Shown here in pieces: positions 1 through 38,473 of a DNA stretch of 38,473 nt (position 1 is the first letter of the stretch; each line of letters begins with the position of its first letter). The notes beneath the pieces were generated by a model. The model had not been told where the DNA came from, ran no database searches, and was given only the letters and a program-made list of their open reading frames with translations. The DNA comes from Actinomycetes bacterium (lineage in GTDB: Bacteria; Actinomycetota; Thermoleophilia; Miltoncostaeales; Miltoncostaeaceae), in assembly GCA_024639225.1 (NCBI GenBank), contig JAHEIS010000008.1, positions 1-38,473 on the forward strand. The letters are read 5' to 3'. The translations under genes and the position numbers were made by a program.

Positions 1-126
1 GTTGATCTCGGCGCGGAGGTCACTCTCCTCGGTTCCGATCGGGCGGATCAGGAGCGCCCAGGCGGCGACGGCGATGATGAGAAAGCCGAGGATGATCACG
101 GCCTCGACGGGGATCTTTTTCGTCAC
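1..126 (-). CDS. pilO: PilO-like pilus alignment-complex protein (N-terminal part only)
   Basis: Only the first 42 codons lie in the window; the gene runs off the left edge. Translation from a GTG at 126 gives a short basic start (MTKK) and then one hydrophobic segment at about residues 7-26 (VEAVIILGFLIIAVAAWALL), followed by a polar stretch that looks like the start of a periplasmic coiled coil. That is the layout of PilO, the bitopic partner of PilN in the type IV pilus inner-membrane platform. The start codon overlaps the stop of the upstream PilN gene in a GTGA arrangement (123-126), so translation is coupled. The name rests on position after pilM and pilN plus the single membrane helix; the diagnostic C-terminal domain is not visible. 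Confidence 0.7.
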   Translation of the reverse strand, partial: MTKKIPVEAVIILGFLIIAVAAWALLIRPIGTEESDLRAEIN

Positions 127-1013
127 GACGTTCTCCCGGGGGTGACGGAGGCGGACACGGAGAATTGGACGACCTCGGTGTCGCCGATGAGCGTTCCGCC
201 GCTGGACTCGAGCCGGACGTCCTCGAGCTCCCGGAGGGCGCTGAGGCGCCCCATCAGGACCGCGAGGGTCTCGTGGTCATCGGCGAAGCCGTTGAGTGAG
301 ACCGAGTGCAGGCTGTCAGCCGGGTCGACAGGGGTGGCAGGCGCTACCGGCGCGGGAGCGTCGTCGCCCTCGCCCTCGCCCGTGGCCGGGGGTGGCGCCG
401 GGGCAGGGGTATCGTCGCCCGAAGGAACGGCGGTCGCCATGCTCGTGAACCAGGTCTCTTCCGGAGCCACTCGGGAGATGCTTCCGAGCACCCGGTCCCA
501 CGAGACGCGCTCGGTGAGCACGCCCGCGATCGCGGTCTCCCGAAAGAGCTGGTCGGCGAAGAGGGCGTTCTCATTCGCATCGGGGGCGGCGCCGCCGATG
601 GCCGGGGGCGGCCGCTCGAGGATCTCCTGGAGATCGTCGCGCTCGGCGATCGCGTCGTCGCGGTCACTGCTCGCGCTGACGTAGAGAAGGCCGAGGCCGG
701 CAATCCCGGCGAGCACGACGCCGACGGCGACGAGCTTGCCGACGCCGACCGTCGGGGTCTTCTCGACGACCGTGGGCTGGGGCGCCAGGTTGAACGGGCG
801 CATGAGGCCGGCGCCGACGACAGGTGCGTCAGAGCCGCGGCGGCGGCGGCGAAAGAGTGACCGGCCCGAGCGCTCGGGCCGGGGCGTGATGCTGCCTGCC
901 TCCTCCGAGACGGTGGCCGCCGACTCGTTCTCAGCGTCGACGACCTCGTCGGTCGCGGCGCCCTCGTCCTTCTTCTTGCGGCGCGGAAGCCGGAATCGGC
1001 GCTTATCGCTCAT
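123..1013 (-). CDS. pilN: PilN-like type IV pilus assembly protein
   Basis: 296 residues. Residues 1-70 form a long, very basic and acidic cytoplasmic tail; then comes MRPFNLAP (71-78), matching the conserved INLLP-type motif by which PilN docks on PilM; then one transmembrane helix (about 93-112) and a periplasmic domain. A Pro/Ala/Gly-rich insertion (about 203-235) interrupts the periplasmic part. PilN links cytoplasmic PilM to PilO and the pilus machine. Family members are usually about 180-210 residues, so this copy is enlarged by its N-terminal tail and the low-complexity insert. It overlaps PilM by 11 bases (1003-1013) and PilO by 4, as expected for subunits made in fixed ratio. The motif, helix and neighbours agree well. 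Confidence 0.85.
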   Translation of the reverse strand: MSDKRRFRLPRRKKKDEGAATDEVVDAENESAATVSEEAGSITPRPERSGRSLFRRRRRGSDAPVVGAGLMRPFNLAPQPTVVEKTPTVGVGKLVAVGVVLAGIAGLGLLYVSASSDRDDAIAERDDLQEILERPPPAIGGAAPDANENALFADQLFRETAIAGVLTERVSWDRVLGSISRVAPEETWFTSMATAVPSGDDTPAPAPPPATGEGEGDDAPAPVAPATPVDPADSLHSVSLNGFADDHETLAVLMGRLSALRELEDVRLESSGGTLIGDTEVVQFSVSASVTPGRTS

Positions 1014-2055
1014 CGGCGATCCCCAGTCCGATCGGGACGACCATGTCCGGCCCGCACTGGGCCGCGTCGTCGGAGGCGTTGTCGGGAAGGGCGTCGCCGG
1101 CTTGGGCCACGCGGAAGGGCACGCCCAGGAGGTTCGACAGCAGCTCGGGCAGTCCGGTCAGCTGAGCGGTGCCCCCGGCAATCACGAACTCGCGGATCGC
1201 CAAGGAGCCGTCGAGCCCCTGGTAGAACTCGAGCGAGGAGACGAGCTCGCTGAGGAAGTTGGAGATGGCCAGCTCGATGGCCGTGGCGACCTCGTCCTTG
1301 TCGCCGTCGGCCAGCGGACCGATCACGGCGGACCTCTTGAGCTCCTCGGCCTCATCCTCCTCCACGTCGAGCGCTTGGGCGACCGCGCGGGTCAGCGTGG
1401 CGCCGCCCCAGTCGATCACGCGCGTGAACTCACACGTCGTGCCGTCAGTGACGGCGAGGATCGTGCGTTCGGCGCCAATGGCCAGGGCGACCATCCCGGT
1501 GCCATCAGCCTCAGGTGCCTCGCGCCAGGCGGGATTGAGCGCTCGCAGGAGCGCCATCGCCTCAAGGTCGATTCCCAGCAGCGTGATGCCCGCCTCATCG
1601 CAGGCGTCGGCGAAGACTTGGACGAGGTCCTCGTAGACCACCGCGACCAGGACATCGTAGACAGCGTTGCCCTCGTCGTCGTCGCGGATCGCGAGCACAT
1701 GGTAGTCGAGTACGGCCTCTGTCACGGGAATCGGCAGGGCCTGCTGTGCCCGGAACACGACCGCGTCGCGCAGGTTCGCCGGATCCTCGACGCCTTCGAC
1801 CTCGAGCCGGCGGATACCGATGCGGTTGCTTCCGATTCCGAGGCGGACACGGTTGGTGGGCAGCTTGGCCTCGCGGAAGAAGTCGCGGAGCGCGGCGCTG
1901 AGGGCCGTGAGATCCTCGACTTCTCCGCTCCGGACCAGGCCGGGGGGCATCTTGCGGCTCGCGGCCTGCAACAGCTCGGGCTCATCACCGGGGATCACCC
2001 GGGCGGCGGCAAGGCGCGAGGACCCGATCTTCAGGCCGACAACATCGGCGGGCAT
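1003..2055 (-). CDS. pilM: PilM actin-like type IV pilus assembly ATPase
   Basis: 350 residues, soluble, no signal peptide. It begins with VVGLKIGSSRLAAARV, the phosphate-1-like strand of the FtsA/actin/HSP70 fold, and near the C-terminus has FVIAGGTAQLTGLPELLS, the adenosine-binding Gly-rich turn of PilM proteins. PilM sits at the cytoplasmic face of the pilus platform and binds the N-terminal motif of PilN. Length is typical of the family. The start is the ATG at 2055, fused to the stop of the upstream pilT in a TGATG arrangement (2053-2057), so the two are translationally coupled. In many genomes pilC lies between pilT and pilM; here it does not. Confidence 0.92.
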   Translation of the reverse strand: MPADVVGLKIGSSRLAAARVIPGDEPELLQAASRKMPPGLVRSGEVEDLTALSAALRDFFREAKLPTNRVRLGIGSNRIGIRRLEVEGVEDPANLRDAVVFRAQQALPIPVTEAVLDYHVLAIRDDDEGNAVYDVLVAVVYEDLVQVFADACDEAGITLLGIDLEAMALLRALNPAWREAPEADGTGMVALAIGAERTILAVTDGTTCEFTRVIDWGGATLTRAVAQALDVEEDEAEELKRSAVIGPLADGDKDEVATAIELAISNFLSELVSSLEFYQGLDGSLAIREFVIAGGTAQLTGLPELLSNLLGVPFRVAQAGDALPDNASDDAAQCGPDMVVPIGLGIADER

Positions 2056-3212
2056 CAGTTTCTCCCTGCAGTGCGAAGGCGCGCGGGCGCGCTTCCGCCG
2101 TTGGTGGGCGTGAACGACGACTCGCCGTCCTTGAGCAGGCCCTTGAGCTCGTCGTGGCGAGTGGTCGCCCCGAATGCGCTCTCGGGCGCGACGATTCGGC
2201 GGGACACGAGGTCGGCCAGCGACTGTTCAAGGGTCTGCATGCCCTTGTTCGAGCCGGTCTGGATCAGGGAGTAGACCTGCTCCAGCTTGGCCTGCCGGAT
2301 GAGGTTGGAGACGGCGCTGTCGGGGATCATCACCTCGACCGCGGCGACCCGGCCCGCGCGGTCGACCCGCGGGAGCAGCGTCTGGGACACGACGCCCCTG
2401 AGCGTGCCGGCGATCTGGGTGCGGATCTGCGACTGCTGGGCCGACGGGAAGACGTCGATGAGCCGGTCGACCGACGACGGGGCATCCTGGGTGTGGAGGG
2501 TGCCGAAGACGAGGTGGCCGGTCTCGGCGGCGGTGAGCGCGATCGCGATGGTCTCGAGGTCGCGCATCTCGCCGAGGAGGATCACGTCCGGGTCCTGGCG
2601 CAGCGCACCCCGCAGCGCCTCGGAGAATCCGGCGGCGTCGGTGCCGACCTCGCGCTGATTGATCATCGCGGTGCGGTGCTGGTGCACGAACTCGACCGGA
2701 TCCTCGATCGTGATGATGTGACACGGACGCGTGCGGTTGATCAGGTCGATCAACGAGGCGAGCGTCGTCGACTTGCCTGAACCGGTGGCTCCCGTGACGA
2801 GGACGAGCCCGCGCGGGAGCTTGGCGAACGAGGCGATCGACTCGGGCAGACCGAGCTCCTCGACGGGGACGATCTCGTCGGGGATGACGCGGAACGCCGC
2901 GCTCAGCGACTCGCGCTGGAAGTAGCTGTTCACACGGAAGCGGGCGACGCCCGGCAGGGCGTAGGAGAAGTCGACCTGGCGGTCGTTCTCGAGCGTGGAC
3001 TGGAGGCGGCTGCCGAGAATCCGGTAAAGCAGGGTCTCAGTGCCCTCCGGCCCGAGCTTCTCGTAGCCGTCCATCGTCCTGAGGTCGCCGTTGACGCGCA
3101 TCTGCGGCGGAAGGCCCGCCGTGATGTGGAGGTCGGATGCGCCCATCTCCACGGCTTGTGCGAGGAGGACCTCGACGGACATCTGGCTCTGGTCTGTGGG
3201 TTCGGTGCTCAC
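2055..3212 (-). CDS. pilT: PilT twitching-motility retraction ATPase (copy 1)
   Basis: 385 residues. An N-terminal PAS-like domain with the ASDLHIT motif (about 25-31) precedes the RecA-like core: Walker A GATGSGKST (141-149), Asp box IITIEDPVEF (166-175), Walker B DVILLGEMRD (209-218) and His box TGHLVFGTLHT (231-241). The C-terminus contains the PilT-type segment LIRQAKLEQVYSLIQTG followed by GMQTLEQSL. These features place it with PilT, the hexameric motor that depolymerises the pilus, rather than with PilB, because the N-terminal MshEN domain and the zinc-binding Cys pairs are absent. The GTG start at 3212 has only a weak Shine-Dalgarno. It leads the pilT-pilM-pilN-pilO unit and is divergent from the main pilin. 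Confidence 0.93.
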   Translation of the reverse strand: MSTEPTDQSQMSVEVLLAQAVEMGASDLHITAGLPPQMRVNGDLRTMDGYEKLGPEGTETLLYRILGSRLQSTLENDRQVDFSYALPGVARFRVNSYFQRESLSAAFRVIPDEIVPVEELGLPESIASFAKLPRGLVLVTGATGSGKSTTLASLIDLINRTRPCHIITIEDPVEFVHQHRTAMINQREVGTDAAGFSEALRGALRQDPDVILLGEMRDLETIAIALTAAETGHLVFGTLHTQDAPSSVDRLIDVFPSAQQSQIRTQIAGTLRGVVSQTLLPRVDRAGRVAAVEVMIPDSAVSNLIRQAKLEQVYSLIQTGSNKGMQTLEQSLADLVSRRIVAPESAFGATTRHDELKGLLKDGESSFTPTNGGSAPARLRTAGRN

Positions 3213-3413
3213 GGGTCTTTCTCGGGAGACGTGCCGGCGGGGGGTTTCCCGCGACGGTCCAGGTATCGGCAGCGCGATACCCGACCTGAAGCAGGCGCCT
3301 CAGGAGAGTGACGGCCCGGGTGGGCAGTCCCTCTAGATCGGCTCATCCGACTCAAGGTCGCCCTGATGGGGGCCGATCACCCGAGAGTCAAGCCCGATCC
3401 ACGGGCACCCCTG

Positions 3414-3421
3414 ACAAGGAG
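3414..3421 (+). promoter_or_regulatory. Pilin ribosome-binding site overlapping a CsrA-type motif
   Basis: ACAAGGAG lies 12 bases before the pilin ATG. AAGGAG is the ribosome-binding site and decides the start at 3434. The ACAAGGA part matches the core of the CsrA target consensus (ACARGGA), so CsrA, encoded at 13319-13522, could block translation here. Regulation by CsrA is an inference from the motif alone; no clear hairpin presenting the GGA was seen. Confidence 0.45.
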
Positions 3422-3433
3422 CACATCGTTCTC

Positions 3434-3817
3434 ATGATTCAGAAGCTCAAGGAGCGCATCGCCGCGCTTCGTTCCGAAGACGGGTTCACGCTCACCGAGC
3501 TGCTCGTCGTGATCATGATCATCGGCATCCTGCTGGCGATCGCCATTCCGTCCTACCTCGGCTTCCGCCAGGACGCCAATGAAACCGCGGCGCAGTCCAA
3601 CGTCCGCGCCGCCATCCCCGCCGTCGAGACCTACTTCGCCGACAACGGCACCTACGTCGGCATGGACCTCGCCGCCCTCCAGGCGATCGACGCCGGTATC
3701 CCGGCCATCACGATCGCCTCGGCCGCGGCGAACACGTACTGCGTCGAGATCACCAACGGTGGTCAGACTGCCAGCAAGGACGGCCCCCAGGCCGCCATCG
3801 CTCTCGCCGCCTGTTAG
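3434..3817 (+). CDS. pilA: Type IV pilin, probable major subunit
   Basis: 127 residues from the ATG at 3434, chosen for the AAGGAG at 3416-3421 and because it gives a normal 17-residue leader. The leader ends in Gly17, and the mature protein starts FTLTELLVVIMIIGILLAIA with Glu at mature position 5, the classic class III signal cut and N-methylated by PilD. The hydrophobic helix is followed by a small globular head with a single Cys within the head (TYCVEI) and a second as the last residue (ALAAC), which could form a C-terminal disulfide loop. It stands alone on the plus strand between divergent pilT and its own strong terminator, as expected for a highly expressed major pilin. The small size resembles PilA/GspG-like pilins. 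Confidence 0.9.
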   Translation: MIQKLKERIAALRSEDGFTLTELLVVIMIIGILLAIAIPSYLGFRQDANETAAQSNVRAAIPAVETYFADNGTYVGMDLAALQAIDAGIPAITIASAAANTYCVEITNGGQTASKDGPQAAIALAAC

Positions 3818-3840
3818 GCCTGAGCACTCAGTAGTCACCT

Positions 3841-3874
3841 CAGAGGGCGCGGTCTCCGCGCCCTCTGTCGTTTT
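3841..3874 (+). terminator. Strong intrinsic terminator after the pilin gene
   Basis: A perfect 12-bp stem (CAGAGGGCGCGG, 3841-3852, pairing with 3856-3867) with a 3-base loop is followed by TCGTTTT. It starts 23 bases after the pilin stop codon and precedes the next gene, so the pilin should be made from a monocistronic mRNA. Confidence 0.88.
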
Positions 3875-3916
3875 CCCCTCAAGTTGCCCAACTCTTGAGC
3901 CGATCAGTGGAGTGAG

Positions 3917-4456
3917 ATGTCTACTCAAAACGCAAAGAAAACGGGCCTGAGCCTGTGCGTCGTCGCCGCCGCCGCGGCAGCCTTCGCGGCCGCCGGCCCG
4001 GCGCTGACCGCGGACGACGATCCCGTCCCCGCCCCGACCCCCTCCGCCGTCGCTCCCGAGCTGCCCAAGACGCCGCCCGTCCTGGTCAAGGCGATCCGCC
4101 AGAACCAGGTGACGGTCGTGGCGATCCACGCCACAAACGCGATCTTCGACGAGCTCGCCCTACGCGAGGCACGCGCCGGCGCCGCTCGGGCGTCCGCCAA
4201 ATTCATGACCATCGACACGCGTAAGGAGAAGGTGATCGCGGCGTGGGTCAAGCGCTACCCGCAAGTCACCGGCTCCCCCACCATCCTCGTGTTTGGTCGC
4301 GGCTCTGAGGAGCCGATCAGCAGTCTGACGATCTACAGCGACCGCGAGGTCGTCGCGCAGGCGGTCACCAACGCCCGCGTCCGCGTGATCGCCGCCGCCC
4401 AGCGCAAGGCCAAGGCCAAGGCGAAGAACGCCCAGAAGAACACGAGCAAGGGCTGA
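3917..4456 (+). CDS. Exported thioredoxin-fold-like protein without CXXC
   Basis: 179 residues. A signal peptide (basic start, Ala-rich hydrophobic core to about residue 31) leads into a Pro-rich linker and then a domain resembling the thioredoxin fold: a strand QVTVVAIHATNA, a helix, a second strand KFMTIDT, and a GSPTILVF segment carrying the cis-Pro expected of the fold. The redox CXXC that normally follows the first strand is absent (NAIFDEL is there instead), so a dithiol oxidoreductase activity is unlikely. The tail is Lys/Ala-rich and very basic. Start ATG has GGAG four bases upstream. It follows the pilin terminator, and an imperfect inverted repeat CTCAAG/CTTGAG (3878-3899) sits before it. 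Fold assignment is by pattern only; function unknown, a pilus or envelope role is suggested only by position. Confidence 0.7.
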   Translation: MSTQNAKKTGLSLCVVAAAAAAFAAAGPALTADDDPVPAPTPSAVAPELPKTPPVLVKAIRQNQVTVVAIHATNAIFDELALREARAGAARASAKFMTIDTRKEKVIAAWVKRYPQVTGSPTILVFGRGSEEPISSLTIYSDREVVAQAVTNARVRVIAAAQRKAKAKAKNAQKNTSKG

Positions 4457-4490
4457 CCCCCGCCTCACGCCTCAGAGGCGCCCGGCACAG

Positions 4491-4514
4491 CGAGCCACCC
4501 CACGGGGTGGCTCG
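4491..4514 (+). terminator. Hairpin terminator after the thioredoxin-like gene
   Basis: An 11-bp perfect inverted repeat (CGAGCCACCCC pairing with GGGGTGGCTCG) with a very short loop starts 34 bases after the stop codon. The following TGTCGTTGT has few consecutive T, so termination may be only partial. Confidence 0.6.
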
Positions 4515-5299
4515 TGTCGTTGTGGACCGGACGACCGCTCGCGGGTTTCCTGCCCGGTGAGCGCCTTGCCGAGATGCAAGCCCCCCAACGCGAGCGCCAT
4601 ACCGGCGAAGGCGCGGGCGGCACGGCAGAGCAGATTCACCCCGCATCTCCTGGCCGTCCTCGCCGGAGACGGAGTCCCCACCGCCCGAGGTCGCCAACCC
4701 GTCGTCGGCGCGGCGCACGAGAGGACCGTGGCGATGCCAGCGGTCGCGCCATCGATGGCGGTCGTGTGATGCCCCAGCGAGACGCCGAGACCTCGATCGG
4801 CCGGTGGGGACTCGGCGCCGGGTGTCCCTGAACCTCGCCGCCGCCGGGCAGGAGGCTTCGGGGGTTCCGCGAGCGCCGTGGTGCGTATCCCGTCGGCCGG
4901 GTGATCAGAGACGACCGCCCTGGTGGTCCCCGCGGCGTGGGATTTGAGCGTGCGGCTCTCGGGCGCAGCGCGAGTCTCCCGCGGTGGACGAGGCGTTCTA
5001 CCCCGTCCCCGGGCCGGCTTGAGGACCAGATCGCGACGTCACCGGCTCCTCTGACCGCGTCGCGTTGATCGTCACCTGCCAAGCCATCGGCGACCGCTCA
5101 CGGCTCGTGTCTGCCGAGCCGACGGGGGCTGCGTCAACCGCGACGCACCCGGCGTTCGGGGATGAGCGTTCGCCGGCGGCGCGTCGACCGATGCACTGCG
5201 CATACACTCGCCGCGCCGCAACCGGAACGACCGGACCGGACACCGGCACGACCGGAGCGCTGAGCTCGTGTCACGCCCGACTGGTGGGCGAGCGGCTGC
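4515..5299. other. 785-base stretch without an intact gene, possibly decayed coding DNA
   Basis: No frame here gives a protein I would accept. On the minus strand, short segments with the high third-position GC of real genes occur in different frames: one at about 4515-4640 encodes a membrane-helix-like AFAGMALALGGLHLGKALTG, others at about 4950-5090. This would fit one or two genes broken by frameshifts downstream of pilB, but in GC-rich DNA open frames also arise by chance. A run of CCGG-containing short repeats lies at about 5219-5262. No tRNA or obvious structured RNA was seen. Confidence 0.3.
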
Positions 5300-6925
5300 T
5301 CAGCCTTCGGTGATGACCCGGCCGAGTTCCTCGAGAGAGGTCTCACCGTTGATCACCAGGCTCAGGCCGGCCTCCCAGAGGGTGGCCATGCCCTTGCGGC
5401 GCGCGGCCTCCTCGATGACGTCGCGGTTCGCCGAGGAGGATGCGAGACGTTCCATCTCGTCGTCCATCGCCATGAACTGGTACACGCCCGTCCGGCCCTT
5501 GTAGCCGCTCTTGCCGCAGGAGGAACACCCGCCGGCCCGCTGGATCGGTCCGGGGAGTCCGTCGGGGGCGACCGCGGCGAAACCGGCCGCCTCGATCTCG
5601 GCCTCGTTCGGCTCGTACGGTTGCTTGCACTGGTCACACAGTCGGCGCACGAGGCGCTGCGCGAGGACGCCGCTGACGGCCGCGCCGACGAGAAAGGGCT
5701 CGACGCCCATCTCGGTCAGGCGGGTGATGGCGCCCGGGGCGTCGTTGGTGTGGAGCGTCGAGAGGACGAGGTGGCCGGTGAGGGCCGCCTCGATCGAGAT
5801 CTGGGCCGTCTCGCCGTCGCGGACCTCACCCACCATCACGATGTCCGGGTCGGAGCGCAGGATCGAGCGGAGCGCGGAGGCGAAGGTCAGGCCGGCCCGG
5901 GCGAGCACCTGGACCTGGTTGACGCCGTCGATGCGGTACTCGACCGGGTCCTCGACGGTGATGATGTTCCGCTCGGGCGTGTTGACCAGCCCGAGGCCCG
6001 CGTACAGGGTCGTGGACTTACCGGATCCCGTCGGGCCCGTGACGAGCAGGGCGCCGGTCGGCGTGGCCAGCAGATCGCGGACGCCGTTGAGGGGATCGGG
6101 GGGCAAGCCGAGGTTGTCGAGCGTCGGCGAGGACCGGCTCTTGTCGATGAGCCGCATGACGATCTTCTCGCCCTCGACGGTGGGAAGGCTGGCGACACGG
6201 ATGTCGAGCGCCCGGCCGGCCGACTCGCTGCTCAGCGAGATGCGCCCGTCCTGCGGCTTGCGCCGCTCGGCGATGTCAAGCTTCGCCTTCACCTTGATGA
6301 GGGTCGTCAGCCCCTCGGAGAGGCGCTTGGGGACGCGCTGCGTCTCGGCGAGGACGCCGTCGACGCGCAGCCGGACGACCATGGCGTCGGCCCGTGGCTC
6401 GAAGTGGATGTCGCTCGCCCCCGCCTCGGCGGCCTCGAGGATGACGGCATTGAGCAGGCGCGCCATGGGCGCGTCGTCCTCCGGGACGACCGTGGGGCCG
6501 CCGTCGTCGTCGTCCGGGGAGTCGAATTCGATGTCATCGATCAGGCCCCGACGCTTGTTCGCGGCCGTCTCCTGGTTGAGCTTCTCGAGCTCCTCCTCGA
6601 TGAGATCCGGCTGGGCGATCCCGAGAACGAGGGGCAGCCGCGACACCAGCCGGAGCTCGTCGAGAGCGAGGACGTTGCTGGGGTCGGCGACGGCGACGTA
6701 GAGCTTCTGGTTGTCCAGGCGATACGGAAGTGCGTGGGCGGACACGAGGACACTGATGGGCAACGACGTCGCCGCCACCCGGTCGATGCTGATCTCGTCG
6801 AGCTCGACGAGGGGCAGGCCGTAGCGGCGGGCCAGATCGTTGCGGTTGTCGACGACGCTCGGAACGGCGGCGGCGGCGGTCTCCTCGGCGGCGATCTCCG
6901 GGCCGTTGTCGGGCAGGTCGCTCAT
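5300..6925 (-). CDS. pilB: PilB type IV pilus extension ATPase
   Basis: 541 residues. The N-terminal part (about 28-115) is an MshEN/T2SSE-N domain (RYGLPLVELDE, ADPSNVLALDE), as in PilB/GspE. The ATPase core follows: SDIHFEP (171-177), Walker A GPTGSGKST (297-305), Asp box IITVEDPVEY (321-330), Walker B DIVMVGEVRD (361-370), His box TGHLVLSTLHTND (383-395), and the PilB-specific zinc site Cys430/Cys433 and Cys467/Cys470. This is the hexameric motor that drives pilus growth, opposing PilT. The start ATG at 6925 overlaps the stop of pilD (TGATG), so the two are coupled. It is the last gene of the operon beginning at 12453. Confidence 0.95.
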   Translation of the reverse strand: MSDLPDNGPEIAAEETAAAAVPSVVDNRNDLARRYGLPLVELDEISIDRVAATSLPISVLVSAHALPYRLDNQKLYVAVADPSNVLALDELRLVSRLPLVLGIAQPDLIEEELEKLNQETAANKRRGLIDDIEFDSPDDDDGGPTVVPEDDAPMARLLNAVILEAAEAGASDIHFEPRADAMVVRLRVDGVLAETQRVPKRLSEGLTTLIKVKAKLDIAERRKPQDGRISLSSESAGRALDIRVASLPTVEGEKIVMRLIDKSRSSPTLDNLGLPPDPLNGVRDLLATPTGALLVTGPTGSGKSTTLYAGLGLVNTPERNIITVEDPVEYRIDGVNQVQVLARAGLTFASALRSILRSDPDIVMVGEVRDGETAQISIEAALTGHLVLSTLHTNDAPGAITRLTEMGVEPFLVGAAVSGVLAQRLVRRLCDQCKQPYEPNEAEIEAAGFAAVAPDGLPGPIQRAGGCSSCGKSGYKGRTGVYQFMAMDDEMERLASSSANRDVIEEAARRKGMATLWEAGLSLVINGETSLEELGRVITEG

Positions 6926-7680
6926 CAGCCGAACAGTCCGAGGTAGGAGCTCTGGATCGACGCGCCCCAGAAGGCGGCGATGACGGCGCCCGCGCTCAGA
7001 AAGGGCGCGAGCGGGATGCGGACCTTGCGTCCGGCGGCGCCCCGCGCGAGGACGATGCCGATGCCGACGAGGGCGGCGACGATGATGCCGATGAGCATGG
7101 CCACGGCGACGGTCGCGCCGAGGCCGATGCCGAGCAGGAGGGCGAGCTTGACGTCACCCATGCCCATGCCCCCGGGCTTGATGAGCGCGGCGACGTAGAG
7201 GTACCCGGCGGCGCCGAGGCCGGCCAGGCCGAATTCGAGCCAGCGGTCGGGGGCAAGGACGAGCTGGGCGGCCAGCACGAGGAGGATCAGCGGCAGCAGG
7301 ATCTTGTTGGGGATGATCCGGTAGTCGATGTCGATCGCCGAGAGCACGACGAGCCCGCTCAGCAGGACGATCATCACAGCGGCTTCGTACGTGAGGCCGA
7401 AGCGCCAGACCGCGCCGGCCCACAGGGCCCCGGTCAGCGCCTCGACGACCGGGTAGCGGGCGGAAATGGACGCCGAGCAGTCGCGGCAGCGCCCGCGCAG
7501 CACCAGCCATGAGACGACGGGGACGTTGTCCCACGGACGCACGGCATGGCCACAGGCGGGACAGGCCGAGCCGGGACTCACGATCGACACCCCCCGGGGA
7601 ACCCGGGCGGCGACGACATTGAGAAAGCTGCCGACGAGCAGACCGAACAGGCCGGCCACGATGACGGTCAGGGGATCCAT
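6925..7680 (-). CDS. pilD: PilD prepilin peptidase / N-methyltransferase
   Basis: 251 residues, integral membrane protein with about seven hydrophobic segments. The cytoplasmic loop carries two CXXC pairs (Cys40/43, Cys65/68) typical of bifunctional prepilin peptidases, and the aspartate-protease residues are present in SAIDIDYRIIPN (Asp117/Asp119) and GMGMGDVKL (Asp176). It cleaves the leader of pilins after Gly and methylates the new N-terminus; substrates in this window are the pilin at 3434 and the minor pilins at 7757 and 9244. The ATG at 7680 is preceded by GAGGA. A strong hairpin (7718-7751) separates it from the upstream minor pilin gene. Confidence 0.95.
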   Translation of the reverse strand: MDPLTVIVAGLFGLLVGSFLNVVAARVPRGVSIVSPGSACPACGHAVRPWDNVPVVSWLVLRGRCRDCSASISARYPVVEALTGALWAGAVWRFGLTYEAAVMIVLLSGLVVLSAIDIDYRIIPNKILLPLILLVLAAQLVLAPDRWLEFGLAGLGAAGYLYVAALIKPGGMGMGDVKLALLLGIGLGATVAVAMLIGIIVAALVGIGIVLARGAAGRKVRIPLAPFLSAGAVIAAFWGASIQSSYLGLFG

Positions 7681-7717
7681 TACTTCCTCTATCGGCGCTA
7701 CGGCGACGAGATAAAGC

Positions 7718-7751
7718 GCCGAGGGCCCGTCCGGTCGGACGGGCCCTCGGC
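7718..7751 (-). terminator. Intra-operon hairpin between minor pilin and pilD
   Basis: A perfect 16-bp inverted repeat (7718-7733 with 7736-7751) lies just after the stop of the minor pilin gene. On the minus strand it is followed by CTTTATC, a short T-rich run. It can act as a terminator or as an attenuator that lowers pilD-pilB transcription relative to the upstream genes; only about 37 bases remain before the pilD start, so a separate promoter has little room. Confidence 0.7.
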
Positions 7752-7756
7752 GAGGC

Positions 7757-9247
7757 TCAGCTGACCTCTTCGACCACGACGACCTCGAGGGGCGATGGTG
7801 CGCTGGGGGAGATCACACCGTCAACCAGGGTCTCGAGCTCCGGCCAGTCGAAGAAGCTGGGCCAGCCACCGCCCTGGTCCTCATCGTTCTCCTCGATGCG
7901 GACTTCATCACAGATGACGGGGCCGCTCACGTGGAAGTCCTGACGGATGAGGCAGTGCTCGGTTGCGTAGACGACCCCTTGGAAGGCCGCTGGGCGTAGG
8001 GGCTCTGCGCCTCCCTGATCGTACTCCGACCAGCCACCCGACAAGAGGATCAGCATGTTGGTCTCGGGATCCCAGTTCGTCATGTCGTTGAAACAGTTTC
8101 GTGATCCGTTGCCGCCGGCGCAGACCAGCTCATCGAACTCAACATCGCCCGTGAGATAGATGATCCCGCGGCCCTGGTAGTTCACGAGCTGACCATCGTC
8201 ATCGAAGCGAACGTCGCCGTCGATGTAGATCGTGCCGCCGACGGTGAGCACACCCGTGCTGTGGTTCCAGCTGATCTCGCCAACCTTGTCTCCGCTCTCC
8301 CAGACCTGGCAGGTGTAGCTGGAGAAGCGCGGGGTCATCTCCGCGCTGGCGGTGCGGCTGCCGTCGCGGAAGCCGTTGTTGTCGAAGCCTCCGGGGAATG
8401 AGCCCACCGTGCAGTTCTGGTTGGGACCCGGCTTGGCGTTGACGTACCAGTGATCGAGGTCGACGACAGGCTTCTCGATCACGCCGATGTCGGTACCGGA
8501 CTGGTGGGCCCAGACGTTGTCGGTCTGGTCACAGGGTCGGTGCGGCGCGTTGGTGCCCTTGCGGCACCGGTCACCAATGTCAAAGCGATCAAGCGGGTCA
8601 CCCCCGGTGCCCACGAATTCGTCCGGTCCGGCGAAGAGATCGTCGCCGACCCGGACCCACGTGTAGGCGTCGGGATCATCGCGACGGGCGATCTTGCCGC
8701 GGTTCTCGAGGCAGATGTCCCCCCGGGATGTCACCGAGCCGTAGAGCGTGATCGTGTCGATCACCAGGCAGCGCGTCGGGTGATCGTGGTAGACGCGATC
8801 CCACTCGTTGGCTCTGCTCGTCGTGCCCGGGACGACCTCGGCCCGCGTCACGACGGTCCGCGTGAGATCGGATGCGGATGGGCCCGTGGGATTGTCCACC
8901 GTGCCCGTAGACGTGATCGTCCAGACGGGCGGAGTTGCCGTGCGGTCGAGCGTCGCGGAGTAGCTGACGTTGCCGCCCTCGCGGGCGATCACGCCGGAGT
9001 TGGGCACGAGGTTGCGGTCAAGCGGGTTCCATGCGGAGCGGATAATCGCCAAGGCTTCGGCGCTGCCGCTCTCGGCGAGCGCGAAGGCGGTATTGCCCGA
9101 GTCCGACAGCTCCGCCGACCGGCCGTTGCCGGTCGCCAGCACGATCAGGCTCGTGGCGATGATGATGAGGATACTGAGCACGATGAGGGCGGTCGGCAGG
9201 GCAATGCCACGCTCATCGCGCAGCAACCGTCGGATGTTCCTGGTCAT
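7757..9247 (-). CDS. PilX-like large minor pilin / pilus tip protein
   Basis: 496 residues from the ATG at 9247, which overlaps the stop of the upstream minor pilin (ATGA). The N-terminus DERGIALPTALIVLSILIII looks like a PilX-type class III signal: basic leader, Gly14 before a hydrophobic helix, and ALAESGSAEAL just after it, a sequence common in PilX/PulK-like proteins. Mature position 5 is Thr, not the usual Glu. The rest is a large head of about 440 residues rich in Asp, Gly and Cys, with many short beta-strand-like segments (GTIYIDGDVRF, GRGIIYLTGDVEF, FHVSGPVICDEVRI), resembling a right-handed beta-solenoid. Such heads cap pili and may mediate adhesion or priming. Export as a pilin is well supported; the head's role is inference. 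Confidence 0.75.
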   Translation of the reverse strand: MTRNIRRLLRDERGIALPTALIVLSILIIIATSLIVLATGNGRSAELSDSGNTAFALAESGSAEALAIIRSAWNPLDRNLVPNSGVIAREGGNVSYSATLDRTATPPVWTITSTGTVDNPTGPSASDLTRTVVTRAEVVPGTTSRANEWDRVYHDHPTRCLVIDTITLYGSVTSRGDICLENRGKIARRDDPDAYTWVRVGDDLFAGPDEFVGTGGDPLDRFDIGDRCRKGTNAPHRPCDQTDNVWAHQSGTDIGVIEKPVVDLDHWYVNAKPGPNQNCTVGSFPGGFDNNGFRDGSRTASAEMTPRFSSYTCQVWESGDKVGEISWNHSTGVLTVGGTIYIDGDVRFDDDGQLVNYQGRGIIYLTGDVEFDELVCAGGNGSRNCFNDMTNWDPETNMLILLSGGWSEYDQGGAEPLRPAAFQGVVYATEHCLIRQDFHVSGPVICDEVRIEENDEDQGGGWPSFFDWPELETLVDGVISPSAPSPLEVVVVEEVS

Positions 9248-9801
9248 GTCGTCGGCCTTGCGTTGCGCAGCACGATCTCGTCCTGGAGGTGCCACTCGGT
9301 TTCTGACTCCCCGACGCGGGGGTTGACTTTGAGATCAACTTCGAGCGCGCCATAGGAGGAGCCCGTGGGCGCGGAGTAGCGGAACGTGGTGCCGCCCTCG
9401 ACGATGTCCCGGGCGACGGTGAGCCCCTCGCGGCGGAGCTCCCAGGCACCACCGCCGATGGACACGGCGGTCCAGGTGACACTGGTCTCCGGGGCGGGGC
9501 AGTTGGCCGGAAGCGTCAGGGTGACGCTCGCGCTCAGGGACGCGGCGGCCGGGGTTGCCGCGCTCGCGCAGTGCACCTCGCGGCGGAGCTTGTCGACGGC
9601 GAGCCGGGCTTCTTGCTGGGCGGCGACGCGCTGGCTGGCGTAGGCCTGGGCGCGGATGCCGGCCACGAAGATGGTGATCACCGATCCGAGCACGATTCCG
9701 AGGATCGACATCGCGACGACGAGCTCGGTCAGGGTGAAGCCGTCCGCCCGTGCCCAGCGGCTCTTCTCGCGCAACAGCGCACTGCGGAGTGATCGGATCA
9801 T
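9244..9801 (-). CDS. PilW/PilV-like minor pilin
   Basis: 185 residues. A basic leader of 21 residues ends in Gly21, then FTLTELVVAMSILGIVLGSV with Glu at mature position 5, so PilD should process it. The helix is followed by a helical segment (QRVAAQQEARLAVDKLRREV) and a beta-rich head with two Cys (VHCAS, ANCPA). In the minor-pilin sets of Gram-negative and actinobacterial pili such PilW/PilJ-type proteins form a tip complex that primes fibre assembly. It lies 4 bases after the transglycosylase gene and overlaps the next minor pilin by 4 bases, so the three should be expressed together. Confidence 0.82.
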   Translation of the reverse strand: MIRSLRSALLREKSRWARADGFTLTELVVAMSILGIVLGSVITIFVAGIRAQAYASQRVAAQQEARLAVDKLRREVHCASAATPAAASLSASVTLTLPANCPAPETSVTWTAVSIGGGAWELRREGLTVARDIVEGGTTFRYSAPTGSSYGALEVDLKVNPRVGESETEWHLQDEIVLRNARPTT

Positions 9802-9805
9802 CTGC

Positions 9806-11287
9806 TCAGGACCCCCGGACGAACGTCATGGCTTCATCGGGGTCATCGACAATTTCGAAGACGGGTTGAGCGACGGTGGCCGGGCGGGAGACCCGGGGGG
9901 TCGCGACAGAGGCCGCGACGCGACCCGATCCCACGACGAGCTCGGGGCTGCCGACGCGCACGCCGAAGTGCAGGTGGGGAGCTCCGCCGGGCCACGGGGA
10001 GATCGTGGCGATCGTCTGGCCCGCCTTGACCTGCTGGCCGGAGAACACGACGACGTCGCTCACGTGGGCGTAGAAATAGGTGTCGGCGGTGCCGGCCAGC
10101 GTGATCGAGTAGCCGTAGATCTTCTTGCCGGAGGCCGTGACGCGCGTGCCGTCGGCCGCGTCTTGCCCGCTCACCCGGGTGATGACGCCGTCCTCGGTCG
10201 CGACGATCGGCGTACCCGGGGCCGCGGCGATGTCCACGGCGTTGCGGGACTGCCAGTCGGCTTGGTTGTGGGTGCCGTGGCCGGGTCGCCCGATCAGGGT
10301 CATCGGCGCGCCCGCGGGCAGTAGGACCGGCGCCACGCGACCACCGGGCGCCGTGCTGATCACCGGTGCGGAAAGGGGGCGCCAGAAGGTGGTCGCGCCC
10401 GATTCCTGTTCGAGGCCGGCCAGCTGGGACATCGTCTCCTGCAACTCACCGCGGGCCTTGGCCAGCTCGGCGCGCGTTTCCTTCTCCCGCTCGTCCAACT
10501 CGGAGATGCTCGACTCGGTCGCGGCGAACTCCGATGTGCTGATCGTCGCGTCACCGGCCGAGCGGGCCTGTGCCGTCCTGGCAGCGCGCAGGCCGGCCGC
10601 TTCGTCCTTGATCTCGGCGATGCGGGCCCGGGCCTCACGCATCTCCTTCGTCGTGGCGATGCGCCGCTGGGGCAGGTCGTCGACCTGGACCAGGGGGCCC
10701 GTCGGCGTCGTGGTCGGAACCGGGATGTCCAGGCTCTGACCGCCGGTCGACCCGAGGCGCTGGGCCAGCTCGATGACGTCGTTCACGTACCACTCGGCGT
10801 GGTTGTAGGCGAAAATCGCCCGCCGCAGATCGGTCTGGCCACCGGTGGCGGCCAGGTAGCGCGCCGCGGCGTAGACCGCGTCCTGCGGGTCCCACGGGTC
10901 GGCGATTCCGTCGCCGTCGGCGTCGACGCCCCAGCGATCCCAGGTGGAGGGGATGAACTGCATCCACCCGACGGCGCCGGCGGAGCTCGGCCCCATGTTG
11001 GTGCCGTAGTTGGTCTCGACTCGGTTGATCGCGCCGAGGATCTGCCACGGAATGCCATAGGCCGCACCCGCCTCCACCCAGAGGGCCCGGAGCTCCGGGC
11101 CGCTGAGGACGGGGTACTGGGCCGGGGGCGTCGAGAGCCCACGTTCGGGGTAGGCCAGCGAGCCGGGGCTGTTGGGGACGGTGTGACTCGGCAGCGGTTC
11201 CTGCCCGCTGGCCATCGTGGCGACACCGAGGGACGCGCCGACCGCCGCGGTGGCGGCGAACAGGCGTAGGCGGGCGCAACGGGTCAC
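9806..11287 (-). CDS. Secreted lytic transglycosylase fused to a LytM/M23-like domain
   Basis: 493 residues. A signal peptide (1-28, ending MASG) is followed by a transglycosylase domain (about 62-180) with INRVETNYG (putative catalytic Glu91) and GAVGWMQFIPSTWDRWG, a coiled coil (about 213-296), and a C-terminal LytM/M23 domain (about 318-450). In that domain the usual first zinc ligand of the HxGxD motif is replaced: the sequence is SRNAVDIAA with Arg at the His position, while the Asp, YAH and HLHFG are kept. The M23 part may therefore bind glycan or act as an activator rather than cut. Placed inside the pilus operon (GTGA overlap with pilT2), it probably opens or remodels peptidoglycan for pilus passage. 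That role is inference. Confidence 0.88.
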   Translation of the reverse strand: MTRCARLRLFAATAAVGASLGVATMASGQEPLPSHTVPNSPGSLAYPERGLSTPPAQYPVLSGPELRALWVEAGAAYGIPWQILGAINRVETNYGTNMGPSSAGAVGWMQFIPSTWDRWGVDADGDGIADPWDPQDAVYAAARYLAATGGQTDLRRAIFAYNHAEWYVNDVIELAQRLGSTGGQSLDIPVPTTTPTGPLVQVDDLPQRRIATTKEMREARARIAEIKDEAAGLRAARTAQARSAGDATISTSEFAATESSISELDEREKETRAELAKARGELQETMSQLAGLEQESGATTFWRPLSAPVISTAPGGRVAPVLLPAGAPMTLIGRPGHGTHNQADWQSRNAVDIAAAPGTPIVATEDGVITRVSGQDAADGTRVTASGKKIYGYSITLAGTADTYFYAHVSDVVVFSGQQVKAGQTIATISPWPGGAPHLHFGVRVGSPELVVGSGRVAASVATPRVSRPATVAQPVFEIVDDPDEAMTFVRGS

Positions 11288-12453
11288 GTGGCGTCGCCCG
11301 GAGAGTCGGAAACGGTCCGCAGGCCACGCGTGCGGGTCGAGTCGGCCGCTTCGAGGAGTGTCTCGGCACGGTCCTCGCGCTGCGCCTCCTTGAGCTTCAG
11401 GCCGAAGTCGTGGGGAGCGGTCGCGGCCGTGAAGGCCGTGGATTCCTCGATCGAACCGTCGCGGACGAGGTTCACCAGGTGCTGGTCGAATGACTGCATG
11501 CCGTGGATTCCGCCGTCGGCCATCGCCTCGGTGACGGCCTCCTCCGACATGTCCGGGCGCACCAGCAGGTCCGAGATCCGCGGGGTGTTGATCAGGAGCT
11601 CGACCGCGGCCACACGGCCGCCACCGATCTTGGGAACCAGTCGCTGGGAGACCACCGCCTGCAACGAGGCGACGAACATCTGCCGCATCAGGTCCCTCTC
11701 GGCCTCCGGGAAGAACTCGATCAGGCGGGTGATGCTCTCGGCGGCGCTGTTGGTGTGGACGGTGCTCAGAACGAGGTGACCGGTGTCCGCGGCGCGGATC
11801 GCCGTGGAGACGGCCTCGGGCTCACGCAGCTCGCCCACGAGGATCACGTCCGGGTCCTGGCGGAGCGCACGGCGCAGCGCCTCGGTGAACGACGGCGTGT
11901 CGCTGCCGATCTCGCGCTGGGACACGACCGCCTGGTCGTCAGAGTGGACGTACTCGATGGGGTCCTCGATCGTGATGATGTGCTCGCGGCGCGTCGCGTT
12001 GATCCGGCCGACGATGGCCGACAGGGTCGTGGACTTACCCGAACCGGTGGCACCGGACACGAGCACCAGGCCCCGCTGCAGGTCGGAGAGCTTGCCGACC
12101 GCGTCGGGCAGGCCGAGCTCGTCCACGGTCGGGATGGCGTCCGCGAGGCGGCGCATGACCATCGAGAGCTCGCCGCGCTGGCGGAACACGCTGATGCGGA
12201 ACCGGCCGACGCCGGGGGAGTGGTAGCTGCACTCGGTCTCCTGCCCGCGCGCGACCCGGTCGCGCAGGTCGGCGGGGATCACCCGCTCGATGTAGCGGGC
12301 CATGGCGGCGTCGCCGACGGCAGCCTCATCGAGGACCTCCATCGTGCCGTCAATCCGGCCGAAGGGCCGCGCACCGTACTTGATGTGCAGGTCCGAGCCC
12401 GCTCGCTGCTCGAGGCGCGCGAGGAGTTCATCGATCTCAGGGGTGCCGTCCAT
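11284..12453 (-). CDS. pilT2: PilT-family retraction ATPase (copy 2)
   Basis: 389 residues from the ATG at 12453, chosen because the downstream sequence IDELLARLEQRAGSDLHIKYG aligns with PilT starts while the frame upstream has no protein-like character. Walker A GATGSGKST (134-142), Asp box IITIEDPIEY (159-168), Walker B DVILVGELRE (202-211) and His box TGHLVLSTVHTN (224-235) are present. The acidic pair after Walker B is RE rather than the RD of most PilT, a conservative change. The C-terminal 50 residues are charged and unlike copy 1. Having two PilT-type motors resembles the PilT/PilU arrangement. It leads the operon pilT2 - transglycosylase - minor pilins - pilD - pilB and overlaps the next start as GTGA. 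Confidence 0.9.
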   Translation of the reverse strand: MDGTPEIDELLARLEQRAGSDLHIKYGARPFGRIDGTMEVLDEAAVGDAAMARYIERVIPADLRDRVARGQETECSYHSPGVGRFRISVFRQRGELSMVMRRLADAIPTVDELGLPDAVGKLSDLQRGLVLVSGATGSGKSTTLSAIVGRINATRREHIITIEDPIEYVHSDDQAVVSQREIGSDTPSFTEALRRALRQDPDVILVGELREPEAVSTAIRAADTGHLVLSTVHTNSAAESITRLIEFFPEAERDLMRQMFVASLQAVVSQRLVPKIGGGRVAAVELLINTPRISDLLVRPDMSEEAVTEAMADGGIHGMQSFDQHLVNLVRDGSIEESTAFTAATAPHDFGLKLKEAQREDRAETLLEAADSTRTRGLRTVSDSPGDAT

Positions 12454-12467
12454 GGCGGGTGAGTACG

Positions 12468-12474
12468 TCCTTGT
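12468..12474 (-). promoter_or_regulatory. ACAAGGA motif in the pilT2 leader (possible CsrA site)
   Basis: On the minus strand ACAAGGA, followed by CGU, lies 14 bases before the pilT2 ATG. It is a perfect match to the ACARGGA core of CsrA targets and also the only Shine-Dalgarno-like stretch there, although its spacing to the ATG is long. The same seven bases occur in the pilin leader at 3414. Confidence 0.35.
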
Positions 12475-12547
12475 CGCGGTGCTGTGGAGGGACTGTTCTG
12501 ATGCCGCGGCGGAGATGCGGCGCCGCCTCGCTCCGGCACCCCGGGCG

Positions 12548-12649
12548 TCAGTGCCGCGGGTCGGGAGAGTGGGACAACGCCATGCCGATGGCACTCATTG
12601 ATTCGACGATGAGGCCCTCGTCCTTGAGGCGGCGCGAGAATCTGCCCAT
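12548..12649 (-). CDS. Possible 33-residue small protein upstream of pilT2
   Basis: ATG at 12649 to TGA at 12548 gives 33 residues beginning MGRFSRRLKDEGLIVES. About 85% of codons end in G or C and the composition is protein-like, with a basic, potentially amphipathic start. No good Shine-Dalgarno precedes the ATG, and the frame is open further upstream to a stop near 12690. It ends 94 bases before pilT2 in the same direction, so it could be a leader peptide, a small independent protein or a gene remnant. No family recognised. Confidence 0.28.
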   Translation of the reverse strand: MGRFSRRLKDEGLIVESMSAIGMALSHSPDPRH

Positions 12650-12756
12650 TCGGACCCGGTCAGAAGAACGTGCGTCGGTGCGGGCATCGCGTTATTGTCC
12701 GCCATCGGCCGGGAGTCCTCCGGCACGAACACTCCGGAGACGCCCAAGGTGCGCCC

Positions 12757-13146
12757 GTGCAATTGTTGATCAGCGCCGATCCCGCTGAATTGTCGGCGGT
12801 GCGCGCCCGTATCCGGGCGCTGGCGGTCGAGAGCGGCTTCAGCGACCGGGCCGGTGATCTTGCGCTGGCGATGGACGAACTCGTCGCCAACGCCCAGGAG
12901 CACGGCGAGCCCCCGATCGAGATCACCGCATGGGTGGATGGACGCCTGATCGTCGAGGTCAAAGACCACGGCGAAGGCTTCGACCACCGGCGGGTCTGGG
13001 AATCACACCCCCCGGATCCCAACGGCCGGCGGGGACGCGGCCTGTGGATCGTGCGTCAGCTGGTCGACGTGGTGTCGGTGCGCAGCGAGGACGGGTGTTC
13101 GATCGTCCGGGTCGAGGTCACCGAAGACCCCGGCATCGGCGCCTAG
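12757..13146 (+). CDS. RsbW/SpoIIAB-type anti-sigma serine kinase (HATPase_c)
   Basis: 129 residues from the GTG at 12757, which has AAGG seven bases upstream (within 12746-12750). It is a stand-alone GHKL ATPase: N box AMDELVANAQEHG, G1 box KDHGEGFDH, and G2 region GRRGRGLWIVRQLVD are all present, with no phosphoacceptor or sensor domain. This matches the single-domain kinases that bind a sigma factor or phosphorylate an anti-sigma antagonist in partner-switching networks. Neither a sigma factor nor an STAS antagonist lies in the window, so the partner is elsewhere. A TATTGT -10-like element lies at 12693-12698. Cytoplasmic. It is convergent with csrA. Confidence 0.85.
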   Translation: MQLLISADPAELSAVRARIRALAVESGFSDRAGDLALAMDELVANAQEHGEPPIEITAWVDGRLIVEVKDHGEGFDHRRVWESHPPDPNGRRGRGLWIVRQLVDVVSVRSEDGCSIVRVEVTEDPGIGA

Positions 13147-13318
13147 TCAGGCCTCCCACCACCGGTGGTCGTTCTGACCGGTTGAACCGCGCGAATTGCC
13201 CAGCGCTGAGCCGCGAGAATCGCGGCGGGGCCAGGAGGCGGGGAGGGAGCCGTGCGGGAGGCACGGACCCAACCGATGACGCCGCCCAGGCGCGATCCGC
13301 AGCGCGAACGGGCCGTGA

Positions 13319-13522
13319 CTACTCGGTGGCCTCGCGAGCCGTACCGGCGGCTTCGAGGTTCTCCGCCTGGATCTCGAGGAAGACCTCTTTGCGGAAGACG
13401 GGCACGTCGCGCGGTGCCTTGATGCCGATCCGCACCTTCTCCCCGAGCACGGACAGGATCGAGACCTCGATGTCGTCACCGATCATGATGCTCTGGTTCG
13501 CTTTTCGGGTGAGCACCAACAT
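13319..13522 (-). CDS. csrA: CsrA carbon-storage / translational regulator
   Basis: 67 residues. The first ATG (13528) abuts the GGAGG with no spacing, so the second ATG at 13522, six bases after GGAGG, is the start. The protein begins [20 protein letters not shown] and keeps the RNA-binding residues Leu4 and Arg44 (in PVFRKEV), plus VRIGIKAP. CsrA dimers bind GGA-containing leaders and usually block ribosome access. In many bacteria csrA sits with flagellar genes and fliW; none is present here, and its neighbours suggest the pilus regulon instead. It is divergent from rpoZ with a shared -10 element. Confidence 0.96.
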
Positions 13523-13528
13523 CAGCAT

Positions 13529-13533
13529 CCTCC
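13529..13533 (-). promoter_or_regulatory. csrA ribosome-binding site deciding the start
   Basis: GGAGG on the minus strand, six bases before the ATG at 13522 and directly against the in-frame ATG at 13528. The spacing selects the downstream ATG, giving the standard MLVLTRK N-terminus. Confidence 0.8.
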
Positions 13534-13579
13534 GTGCGCGGGATCCCGTGGGAAGACAGGGTGGCCGGGTGCGCGGTCG

Positions 13580-13586
13580 ATAGTAT
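13580..13586. promoter_or_regulatory. Shared -10 element for divergent csrA and rpoZ promoters
   Basis: The heptamer ATAGTAT reads TAGTAT on the plus strand (13581-13586, towards rpoZ) and TACTAT on the minus strand (13585-13580, towards csrA). Expected leaders are about 37 bases for rpoZ and about 50 for csrA. No convincing -35 hexamer was found on either side. Sharing a near-palindromic -10 would make the two promoters compete for polymerase. Confidence 0.45.
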
Positions 13587-13629
13587 GTTCGTTGGCCCAA
13601 ATCACTTCCATGAACGACCGGGGGGTCGG

Positions 13630-14121
13630 ATGCTATACGGACGGCGTCTGGACGACGCACTGGACCACGTCGATGACTCGCGCTACGCGCTTGTTCACGC
13701 GGTGAGCAAGAGAGCACGCCAGATCACGCTGTGGTTGACCGCGGATCCCGCGGAACTGCGCGCCGAAGCCGCGCCGCCACCGGCGCCGGGCGAGCTGTCC
13801 ACGCGTGACCCGGTGTCACTCGCGGAACAGGAGATCCTCCAGGACGAGGTGCGGGTCCTGTGGAACCCCGAGGGCATCGATGAGGTCGAGCAGGAGCTGC
13901 TCGACGCCACCGGCGACCCGCTGCTCGCCGAAGGGATCAGTGACGAGGAGGAGGATCTCGCCGCCATCGATCTCGACAGCGACGTGACCCCCGCTCTCGC
14001 CCAGGCGCTCGACGGCGACGAGGCGGAGCCGGGAGCCGACGCGCCCGAGGCGGTCAGCGAGGACGTACTCGAAGAGGCGACCGATGACGATTCCGAGGAC
14101 GGCGACTCCGACAGCGAGTAG
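13630..14121 (+). CDS. rpoZ: RNA polymerase omega subunit with long acidic C-terminal extension
   Basis: 163 residues from the ATG at 13630; upstream ATGs in frame would overlap the -10 element. Residues 1-35 ([28 protein letters not shown]) carry the omega signature SRYALV...KRARQI, and a later segment [17 protein letters not shown] corresponds to the KPTVIALREI helix. Omega wraps the C-terminal tail of beta-prime and aids polymerase assembly. Normal omega is about 70-110 residues; here a further 70 or more residues, nearly all Asp, Glu, Ala and Ser, follow. Such an acidic tail could contact regulators or mimic nucleic acid, but that is speculation. It is away from its frequent partners gmk and coaBC. 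Confidence 0.78.
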
Positions 14122-14191
14122 ACATCGCGCGACAGCGGGCCGCGCGGTCGGCCCGGAGCGTCGTCCACTCGCACGGCGAACACATGTTCGC

Positions 14192-14197
14192 TACTGT
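14192..14197 (+). promoter_or_regulatory. -10 element (TACTGT) just before the gene at 14206
   Basis: TACTGT ends 8 bases before the GTG at 14206, and no Shine-Dalgarno fits between them. Transcription would begin at or next to the start codon, giving a leaderless mRNA. Confidence 0.4.
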
Positions 14198-14205
14198 GGG
14201 CGGCC

Positions 14206-14469
14206 GTGTCGCTCCCGGAACTCCTCAACTTCTGCCGCGTCAACCTCGGTGAGACGGAGGCGGAGCGGCTGATCGGCTGGCTCGCCTGGCGCACGGGCAG
14301 GGCGTCGGCGCTCGCCGGCTCGGGCGATCCCCTCACGCGGCTGGAACACGTACTGACCCACTGGCTCGACGACGGTCACCGCCGGGCCCTGCTCGCCTGG
14401 CTGATCCGTCGGCGCGACGCCGGAGCCCCGATGGTCCCGGGCCAACCCGCCGGACGGACGCCGCGATGA
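14206..14469 (+). CDS. Small helical protein of unknown function
   Basis: 87 residues starting at a GTG with a TACTGT -10 element 8 bases upstream. The sequence is predicted mostly helical (LPELLNFCRVNLGETEAERLIGWLAWRTG; LTRLEHVLTHWLDDGHRRALLAWLIRR), soluble, with one Cys, and ends in a short basic tail. Codon use matches the neighbouring genes, and the amphipathic helices support it as real. I recognise no family. It lies 59 bases before another unknown gene on the same strand. Confidence 0.55.
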   Translation: MSLPELLNFCRVNLGETEAERLIGWLAWRTGRASALAGSGDPLTRLEHVLTHWLDDGHRRALLAWLIRRRDAGAPMVPGQPAGRTPR

Positions 14470-14516
14470 CCGAGGGGGTCGGACACCGGGCCTGAGCCGT
14501 GGCTCCCGACGCTCGC

Positions 14517-14522
14517 TACCGT
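14517..14522 (+). promoter_or_regulatory. -10 element (TACCGT) before the gene at 14529
   Basis: TACCGT ends exactly 6 bases before the ATG at 14529, the spacing expected if transcription starts on the A of the ATG. A GGAG lies between them, so a very short leader is the alternative. Confidence 0.4.
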
Positions 14523-14528
14523 GGAGCG

Positions 14529-15545
14529 ATGAGCCGTGCCATCGGAGTCGACAGCCTCTCCCGGCCGCTGGCCGTGGTGGCCCGTGGGCTGGCCGAATGG
14601 CAGCGCGGCGATCCGGCCGACGCCGCCGTGAGAACGCTGGCCGAATCCGCCCGCGACCTGCACGCGCGCACCTACACGCTCTGGATGTGGGACATCACCG
14701 CCGGCGGCGGGGTCCCGCTGTGGCTGACGCCGGTCGGGATCGCCGAGGCCCGGTCGTTCAGCCCCCCCGGGCCGAGCCGGGCCATCGCGCGAACGATCGC
14801 CGCGGCGATCCAGGCCGGCGCCGATCCCGAGCGGATCGGCGTGCGCGAGGCCCGCGGTTTCACGGCGCTCGCCGTCCCCGGCACCGACGATGAGCTGGCG
14901 GTGCTGGCCCTCGAGGAGCACCACCCGGGGTGCCGGGTCGAGCTGGAGCCCCTCCCCGGACCGCCGCCGGTCGTGGGACCTGCCATCACCCTCGCCCCCT
15001 CCGAGTCCGCAGTGGCGCCCGGAGGTGGTCTGGCGGGACTCGCGCGCGCCGCCGAGGTCCATCCGCTCGCCGCCGCCGCCATACTTGCCGCCCACGGCCA
15101 GCCCGTGGATCTCGAGGCGTACCCGGAGGACTATGCCGCACGCCTCCACGACTGGGGCCTCGTCGCCGTCCCTGCCGCCACAGAACCACCGCCTCCACCG
15201 GACCTGAGCATTGATGCCGACCCCTGCCCCCGGCGGCGGGGCGCCCGTCGGCTGCTGCGCCGCCTCTACGGCATGAAGAAGATCGGCGATCAGCATCACA
15301 CCGAGTTCGATCACGTCTACCGCGGGGTTCCCGCCGACGGCAGGGACGAGGCGGCCGACATCGCCCGGGCGCTGATCCGCGCCGGGTTGCTGGGCGAGAA
15401 GCCGAGCGTCGGCCAGCGTCACGTCTACCTCCGACGAGATGCGCTGCCGGCCATTCATGCGCTGATGGAGCGCGGGGAGACCGACGATCCCGCGCTCGAG
15501 GCCCTCTGGAGCTGTCCGCCCCCCGGGCGGTCTACGGGGCGGTGA
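14529..15545 (+). CDS. Unknown protein with C-terminal winged-helix-like region
   Basis: 338 residues from the ATG at 14529; an upstream in-frame GTG (14499) is less likely given the TACCGT element between them. The N-terminal half (LAESARDLHARTYTLWMWDIT... and FTALAVPGTDDELAVLALEE) has the alternating strand and helix pattern of a GAF-like sensory domain. The C-terminal about 90 residues (RRLLRRLYGMKKIGDQHHTEFDHVYRGVPAD... AGLLGEKPSVGQRHVYL) look like a winged helix with a basic wing. No transmembrane segment. A ligand-responsive DNA-binding role is possible but not shown. Its end overlaps the convergent gene at 15532 by 14 bases. Confidence 0.65.
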   Translation: MSRAIGVDSLSRPLAVVARGLAEWQRGDPADAAVRTLAESARDLHARTYTLWMWDITAGGGVPLWLTPVGIAEARSFSPPGPSRAIARTIAAAIQAGADPERIGVREARGFTALAVPGTDDELAVLALEEHHPGCRVELEPLPGPPPVVGPAITLAPSESAVAPGGGLAGLARAAEVHPLAAAAILAAHGQPVDLEAYPEDYAARLHDWGLVAVPAATEPPPPPDLSIDADPCPRRRGARRLLRRLYGMKKIGDQHHTEFDHVYRGVPADGRDEAADIARALIRAGLLGEKPSVGQRHVYLRRDALPAIHALMERGETDDPALEALWSCPPPGRSTGR

Positions 15546-15705
15546 CCGTGACGGTCGGCACGCGGCGCTCAATCTCCTGGGCCGGCGGGTCGTCCGGCTC
15601 GCCGCGGAGCTGGTAGCCGAACACCGTTCCCGCGGCCAGGCCGACGATCAGCGCGCCGACCGTAAGCCAGGGGAATCTCCGCGTCCGATGGTGGGAGATG
15701 CTCAT
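15532..15705 (-). CDS. Small single-pass membrane protein, unknown function
   Basis: 57 residues from the ATG at 15705, which overlaps the upstream stop as ATGA. A basic N-terminus (MSISHHRTRRFP) precedes one transmembrane helix (WLTVGALIVGLAAGTVFGY), and the C-terminal part is polar and ends PTVTVTAP. The positive-inside rule puts the N-terminus in the cytoplasm. It is the last gene in the run eno-ftsB-DUF501-unknown-this gene, so it may relate to envelope or division functions, but no family is recognised. Confidence 0.6.
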   Translation of the reverse strand: MSISHHRTRRFPWLTVGALIVGLAAGTVFGYQLRGEPDDPPAQEIERRVPTVTVTAP

Positions 15706-16007
15706 CGGCGGGCGTCCCGGGCACGGCGCCCGTAGAGGGCGAACGCCGCATCGAGCGTGATCGCGGGCTCCCACGCCGCGGGCAGGCGCGGCGCCACACG
15801 GCTCGCGAGGTCCAGGTACCACTCCCCCGCCTGGGTGTACTCCCGGGCGAGATCGTCGCGCGAGAAGTCGTGACCCACCCGTCGCCGCAGCTCGTCATGG
15901 ACGGCCTCCACGATTCCGTGGCGGGCGGGCGCCAGCGCCGCGTCGGCGTCCAGCCGGCGGAGCCCGTCCTCCCACGAGAAGGCGGCGACCTCGCTCGGCT
16001 CAGCCAC
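15702..16007 (-). CDS. Unknown small soluble protein downstream of DUF501
   Basis: 101 residues from a GTG at 16007 that overlaps the DUF501 stop (GTGGCTGA). Sequence upstream of this start is Pro/Ser-rich noise, which supports the choice. The protein is acidic and helical (SWEDGLRRLDADAAL..., AREYTQAGEWYLDLASRVAP), with one Cys-free domain and no membrane segment. I do not recognise it. Overlaps on both sides make it part of the ftsB-DUF501 transcript. Confidence 0.6.
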   Translation of the reverse strand: MAEPSEVAAFSWEDGLRRLDADAALAPARHGIVEAVHDELRRRVGHDFSRDDLAREYTQAGEWYLDLASRVAPRLPAAWEPAITLDAAFALYGRRARDARR

Positions 16008-16434
16008 CGGCGGCCTCCCGCAGGCGCGTGACACAACACGTGGCCGGCCAGTCGCCGTCGATCCGGGACAAGATCCAGTCTCCGACGGGCGAGCCGCCAT
16101 CAGCCAGGGCGACGGCGAGGTGGGCGTGTAGGCACTTGACCCGGGTCGGATCGGCAGCGCCGGTGATCCAGTGGCCACCGTGGGATTCGGAATGCGCCCT
16201 CTGGGCCTCGGCAAGCGGCCCGGCCATCTCGGGATCAGATTCGAGGAGGCCGACCCCACCCGCGGACTCGAGGCGGCTGACCGCCGCCACGAGATGCCGG
16301 CAGGCCAGCCAGTTGCGGGTCGGGAAGGGATGCCCGCGCCGGTCCAGGGGTGGGTTGGCGAGCACCGCAGGCCCTCCGTGGGGGCAGCGGACCGCGACGG
16401 AGAACTCCGTGAGCGACTCGCGGCCCAGCAGCAA
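16000..16434 (-). CDS. DUF501 family protein
   Basis: 144 residues from a TTG start. The TTG at 16434 has GGAGG five bases upstream and begins 16 bases after the ftsB stop; an ATG at 16497 would overlap ftsB by 47 bases and adds a low-complexity N-terminus. The sequence has the DUF501 marks: LLGRESL, RCPHGGPAVLANPP, HPFPTRNWLACRHLVAAVSRLE, VKCLHAHLAVALADGGSPVGDW. Several conserved Cys and His (RCPHG, ACRH, KCLHAH) could bind metal. In Actinobacteria this family almost always sits between the FtsB-like gene and an exopolyphosphatase; here the phosphatase is replaced by two unknown genes. Biochemical function unknown. Confidence 0.85.
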   Translation of the reverse strand: MLLGRESLTEFSVAVRCPHGGPAVLANPPLDRRGHPFPTRNWLACRHLVAAVSRLESAGGVGLLESDPEMAGPLAEAQRAHSESHGGHWITGAADPTRVKCLHAHLAVALADGGSPVGDWILSRIDGDWPATCCVTRLREAAGG

Positions 16435-16439
16435 CTGGG

Positions 16440-16444
16440 CCTCC
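16440..16444 (-). promoter_or_regulatory. Ribosome-binding site supporting the TTG start of DUF501
   Basis: GGAGG on the minus strand, five bases before the TTG at 16434 and inside the short gap after the ftsB stop at 16451. It is the only good Shine-Dalgarno near any candidate start. Confidence 0.65.
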
Positions 16445-16450
16445 GCGACC

Positions 16451-16804
16451 TCAGACGAGGTCGCGGAACCAGGAGATGACCCCGCCGCCGGAGTCATCGG
16501 GCGCACGCCGGTTCCGCGGCGGCTCGGGCAACCCACGGACGATGAATGCCCGCTCGCCGGCTCGTACGAGCCCGAGTTCGCGGGCCCGGACCTCCAGCAC
16601 CCGGGGCTGGTCGAGGGCGGCGATCTCGTTCTCGAGTCGCTTCTTGCGCTCCTCCAGTGACTTCAATACGGCCTGCTCGCGCGCGAGAGCCTCGCGCTGA
16701 TCGAGGTAGCCCTGAACCGGCCCGATGTAGCCGATGAGGATCGCGGTCGCGAGCCCCGCGATGAGATAGGTGCGCAGAGGTGCCATGGACGGGCGGGGCG
16801 ACAT
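16451..16804 (-). CDS. ftsB: FtsB/DivIC-like septum formation initiator
   Basis: 117 residues: short N-terminal tail, one transmembrane helix (about 10-30, YLIAGLATAILIGYIGPVQGY), a coiled coil (about 33-63, EALAREQAVLKSLEERKKRLENEI), and then the family motif region VRARELGLVRAGERAFIV. FtsB/DivIC forms a trimeric coiled-coil complex with FtsL and FtsQ/DivIB that activates septal cell-wall synthesis. The ATG at 16804 has GGGGGA close upstream; an internal ATG at 16786 is an alternative. Position right after eno and before DUF501 is the usual actinobacterial order. Confidence 0.9.
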   Translation of the reverse strand: MSPRPSMAPLRTYLIAGLATAILIGYIGPVQGYLDQREALAREQAVLKSLEERKKRLENEIAALDQPRVLEVRARELGLVRAGERAFIVRGLPEPPRNRRAPDDSGGGVISWFRDLV

Positions 16805-16877
16805 TCCCCCGCAATGAGAGGTACGCCCCCGGCGAGCCGGTTCCTGCCCGGGCGATGATCACTTCACACCACCCGCG

Positions 16878-18245
<1,368 letters not shown>

Positions 18246-19259
18246 TCAGCCGCTCGTGCCGGCGCCCTTCGCCGCGAGATACCAGGCGTACTGCTCCACC
18301 GCATCGAGCTCCTCGAAGCTCTCGCCCGCCTCGTCCGCCAGCACGACGGCGGACTCGATACGGCGACGGAATCGTGTGGCGGTGGCATGAAGGGCCAGCT
18401 CAGCATCGACGCCGACCTCCGCCGCGAGACAGACGGCGGCGAATATCACATCGCCGAGTTCGCCGGCGCCGGGGTCGACGGCCAGCTCATCGATCTCCTC
18501 GCGGAGCTTGGCCAGAGCGGCGTCGGCACTGGCGAACCGGAATCCGGCGGCCGCGGCGCGCTTGCGCGTCTTGGCGGCGTACGCGAGAGCCGGAAGTCCC
18601 GGCGGGAGATCATGGAAGATCCCCTGGTCGGACCGCTCACGCCGCTTCTCGCGCTCCCAGATGTCCCCGACGTCGGAGACGCTCGCCGCGACGTCCTCGC
18701 CGTACACGTGCGGGTGGCGGGAGATCAGCTTGCGCCGTTGCCCGTCGGCGATGGTGCCGAGGTCCGCCGCGCCCTCCTCCTCGAGGAGCTGTCCGAAGAA
18801 GACCGCCTGAAACAGAAGATCGCCCACCTCGTCGACGATATGCTCCCGGTCGCCCGCGGCAATCGCCTCGGCGACCTCGAAGGCTTCGTCGACGGTATGC
18901 GGAGCAATCGACGCCAGGTCTTGGCGCCGGTCCCAGGGGCAGTCGTGCCGCAGGCGCGAGCCCACCGCGACAAGCGCCGCGATCCGTGCCCCGATGGCCC
19001 GCTCCCGCAGGATCTCGCGGGACGGCAGAGTTTCCGCCTCGGGAAAGTGGGCCGCGAGATCGTTGGCTTCGGGATCGGGCGCCACGATGACGGCGTCGGG
19101 GGGCGGATCGGCGCCGATCGGCCGGGGGCGGGCCGGTAGCGCGGCCGTAAGCTCGGGCGTCAGCTCGGGTGCGTAGAGGGCCCCGGCGCTCTTCATCCGG
19201 CGCTCCGCCGCGCCGGGCACGGAGTCGGGGTGGCCGTCGCCCAGGCCGAGAATGATCAT
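18246..19259 (-). CDS. mazG: MazG nucleoside triphosphate pyrophosphohydrolase with relic N-terminal domain
   Basis: 337 residues. The catalytic part has two MazG repeats: CPWDRRQDLASIAPHTVDEAFEVAEAI with DEVGDLLFQAVF (about 107-155) and a second with LREEIDELAVDP and ELGDVIFAAVC. MazG hydrolyses (d)NTPs to NMP and pyrophosphate, cleansing non-canonical nucleotides and affecting the stringent response. The first about 95 residues (MIILGLGDGHPDSVPGAAERRMKSAGALYA) resemble the start of the tetrapyrrole-methylase domain fused to MazG in YabN-type proteins, but are far too short for a working methylase. The gene follows the parvulin gene by 40 bases; a small GC-rich hairpin follows its stop. Confidence 0.92.
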   Translation of the reverse strand: MIILGLGDGHPDSVPGAAERRMKSAGALYAPELTPELTAALPARPRPIGADPPPDAVIVAPDPEANDLAAHFPEAETLPSREILRERAIGARIAALVAVGSRLRHDCPWDRRQDLASIAPHTVDEAFEVAEAIAAGDREHIVDEVGDLLFQAVFFGQLLEEEGAADLGTIADGQRRKLISRHPHVYGEDVAASVSDVGDIWEREKRRERSDQGIFHDLPPGLPALAYAAKTRKRAAAAGFRFASADAALAKLREEIDELAVDPGAGELGDVIFAAVCLAAEVGVDAELALHATATRFRRRIESAVVLADEAGESFEELDAVEQYAWYLAAKGAGTSG

Positions 19260-19299
19260 CCTGCCGCCCCCGCATCCGGTGACGGCGCGCGGCGGACGG

Positions 19300-20400
19300 C
19301 TATTCGCCGTCCTCGTCGGCGGGGATCTCCTCGACCTCGATGTCCTCGGGGTCGACGCCCTCCGCCTCGGGGTCGACGCCCTCGGCCTCGGGGTCGACGC
19401 CCTCGGCTTCGTTCGGGTCGGGCGGCTTGAGCCCGTCCTCGGCGTAGCGGGTCTTCTCTCGCCACTCCTCGACGATCTCCTCGCGCCAGGTGTTCCACTC
19501 TTCCTGACGGGCGACCTCGAGCTGCTGGCGCTTGATCTCGGCCTTGGCGCTGGCGAACGTCGTGGTCATCTCGTCAAAGGTCTCGACGGTGATGATGTGC
19601 CAACCGAACTGGGTCTTGACCGGATCAGAGATCTCGCCGTCCTCGAGCTCGAAGGCCACCTTCTCGAAGGGCTCGACAAGCTGGCCCATCTGGATCTGCC
19701 CGAGGTCTCCCCCGTTGTCCTTGGAACCGGGGTCCTGGGAGTTCTCGGCAGCGAGCTCAGCGAAGTTGTCGAGGGTCACGCGGGAGGCGATGTCGTCGGC
19801 CTCCGGCTCGGTCTCGACGAGGATGTGCGATGCCGAGCGGCCGGCAGGGGTGACGAACTCGCTCTTGTTGTCGTTGTAGTAGCCGCGGGCCTGCTTGTCG
19901 GTGTAGCGGACGCCGCGGGTCACGAAGTCGAAGAGCTTGGGCTGCTGGAGCTGGAACTTGAGGATGCCCCGGGCGTCGGGGACGGTGATCTTGGACTCCT
20001 CCAGGAACATGTCCAGTTCCTCCTGGGAGTCGTTGAAGTTCTCCTCGCGGATACGCGCGAGCTCCTCCTCGATCTCGTCATCGGTGACCGCGCACGGGTC
20101 GCCGCACTTCGTCGCCTCGAAGTCGACCACCCGCTGCTGGACGAGCGCGTCCAGCGCCTCGACCCGGGCGGCGGAGAAACCCTCCGACCCCTCCTCGGGA
20201 AAGCTCTGCTCGGCCTGTTCCGCCTGCGCCTTGCGCTGGGCGAGCGACCGGTCGAGCTCGGCGTACGAGATCTCGCTGTCGCCGACCTGGGCAGCGGTAC
20301 CCTCGGCGAGTTGGGCCTCGCCGCTCCCGCAGGCCGCGGCGAGCAGGAGTGCGATCAGGAGCGCCGGCAGAGCGGCCGGAAGCGCAAGGCGTCGTGACAC
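19300..20400 (-). CDS. Parvulin-type peptidyl-prolyl isomerase lipoprotein (PrsA/SurA-like)
   Basis: 366 residues starting at a GTG. The signal sequence ends LLLAAACGSG, a near-consensus lipobox with Cys24, so the protein should be lipid-anchored outside the membrane. A SurA-N-like helical region (about 35-165) is followed by a PpiC parvulin domain (about 188-276; ASHILVETEPEADDIASRV, GGDLGQIQMGQLVEPFEKVAF, FGWHIITVE), the expected rotamase fold that helps secreted proteins fold. The C-terminus has three copies of a seven-residue acidic repeat (EAEGVDP type) from a 21-bp DNA repeat. No Shine-Dalgarno; a TAGCAT element 8 bases upstream suggests a leaderless transcript. Confidence 0.92.
   Translation of the reverse strand: MSRRLALPAALPALLIALLLAAACGSGEAQLAEGTAAQVGDSEISYAELDRSLAQRKAQAEQAEQSFPEEGSEGFSAARVEALDALVQQRVVDFEATKCGDPCAVTDDEIEEELARIREENFNDSQEELDMFLEESKITVPDARGILKFQLQQPKLFDFVTRGVRYTDKQARGYYNDNKSEFVTPAGRSASHILVETEPEADDIASRVTLDNFAELAAENSQDPGSKDNGGDLGQIQMGQLVEPFEKVAFELEDGEISDPVKTQFGWHIITVETFDEMTTTFASAKAEIKRQQLEVARQEEWNTWREEIVEEWREKTRYAEDGLKPPDPNEAEGVDPEAEGVDPEAEGVDPEDIEVEEIPADEDGE
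19351..19413 (-). repeat. Three 21-bp tandem repeats inside the isomerase gene
   Basis: Three head-to-tail units start at 19351, 19372 and 19393 (GTCGACGCCCTC...CTCGGG on the plus strand). The middle copy differs from the first at one base and from the third at a few. Being 21 bp, copy-number changes keep the reading frame, so the length of the acidic tail of the lipoprotein can vary. Confidence 0.85.
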
Positions 20401-20408
20401 GGCCGGGG

Positions 20409-20414
20409 ATGCTA
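20409..20414 (-). promoter_or_regulatory. -10 element (TAGCAT) before the isomerase gene
   Basis: TAGCAT on the minus strand ends 8 bases before the GTG at 20400, so the transcript would begin at about the start codon. It lies in the 53-base gap between mfd and the isomerase, which gives the isomerase-mazG pair its own promoter. Confidence 0.45.
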
Positions 20415-20453
20415 GCAGGGGGTCTGGGCGGCCCTGAAGGCGTACGTTCGCGG

Positions 20454-23400
20454 CTAACCGGAGCCCGCCGGCGTCTCCGCGCAGTCCCCGAGCACGCTGA
20501 GCAATCGCTCCGCCGCGGCGAGACGGGCCGCCGGCGCGGTCTCGGCCTCGATGCTCGCCTGACGCTCGGCGGCGGACCAGCGCGCGGAGGACTCAGCCTC
20601 GCGCAGCGACCGCAGACCGGCGCTGCTCATTGACACCGGCGCGGCCACGACCCGGCCCCGGGACACGCCGACGTGGTCGACGCCGACGGCGCGCGCCAGG
20701 GCGCGCACCCGACCGAGGGCCAAGAGCGAATCGACCGGCGGCGGGACTTCGCCGAAGCGGTCGGTCAGCTCACCGGCGAGCTCGCCGAGATCATCGGCGC
20801 CCGCGGCCGCGATGCGACGATGCATCTCGATCTTCGCGGCCTCGAAGTCGATGTAGTCAGCCGGGATGTAGGCCGAGACCGGGATGTCCACGCGCACCTC
20901 GCGCTCCGGCGGTGGAAGGCCGCGGCTCAGGGCGACGGCCTCTTCGAGCATCTCCATGTAGAGCTCGAAGCCGACCGCAGCGACGTGCCCGCTCTGCTCG
21001 TCGCCGAGCAGATTGCCGGCGCCACGGATCTCGAGATCGCGCATCGCGATCTTGAGCCCGCTGCCCAACTCGGTGTAGTCGCCGATGGCCGCCAGCCGGG
21101 CCGAGGCCTCGCGCGTGAGGGCCGCGGCCTCGGGGTACATCAGGTACGCGTAGGCCGTGCGCTCCGAACGCCCGACCCGGCCCCGGAGCTGGTAGAGCTG
21201 GGAGAGGCCGAGCTGGTCCGACCGCTCGACGATGAGCGTGTTCGCGTTGGGGATGTCGATCCCGGACTCGATGATGCTCGTCGCCACGAGGACGTCGGCC
21301 TCGCCACGGACGAAGCCGAGCATCACGTCCTCGAGTTTCCTCTCCGCCATCTGACCGTGGGCCGCGACGACCCGGGACTCGGGCACCAGGGCCCGCACGG
21401 CCTCGGTGGCGGCGTCGATCGTCTCAACCCGGTTGTGCACCCAGAAGACCTGGCCGCCACGCTCGCGTTCCCGCTCGAGGGCCTCGGTGACCAGCGCCTC
21501 GTCGAACTCGCCGACGTGGGTCACGACCGGCTTGCGCCCCGGCGGCGCGGTCTCGATGACGGTGATGTCGCGCATCCCCGACAGCGACATCTGCAGGGTC
21601 CGCGGGATCGGGGTCGCGCTCATGGCGAGGACGTCGACGCTGACGCGCAGCTTGCGCAGGGCTTCCTTCTGGGCGACGCCGAAGCGCTGCTCCTCGTCGA
21701 CGATGACGAGCCCGAGCTGCTTCGGTCGGACGTCCATCGACAGCAGGCGGTGGGTCCCCACGATCACGTCCAGCTCCCCGAGCGCGAAGCGAGTGAGCAC
21801 CTCCTTGACCTCGGCCCGGCTGCGGAAGCGGTTGACGGCGTCAACGCCTACCGGCAGCCCGTCGAAGCGCTCCCGGAAGCTGGCCAGATGCTGCTGAGCG
21901 AGGATGGTCGTCGGGACGACGACCATGACCTGGCGTCCGTCCGCGGCCGCGGTGAAGGCGGCCCGCATCGCGATCTCGGTCTTGCCGAAGCCGACATCGC
22001 CGCAGATGAGGCGGTCCATGGGCCGCGCGCGCTCCATGTCCTCGGCGACCTGGTCGATGGCCCGCAGCTGGTCGCGGGTCTCGGTGTAGGGAAAGCGCGC
22101 CTCGAGCTCGGTCATCAGCTCGTCGTCGCGGACGAAGGGGTGCCCCTCGGCACGTTCGCGGGCCTCGTAGAGGGCTATCAACTCACCCGCCATCTCGCGG
22201 ACCGCCGTGCGGGCCCGCGACTTCATGCGGTCCCAGGCCTTGCCGCCGAGCTTGTTCAGCTCGGGATCGCTGCCGTCCGAGCCGACGTAGCGGGTGATCT
22301 TGTCGACCTGGTCATGGGGAACCCAGAGCCGATCCTCGCCGGCGAAGGCGAGGTGGAGATAGTCGCGCGTGACCGCCGCCACGTCACGCGTCTCGAAGCC
22401 GATCAGCCGTCCGATGCCATGGTCCTCGTGGACGACGTGGTCGCCGACGCGCAGCTCCAGAAGACTCGAGACGCGCTTGCCGACGGCGGGTCGCGCCGGA
22501 GCCCGGCGGCGCAGGAGCGCCGTCGCGGGGAGGACCGCCACGCCGAGCGCCCGGGAGATCACGCCCGTGCGCAGGTCCTCGGTCGTGAATCCGACCGTTC
22601 CCGGCGCCGGGAGCTGGCCCGGCTTGAGCAGCTCGGGGCCCAGCCGTTCCATGCGCGTCGCCACCCGCTCCATCTCACCGCGACGACTGAAGCCGACGAC
22701 CACCCGCATGCCGGACCGGGCCAGGCGCGCCAGCTCCGCCTGCGCCTCACCCTCGCCTCGCGTGGCGAAGCGCGCCTCGACGGCGTCGAACGCCGCCTCG
22801 CGCGGGTCCGGCGGGGAGGAGACGCGTACCGTCGCCGCGTCAGCGAGAAGACCGGTGATCTGGTCGGCTGGAAGGAGAGCGTCGGCGTGCCCCTCGCCCA
22901 GCCGCTCGGCCGCGACCCGCAGGCCGGAGGGGAAGTCGCCGGCGCCCAGCAGTACGACCGAAGCGCCCGCCAGGCCGGCGGCGTCGAGCGCGGCCGAGGC
23001 CGGGGCGGCGGGATCCGCGGCAGGCCAGGCGATGAAGCGCTCGAGTGACCGGACGGTCCGCTGGCTGAACGGCGAGAAGGCCCGCAGGTTCTCGATCTCG
23101 TCGCCGAAGAAGTCGATCCGCACCGGCAGGTCGGCGGTGGTCGGATAGACGTCGAGGATCCCTCCGCGCAGCGCCAATTCGCCGCGCTCCTCGACCTGAC
23201 CGACCCGGCTGTAGCCGGCGGCGACAAGGGCGTCGGTCAGATCCTCCGGTGTGTGCGTCTCCCCCGCGGCGATCCTCAGGGGCGCGGGAACGACCTCCGC
23301 ATCCGGCACCGGCTCGGCGAAGGCCGCGACACCCGCGACGATGATCCGCCCCTCCCGACGGAGCGAGGCGCGGGCGCGGGCGCGCTGGCCGACGAGGTGG

Positions 23401-23699
23401 GGCGAGACCGGGACCTCGGACCCGGGGGCGACGCCGAGGGCGGGCCAGAGGGCCACGGCGCTCCGGCCGACCAGAACCTGGAGAGCCCGGCTGAGATCCC
23501 GGGCCTCCTCGTCCTGAGGGACGACCACGAGCAACGGCCCGGGCAGAACGCCGGAGAGAGCCCCGAGCAGGAACGGCCAGCCGGGCCGGGCCAGCGAGAT
23601 GCGCGCATCGCCACCGGACGATGCCGCCGCGACAGCCGCCGCGACCTGATCCGCCCCCAGGATCGCCGCGTCGCGTGCCGATGCGGTGGTCGTCGTCAC
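20454..23699 (-). CDS. mfd: Mfd transcription-repair coupling factor
   Basis: 1081 residues. The N-terminal third is the UvrB-homology module (GGILDVYPTTADLPVRIDFFGDEI at 179-202). The RNA polymerase interaction domain follows (VGDHVVHEDHGIG, about 418-430). The translocase core has Walker A GDVGFGKTE (567-575), the DEEQ box and the SATPIPRTLQMSL motif; the TRG region lies downstream (LSQLYQLRGRVGRSERTAYAY). Mfd removes RNA polymerase stalled at lesions and recruits UvrA. Full family length is about 1100-1150, so it is complete. The GTG start overlaps the stop of pth (GTGA, 23696-23699). Confidence 0.97.
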   Translation of the reverse strand: MTTTTASARDAAILGADQVAAAVAAASSGGDARISLARPGWPFLLGALSGVLPGPLLVVVPQDEEARDLSRALQVLVGRSAVALWPALGVAPGSEVPVSPHLVGQRARARASLRREGRIIVAGVAAFAEPVPDAEVVPAPLRIAAGETHTPEDLTDALVAAGYSRVGQVEERGELALRGGILDVYPTTADLPVRIDFFGDEIENLRAFSPFSQRTVRSLERFIAWPAADPAAPASAALDAAGLAGASVVLLGAGDFPSGLRVAAERLGEGHADALLPADQITGLLADAATVRVSSPPDPREAAFDAVEARFATRGEGEAQAELARLARSGMRVVVGFSRRGEMERVATRMERLGPELLKPGQLPAPGTVGFTTEDLRTGVISRALGVAVLPATALLRRRAPARPAVGKRVSSLLELRVGDHVVHEDHGIGRLIGFETRDVAAVTRDYLHLAFAGEDRLWVPHDQVDKITRYVGSDGSDPELNKLGGKAWDRMKSRARTAVREMAGELIALYEARERAEGHPFVRDDELMTELEARFPYTETRDQLRAIDQVAEDMERARPMDRLICGDVGFGKTEIAMRAAFTAAADGRQVMVVVPTTILAQQHLASFRERFDGLPVGVDAVNRFRSRAEVKEVLTRFALGELDVIVGTHRLLSMDVRPKQLGLVIVDEEQRFGVAQKEALRKLRVSVDVLAMSATPIPRTLQMSLSGMRDITVIETAPPGRKPVVTHVGEFDEALVTEALERERERGGQVFWVHNRVETIDAATEAVRALVPESRVVAAHGQMAERKLEDVMLGFVRGEADVLVATSIIESGIDIPNANTLIVERSDQLGLSQLYQLRGRVGRSERTAYAYLMYPEAAALTREASARLAAIGDYTELGSGLKIAMRDLEIRGAGNLLGDEQSGHVAAVGFELYMEMLEEAVALSRGLPPPEREVRVDIPVSAYIPADYIDFEAAKIEMHRRIAAAGADDLGELAGELTDRFGEVPPPVDSLLALGRVRALARAVGVDHVGVSRGRVVAAPVSMSSAGLRSLREAESSARWSAAERQASIEAETAPAARLAAAERLLSVLGDCAETPAGSG

Positions 23700-24343
23700 C
23701 CGGCCGTCTCGGGTCCGGCGCCGGTACGGCGGGCGTTGGCGGGCCGCGCGTGAAAACGGGCGATCGCGGCGTCAACGCCATCGGTCAGCGCGACCTCGGT
23801 CATCGCGACCGAACGGCGGAAGAGGTCCTCGACCTCATCGGGGGGCTCCGAGAACCGCCCGAGAACCCAGGAGGCGTCGTCGCCGCGCCACTCCGCCGGC
23901 GGGCGCCCGACTCCGACCCGGATCCGGGAGAAGTCTGTCGAGCCGAGACCGGCACGCAGTGAGCGCAGGCCGTTGTGTCCGCCCGCGCCGCCGCCGACCT
24001 TCCCGCGGACCGTGCCGAAGGGCAGGTCGATCTCGTCATGGACGACGAGGATCTCCTGCGGGGTGATGCGGAACATGCCCGCCGCCGGGCCGACCGACTC
24101 TCCGGACAGGTTCATGAAGGTCTCGGGAATGAGGAGGACCAGGGGCCCTCGGGGTCCGCGTACCTCGGCGCAGCGGCCGCCGAAGCGGTCCCGCCAGCGG
24201 ACCGGTCCCAGCCGCTCGGCCACCCGTGCGACGACCTCCTCGCCCGCGTTGTGCCGGGCTCCCGCGTACTTCGGGCCGGGGTTGCCCAGGCCGACGAGCA
24301 GGCGGATGCGCGCCGGTGCGTCGTCCGGCGCCGGCGCGTCCAT
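23696..24343 (-). CDS. pth: Peptidyl-tRNA hydrolase
   Basis: 215 residues. LLVGLGNPGPKYAGARHNAGEEV contains the catalytic His31 and Asn21; FMNLSG (Asn78) and VVHDEIDLPFG (Asp103) are the other conserved active-site positions, and GGGAGGHNGLRS is the substrate loop. It releases peptides from peptidyl-tRNA dropped by ribosomes and is essential in most bacteria. A 10-residue N-terminal extension precedes the conserved start. It lies 12 bases after the L25 gene and overlaps mfd, forming the common L25-pth-mfd unit. Confidence 0.97.
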   Translation of the reverse strand: MDAPAPDDAPARIRLLVGLGNPGPKYAGARHNAGEEVVARVAERLGPVRWRDRFGGRCAEVRGPRGPLVLLIPETFMNLSGESVGPAAGMFRITPQEILVVHDEIDLPFGTVRGKVGGGAGGHNGLRSLRAGLGSTDFSRIRVGVGRPPAEWRGDDASWVLGRFSEPPDEVEDLFRRSVAMTEVALTDGVDAAIARFHARPANARRTGAGPETAG

Positions 24344-24355
24344 ACGGGGTGGCCG

Positions 24356-25042
24356 CTACTCCCCGGCGTCGTCGCCGGGGGAGTCGTCGTCTCCGCCGTC
24401 GCCTTCGCCCTCGGCGCCCTCGGCGCCCTCTTCGCCCTCTTCTCCTTCTTCGCCCTCGAGCTCGTCGGGCTCCTCCTCGACCACCGCGCGCGGCAGGGTG
24501 ATGGAGGCGAAGGTGTTCTCCTCGTCGCCGATGATCACGACGCCCTCGGGCGCGACGATCTCACTGATGGCGACCGAGTCGCCGATGGCGAGTTCCGTGA
24601 CGTCGAACTCGATGCTGTCGGGGAGGTTGGTCGGCAGCGCCCGGATGAGCAGCTCACGCTCGGTCTGATCGAGCACGCCGCCCTCCTTGACGCCGACGGC
24701 GTCGCCGACGAGCACGAGCGGGACCATGCTCTCGACCTCGACGGTGAGGTCGATTCCCTGGAGATCGATGTGCAGAACCCGTCCGCGGAGCGGGTCGATC
24801 TGCCAGTCCTTGAAGAGGACCGGCTGGGTCTCGCTGCCGATGGTCAGGTCGATGACACCGGTGCGACCACCCTCACGCAGCATGACGCGGCGGAGGTCGA
24901 GTTCGTCGACCGCGAAAGCCGTCGCATCGTCACCACCCGAGTAGACGACGCCCGGGATCGACCCGGTGCGGCGCAGGCGGCGCCCCCCGCGCGAGCCGTC
25001 GGGCGTGCGCGGTTCGGCGGTGAGCGGAATGTGATCAGCCAT
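24356..25042 (-). CDS. rplY: Ribosomal protein bL25, long (CTC/TL5) form
   Basis: 228 residues from the ATG at 25042; a longer frame to 25195 reads as noise. The N-terminal 5S-rRNA-binding domain (ADHIPLTAEPRT, RRLRRTGSIPGVVYSG) is followed by the CTC beta domain (VLFKDWQIDPLRGRVLHIDLQGI, LIRALPTNLPDSIEFDVT) and a long, almost purely Asp/Glu/Gly tail encoded at 24356-24470. L25 binds 5S rRNA; the CTC form is linked to general stress in Gram-positive bacteria. The gene order L25-pth-mfd is widespread. A GAGGGA lies about 12 bases before the ATG. Confidence 0.95.
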   Translation of the reverse strand: MADHIPLTAEPRTPDGSRGGRRLRRTGSIPGVVYSGGDDATAFAVDELDLRRVMLREGGRTGVIDLTIGSETQPVLFKDWQIDPLRGRVLHIDLQGIDLTVEVESMVPLVLVGDAVGVKEGGVLDQTERELLIRALPTNLPDSIEFDVTELAIGDSVAISEIVAPEGVVIIGDEENTFASITLPRAVVEEEPDELEGEEGEEGEEGAEGAEGEGDGGDDDSPGDDAGE

Positions 25043-25161
25043 CGGTGTCGTCGTCCCTCGAGGTTCCCTGGACGCGGGGCGGGCCCCGGCGCAGCGGAGG
25101 ATGTTACCGCACCGGCCGCTCACGGTGGGGACTTCCGGGCGGGCCCGGGACCGGCGCACCC

Positions 25162-25167
25162 TATGCT
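25162..25167 (+). promoter_or_regulatory. -10 element (TATGCT) before the MFS gene
   Basis: TATGCT ends 8 bases before the GTG at 25176, and no Shine-Dalgarno is present, consistent with a leaderless mRNA. Confidence 0.45.
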
Positions 25168-25175
25168 CCGGCCAC

Positions 25176-26414
25176 GTGAACCCCGAGGCCCTCACGGTTC
25201 AGCGGACCTACCTGACGCTCACGCTGCTGGCGACGTTCTCCGCATCGTTCATCTTCGGCATCAACACGCTCTTCCTGCTCGATGCCGGCCTGTCCGCGAC
25301 CGAGGCATTCGTGGCCAACGCCTTCTTCACCGCCGGCATGGTCATCTTCGAGGTGCCGACCGGAGTCGTGGCCGACACGTGGGGCCGGCGGGCCTCGTAT
25401 CTGCTCGGCGTCGTCACCCTGATCCTGTCGACCCTCTACTACCTCGTGCTCTGGCAGATGGAGGCGCCGATCTGGCAGTGGGCGATCGCCTCGGCGTTCA
25501 TCGGCCTGGGCTTCACCTTCTTCTCGGGCGCCGTCGAAGCCTGGCTGGTCGACGCGCTCAACTTCACCCGTTTCTCCGGACCTCTCGAGTCGGTGCTGGC
25601 CCGGGGCCAGATCGCCGCCGGCGTGGCGATGCTGTCGGGCTCGGTCGCCGGGGGAGCGATCGCGCAGGTCACCAATCTCGGCGTGCCCTATGTCCTGCGC
25701 GTGATCATGCTGCTGCTCACGCTGCTCGCCGCGGTCATCTGGATGCGCGATCTCGGCTTCACGCCGCACAGCGCCAAGCACCCTCTGCGTGAGATGCGCC
25801 ACATCACACGCGCGTCCTATGAGCACGGGCTGAAGAAGGCGCAGATCCGGTGGATCATGCTCGCCTCCCCGTTCAGCGCCGGCGTCGGGATCTACGCCTT
25901 CTACGCAATGCAGCCCTACCTGCTCGAGCTCTACGGCGACAGCGGCGCCTACTCCATCGCCGGCCTGGCGGCGGCCATCGTCGCCGGAGCCCAGATCGCC
26001 GGTGGGCTGCTGGTCGGCCCGATCCGCCGCCTGTTCGCACGCCGGACGACGCTGCTGGTCACCGCTACCGCGATGGCGGCCGCCTCCCTGCTGGTGATAG
26101 GGCTGACCGGCAACTTCTGGGTGGCGCTGGCCGCGCTGGTCGTGTGGGCGATGCTCTTCGCCGCATCCGGGCCCGTGAAGCAGGCGTACCTCAACGGCCT
26201 GATCCCGTCGCAGCAGCGCGCGACCGTGCTCTCGTTCGACGCGCTCATGGGTTCATCGGGAGCCGTGGTCACCCAGCCCGCGCTCGGACGCGTGGCCGAT
26301 GCCCAGAGCTACTCGACATCGTACGTGGTGTCCGCGGTCATCCAGGCCGGGGCGATCCCGTTCCTGCTGCTCGCCCGCCGGAGCCGGGCGGACTCCGACC
26401 CGATCGGCGACTAG
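25176..26414 (+). CDS. Major facilitator superfamily transporter
   Basis: 412 residues from a GTG at 25176. About 11-12 hydrophobic helices are seen, in two halves separated by a charged loop (HPLREMRHITRASYEHGLKKAQIR). The loop after helix 2 has GVVADTWGRRASYL, the MFS motif A (GxxxDxxGRR). It starts YLTLTLLATFSASFIFGINTLFLLDAGLS, as in drug/sugar efflux-type MFS. Substrate cannot be read from sequence. It is the only plus-strand gene among the surrounding minus-strand housekeeping genes, sitting between prs and L25, which are adjacent in many relatives; it looks like an insertion into that run. Confidence 0.9.
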   Translation: MNPEALTVQRTYLTLTLLATFSASFIFGINTLFLLDAGLSATEAFVANAFFTAGMVIFEVPTGVVADTWGRRASYLLGVVTLILSTLYYLVLWQMEAPIWQWAIASAFIGLGFTFFSGAVEAWLVDALNFTRFSGPLESVLARGQIAAGVAMLSGSVAGGAIAQVTNLGVPYVLRVIMLLLTLLAAVIWMRDLGFTPHSAKHPLREMRHITRASYEHGLKKAQIRWIMLASPFSAGVGIYAFYAMQPYLLELYGDSGAYSIAGLAAAIVAGAQIAGGLLVGPIRRLFARRTTLLVTATAMAAASLLVIGLTGNFWVALAALVVWAMLFAASGPVKQAYLNGLIPSQQRATVLSFDALMGSSGAVVTQPALGRVADAQSYSTSYVVSAVIQAGAIPFLLLARRSRADSDPIGD

Positions 26415-26449
26415 CTGTTCTGCCCACGCCCGCGCGACGTGACCGGCAC

Positions 26450-27451
26450 TCAGAAGAGCTGGTTCTCGCCCGAGAAGATCTCGCTGACGGACTCGTCGCA
26501 GAAGACGTTGTGGACCGAGTCGGCCAGGATCTGCGCGACGGAGCGCACCTCGATCAGTCCTTCGGGGGCGCTCTCGCCCAGCGGGATCGTGTCGGTGACC
26601 ACGATCTGCTCCAGGTCCGACTTCGCGAGTCGGTCGAACGCGCTGCCCGAGAAGATGCCGTGGGTCGCCGCGGCGAAGACGCGGTTCGCTCCCGCCTCCT
26701 TGACCGTGTGGGCACCGGCGACCAGCGTGCCGGCGGTGTCGATCATGTCGTCGATGAGGATCGCCGTCTTGCCGGCGACGTCACCGATCAGGAGCGTGAT
26801 CTCCGCTTCGTTGTGCTCGGGGCGCTGCTTGGTCAGGACCGCGATCCCGGCGCCGAGCTTCTCGGCGAAATGAGTGGCCAGTTTGGCGCGGCCGGCATCC
26901 GGCGAGACGACGACCAGGTCTTCCCCCTGCATGTCGCCGTACTTGGTGCGGTCATCGAAGTAGTTGACCAGGATCGGCACGGCGGTCATGTGGTCGACCG
27001 GGATCTGGAAGAAGCCCTGGACCTGGCCCGCGTGGAGATCCATCGTCAGCACACGGTTCACTCCCGCGGCCTGCAGCAGCTCGGCGACCAGCTTGGCGGT
27101 GACCGGCTCCCGCGGCCTGCTCTTCTTGTCCTGGCGGGAGTAGCCGTACCAGGGCATGACGGCCGTGATTCGCTGGGCGGATGCGAGCTTCGCGGCGTCG
27201 ATCATGATCAGCAGCTCCATGAGGCTGTCGTTGACCGGCCGACACGTCGACTGCACCAGGAAGACGTCGGCGCCGCGGATGCTCTCCTCGAAGCGGCAGT
27301 AGATCTCGCCGTTGGCGAAGGTCTTGGTGGTGGCGTCGCCGAGCTCCACGCCGAGACGGGCGGCGATGCTCGCGCCGAGGTCCGTGCTGGAGCGCCCGGC
27401 GAACACCATCAGCCGGCGCGCCTCATTGCGCTCAATCCGTGAACCGGTCAC
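26450..27451 (-). CDS. prs: Ribose-phosphate pyrophosphokinase (PRPP synthase)
   Basis: 333 residues from the GTG at 27451, whose bases overlap the glmU stop (GTGA); an ATG at 27409 is a possible shorter start. Makes PRPP from ribose 5-phosphate and ATP for nucleotide, His and Trp synthesis. Marks: GEIYCRFEESIRG, WYGYSRQDKKSRPREP (flexible ATP loop), DLHAGQVQGFF (138-148), VVVSPDAGRAK, TKQRP and the PRPP loop ILIDDMIDTAGT (231-242). Class I enzyme, full length. The glmU-prs pairing is common in Actinobacteria and Firmicutes. Confidence 0.97.
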   Translation of the reverse strand: MTGSRIERNEARRLMVFAGRSSTDLGASIAARLGVELGDATTKTFANGEIYCRFEESIRGADVFLVQSTCRPVNDSLMELLIMIDAAKLASAQRITAVMPWYGYSRQDKKSRPREPVTAKLVAELLQAAGVNRVLTMDLHAGQVQGFFQIPVDHMTAVPILVNYFDDRTKYGDMQGEDLVVVSPDAGRAKLATHFAEKLGAGIAVLTKQRPEHNEAEITLLIGDVAGKTAILIDDMIDTAGTLVAGAHTVKEAGANRVFAAATHGIFSGSAFDRLAKSDLEQIVVTDTIPLGESAPEGLIEVRSVAQILADSVHNVFCDESVSEIFSGENQLF

Positions 27452-28836
27452 TCGCTCGCCCCCTCGGCGGCGGCCTGGGCTTTCGCCCGGGCCCGTTCGG
27501 TGAAGCCCTCGATGTTCTTCTGCCGGGCCCGCGCGACGCCGAGTGCTCCGGGCGGGACATCGTCGGTCAGGATCGACCCGGCGGCGGTCATGCTGTCGTC
27601 GCCGATGGTCACGGGGGCGACGAACACGCAGTCGGAGCCGGTCTTCACCCGGGCGCCGATTGTCGTGGCGTGCTTGCGGAAGCCGTCGTAGTTGGCCGTG
27701 ATGTTGCCGGCGCCGATGTTGGTCCCCTCCCCGATCTCGGTGTCGCCGATGTATGACAGGTGCGGGACCTTTGCGCCCGGCCCGAGGACGGTCTTCTTCA
27801 TCTCGACGTAGGTGCCGACCTTCGCCCCCTCGGCGACGCTGCACCCCGGGCGTAGGTAGGCGAAGGGTCCCAGCTGGCACCCGGATCCGATCTCGGAGTC
27901 GTTGACGTGGGCGAAGACGACCGTCGACTCATCACCGACGGTGCTGTCGGTGATCACCACATCCGGCCCGATCTCGCACCCGGCGCCGATCGTCGTCGTG
28001 CCGCGGAGATGCGTACCGGGGTGGAGAATCGAGTCGGGGCCCACCGTGACGTCCGCGTCGAGCCACACCGACGCCGGATCGGGCATGCCGGCGCCCGCCA
28101 GCATGGCCTCGGCGCGCAGGCGCTCCTGGATGGCTACAGCGCAAGCCGCGAGCTCCAGCCGGTTGTTGACCCCCTGGATGACGCGGGGATCCCGAGCGAC
28201 GACGGCGCCGACGCTCCCGTCGAGCAGTGGCAGCACGTCGGGCAGGTACACCTCACCCTGCGCGTTGTCCGAACCGACGCGGGGCAGGGCCGCGGCCAGG
28301 GCGTCCCGCTCGAAGCAGATGAGCCCAGAGTTGACCTCGCCGATCGCCAGCTGCTCGGGGCTCGCGTCACGCGCCTCGACCACACCGGCGACGGTGCCGT
28401 CGGCCGAGCGCACCACCCGGCCGTAGCCGCCGGCCTCGTCGAGGACGGCTGTCAGCATCGTCGCCCGGTGCCCACCCTCATCATGGGCGGCGATCAGCGC
28501 GGTGACGTCATCGCCGGAGATGATCGGGGCGTCGCCACACATGACGACCACCCGCTCGACGCCGGGCGGCAGGGCCGCGAGGCCGATGCCCGTCGCGTGG
28601 CCGGTGCCGTTGCGCTCTTGCTGGACGACGCTGGTCACGCCATCGGGCAGCGCGGATCGGACCTCGTCGGCGCCGCGCCCCACGACCACCACGACATGCT
28701 CGACGCCGGCCTCACCCGCGGCGGCGATCACCCAGCCGACCAGCGAGCGACCCGCGACCTCGTGGAGGACTTTCGGGCGGCGGGAGCGCATTCGCTTTCC
28801 CTCGCCCGCGGCGAGAACGACCGCGGCGGTGCTCAT
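27448..28836 (-). CDS. glmU: Bifunctional GlmU (UDP-GlcNAc synthesis)
   Basis: 462 residues from the ATG at 28836. N-terminal uridylyltransferase: AAVVLAAGEGKRMRS (about 4-18), RPKVLHEVAGR, VMCGDAPII, QQERNGTGHA. C-terminal left-handed beta-helix acetyltransferase: hexapeptide repeats, HLSYIGDTEIGEGTNIGAGNITANYDG (the His of HLSYIGD is the expected base). It acetylates glucosamine-1-phosphate and makes UDP-GlcNAc for peptidoglycan. It follows tRNA-Gln by about 42 bases on the same strand and is coupled to prs by a GTGA overlap. Complete. Confidence 0.97.
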   Translation of the reverse strand: MSTAAVVLAAGEGKRMRSRRPKVLHEVAGRSLVGWVIAAAGEAGVEHVVVVVGRGADEVRSALPDGVTSVVQQERNGTGHATGIGLAALPPGVERVVVMCGDAPIISGDDVTALIAAHDEGGHRATMLTAVLDEAGGYGRVVRSADGTVAGVVEARDASPEQLAIGEVNSGLICFERDALAAALPRVGSDNAQGEVYLPDVLPLLDGSVGAVVARDPRVIQGVNNRLELAACAVAIQERLRAEAMLAGAGMPDPASVWLDADVTVGPDSILHPGTHLRGTTTIGAGCEIGPDVVITDSTVGDESTVVFAHVNDSEIGSGCQLGPFAYLRPGCSVAEGAKVGTYVEMKKTVLGPGAKVPHLSYIGDTEIGEGTNIGAGNITANYDGFRKHATTIGARVKTGSDCVFVAPVTIGDDSMTAAGSILTDDVPPGALGVARARQKNIEGFTERARAKAQAAAEGASE

Positions 28837-28877
28837 GGGACGGTTACCGGACCTCGGGTGGTGCTGGGTGGCGTGAA

Positions 28878-28951
28878 TGGCTGGGGCGGGAGGATTCGAA
28901 CCTCCGATCACGGGACCAAAACCCGCTGCCTTACCGCTTGGCTACGCCCCA
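28878..28951 (-). tRNA. tRNA-Gln (anticodon UUG)
   Basis: 74 bases on the minus strand including an encoded 3' CCA. Acceptor stem TGGGGCG pairs with CGCCCCA, discriminator G; the T arm GGAGGTTCGAATCCTCC is perfect; the D arm contains AGCCAAGCGGTAAGGCA; the anticodon loop TTTTGGT gives UUG, reading CAA and probably CAG. Located upstream of glmU, as in mycobacteria and relatives. Confidence 0.97.
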
Positions 28952-28979
28952 GAGAGCGCCTGCGCCCCGGCGCAGCCCG

Positions 28980-28985
28980 AGTATA
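28980..28985 (-). promoter_or_regulatory. Probable -10 element for tRNA-Gln and glmU
   Basis: TATACT on the minus strand starts transcription near 28973. A CTGCGC/GCGCAG hairpin (about 28960-28977) lies in the short pre-tRNA leader. No clear -35. Confidence 0.5.
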
Positions 28986-29032
28986 GGACAGGCCCTCGCT
29001 GTCCCCCCGGCGATCGAGAAGACCTCTCGCCG

Positions 29033-29431
29033 CTACCCAGCCGGCGCGTGGCGACGACCTCGACGTGCTGGTCGCGGTCCTTCTCGATGCGGGGTCGGCG
29101 CGGGATCGGGCACGGCACGCGGTTCGACCGTCCGCGTAGCGGAACCGCACGCGGCGGGTTCTCTTCGCGACCACGTCAACGGCATGCCGTGCCGGCCGCG
29201 AGCGCTGACGTCCGGGTGCATCGCGGCGTTCCGGGCGATGGGGGTGACGTATGCCCGAGAGCGCGGACGCACCGGCAGGCGATCGACTCGCGTGTTCCCG
29301 ACGCTGTCCGCCGACAGGACCCGGCGCTTCGGCGCGCCGGGAACGGGCCGGGCGTCCGCGGACCTCGCGACGAGCCCGCCCGCCGCGAGTGCGACGATCA
29401 GGACGGCCGGCGTGCGCATCCTCCGGGTCAT
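29033..29431 (-). pseudogene. Possible frameshifted exported protein; region 28990-29546 otherwise empty
   Basis: Reading from ATG 29431 gives a signal peptide (MRTPAVLIVALAAGGLVARSADA) and about 55 more codons with third-position GC near 90%. Around 29190 that quality moves to a second frame (VDVVAKRTRRVRFRYADGRT) and near 29088 to a third (IEKDRDQHVEVVATRRL). Each piece looks like real protein, so I read this as a small exported beta-rich protein broken by two frameshifts, or sequencing errors in a live gene. There is no clear ribosome-binding site at 29431. The remaining bases up to the gene at 29547 show nothing I can name. Confidence 0.35.
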
Positions 29432-29546
29432 GACACGACAGGGGCCGGGAGACGACGGCCTGTGGAGTGGATGCCACTGTGCGACCGGTAAGGATCCGGC
29501 TCGACGCCGGACCGGCATCATCGCCCGCCCTGCGCCATCATCCTGA

Positions 29547-30350
29547 GTGTTGACCGCGTCGCCACCTGAACCATCCGCACTCGAGGCACTGCGCTCGCGC
29601 CTGGCGGCGCCGTTCCAGGTTGCCCGGCCCCGCCCGGCGCCACCCGGCTCCGGCCGGATCGTGGATCATCGTCCGTGGGCCGAGTTGCTCGCCGACGTCA
29701 GCGACGGCTGGGGCGTCGACTATCGGGCCGTGCGGGCCGATCGCGGCCGGCTCGACCGCTATCTCGACACGCTCGAGCACGCCAACCCCGACGCCCTCGC
29801 CGCCGACGAGCAGCTGGCGTTCTGGATCAACGCCTACAACGCGCTCGTCTTCACGCTCGTTGTCGATCACCGGCCTGCGGTCTCCGTGCTCGAGGTGCCC
29901 GGCGCCTTCACGCGACGCCAGTTCCGGATCGGCGGACGCGGCCTGACCGCCGATCAGATCGAGCACGGCATCGTCCGCCGGCTCGGGGACCACACCGTCC
30001 ACTTTGGTCTGAACTGTGCATCGGTCGGCTGCCCTCCGCTTGCCGCCTACGACGGGGGCGGCGTCCGCGACCAGCTCGCGGCCAACGGGCGGCGCTATCT
30101 GGCCGACCCCGGGCGGGGGGCACGTGCCGATGGCGACCGGCTCATGCTGAGCATGGTGTTTCGCTGGTTCGCCGGCGACTTCGCCCCGCTGCCCGGCGTG
30201 CCGTCCAGCCTCTCCACCGTCGCCGGCATCGTCCGCCCCCGGAGGGTTCTCCCGGCGGCCCGCGCCTACCTCCCCGCCGGGCTCGGCGATCAGCGGGAGC
30301 TCGGCTTCATCGCGTGGAACTGGTCCGTCAACGCGATCGCGAGGAGCTGA
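29547..30350 (+). CDS. DUF547 domain protein
   Basis: 267 residues beginning at a GTG without a Shine-Dalgarno. The DUF547 marks are strong: AFWINAYNALVF (91-102), GAFTRRQFRIGGRGLTADQIEH, and HFGLNCASVGCPPL (152-165) with the two conserved Cys, then MVFRWFAGDFAPLP. No signal peptide or membrane segment is evident, although many homologues are exported. The domain is distantly related to papain-like folds by published fold comparison, and NCASVGCP may be an active site; biochemical role unknown. Alone on its strand; the next gene is convergent. Confidence 0.88.
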   Translation: MLTASPPEPSALEALRSRLAAPFQVARPRPAPPGSGRIVDHRPWAELLADVSDGWGVDYRAVRADRGRLDRYLDTLEHANPDALAADEQLAFWINAYNALVFTLVVDHRPAVSVLEVPGAFTRRQFRIGGRGLTADQIEHGIVRRLGDHTVHFGLNCASVGCPPLAAYDGGGVRDQLAANGRRYLADPGRGARADGDRLMLSMVFRWFAGDFAPLPGVPSSLSTVAGIVRPRRVLPAARAYLPAGLGDQRELGFIAWNWSVNAIARS

Positions 30351-30542
30351 GCCGAAGCGCCGGCTCGTCGCGACAGTCCTCCGATCCCGGGGCTTCGAGG
30401 GCAGGGGCGTCAAGTCCCTCGGCGAGACGCTCGACAGCGGCGTCTGCCCCATGACGATGTTCCCGACCCCGACGACAGCGATCCGATGCTGCACAACCGC
30501 CACGCGGACGAGCTGCGGCAACGGGCGCCCGCGTTGCGCCCG

Positions 30543-31508
30543 TCAGCCTGGCTCCTGTCGCAGGACGACGCCGTGGCGGCGGGCGAGCGCCTCCTGGCGA
30601 CCGAAGCGGACGGCCCGGACCGCGGACTCGCGGTCGACGCCCGCCTCGATGAGCTGCTGGCGGTCGTCGCTCTCACGCGCCATCTTGAAGAACAGCCAGA
30701 TCAGCGTGATGCCGGTCAGGAGGGTCGTCTCGGCCATCATCACGCTGCCGGCGTGCACCTGATCCTCCAGCGCGCTGATGCCGAAGCGGGGATCCGCGAC
30801 GTCGTACGCGGGGTAGAAGACGAAGCCGGCGAACCAGAAGATGTTCCCCAGCACAGCCGTCACGGCCCGTGCCGCGGTGACGTAGATGAGCTTCGCGCCG
30901 GTCCCGAACCACGCGGGCGCGGGCAGGGTCTCGAGCACGGGCGACCACATCGCCATGCCGAATGCCACGAAGCTGATGTGCTCGAGCGTGTGCACGTATT
31001 CGTTGCGCAGGCTCAGCTCATAGAGCGCCCGGGAGTGCCAGAGAAAGAGATTGGCGGACCAGAGCGGGAGCGCGATCGCAGGGTGGGTGATCACGCGGGC
31101 CCGGAGCAGGAACCGGTTCTTGAGCAGGGGTTGGATGACCGGTCCGGTGATCCCCATCACCAGGAGCACCGCGGCGATGTCGCCCAGCAGGACGTGCTGG
31201 AGCATGTGCACCCAGAACAGGTCGCTCTCCCCGATGTGGTCGATCGGCGAGACGATCGCCAGCAGCGCGATCGTCGTGCCGGCGGCGAAGGACCACACCC
31301 GCCAGGCCGGCACCCGCCCGCCGAGCCGGCGAACGCGGAGGGCGTAGAACGCGGCGAACAGAACGAGCGGGGCGAACTGCAGGGGCGAGAACGACCATTC
31401 GAGCCACCACTCCCTGCGCGTCTCCGATTGACCGCCGTGCGCGGCCGCCGCGGGCGACAGAACCGCGAGCGCAGCGAGCGCGGCGACGAGAGCGGAGAGC
31501 CTCACCAC
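30543..31508 (-). CDS. ctaG: CtaG cytochrome c oxidase (caa3-type) assembly factor
   Basis: 321 residues. A signal-like hydrophobic start (to about residue 23) and then about seven transmembrane helices. Motifs of the caa3_CtaG family: SPIDHIGESDLFWVHMLQHVLLGDIAAVLLVMG (with conserved His), LFLWHSRALYELSLR, HTLEHISFVAFGMAMWSPV, and PAYDVADPRFGISALEDQVHAGSVMM. Implicated in maturing the oxidase in Gram-positive bacteria, probably in copper insertion. No oxidase genes are in the window. Its GTG start overlaps the stop of the upstream membrane protein by 7 bases, so the two form an operon. Confidence 0.9.
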   Translation of the reverse strand: MVRLSALVAALAALAVLSPAAAAHGGQSETRREWWLEWSFSPLQFAPLVLFAAFYALRVRRLGGRVPAWRVWSFAAGTTIALLAIVSPIDHIGESDLFWVHMLQHVLLGDIAAVLLVMGITGPVIQPLLKNRFLLRARVITHPAIALPLWSANLFLWHSRALYELSLRNEYVHTLEHISFVAFGMAMWSPVLETLPAPAWFGTGAKLIYVTAARAVTAVLGNIFWFAGFVFYPAYDVADPRFGISALEDQVHAGSVMMAETTLLTGITLIWLFFKMARESDDRQQLIEAGVDRESAVRAVRFGRQEALARRHGVVLRQEPG

Positions 31509-32263
31509 GAGAGCCTCTGGCGGGCGCGCATGATCTGCGCCAGCACCAGCGGTGCCAGAGCAAGAGCGCAGATGTCGAAGAACACGTACCCCGCCGCGAT
31601 ACCGCTGGGAGGGTTGCCGTTGGTGATGCCGGTCCCGGGCAGCTCCTCAGCCCACGTCCAGGTGCCGATCCAGGTGCCGTAGAGCTCCAGGTAGGCGACC
31701 ATCACGAAGACTCCAGCATAGACCGTGGGGGCCCGGCCACGCAGCAGGAAGACGATCAGAAACGCGACCCCGATGGCGCCGGCGACGTCGGAGCGCGGCA
31801 GAACGGTGAGGCCGAGTACTGCCCATGTGCCGGCGGCCAGAGCGACCGCCAGGACGAAGCGCCGGGCATTGCGCCGCACGATGCCGATCTCCGATATCCG
31901 CAGTCCGGTGAGATAGACGATGCCGTGTCCCGGCGGCACGAAGAGCGGGAGGTTGGACAGCCGGTACTCGTACGCCCCCCAGATCAGCGACCCGATGACC
32001 TCGGCGATGGTCGCGACGACGATGACGACCAGGGTGCGGGTACGTTCGATCGGCGAGAGCGGAACCAGGCTCATGAGAAGAAAGCCTGTGACGACCAGCC
32101 CAAGCAGATGCTGCTCCGCCAGGCCGCCCTGGCTGTCCAACGCCAGGCCGGCCGTCGTCAGGATGAAGACCAACACGACGTACGGCAGTGGGCGGCTGAA
32201 TGCCTGTCGCACCGGGCGCGGGAGGCTGTCCGCGGTGCGGGTCCTGGACTGCTGGGTGATCAC
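31502..32263 (-). CDS. Multi-pass membrane protein of unknown function
   Basis: 253 residues from a GTG at 32263. About seven hydrophobic helices; no soluble domain. Marked segments: LIWGAYEYRLSNLPLFVPPGHGIVYLTGL and LELYGTWIGTWTWAEELP...PSGIAAGYVFFDICALALA, in which aromatic, Glu and His residues are clustered near the membrane face. I do not recognise the family; the general look recalls carotenoid-biosynthesis or TraB-like membrane enzymes, without firm support. Coupled to ctaG by overlap, so a role in respiration or heme/copper supply is possible. It is divergent from the B12 riboswitch operon. Confidence 0.7.
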   Translation of the reverse strand: MITQQSRTRTADSLPRPVRQAFSRPLPYVVLVFILTTAGLALDSQGGLAEQHLLGLVVTGFLLMSLVPLSPIERTRTLVVIVVATIAEVIGSLIWGAYEYRLSNLPLFVPPGHGIVYLTGLRISEIGIVRRNARRFVLAVALAAGTWAVLGLTVLPRSDVAGAIGVAFLIVFLLRGRAPTVYAGVFVMVAYLELYGTWIGTWTWAEELPGTGITNGNPPSGIAAGYVFFDICALALAPLVLAQIMRARQRLSW

Positions 32264-32269
32264 CTGCTC

Positions 32270-32275
32270 ATCGTA
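32270..32275 (-). promoter_or_regulatory. -10 element (TACGAT) of the membrane protein-ctaG operon
   Basis: TACGAT on the minus strand ends exactly 6 bases before the GTG at 32263, so the first transcribed base should be the G of the start codon. This supports the GTG over longer starts and a leaderless mRNA. Confidence 0.5.
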
Positions 32276-32332
32276 GGCGCCCGCCGAGGCGCCGCTGCCC
32301 ATCGCCCGGCGTCCGGGTACGGTCGGCCCGCC

Positions 32333-32362
32333 TCGACACCCGCTCGGAACCTCGGGTAGCCT
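32333..32362 (+). promoter_or_regulatory. Promoter of the B12 riboswitch operon
   Basis: -35 TCGACA (32333-32338, five of six matches to TTGACA), an 18-base spacer, and -10 TAGCCT (32357-32362). Transcription would start near 32369, about 16 bases before the first riboswitch helix. Confidence 0.5.
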
Positions 32363-32384
32363 GCCCGCCGACAACCGAAGACGC

Positions 32385-32532
32385 GCCCGGGCGTGGGGAA
32401 GTCGGTGAGATTCCGACGCGGTCCCGCCACTGTGATCCGGAAGCGTTCCCACACGGCAGATGCCGGCCACTGGGGAGACCTGGGAAGGCCGTGGGTACGC
32501 GTCGACCGGAAGCCAGGACATCCACACCGGGC
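32385..32532 (+). promoter_or_regulatory. Cobalamin (AdoCbl/B12) riboswitch
   Basis: The conserved core reads GGGGAAGTCGGTGAGATTCC followed by GACGCGGTCCCGCCACTGT (32396-32433), and the B12 box is GGAAGCCAGGACATCC (32508-32523). The closing helix P1 pairs 32385-32390 with 32527-32532 and 32393-32396 with 32522-32525. Downstream, TCCTCGAGGA (32544-32553) is self-complementary and overlaps the ribosome-binding site GAGGAAGGA (32549-32557), so ligand binding could shut off translation. This element normally turns off B12 synthesis or uptake genes when B12 is plentiful; here it precedes two exported proteins. Confidence 0.93.
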
Positions 32533-32562
32533 GCACATCACGATCCTCGAGGAAGGACCCAC

Positions 32563-33513
32563 GTGCTCACACTCCGCCGTGCCGCGGTCGCTGTCGCGCT
32601 TGCCTGCGCCCTCCCCACCGCCGCCCTGGCGGCACCCGCTTCCGCGACGCTCCGCGTTGAAGGTGCCGATGCGACGCTGATCCCGGAGCTGCGTCAGCCG
32701 AGCGACACGACCCTGGTCGCCGACCGGCTCGGACCGGTCCGCACCGTCGAAGGACCCACCGCGCTCGGCCAGCTCATCCGGGCCGGCGTCCGCCGGAACG
32801 TCTCGGTGAGAACGAGCTTCTCAACCGCATTCGGGCCCGACCCCCTCGTCGCGGTCGAGCGGATCGGCCCGGACGACCAGGGCGAGAACTTCGAGGGCCC
32901 GGCCTTCTGGGTCTTCAAGGTCAACCACGCATCCGCCCCGGTCGCCGCCAATCAGCTGGCGCTCAAGGACGGCGACGAGGTGCTCTGGTACTTCACCTCG
33001 AACTTCTCCGCGGCCGAACTGGACATGACCGTCCCGCGGGCGAACCTCCGGACGGGGCGCACGTTCACCGTCTCGGTGCGCGCCTGGGACGCCGAGGGCG
33101 TCGCCTCGCCCGCCTCCGGTGCCGTCGTGCGCTACGGATCGGTCGAGAAGACCGCCGGCCGGGACGGACGCGTGCGCTTCACCGCGCGCACGGGCACCCG
33201 GAGCATCCGCGCCACCCGCACCGACGCCGCGACCGGCGCCCATGACATCCGGAGCGCCACGAAGGAGATCTGCGGCCTGCCGCCGGGGGCCACGACCTGC
33301 CCCCGGCCGCGGCCCAACGGTGCCAGCCTGCGTCTGGTGGTCAACGGCGTGAGCACCAAGGGATGGGCCCGGACCCTGCCCCGCCTGCGTGCCGTCCTGG
33401 CGGGCGCGCTCGCCGATGATGACCGCGCCGCCATCGCCTGGCGAGGCCGGGTCTGGCGTGGCTCGGGCCCGGTCGGCAACGTGGCCCGCAACCTCGTTCG
33501 GCGCTTCGGATGA
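32563..33513 (+). CDS. Exported DUF4430 (transcobalamin beta-domain-like) protein
   Basis: 316 residues from the GTG at 32563 (GAGGAAGGA upstream). Signal peptide 1-24 (RRAAVAVALACALPTAALAA). A DUF4430-type domain follows (about 27-150): ATLRVEGADATLI, EGPTALGQLIRAGVRRNV, FGPDPLVAVERIG, FWVFKVNHASAPVAANQLALKDGDEVLWYF, the pattern of the C-terminal beta domain of animal transcobalamin and intrinsic factor. Residues about 150-250 look like an Ig-like/Big domain; the C-terminal 60 residues are basic and unassigned, with two Cys (EICGLPPGATTCPRP). No membrane anchor or sortase motif is visible. The preceding B12 riboswitch and the coupled barrel protein suggest extracellular corrinoid binding. 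Confidence 0.88.
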   Translation: MLTLRRAAVAVALACALPTAALAAPASATLRVEGADATLIPELRQPSDTTLVADRLGPVRTVEGPTALGQLIRAGVRRNVSVRTSFSTAFGPDPLVAVERIGPDDQGENFEGPAFWVFKVNHASAPVAANQLALKDGDEVLWYFTSNFSAAELDMTVPRANLRTGRTFTVSVRAWDAEGVASPASGAVVRYGSVEKTAGRDGRVRFTARTGTRSIRATRTDAATGAHDIRSATKEICGLPPGATTCPRPRPNGASLRLVVNGVSTKGWARTLPRLRAVLAGALADDDRAAIAWRGRVWRGSGPVGNVARNLVRRFG

Positions 33514-34358
33514 GACTCCGGGTCGTGGCCGCGCTCGCCGCGTCAGCCGTCGTCGTCCCGACCGCGGCGGCGGCGCCCTCGTCGGCCGACAGGGCGTCGG
33601 CCGAACGCGGGGCGAGCTGGCTCGCCTCCCAGAGCGGACGGGTGGACGGCGGCCCGCTGGCTGACCTGATCGTCTCTCTTCGGCAGACCGGCACCGCGCG
33701 ACGGGAGCTACGCGGGCGGGTTCGCGCACTCGCCCGCGACGGTCGCTCCTACGGCCGCGGAGCGGGACGGGCAGCCAAGGTCGCCCGGGCCGCCCTGGCC
33801 GTCGGGGCGGACCCGCGACGTTTCGGCCGGGTCGACTATCTCGCGCGTATCGACGGCGACTACCGTCGTGGCCGCTATGGGCGCAACGCCTTCGACCACG
33901 CGCTGGCGATCATCGTCCTCCGCGAGGCGGGGCGTCCGGTTCCCCGCGCGGCGCTGCGCACGATCGCCCGGTCCCGGGGTCAGGGCGGGTGGGGTCTGGC
34001 GATGACGCGCTCGGCGCCGGATGATGTCGATGCGACCGCTGTCCTGATCGAGGCAATGCGCGCGGCGGGCGTCGGTCGGAACAACCGCGCCCTCCGTGCG
34101 GCCCGGAGCTGGCTCCTGCGCCAGCGCCGAGCCGGCGGCGCCTATCCGTCGCGCCCCGGACGGCCCGCGGATGCCAACTCGACGGCGGCGGCGCTCCGCG
34201 CACTCGTGGCAATGCGCGACCGCCGGGCCCCAGCGACGGCGCGCGCGCTGCGGAGCTTCCAGCGACCCGACGGTCACTTCACCTGGCAGGCGGCGCGCCC
34301 GGGAAGCCCCCTGCTGGCGACGATCGACGCAGTGGGTGCTCTCACGTACCGGGGCTAG
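33510..34358 (+). CDS. Exported alpha/alpha-barrel protein (transcobalamin alpha-domain-like)
   Basis: 282 residues; ATG at 33510 overlaps the upstream stop (ATGA). Signal peptide about 1-21. The rest is helical with repeats of the terpene-cyclase/prenyltransferase alpha/alpha toroid: GASWLASQS, GRNAFDHALAIIVLREAG, GGWGLAMTRSAPDDVDATAVLIEAMRAAG, ARSWLLRQRRAGGAYPSRPG, ADANSTAAALRALVAMRD, LRSFQRPDGHFTW. The DXXDDTA of cyclases is missing. The same fold forms the alpha domain of transcobalamin and intrinsic factor, which grips B12 together with the beta (DUF4430) domain. Here the two domains are separate, coupled genes. B12 binding is inferred from the riboswitch and fold pairing. Confidence 0.85.
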   Translation: MRLRVVAALAASAVVVPTAAAAPSSADRASAERGASWLASQSGRVDGGPLADLIVSLRQTGTARRELRGRVRALARDGRSYGRGAGRAAKVARAALAVGADPRRFGRVDYLARIDGDYRRGRYGRNAFDHALAIIVLREAGRPVPRAALRTIARSRGQGGWGLAMTRSAPDDVDATAVLIEAMRAAGVGRNNRALRAARSWLLRQRRAGGAYPSRPGRPADANSTAAALRALVAMRDRRAPATARALRSFQRPDGHFTWQAARPGSPLLATIDAVGALTYRG

Positions 34359-34417
34359 CCGCATGAACAGAGTGTGTCCATGTGGAGAAGACGGTTTTCG
34401 TGATCCGGGTACCGCCG

Positions 34418-34423
34418 TAGACT
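34418..34423 (+). promoter_or_regulatory. Probable -10 element of phoU
   Basis: TAGACT lies 38 bases before the phoU ATG, with TTTTCG about 17 bases further upstream as a weak -35. A ribosome-binding-like GAGA is found in the leader. No Pho box was recognised. Confidence 0.35.
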
Positions 34424-34461
34424 TGTCGAATCAGGTCCTGCCCCCGAGATCGTGATCCGCC

Positions 34462-35124
34462 ATGGCGACCGGAATGACAGCTTTCGAACAGGAGATGGCC
34501 TCCGTCCGCGACGGGCTCGTGGAGATGGCCAGCCTCGTGCTGACGCAGATCGAGCGCAGCGTGGCGGCATGGGAGGCGACCGACGGCTCCCTCGCGGCGG
34601 AGGTCATCAGCGCCGATGATGAGGTGGACGACGCCTGCATCACTCTCGACGAGCGGATCTTCCACATCCAGCTCCTGAACTCCCCGGTCGCAGGCGATCA
34701 GCGGCTACTGCACGTCGGGCTCATCGCGGCGATCGCGCTCGAACGCGTCGGCGACCTGGCCGTCGCGATCTCACAACTGGCGGGATCGGTCCCGGTCGGC
34801 GGCGCCGTGCCCGAGGTCGAGGCCCGCATCCAGAAAATGAGCGCCCGCGCCATCGACATGCTCGCCCGGGCCGTGCAGGCCATCGCCCGCGGCGATGTCG
34901 AGCTTGCCGAGACCGTCCGCTCAGACGCGCAGCGCGTCGCCGAACTGCTCGAAGAGCTCCTCGGCGTCGTCGCCCAGAAGCAGGAGGACCCCGCCAGTCG
35001 CGAGTGGGCCGCGGCGGCGGTGCTCGTCGGGCGCCACCTCGAGCGGGTGTCCAACAACGCGCGCGAACTCGCCGGTCGCGTCCCCTTCCTGGTCGACGGT
35101 CAGAGCTTCCGCCGGGGCCGGTAG
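34462..35124 (+). CDS. phoU: PhoU phosphate-signalling regulator
   Basis: 220 residues, all helical, two PhoU repeats: FEQEMASVRDGLVEMASLVLTQIERSV...SADDEVDDACITLDERIF and VEARIQKMSARAIDMLARAVQAI...LVGRHLERVSNNARELAG. The paired metal motifs are present as ALERVGDLAVAI and HLERVSNNA (canonical E/DxxxD). PhoU links the Pst transporter to the PhoR sensor and represses the Pho regulon. No pst or phoR gene is in the window. Cytoplasmic, typical length. Convergent with the small gene at 35146. Confidence 0.9.
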   Translation: MATGMTAFEQEMASVRDGLVEMASLVLTQIERSVAAWEATDGSLAAEVISADDEVDDACITLDERIFHIQLLNSPVAGDQRLLHVGLIAAIALERVGDLAVAISQLAGSVPVGGAVPEVEARIQKMSARAIDMLARAVQAIARGDVELAETVRSDAQRVAELLEELLGVVAQKQEDPASREWAAAAVLVGRHLERVSNNARELAGRVPFLVDGQSFRRGR

Positions 35125-35145
35125 CCCCCGCCCGCGCCGGGTCGC

Positions 35146-35334
35146 TCAGGCGTCGGAGGATTCCTTGGCGTCGTCGCCGGCGCCGGCCTCGGAGGCGTCG
35201 GCGCTCTCAGCGGCCTCGGCCGCCCGGCTGGCCTCAATCGCTTCGAGCCGCTCCAGTTCGTCGAGGGCGGAGACGGCGGACTCGGAGTCCATCGTCCGGA
35301 AACTTGCACGTCGTTGCCGCTTGGCTTTGGCCAT
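35146..35334 (-). CDS. Small protein with basic head and acidic tail, unknown
   Basis: 62 residues from the ATG at 35334, preceded by AGGAGG at ideal spacing. Residues 1-13 are strongly basic (MAKAKRQRRASFR); the remainder is a helical, Glu/Ala-rich stretch (ALDELERLEAIEASRAAEAAES) and an acidic tail. No family recognised; it could be a nucleic-acid or ribosome-associated protein. A good ribosome-binding site and a TACAAT -10 element make it a likely expressed gene. Confidence 0.65.
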   Translation of the reverse strand: MAKAKRQRRASFRTMDSESAVSALDELERLEAIEASRAAEAAESADASEAGAGDDAKESSDA

Positions 35335-35357
35335 TGATCCTCCTGTGAGCGGGGCAC

Positions 35358-35363
35358 ATTGTA
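35358..35363 (-). promoter_or_regulatory. -10 element (TACAAT) of the small gene at 35146
   Basis: TACAAT on the minus strand gives a leader of about 17 bases that contains AGGAGG. It is one of the best -10 matches in the window; the -35 is weak. Confidence 0.55.
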
Positions 35364-35411
35364 GCCGCACTGCCCACAGATCACCCTCGGGTCAGGTGTA
35401 CCGGATACCCG

Positions 35412-36488
35412 TCAGGGCGTGATCGCGACCTTGACCGAGCCCTTCTGGCGCGAGGCCATCACCTCGTAGCCCGTGGCGGCCTCGTCCATCGACATGTCGT
35501 GCGTGAGGACGGGCGACGGGTCGATCTTCCCGCCTTCCAGCAGCGGCCACAGCGTCGGCAGGTAGCTCTTGACCGGGGCGACGCCGCCCTTGACGCCGAC
35601 ATTCTTGAAGAACGCCTTGTCCCAGGGGATCTCGGGGGCGCCGAGGAACACCTCCATGCCGACCCAGGCGACACTCTTGCCCGGCTCGATCTGCTCCGCG
35701 GCGAAAGCCATCGTCTCGGGGCTCGAGATCGTCGCGAGAACGGCCTGCGGTCCCCGTCCCTCGGTGAGGCCGGCAAGCAACTCCGCCGCATCGTCACGTG
35801 ACGTGTTGATGGTGTGGGTCGCACCCATCGTCTCGGCGATCGCGAGTCGGTCGTCGTGGTGGCCCGCAACGATGATGTTCTCGGGCTCGAAGAGGGTCGC
35901 GGCGTGGGCCGCAGACAGTCCGACCGCGCCGTCGCCGATCACGTAGACGGTGTCGCCGGGCTGGATGTCCCCACAGACCGCCGCGTGGTAGCCGGTCCCG
36001 AAGACGTCAGTCAGCGGCAGGGTCTTCGTGTCGCTCGCCGAATCGGCCAGCGACTCCGGGATCACGTCGAGCGTTCCGGTGGCATGCGGCACCCGGACGT
36101 ACTCGGACTGACCGCCCTGGATCTCGCCGCCGTGCGCCCAGAATGGTGCGAAGCCGTAGGGACCACCGTTGACGCACGACGTTTGAAGGCCCTTCGCGCA
36201 GAAGTGGCACTCGCCGCACGAGATCCAAAACGGCGACAGGACCTTGTCCCCGACCGAGAGTCCCGACACCTCCGCGCCGACCTCCTCGACCACGCCCACG
36301 AACTCGTGACCGCAGCGATCGCCGTCGCAGAAGCCGAAGGCTTCGCCGTGGTTGTAGATGTGGAGATCCGAGCCACAGATCGCCGCCTTGGTCACGCGGA
36401 TCACGGCGTCCCTGGGATTCTCGATCGCCGCATCGGGGACGGTCTCGACCTGCATGTCTTTGTCGGCCTTGTAGACGATGCCTTTCAT
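35412..36488 (-). CDS. Zinc-dependent alcohol dehydrogenase (MDR family)
   Basis: 358 residues from the ATG at 36488 (AGGAGG six bases upstream). Catalytic zinc ligands are Cys38 (AAICGSDLH) and His61-Glu62 (RCGHEFVG); structural zinc Cys91, Cys94, Cys97, Cys105 (CGECHFCAKGLQTSC). The nucleotide-binding loop is VYVIGDGAVGLSAAHAA. MDR dehydrogenases oxidise alcohols or polyols with NAD(P); substrate cannot be read from sequence, though the N-terminal DGDRCGHEFVGVV and downstream HHDDRLAIAETMGATH are like formaldehyde/glutathione-independent or threonine-type enzymes. Monocistronic, between a small gene and mutT. Confidence 0.9.
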   Translation of the reverse strand: MKGIVYKADKDMQVETVPDAAIENPRDAVIRVTKAAICGSDLHIYNHGEAFGFCDGDRCGHEFVGVVEEVGAEVSGLSVGDKVLSPFWISCGECHFCAKGLQTSCVNGGPYGFAPFWAHGGEIQGGQSEYVRVPHATGTLDVIPESLADSASDTKTLPLTDVFGTGYHAAVCGDIQPGDTVYVIGDGAVGLSAAHAATLFEPENIIVAGHHDDRLAIAETMGATHTINTSRDDAAELLAGLTEGRGPQAVLATISSPETMAFAAEQIEPGKSVAWVGMEVFLGAPEIPWDKAFFKNVGVKGGVAPVKSYLPTLWPLLEGGKIDPSPVLTHDMSMDEAATGYEVMASRQKGSVKVAITP

Positions 36489-36742
36489 CGCGTCCTCCTC
36501 ATAGGGGGTTGAGGTCAAGCCTCGCACGTCGCCGGAGGCCGTGGCCAGACGAGTCGATCGCCCATTCTTCGCGACCTGGATGTCCGGCGCCGACGGAATA
36601 CCGCACCGCGAGGCGCGTCAGCGTGCAGTCAGGCAGACCGTCGAACCCGACCGCGAACCGACGGCCGGCAGGCCTGACCATGATTGCCGGCCTGCCCCTC
36701 GTCGGTGCCCTCAGTTTCGTCAGCGGCTCCGGCGGGGCGTCC

Positions 36743-37132
36743 TCAGAGCAGCTCGCCGGCGGCCAGGCGGGCGACGAGCTCGACGTCGGCAGGAGGGAAC
36801 GCCAGGCGCCCGATCTCGGCGGCGCGTACCCAGCGGAACTGGCTGACGAGCCGTGGCCGCGGCCGCTGGCCCTCGACCCACCCGCAGCGGTAGAAGCGCA
36901 GGTCGAGCGGGGCCGCGTCGACCTGCCAGATGCGCTCGCCGATCGCGACCGCGATGTCGAGCTCCTCGCGCAGTTCGCGCGCCAGGGCAGTCGGGTCGTC
37001 CTCGCCCGGCTCCCGCTTGCCGCCCGGGAACTCCCAGTAGCCGGCATAGCCCGCCCCTGCCGGTCGCTGACTCACCAGGATGTAGCCGCCACGTTCGACG
37101 ACCGCCGCGACGACGATGCGGGTCGGGCTCAC
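36743..37132 (-). CDS. mutT: MutT-like Nudix hydrolase
   Basis: 129 residues from the GTG at 37132, overlapping the mutY stop (GTGA). The Nudix box GGKREPGEDDPTALARELRE with EELDI (37-60) has all magnesium-binding Glu; only the usual late Gly is Asp59. The domain start RIVVAAVVERGGYILVSQRP and the downstream QFRWVRAAEIGRLAFPPAD fit MutT/CTP pyrophosphohydrolase. Removes 8-oxo-dGTP or related oxidised nucleotides; coupling with mutY supports the oxidative-damage (GO) role. Cytoplasmic, normal length. Confidence 0.9.
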   Translation of the reverse strand: MSPTRIVVAAVVERGGYILVSQRPAGAGYAGYWEFPGGKREPGEDDPTALARELREELDIAVAIGERIWQVDAAPLDLRFYRCGWVEGQRPRPRLVSQFRWVRAAEIGRLAFPPADVELVARLAAGELL

Positions 37133-37914
37133 GAGGCGCGCACCAGGTGGTCGCCGCGCCGTTGGGCGAGGCCGTCCTCGAGCAGGCTGGCGGCCGCGTC
37201 CGGATCCCGGGAGATCTCCGGCTCCGCGCCGCCGGCCAGCTCCCGCAGCAGGTGGCCGCGCCGCTGACGGAGAGACCCCTCGAACCGCCCCTGGCGGGCG
37301 CGGGCGGGGGTCAGGTCGATGACGGTCCCGGCATCGGCCGCCGGGCAGCCGTCCCGCAATGGGCACCCTTCGTCACACCGAGGCGCCCGGGCCCGGCACC
37401 AGAGCCGGCCGAGATCCATGAAGGCCTGACCGGCCGCCCATGCGTCGTCGCCCGCGCCCGGCCAACCGTCAGGGAAACGGCGGGCGAGAACGCGCGCGAC
37501 GTTCGTGTCGACCGGCAGGATGTCCTCCTCGTCGGCGAAGCACCGCAGCGCTGCTGCCGTGTAGGGACCGACCCCGGGAAGGTCGGTGAGGCGCGCCGCC
37601 TTCGGCCACCCCTCGGCGACGATCGCCCCCGCGGCGGCGTGGAGGTTGCGCGCGCGACGCGGGTAGCCCAGGCCCTGCCACGCGGCCAGCACCTCGCCCA
37701 GCGGCTCATCCGCCAGGTCGGCGGGCGTGGGCCAGCGCCCGATCCAGGCGGTGTAGTACGGGAGCACCCGCTCGACCGGGGTCGCCTGGAGCATCACCTC
37801 TGAGATGAGCACCCGCCAGCGGTTGCGGGTCCGGCGCCACGGCAGGTCGGCACCCTCCTCCGAGAACCACTCCAGCAGCTGCGCGAGGTCGTTGTCGGCG
37901 CTCGGACCGGGCAC
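37129..37914 (-). CDS. mutY: MutY-like A/G-specific adenine glycosylase
   Basis: 261 residues from a GTG. LPWRRTRNRWRVLISEVMLQ contains the expected catalytic Glu39; the helix-hairpin-helix is LTDLPGVGPYTAAAL; VDTNVARVLARR has Asp136. The Cys cluster is C173-X6-C180-X3-C184-X5-C190, one residue longer than the canonical X6-X2-X5 of MutY/Nth iron-sulfur domains. The C-terminal MutT-like recognition domain of long MutY is absent (about 60 residues follow the cluster), as in short actinobacterial forms. It removes A opposite 8-oxoG; the Nudix gene mutT follows directly. Fe-S assembly should be tested because of the spacing. Confidence 0.9.
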   Translation of the reverse strand: MPGPSADNDLAQLLEWFSEEGADLPWRRTRNRWRVLISEVMLQATPVERVLPYYTAWIGRWPTPADLADEPLGEVLAAWQGLGYPRRARNLHAAAGAIVAEGWPKAARLTDLPGVGPYTAAALRCFADEEDILPVDTNVARVLARRFPDGWPGAGDDAWAAGQAFMDLGRLWCRARAPRCDEGCPLRDGCPAADAGTVIDLTPARARQGRFEGSLRQRRGHLLRELAGGAEPEISRDPDAAASLLEDGLAQRRGDHLVRAS

Positions 37915-38080
37915 CCCCCAAGTCTGTCAGAGGGCCGTCTCCCGAGCCGCACGCGAATCGCTCAGGCCGCCGTGTGGCGCCGGAGGCGGGCGTGTGGGAC
38001 TACTCCGGGTCTACGTCAACGCACGCCCGGTGTGGAAGCGTTTCCCGCGCGGCTCCCGATTCACGGACCACGAAACGCCT

Positions 38081-38473
38081 TCACGGCCCCTCCCCTGCTG
38101 CTGCGGCGTTCGTGCCCGTGACCTGCATCACCTGAAAGACCGCCCCCTGGGGGTCGGCCAGGACCGCGAACGGGCCCATCGGCGTCGGGGTCGCCGGGAG
38201 CAGCACCTCGCCGCCCAGCGCGGATGCCCTCTCCTGTGCCGCGACGCAGTCGGCGACGTTGAAGTAGACCGACCAGGAGTCGGGCGCATCCGGCGGTACG
38301 GTTGGCGGAGTCGCGATCATGCCCGCGACACCCTGGCCGGCGATCTCGAACGTGGTGTAGACGACGCCGCCCACGTCCGCGCTGACCGCCGTCCAGCCGA
38401 AGACGGCGTTGTAGAACTTCCTGGCCGCAGCGGGCGACCTGGTCATCAACTCCAGCCAGCTCACCGCGCCGAT
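38081..38473 (-). CDS. VOC (glyoxalase/bleomycin-resistance) family protein, 5' end outside window
   Basis: The frame is open to the right edge, and its first visible residues (IGAVSWLELMTRSPAAARKFYNAVFGWTAVSAD) are a VOC betaalpha-beta unit start, followed by VVYTTFEIAGQGVAGMIAT, WSVYFNVADCVAAQERASALGGEVLLPATPTPMGPFAVLADPQGAVFQVMQ. Because many such proteins have two VOC units in one chain, this is probably the C-terminal unit; a GTG at 38464 is a possible start if it is single-domain. Metal-dependent lyase, dioxygenase or binding function cannot be assigned. Confidence 0.8.
   Translation of the reverse strand: MGAVSWLELMTRSPAAARKFYNAVFGWTAVSADVGGVVYTTFEIAGQGVAGMIATPPTVPPDAPDSWSVYFNVADCVAAQERASALGGEVLLPATPTPMGPFAVLADPQGAVFQVMQVTGTNAAAAGEGP

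Follow-up and report, generated by a model that had tools for sequence, protein, structure and literature searches.

A riboswitch-preceded DUF4430/toroid protein pair as the probable extracytoplasmic B12-capture part of an ECF-CbrT importer

In animals, transcobalamin and intrinsic factor hold vitamin B12 between two domains. Many Gram-positive bacteria need B12 yet lack BtuCDF. In the classical description of ECF transporters, soluble binding proteins play no part.

A transcobalamin-like clade of SLBB domains was defined by Burroughs et al. in 2007 (PMC1796856), who reported bacterial fusions of this domain to a toroid in both orders, operons that also contain second paralogues and CbiO/CbiQ, and hosts that do not synthesise B12; B12 scavenging was proposed for the SLBB/toroid proteins. 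Among ECF transporters, experiments have demonstrated both binding and import of cobalamin and of cobinamide for the S-component CbrT (PMC5997447), and riboswitch-preceded ECF modules of freshwater Actinobacteria were predicted to be B12 importers in a 2017 paper (PMC5301498). In the openly accessible literature searched, we found no functional study of DUF4430/toroid, CbrT-linked or SCO2321–2325 proteins. Here we compare these systems with a gene pair located behind a cobalamin riboswitch on contig JAHEIS010000008.1 of a bacterium from the family Miltoncostaeaceae; the whole stretch of 38,473 nucleotides that was analysed is referred to below as the window.

The riboswitch and the gene pair of the window

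A cobalamin riboswitch aptamer was identified with cmscan on the forward strand at positions 32395–32523 of the window. The match to RF00174 covers model positions 45–169 and scores 76.8 bits (gathering score 31.5; E 2.2e-17), with the B12 box near positions 32508–32523. The textbook cobalamin aptamer that a sequence-only reading of this DNA had placed upstream of the pair is thus borne out, core and B12 box included. The first gene of the pair starts 40 nt after the end of the aptamer. A Shine-Dalgarno-like sequence, GAGGAAGG (32549–32556, forward strand), lies 6 nt before the GTG start codon at 32563 and is the probable target of the riboswitch control. Since no intrinsic terminator was found in the leader of the pair, translational control appears likelier than transcriptional control. 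Predicted folding of the leader RNA was not more stable than that of shuffled sequences, and no expression platform could be assigned. An open frame crosses the riboswitch in the antisense direction, and on the other side of it a divergent gene (31502–32266, reverse strand) codes for a membrane protein without Pfam match, a homologue of which holds the same position beside the pair in locus L087 (7717–8670).

The first gene (32563–33513, forward strand) encodes an exported protein of 316 aa containing a DUF4430, or transcobalamin-like beta, domain (PF14478; 34.0 bits against a cut-off of 23.8, E 4e-8), the core of which corresponds to positions 32872–32997. The second gene (33510–34358, forward strand) encodes an exported alpha/alpha-toroid protein of 282 aa that contains neither cysteine nor a complete DxDD motif. 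Its ATG start codon at 33510 lies within an ATGA stop/start overlap with the first gene (33510–33513), which suggests translational coupling of the two. By eye, the N-termini of both proteins resemble Sec signal peptides and have no clear lipobox. Compared with its 389-aa homologue in L087 (8784–9953), the DUF4430 protein of the window is shorter by approximately 75 residues at the C-terminus, a part that in the proteins of relatives yields a weak bacterial Ig-like match. The short C-terminus, together with the stop codon that abuts the toroid start, points to a deletion either in the window lineage or in the assembly.

AlphaFold modelling of the DUF4430 protein from 2 sequences reached a pLDDT of only 41, too poor for a fold search to bear on the beta-grasp fold with hairpin insert that marks the transcobalamin-like SLBB clade. 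When a profile of 37 DUF4430 cores was compared with the PDB, the first-ranked entry was 3U7Z (E 0.028), followed by the C-terminal domain of haptocorrin (E 0.07). The toroid protein showed weak Pfam similarity to SQHop_cyclase_N (24.5 bits, cut-off 26.2) and, in a second cyclase/prenyltransferase comparison, 14.9 bits against a cut-off of 26.5. The profile of its family matches squalene-hopene cyclase repeats (E 1.5e-39), so that at the sequence level the resemblance is to these repeats and not to transcobalamin. A model of modest quality built from 3 sequences (pLDDT 58.5, pTM 0.65) contains 12 helices. The best five Foldseek hits of this model in the PDB were transcobalamins (E 0.03–0.08, probability 0.97–0.99, TM about 0.4; the best with E 0.03 and TM 0.37), a result that falls short of significance and is suggestive of a transcobalamin-like fold.

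The DUF4430 domain, the cyclase-repeat profile and the 12-helix model agree with the sequence-only description of two ATGA-coupled exported proteins, one with a DUF4430 domain and one with a toroid. The profile search that this reading had proposed for both proteins was successful for DUF4430, which exceeds the PF14478 cut-off, and not for PF01122, which is matched by neither protein up to E 1.

A second riboswitch operon and its distribution

The genome containing the window is a 2.47 Mb draft (92% complete, 6% contamination) in which only two cobalamin riboswitches were found, that of the window included. The other one, and the only other DUF4430 gene of the genome, sit together on another contig (G000:C24), in the order riboswitch (100 bits), DUF4430 lipoprotein with a relaxed lipobox (LATAC, by eye), EcfT (CbiQ match, E 3e-8), fused double ABC ATPase and S-component. 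A profile built from 16 relatives of the S-component retrieved a single significant PDB entry, 6FNP, which is CbrT (E 6e-26). The operon contains the parts of an ECF-CbrT transporter, namely a CbrT-like S-component, an EcfT/CbiQ protein and two ABC domains. The earlier remark that no ECF gene is linked to the pair holds for the contig of the window but not for the genome. Four matches to the B12-binding domain were also found in this genome, as opposed to none for PF01497 (Peripla_BP_2, BtuF-type) and none, at 92% completeness, for CbiC, a single marker of corrinoid synthesis. Taken together, these results indicate that B12 is used by the organism but apparently not synthesised, and that a classical protein for binding it is absent.

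Homologous loci of related genomes bring the two operons together. Loci L067, L068, L069, L081 and L083 have the order riboswitch, window-type DUF4430, lipoprotein-type DUF4430, EcfT, EcfA, EcfS and toroid, and L074 and L085 are close variants of the same full operon. Within the family to which the window belongs, these genes are spread over two operons, each with a riboswitch. The two adjoin in L066 (genome G025) and are about 0.7 Mb apart in G007; as the latter genome consists of a single contig, the separation does not stem from the assembly. In the window, L075, L077 and L079, the split unit keeps the toroid together with DUF4430 and nothing else. In L070, DUF4430 and toroid are fused in one chain of 658 aa behind a cobalamin riboswitch, followed by an S-component whose match is weak and which is labelled DUF6580-like by resemblance only. 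L071 was also considered as a natural fusion and was ruled out; its DNA shows two genes, the toroid gene being coupled to a lipoprotein-type DUF4430 gene through a GTGA overlap. Loci of the L084 type carry DUF4430 and ECF genes with no toroid found nearby, indicating that the toroid is not always needed. A riboswitch precedes the DUF4430/toroid genes in 11 of the 12 such loci scanned, and the toroid-ECF set recurs through the phylum (L119–L121, L125, L127, L131 and the SCO2321-family loci). The riboswitch-pair synteny for which the sequence-only reading proposed a survey is kept in relatives, either in the full operon with the ECF set or in split operons.

Several loci displayed further variations. 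L127 encodes, behind an AdoCbl riboswitch, a chain of 805 aa (1642–4056, forward strand) with a toroid match, a sortase-like tail (MPATGD) and two DUF4430-like stretches that are visible by eye and missed by Pfam; judging from these features, it is probably a wall-anchored B12 catcher. Very large surface-type proteins (1537–1834 aa) are encoded in L122 (6910–12411, reverse strand) and L123 (2836–7446, forward strand), where they adjoin a DUF4430 and CbrT-like ECF operon; they contain two or three DUF4430 domains and match beta-propellers weakly. An AdoCbl-II riboswitch is present in L123. In L073, two divergent cobalamin riboswitches (10418–10634, reverse strand, and 10600–10806, forward strand; the matches overlap by 35 bases) lie between a DUF4430 gene and a toroid gene. 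Back-to-back divergent cobalamin riboswitches likewise occur at G111:C4 and G070:C129.

In a survey of 119 genomes of the class, DUF4430 was found in 56 and a CbrT-like S-component in 54, with 53 genomes containing both; the S-component is thus present in 53/56 genomes with DUF4430 and in 1/63 without it (Fisher p 6e-29, a value inflated by shared ancestry). For at least 56 of the 99 DUF4430 genes in these genomes, a cobalamin riboswitch in the same orientation lies upstream at a distance of no more than 2.5 kb, a frequency which argues against chance linkage. In 46 of the 99 cases a toroid homologue is encoded on the same strand at a distance of up to 7 kb, as a rule downstream. A search for related loci with a set of closely related toroids gave three loci only. 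Across the class, DUF4430 showed no anti-correlation with PF01497 proteins in general (p 1.0), as this family takes in siderophore binders. In nine DUF4430-free genomes of one family, a riboswitch directly precedes a PF01497 (BtuF-type) gene, which suggests that one capture system has been replaced by the other in these genomes.

Possible functions of the pair

In view of the second operon, the operons of relatives, the co-occurrence, the L070 fusion and the lack of BtuF and CbiC matches, the most likely role of the pair is that of the extracytoplasmic B12-capture half of an ECF-CbrT cobalamin importer, an assignment which we consider probable. In such a system, low intracellular cobalamin would permit synthesis of both proteins, if the OFF-switch logic of the riboswitch class applies, probably by freeing the ribosome-binding site, as a terminator is absent. 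After export, one corrinoid would be enclosed between the DUF4430 beta domain and the toroid, two separate chains acting like the domains of transcobalamin and intrinsic factor. The corrinoid would then be handed to the CbrT-like S-component, probably via the DUF4430 lipoprotein encoded on C24, and import would be powered by EcfT and the double ATPase.

That B12 is held between the two chains, as in the animal carriers, has roughly even odds; the matches behind the transcobalamin likeness are low in strength (E 0.03 and TM 0.37 for the toroid, E 0.07 for DUF4430 and haptocorrin). We give the same balanced odds to the more specific picture of a two-subunit bacterial transcobalamin, in which the separate chains would hold extracellular B12 and deliver it to an S-component of the CbrT type. 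The pair could instead serve the same uptake system without enclosing the ligand, the DUF4430 protein alone binding the corrinoid or docking on the S-component and the toroid acting as a scaffold or wall-binding protein. The L084 operon, with two DUF4430 proteins and ECF genes but no toroid found, is in line with this, as are the partnership of the toroid with a lipoprotein-type DUF4430 protein in L071 and the large multi-DUF4430 surface proteins of L122 and L123, for which no toroid was detected. However, the toroid is kept with DUF4430 alone in the split units of the window, L075, L077 and L079, the two are naturally fused in L070, and transcobalamins top the fold search of the toroid; we regard this arrangement as unlikely.

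More doubtful still is the reading in which the imported ligand is not cobalamin but, for example, cobalt or a precursor of corrinoids. CbiQ/CbiO-type parts are common to cobalt importers, and cobinamide is likewise moved by CbrT (PMC5997447). Against this stand the CbrT-like nature of the S-component, for which CbrT is the sole strong PDB match, and the control by a cobalamin riboswitch; moreover, cobalt alone would be less useful to a genome without CbiC, the corrinoid synthesis marker. The toroid might also be a terpene cyclase or prenyltransferase-type enzyme with an incidental position behind the riboswitch, squalene-hopene cyclase repeats being its top sequence matches. Yet every Pfam match is under the cut-off, and a complete DxDD motif is found in 0/16 family members, making cyclase function unlikely; the N-terminus of the toroid is signal-peptide-like, and the place of its gene beside DUF4430 genes, ECF genes and B12 riboswitches is conserved across the phylum. 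Given the missing motif, the genomic context and the signal-peptide-like N-termini, the cyclase reading was rejected as very improbable.

The computations support, as the best reading, the idea of a transcobalamin-like, riboswitch-controlled pair of separate exported chains. The stand-alone capture device of a new kind that had also been suggested gives way to the role in an ECF-CbrT importer, as a CbrT-like ECF set with its own cobalamin riboswitch is present in the genome and shares one operon with the pair in relatives. Nor is the capture idea itself new: B12 scavenging by DUF4430-type/toroid proteins was predicted in 2007, in a fused-protein version (PMC1796856). What is new is the arrangement as two chains in a riboswitch unit that is separate from the ECF genes, the identification of the S-component as CbrT-like, and the finding that DUF4430 and CbrT-like S-components occur together almost without exception. 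These results tie DUF4430 and toroid proteins, throughout the phylum, to B12 riboswitches and to a B12 importer subunit of known structure. The small pair offers a direct testbed for the 2007 prediction and for the proposal that the B12 carriers of animals are of bacterial origin. If the picture of a two-subunit transcobalamin is correct, a transporter class usually described as needing no soluble binding protein would have a dedicated extracytoplasmic capture complex, and the pair would be a living form near the proposed bacterial source of intrinsic factor and transcobalamin.

Comparison with known systems

BtuG and BtuH (PMC6143338, PMC8941943), lipoproteins of Bacteroides, likewise catch B12 at the cell surface and serve an importer; compared here by description only, they belong to an outer-membrane system in a different phylum. 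In the SCO2321/SCO2322 families of Streptomyces (NF053823, NF040672), a toroid is encoded beside a small exported protein, EcfT, EcfA and EcfS; SCO2321 differs in having a membrane anchor at its end. The window toroid scores 40.4 bits with NF053823 (cut-off 300) and is not a member of the SCO2321 family, and a profile comparison using two SCO2322 sequences only revealed no detectable similarity to DUF4430. At one SCO2321-family locus (L117: 7694–7785, reverse strand), an AdoCbl-II-like leader scores 33.2 bits, under the Rfam gathering score of 36.5, and would therefore be missed by routine annotation; it is probably an AdoCbl-II riboswitch.

With ECF-CbrT of Lactobacillus delbrueckii (6FNP; PMC5997447) the window genome shares a homologous S-component (E 6e-26), EcfT and the ATPases. 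In the main text of the ECF-CbrT paper CbrT itself is the binding subunit and extracellular capture proteins are unmentioned, whereas in the window genome a DUF4430 and a toroid protein acting outside the cytoplasm are added. Transcobalamin, intrinsic factor and haptocorrin also combine a toroid with a DUF4430-type beta domain, a likeness to which the fold search and the profile point weakly; the animal carriers are single chains with the toroid first, whereas the window has two chains with DUF4430 first and no PF01122 match.

The operons of Burroughs et al. (PMC1796856) resemble the present system in their secreted DUF4430-type domain and toroid, second DUF4430 paralogue, CbiO/CbiQ and lack of B12 synthesis. 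DUF4430, toroid and CbiO/CbiQ genes stand together in the relatives, the ECF genes of the window genome being on another contig, and the host is likewise an apparent non-synthesiser as judged from the lack of a CbiC match (one marker, 92% complete genome). In the 2007 account, however, the toroid is fused to the SLBB domain and riboswitches are unmentioned, whereas the pair of the window consists of separate chains encoded behind a riboswitch of their own, apart from the ECF genes.
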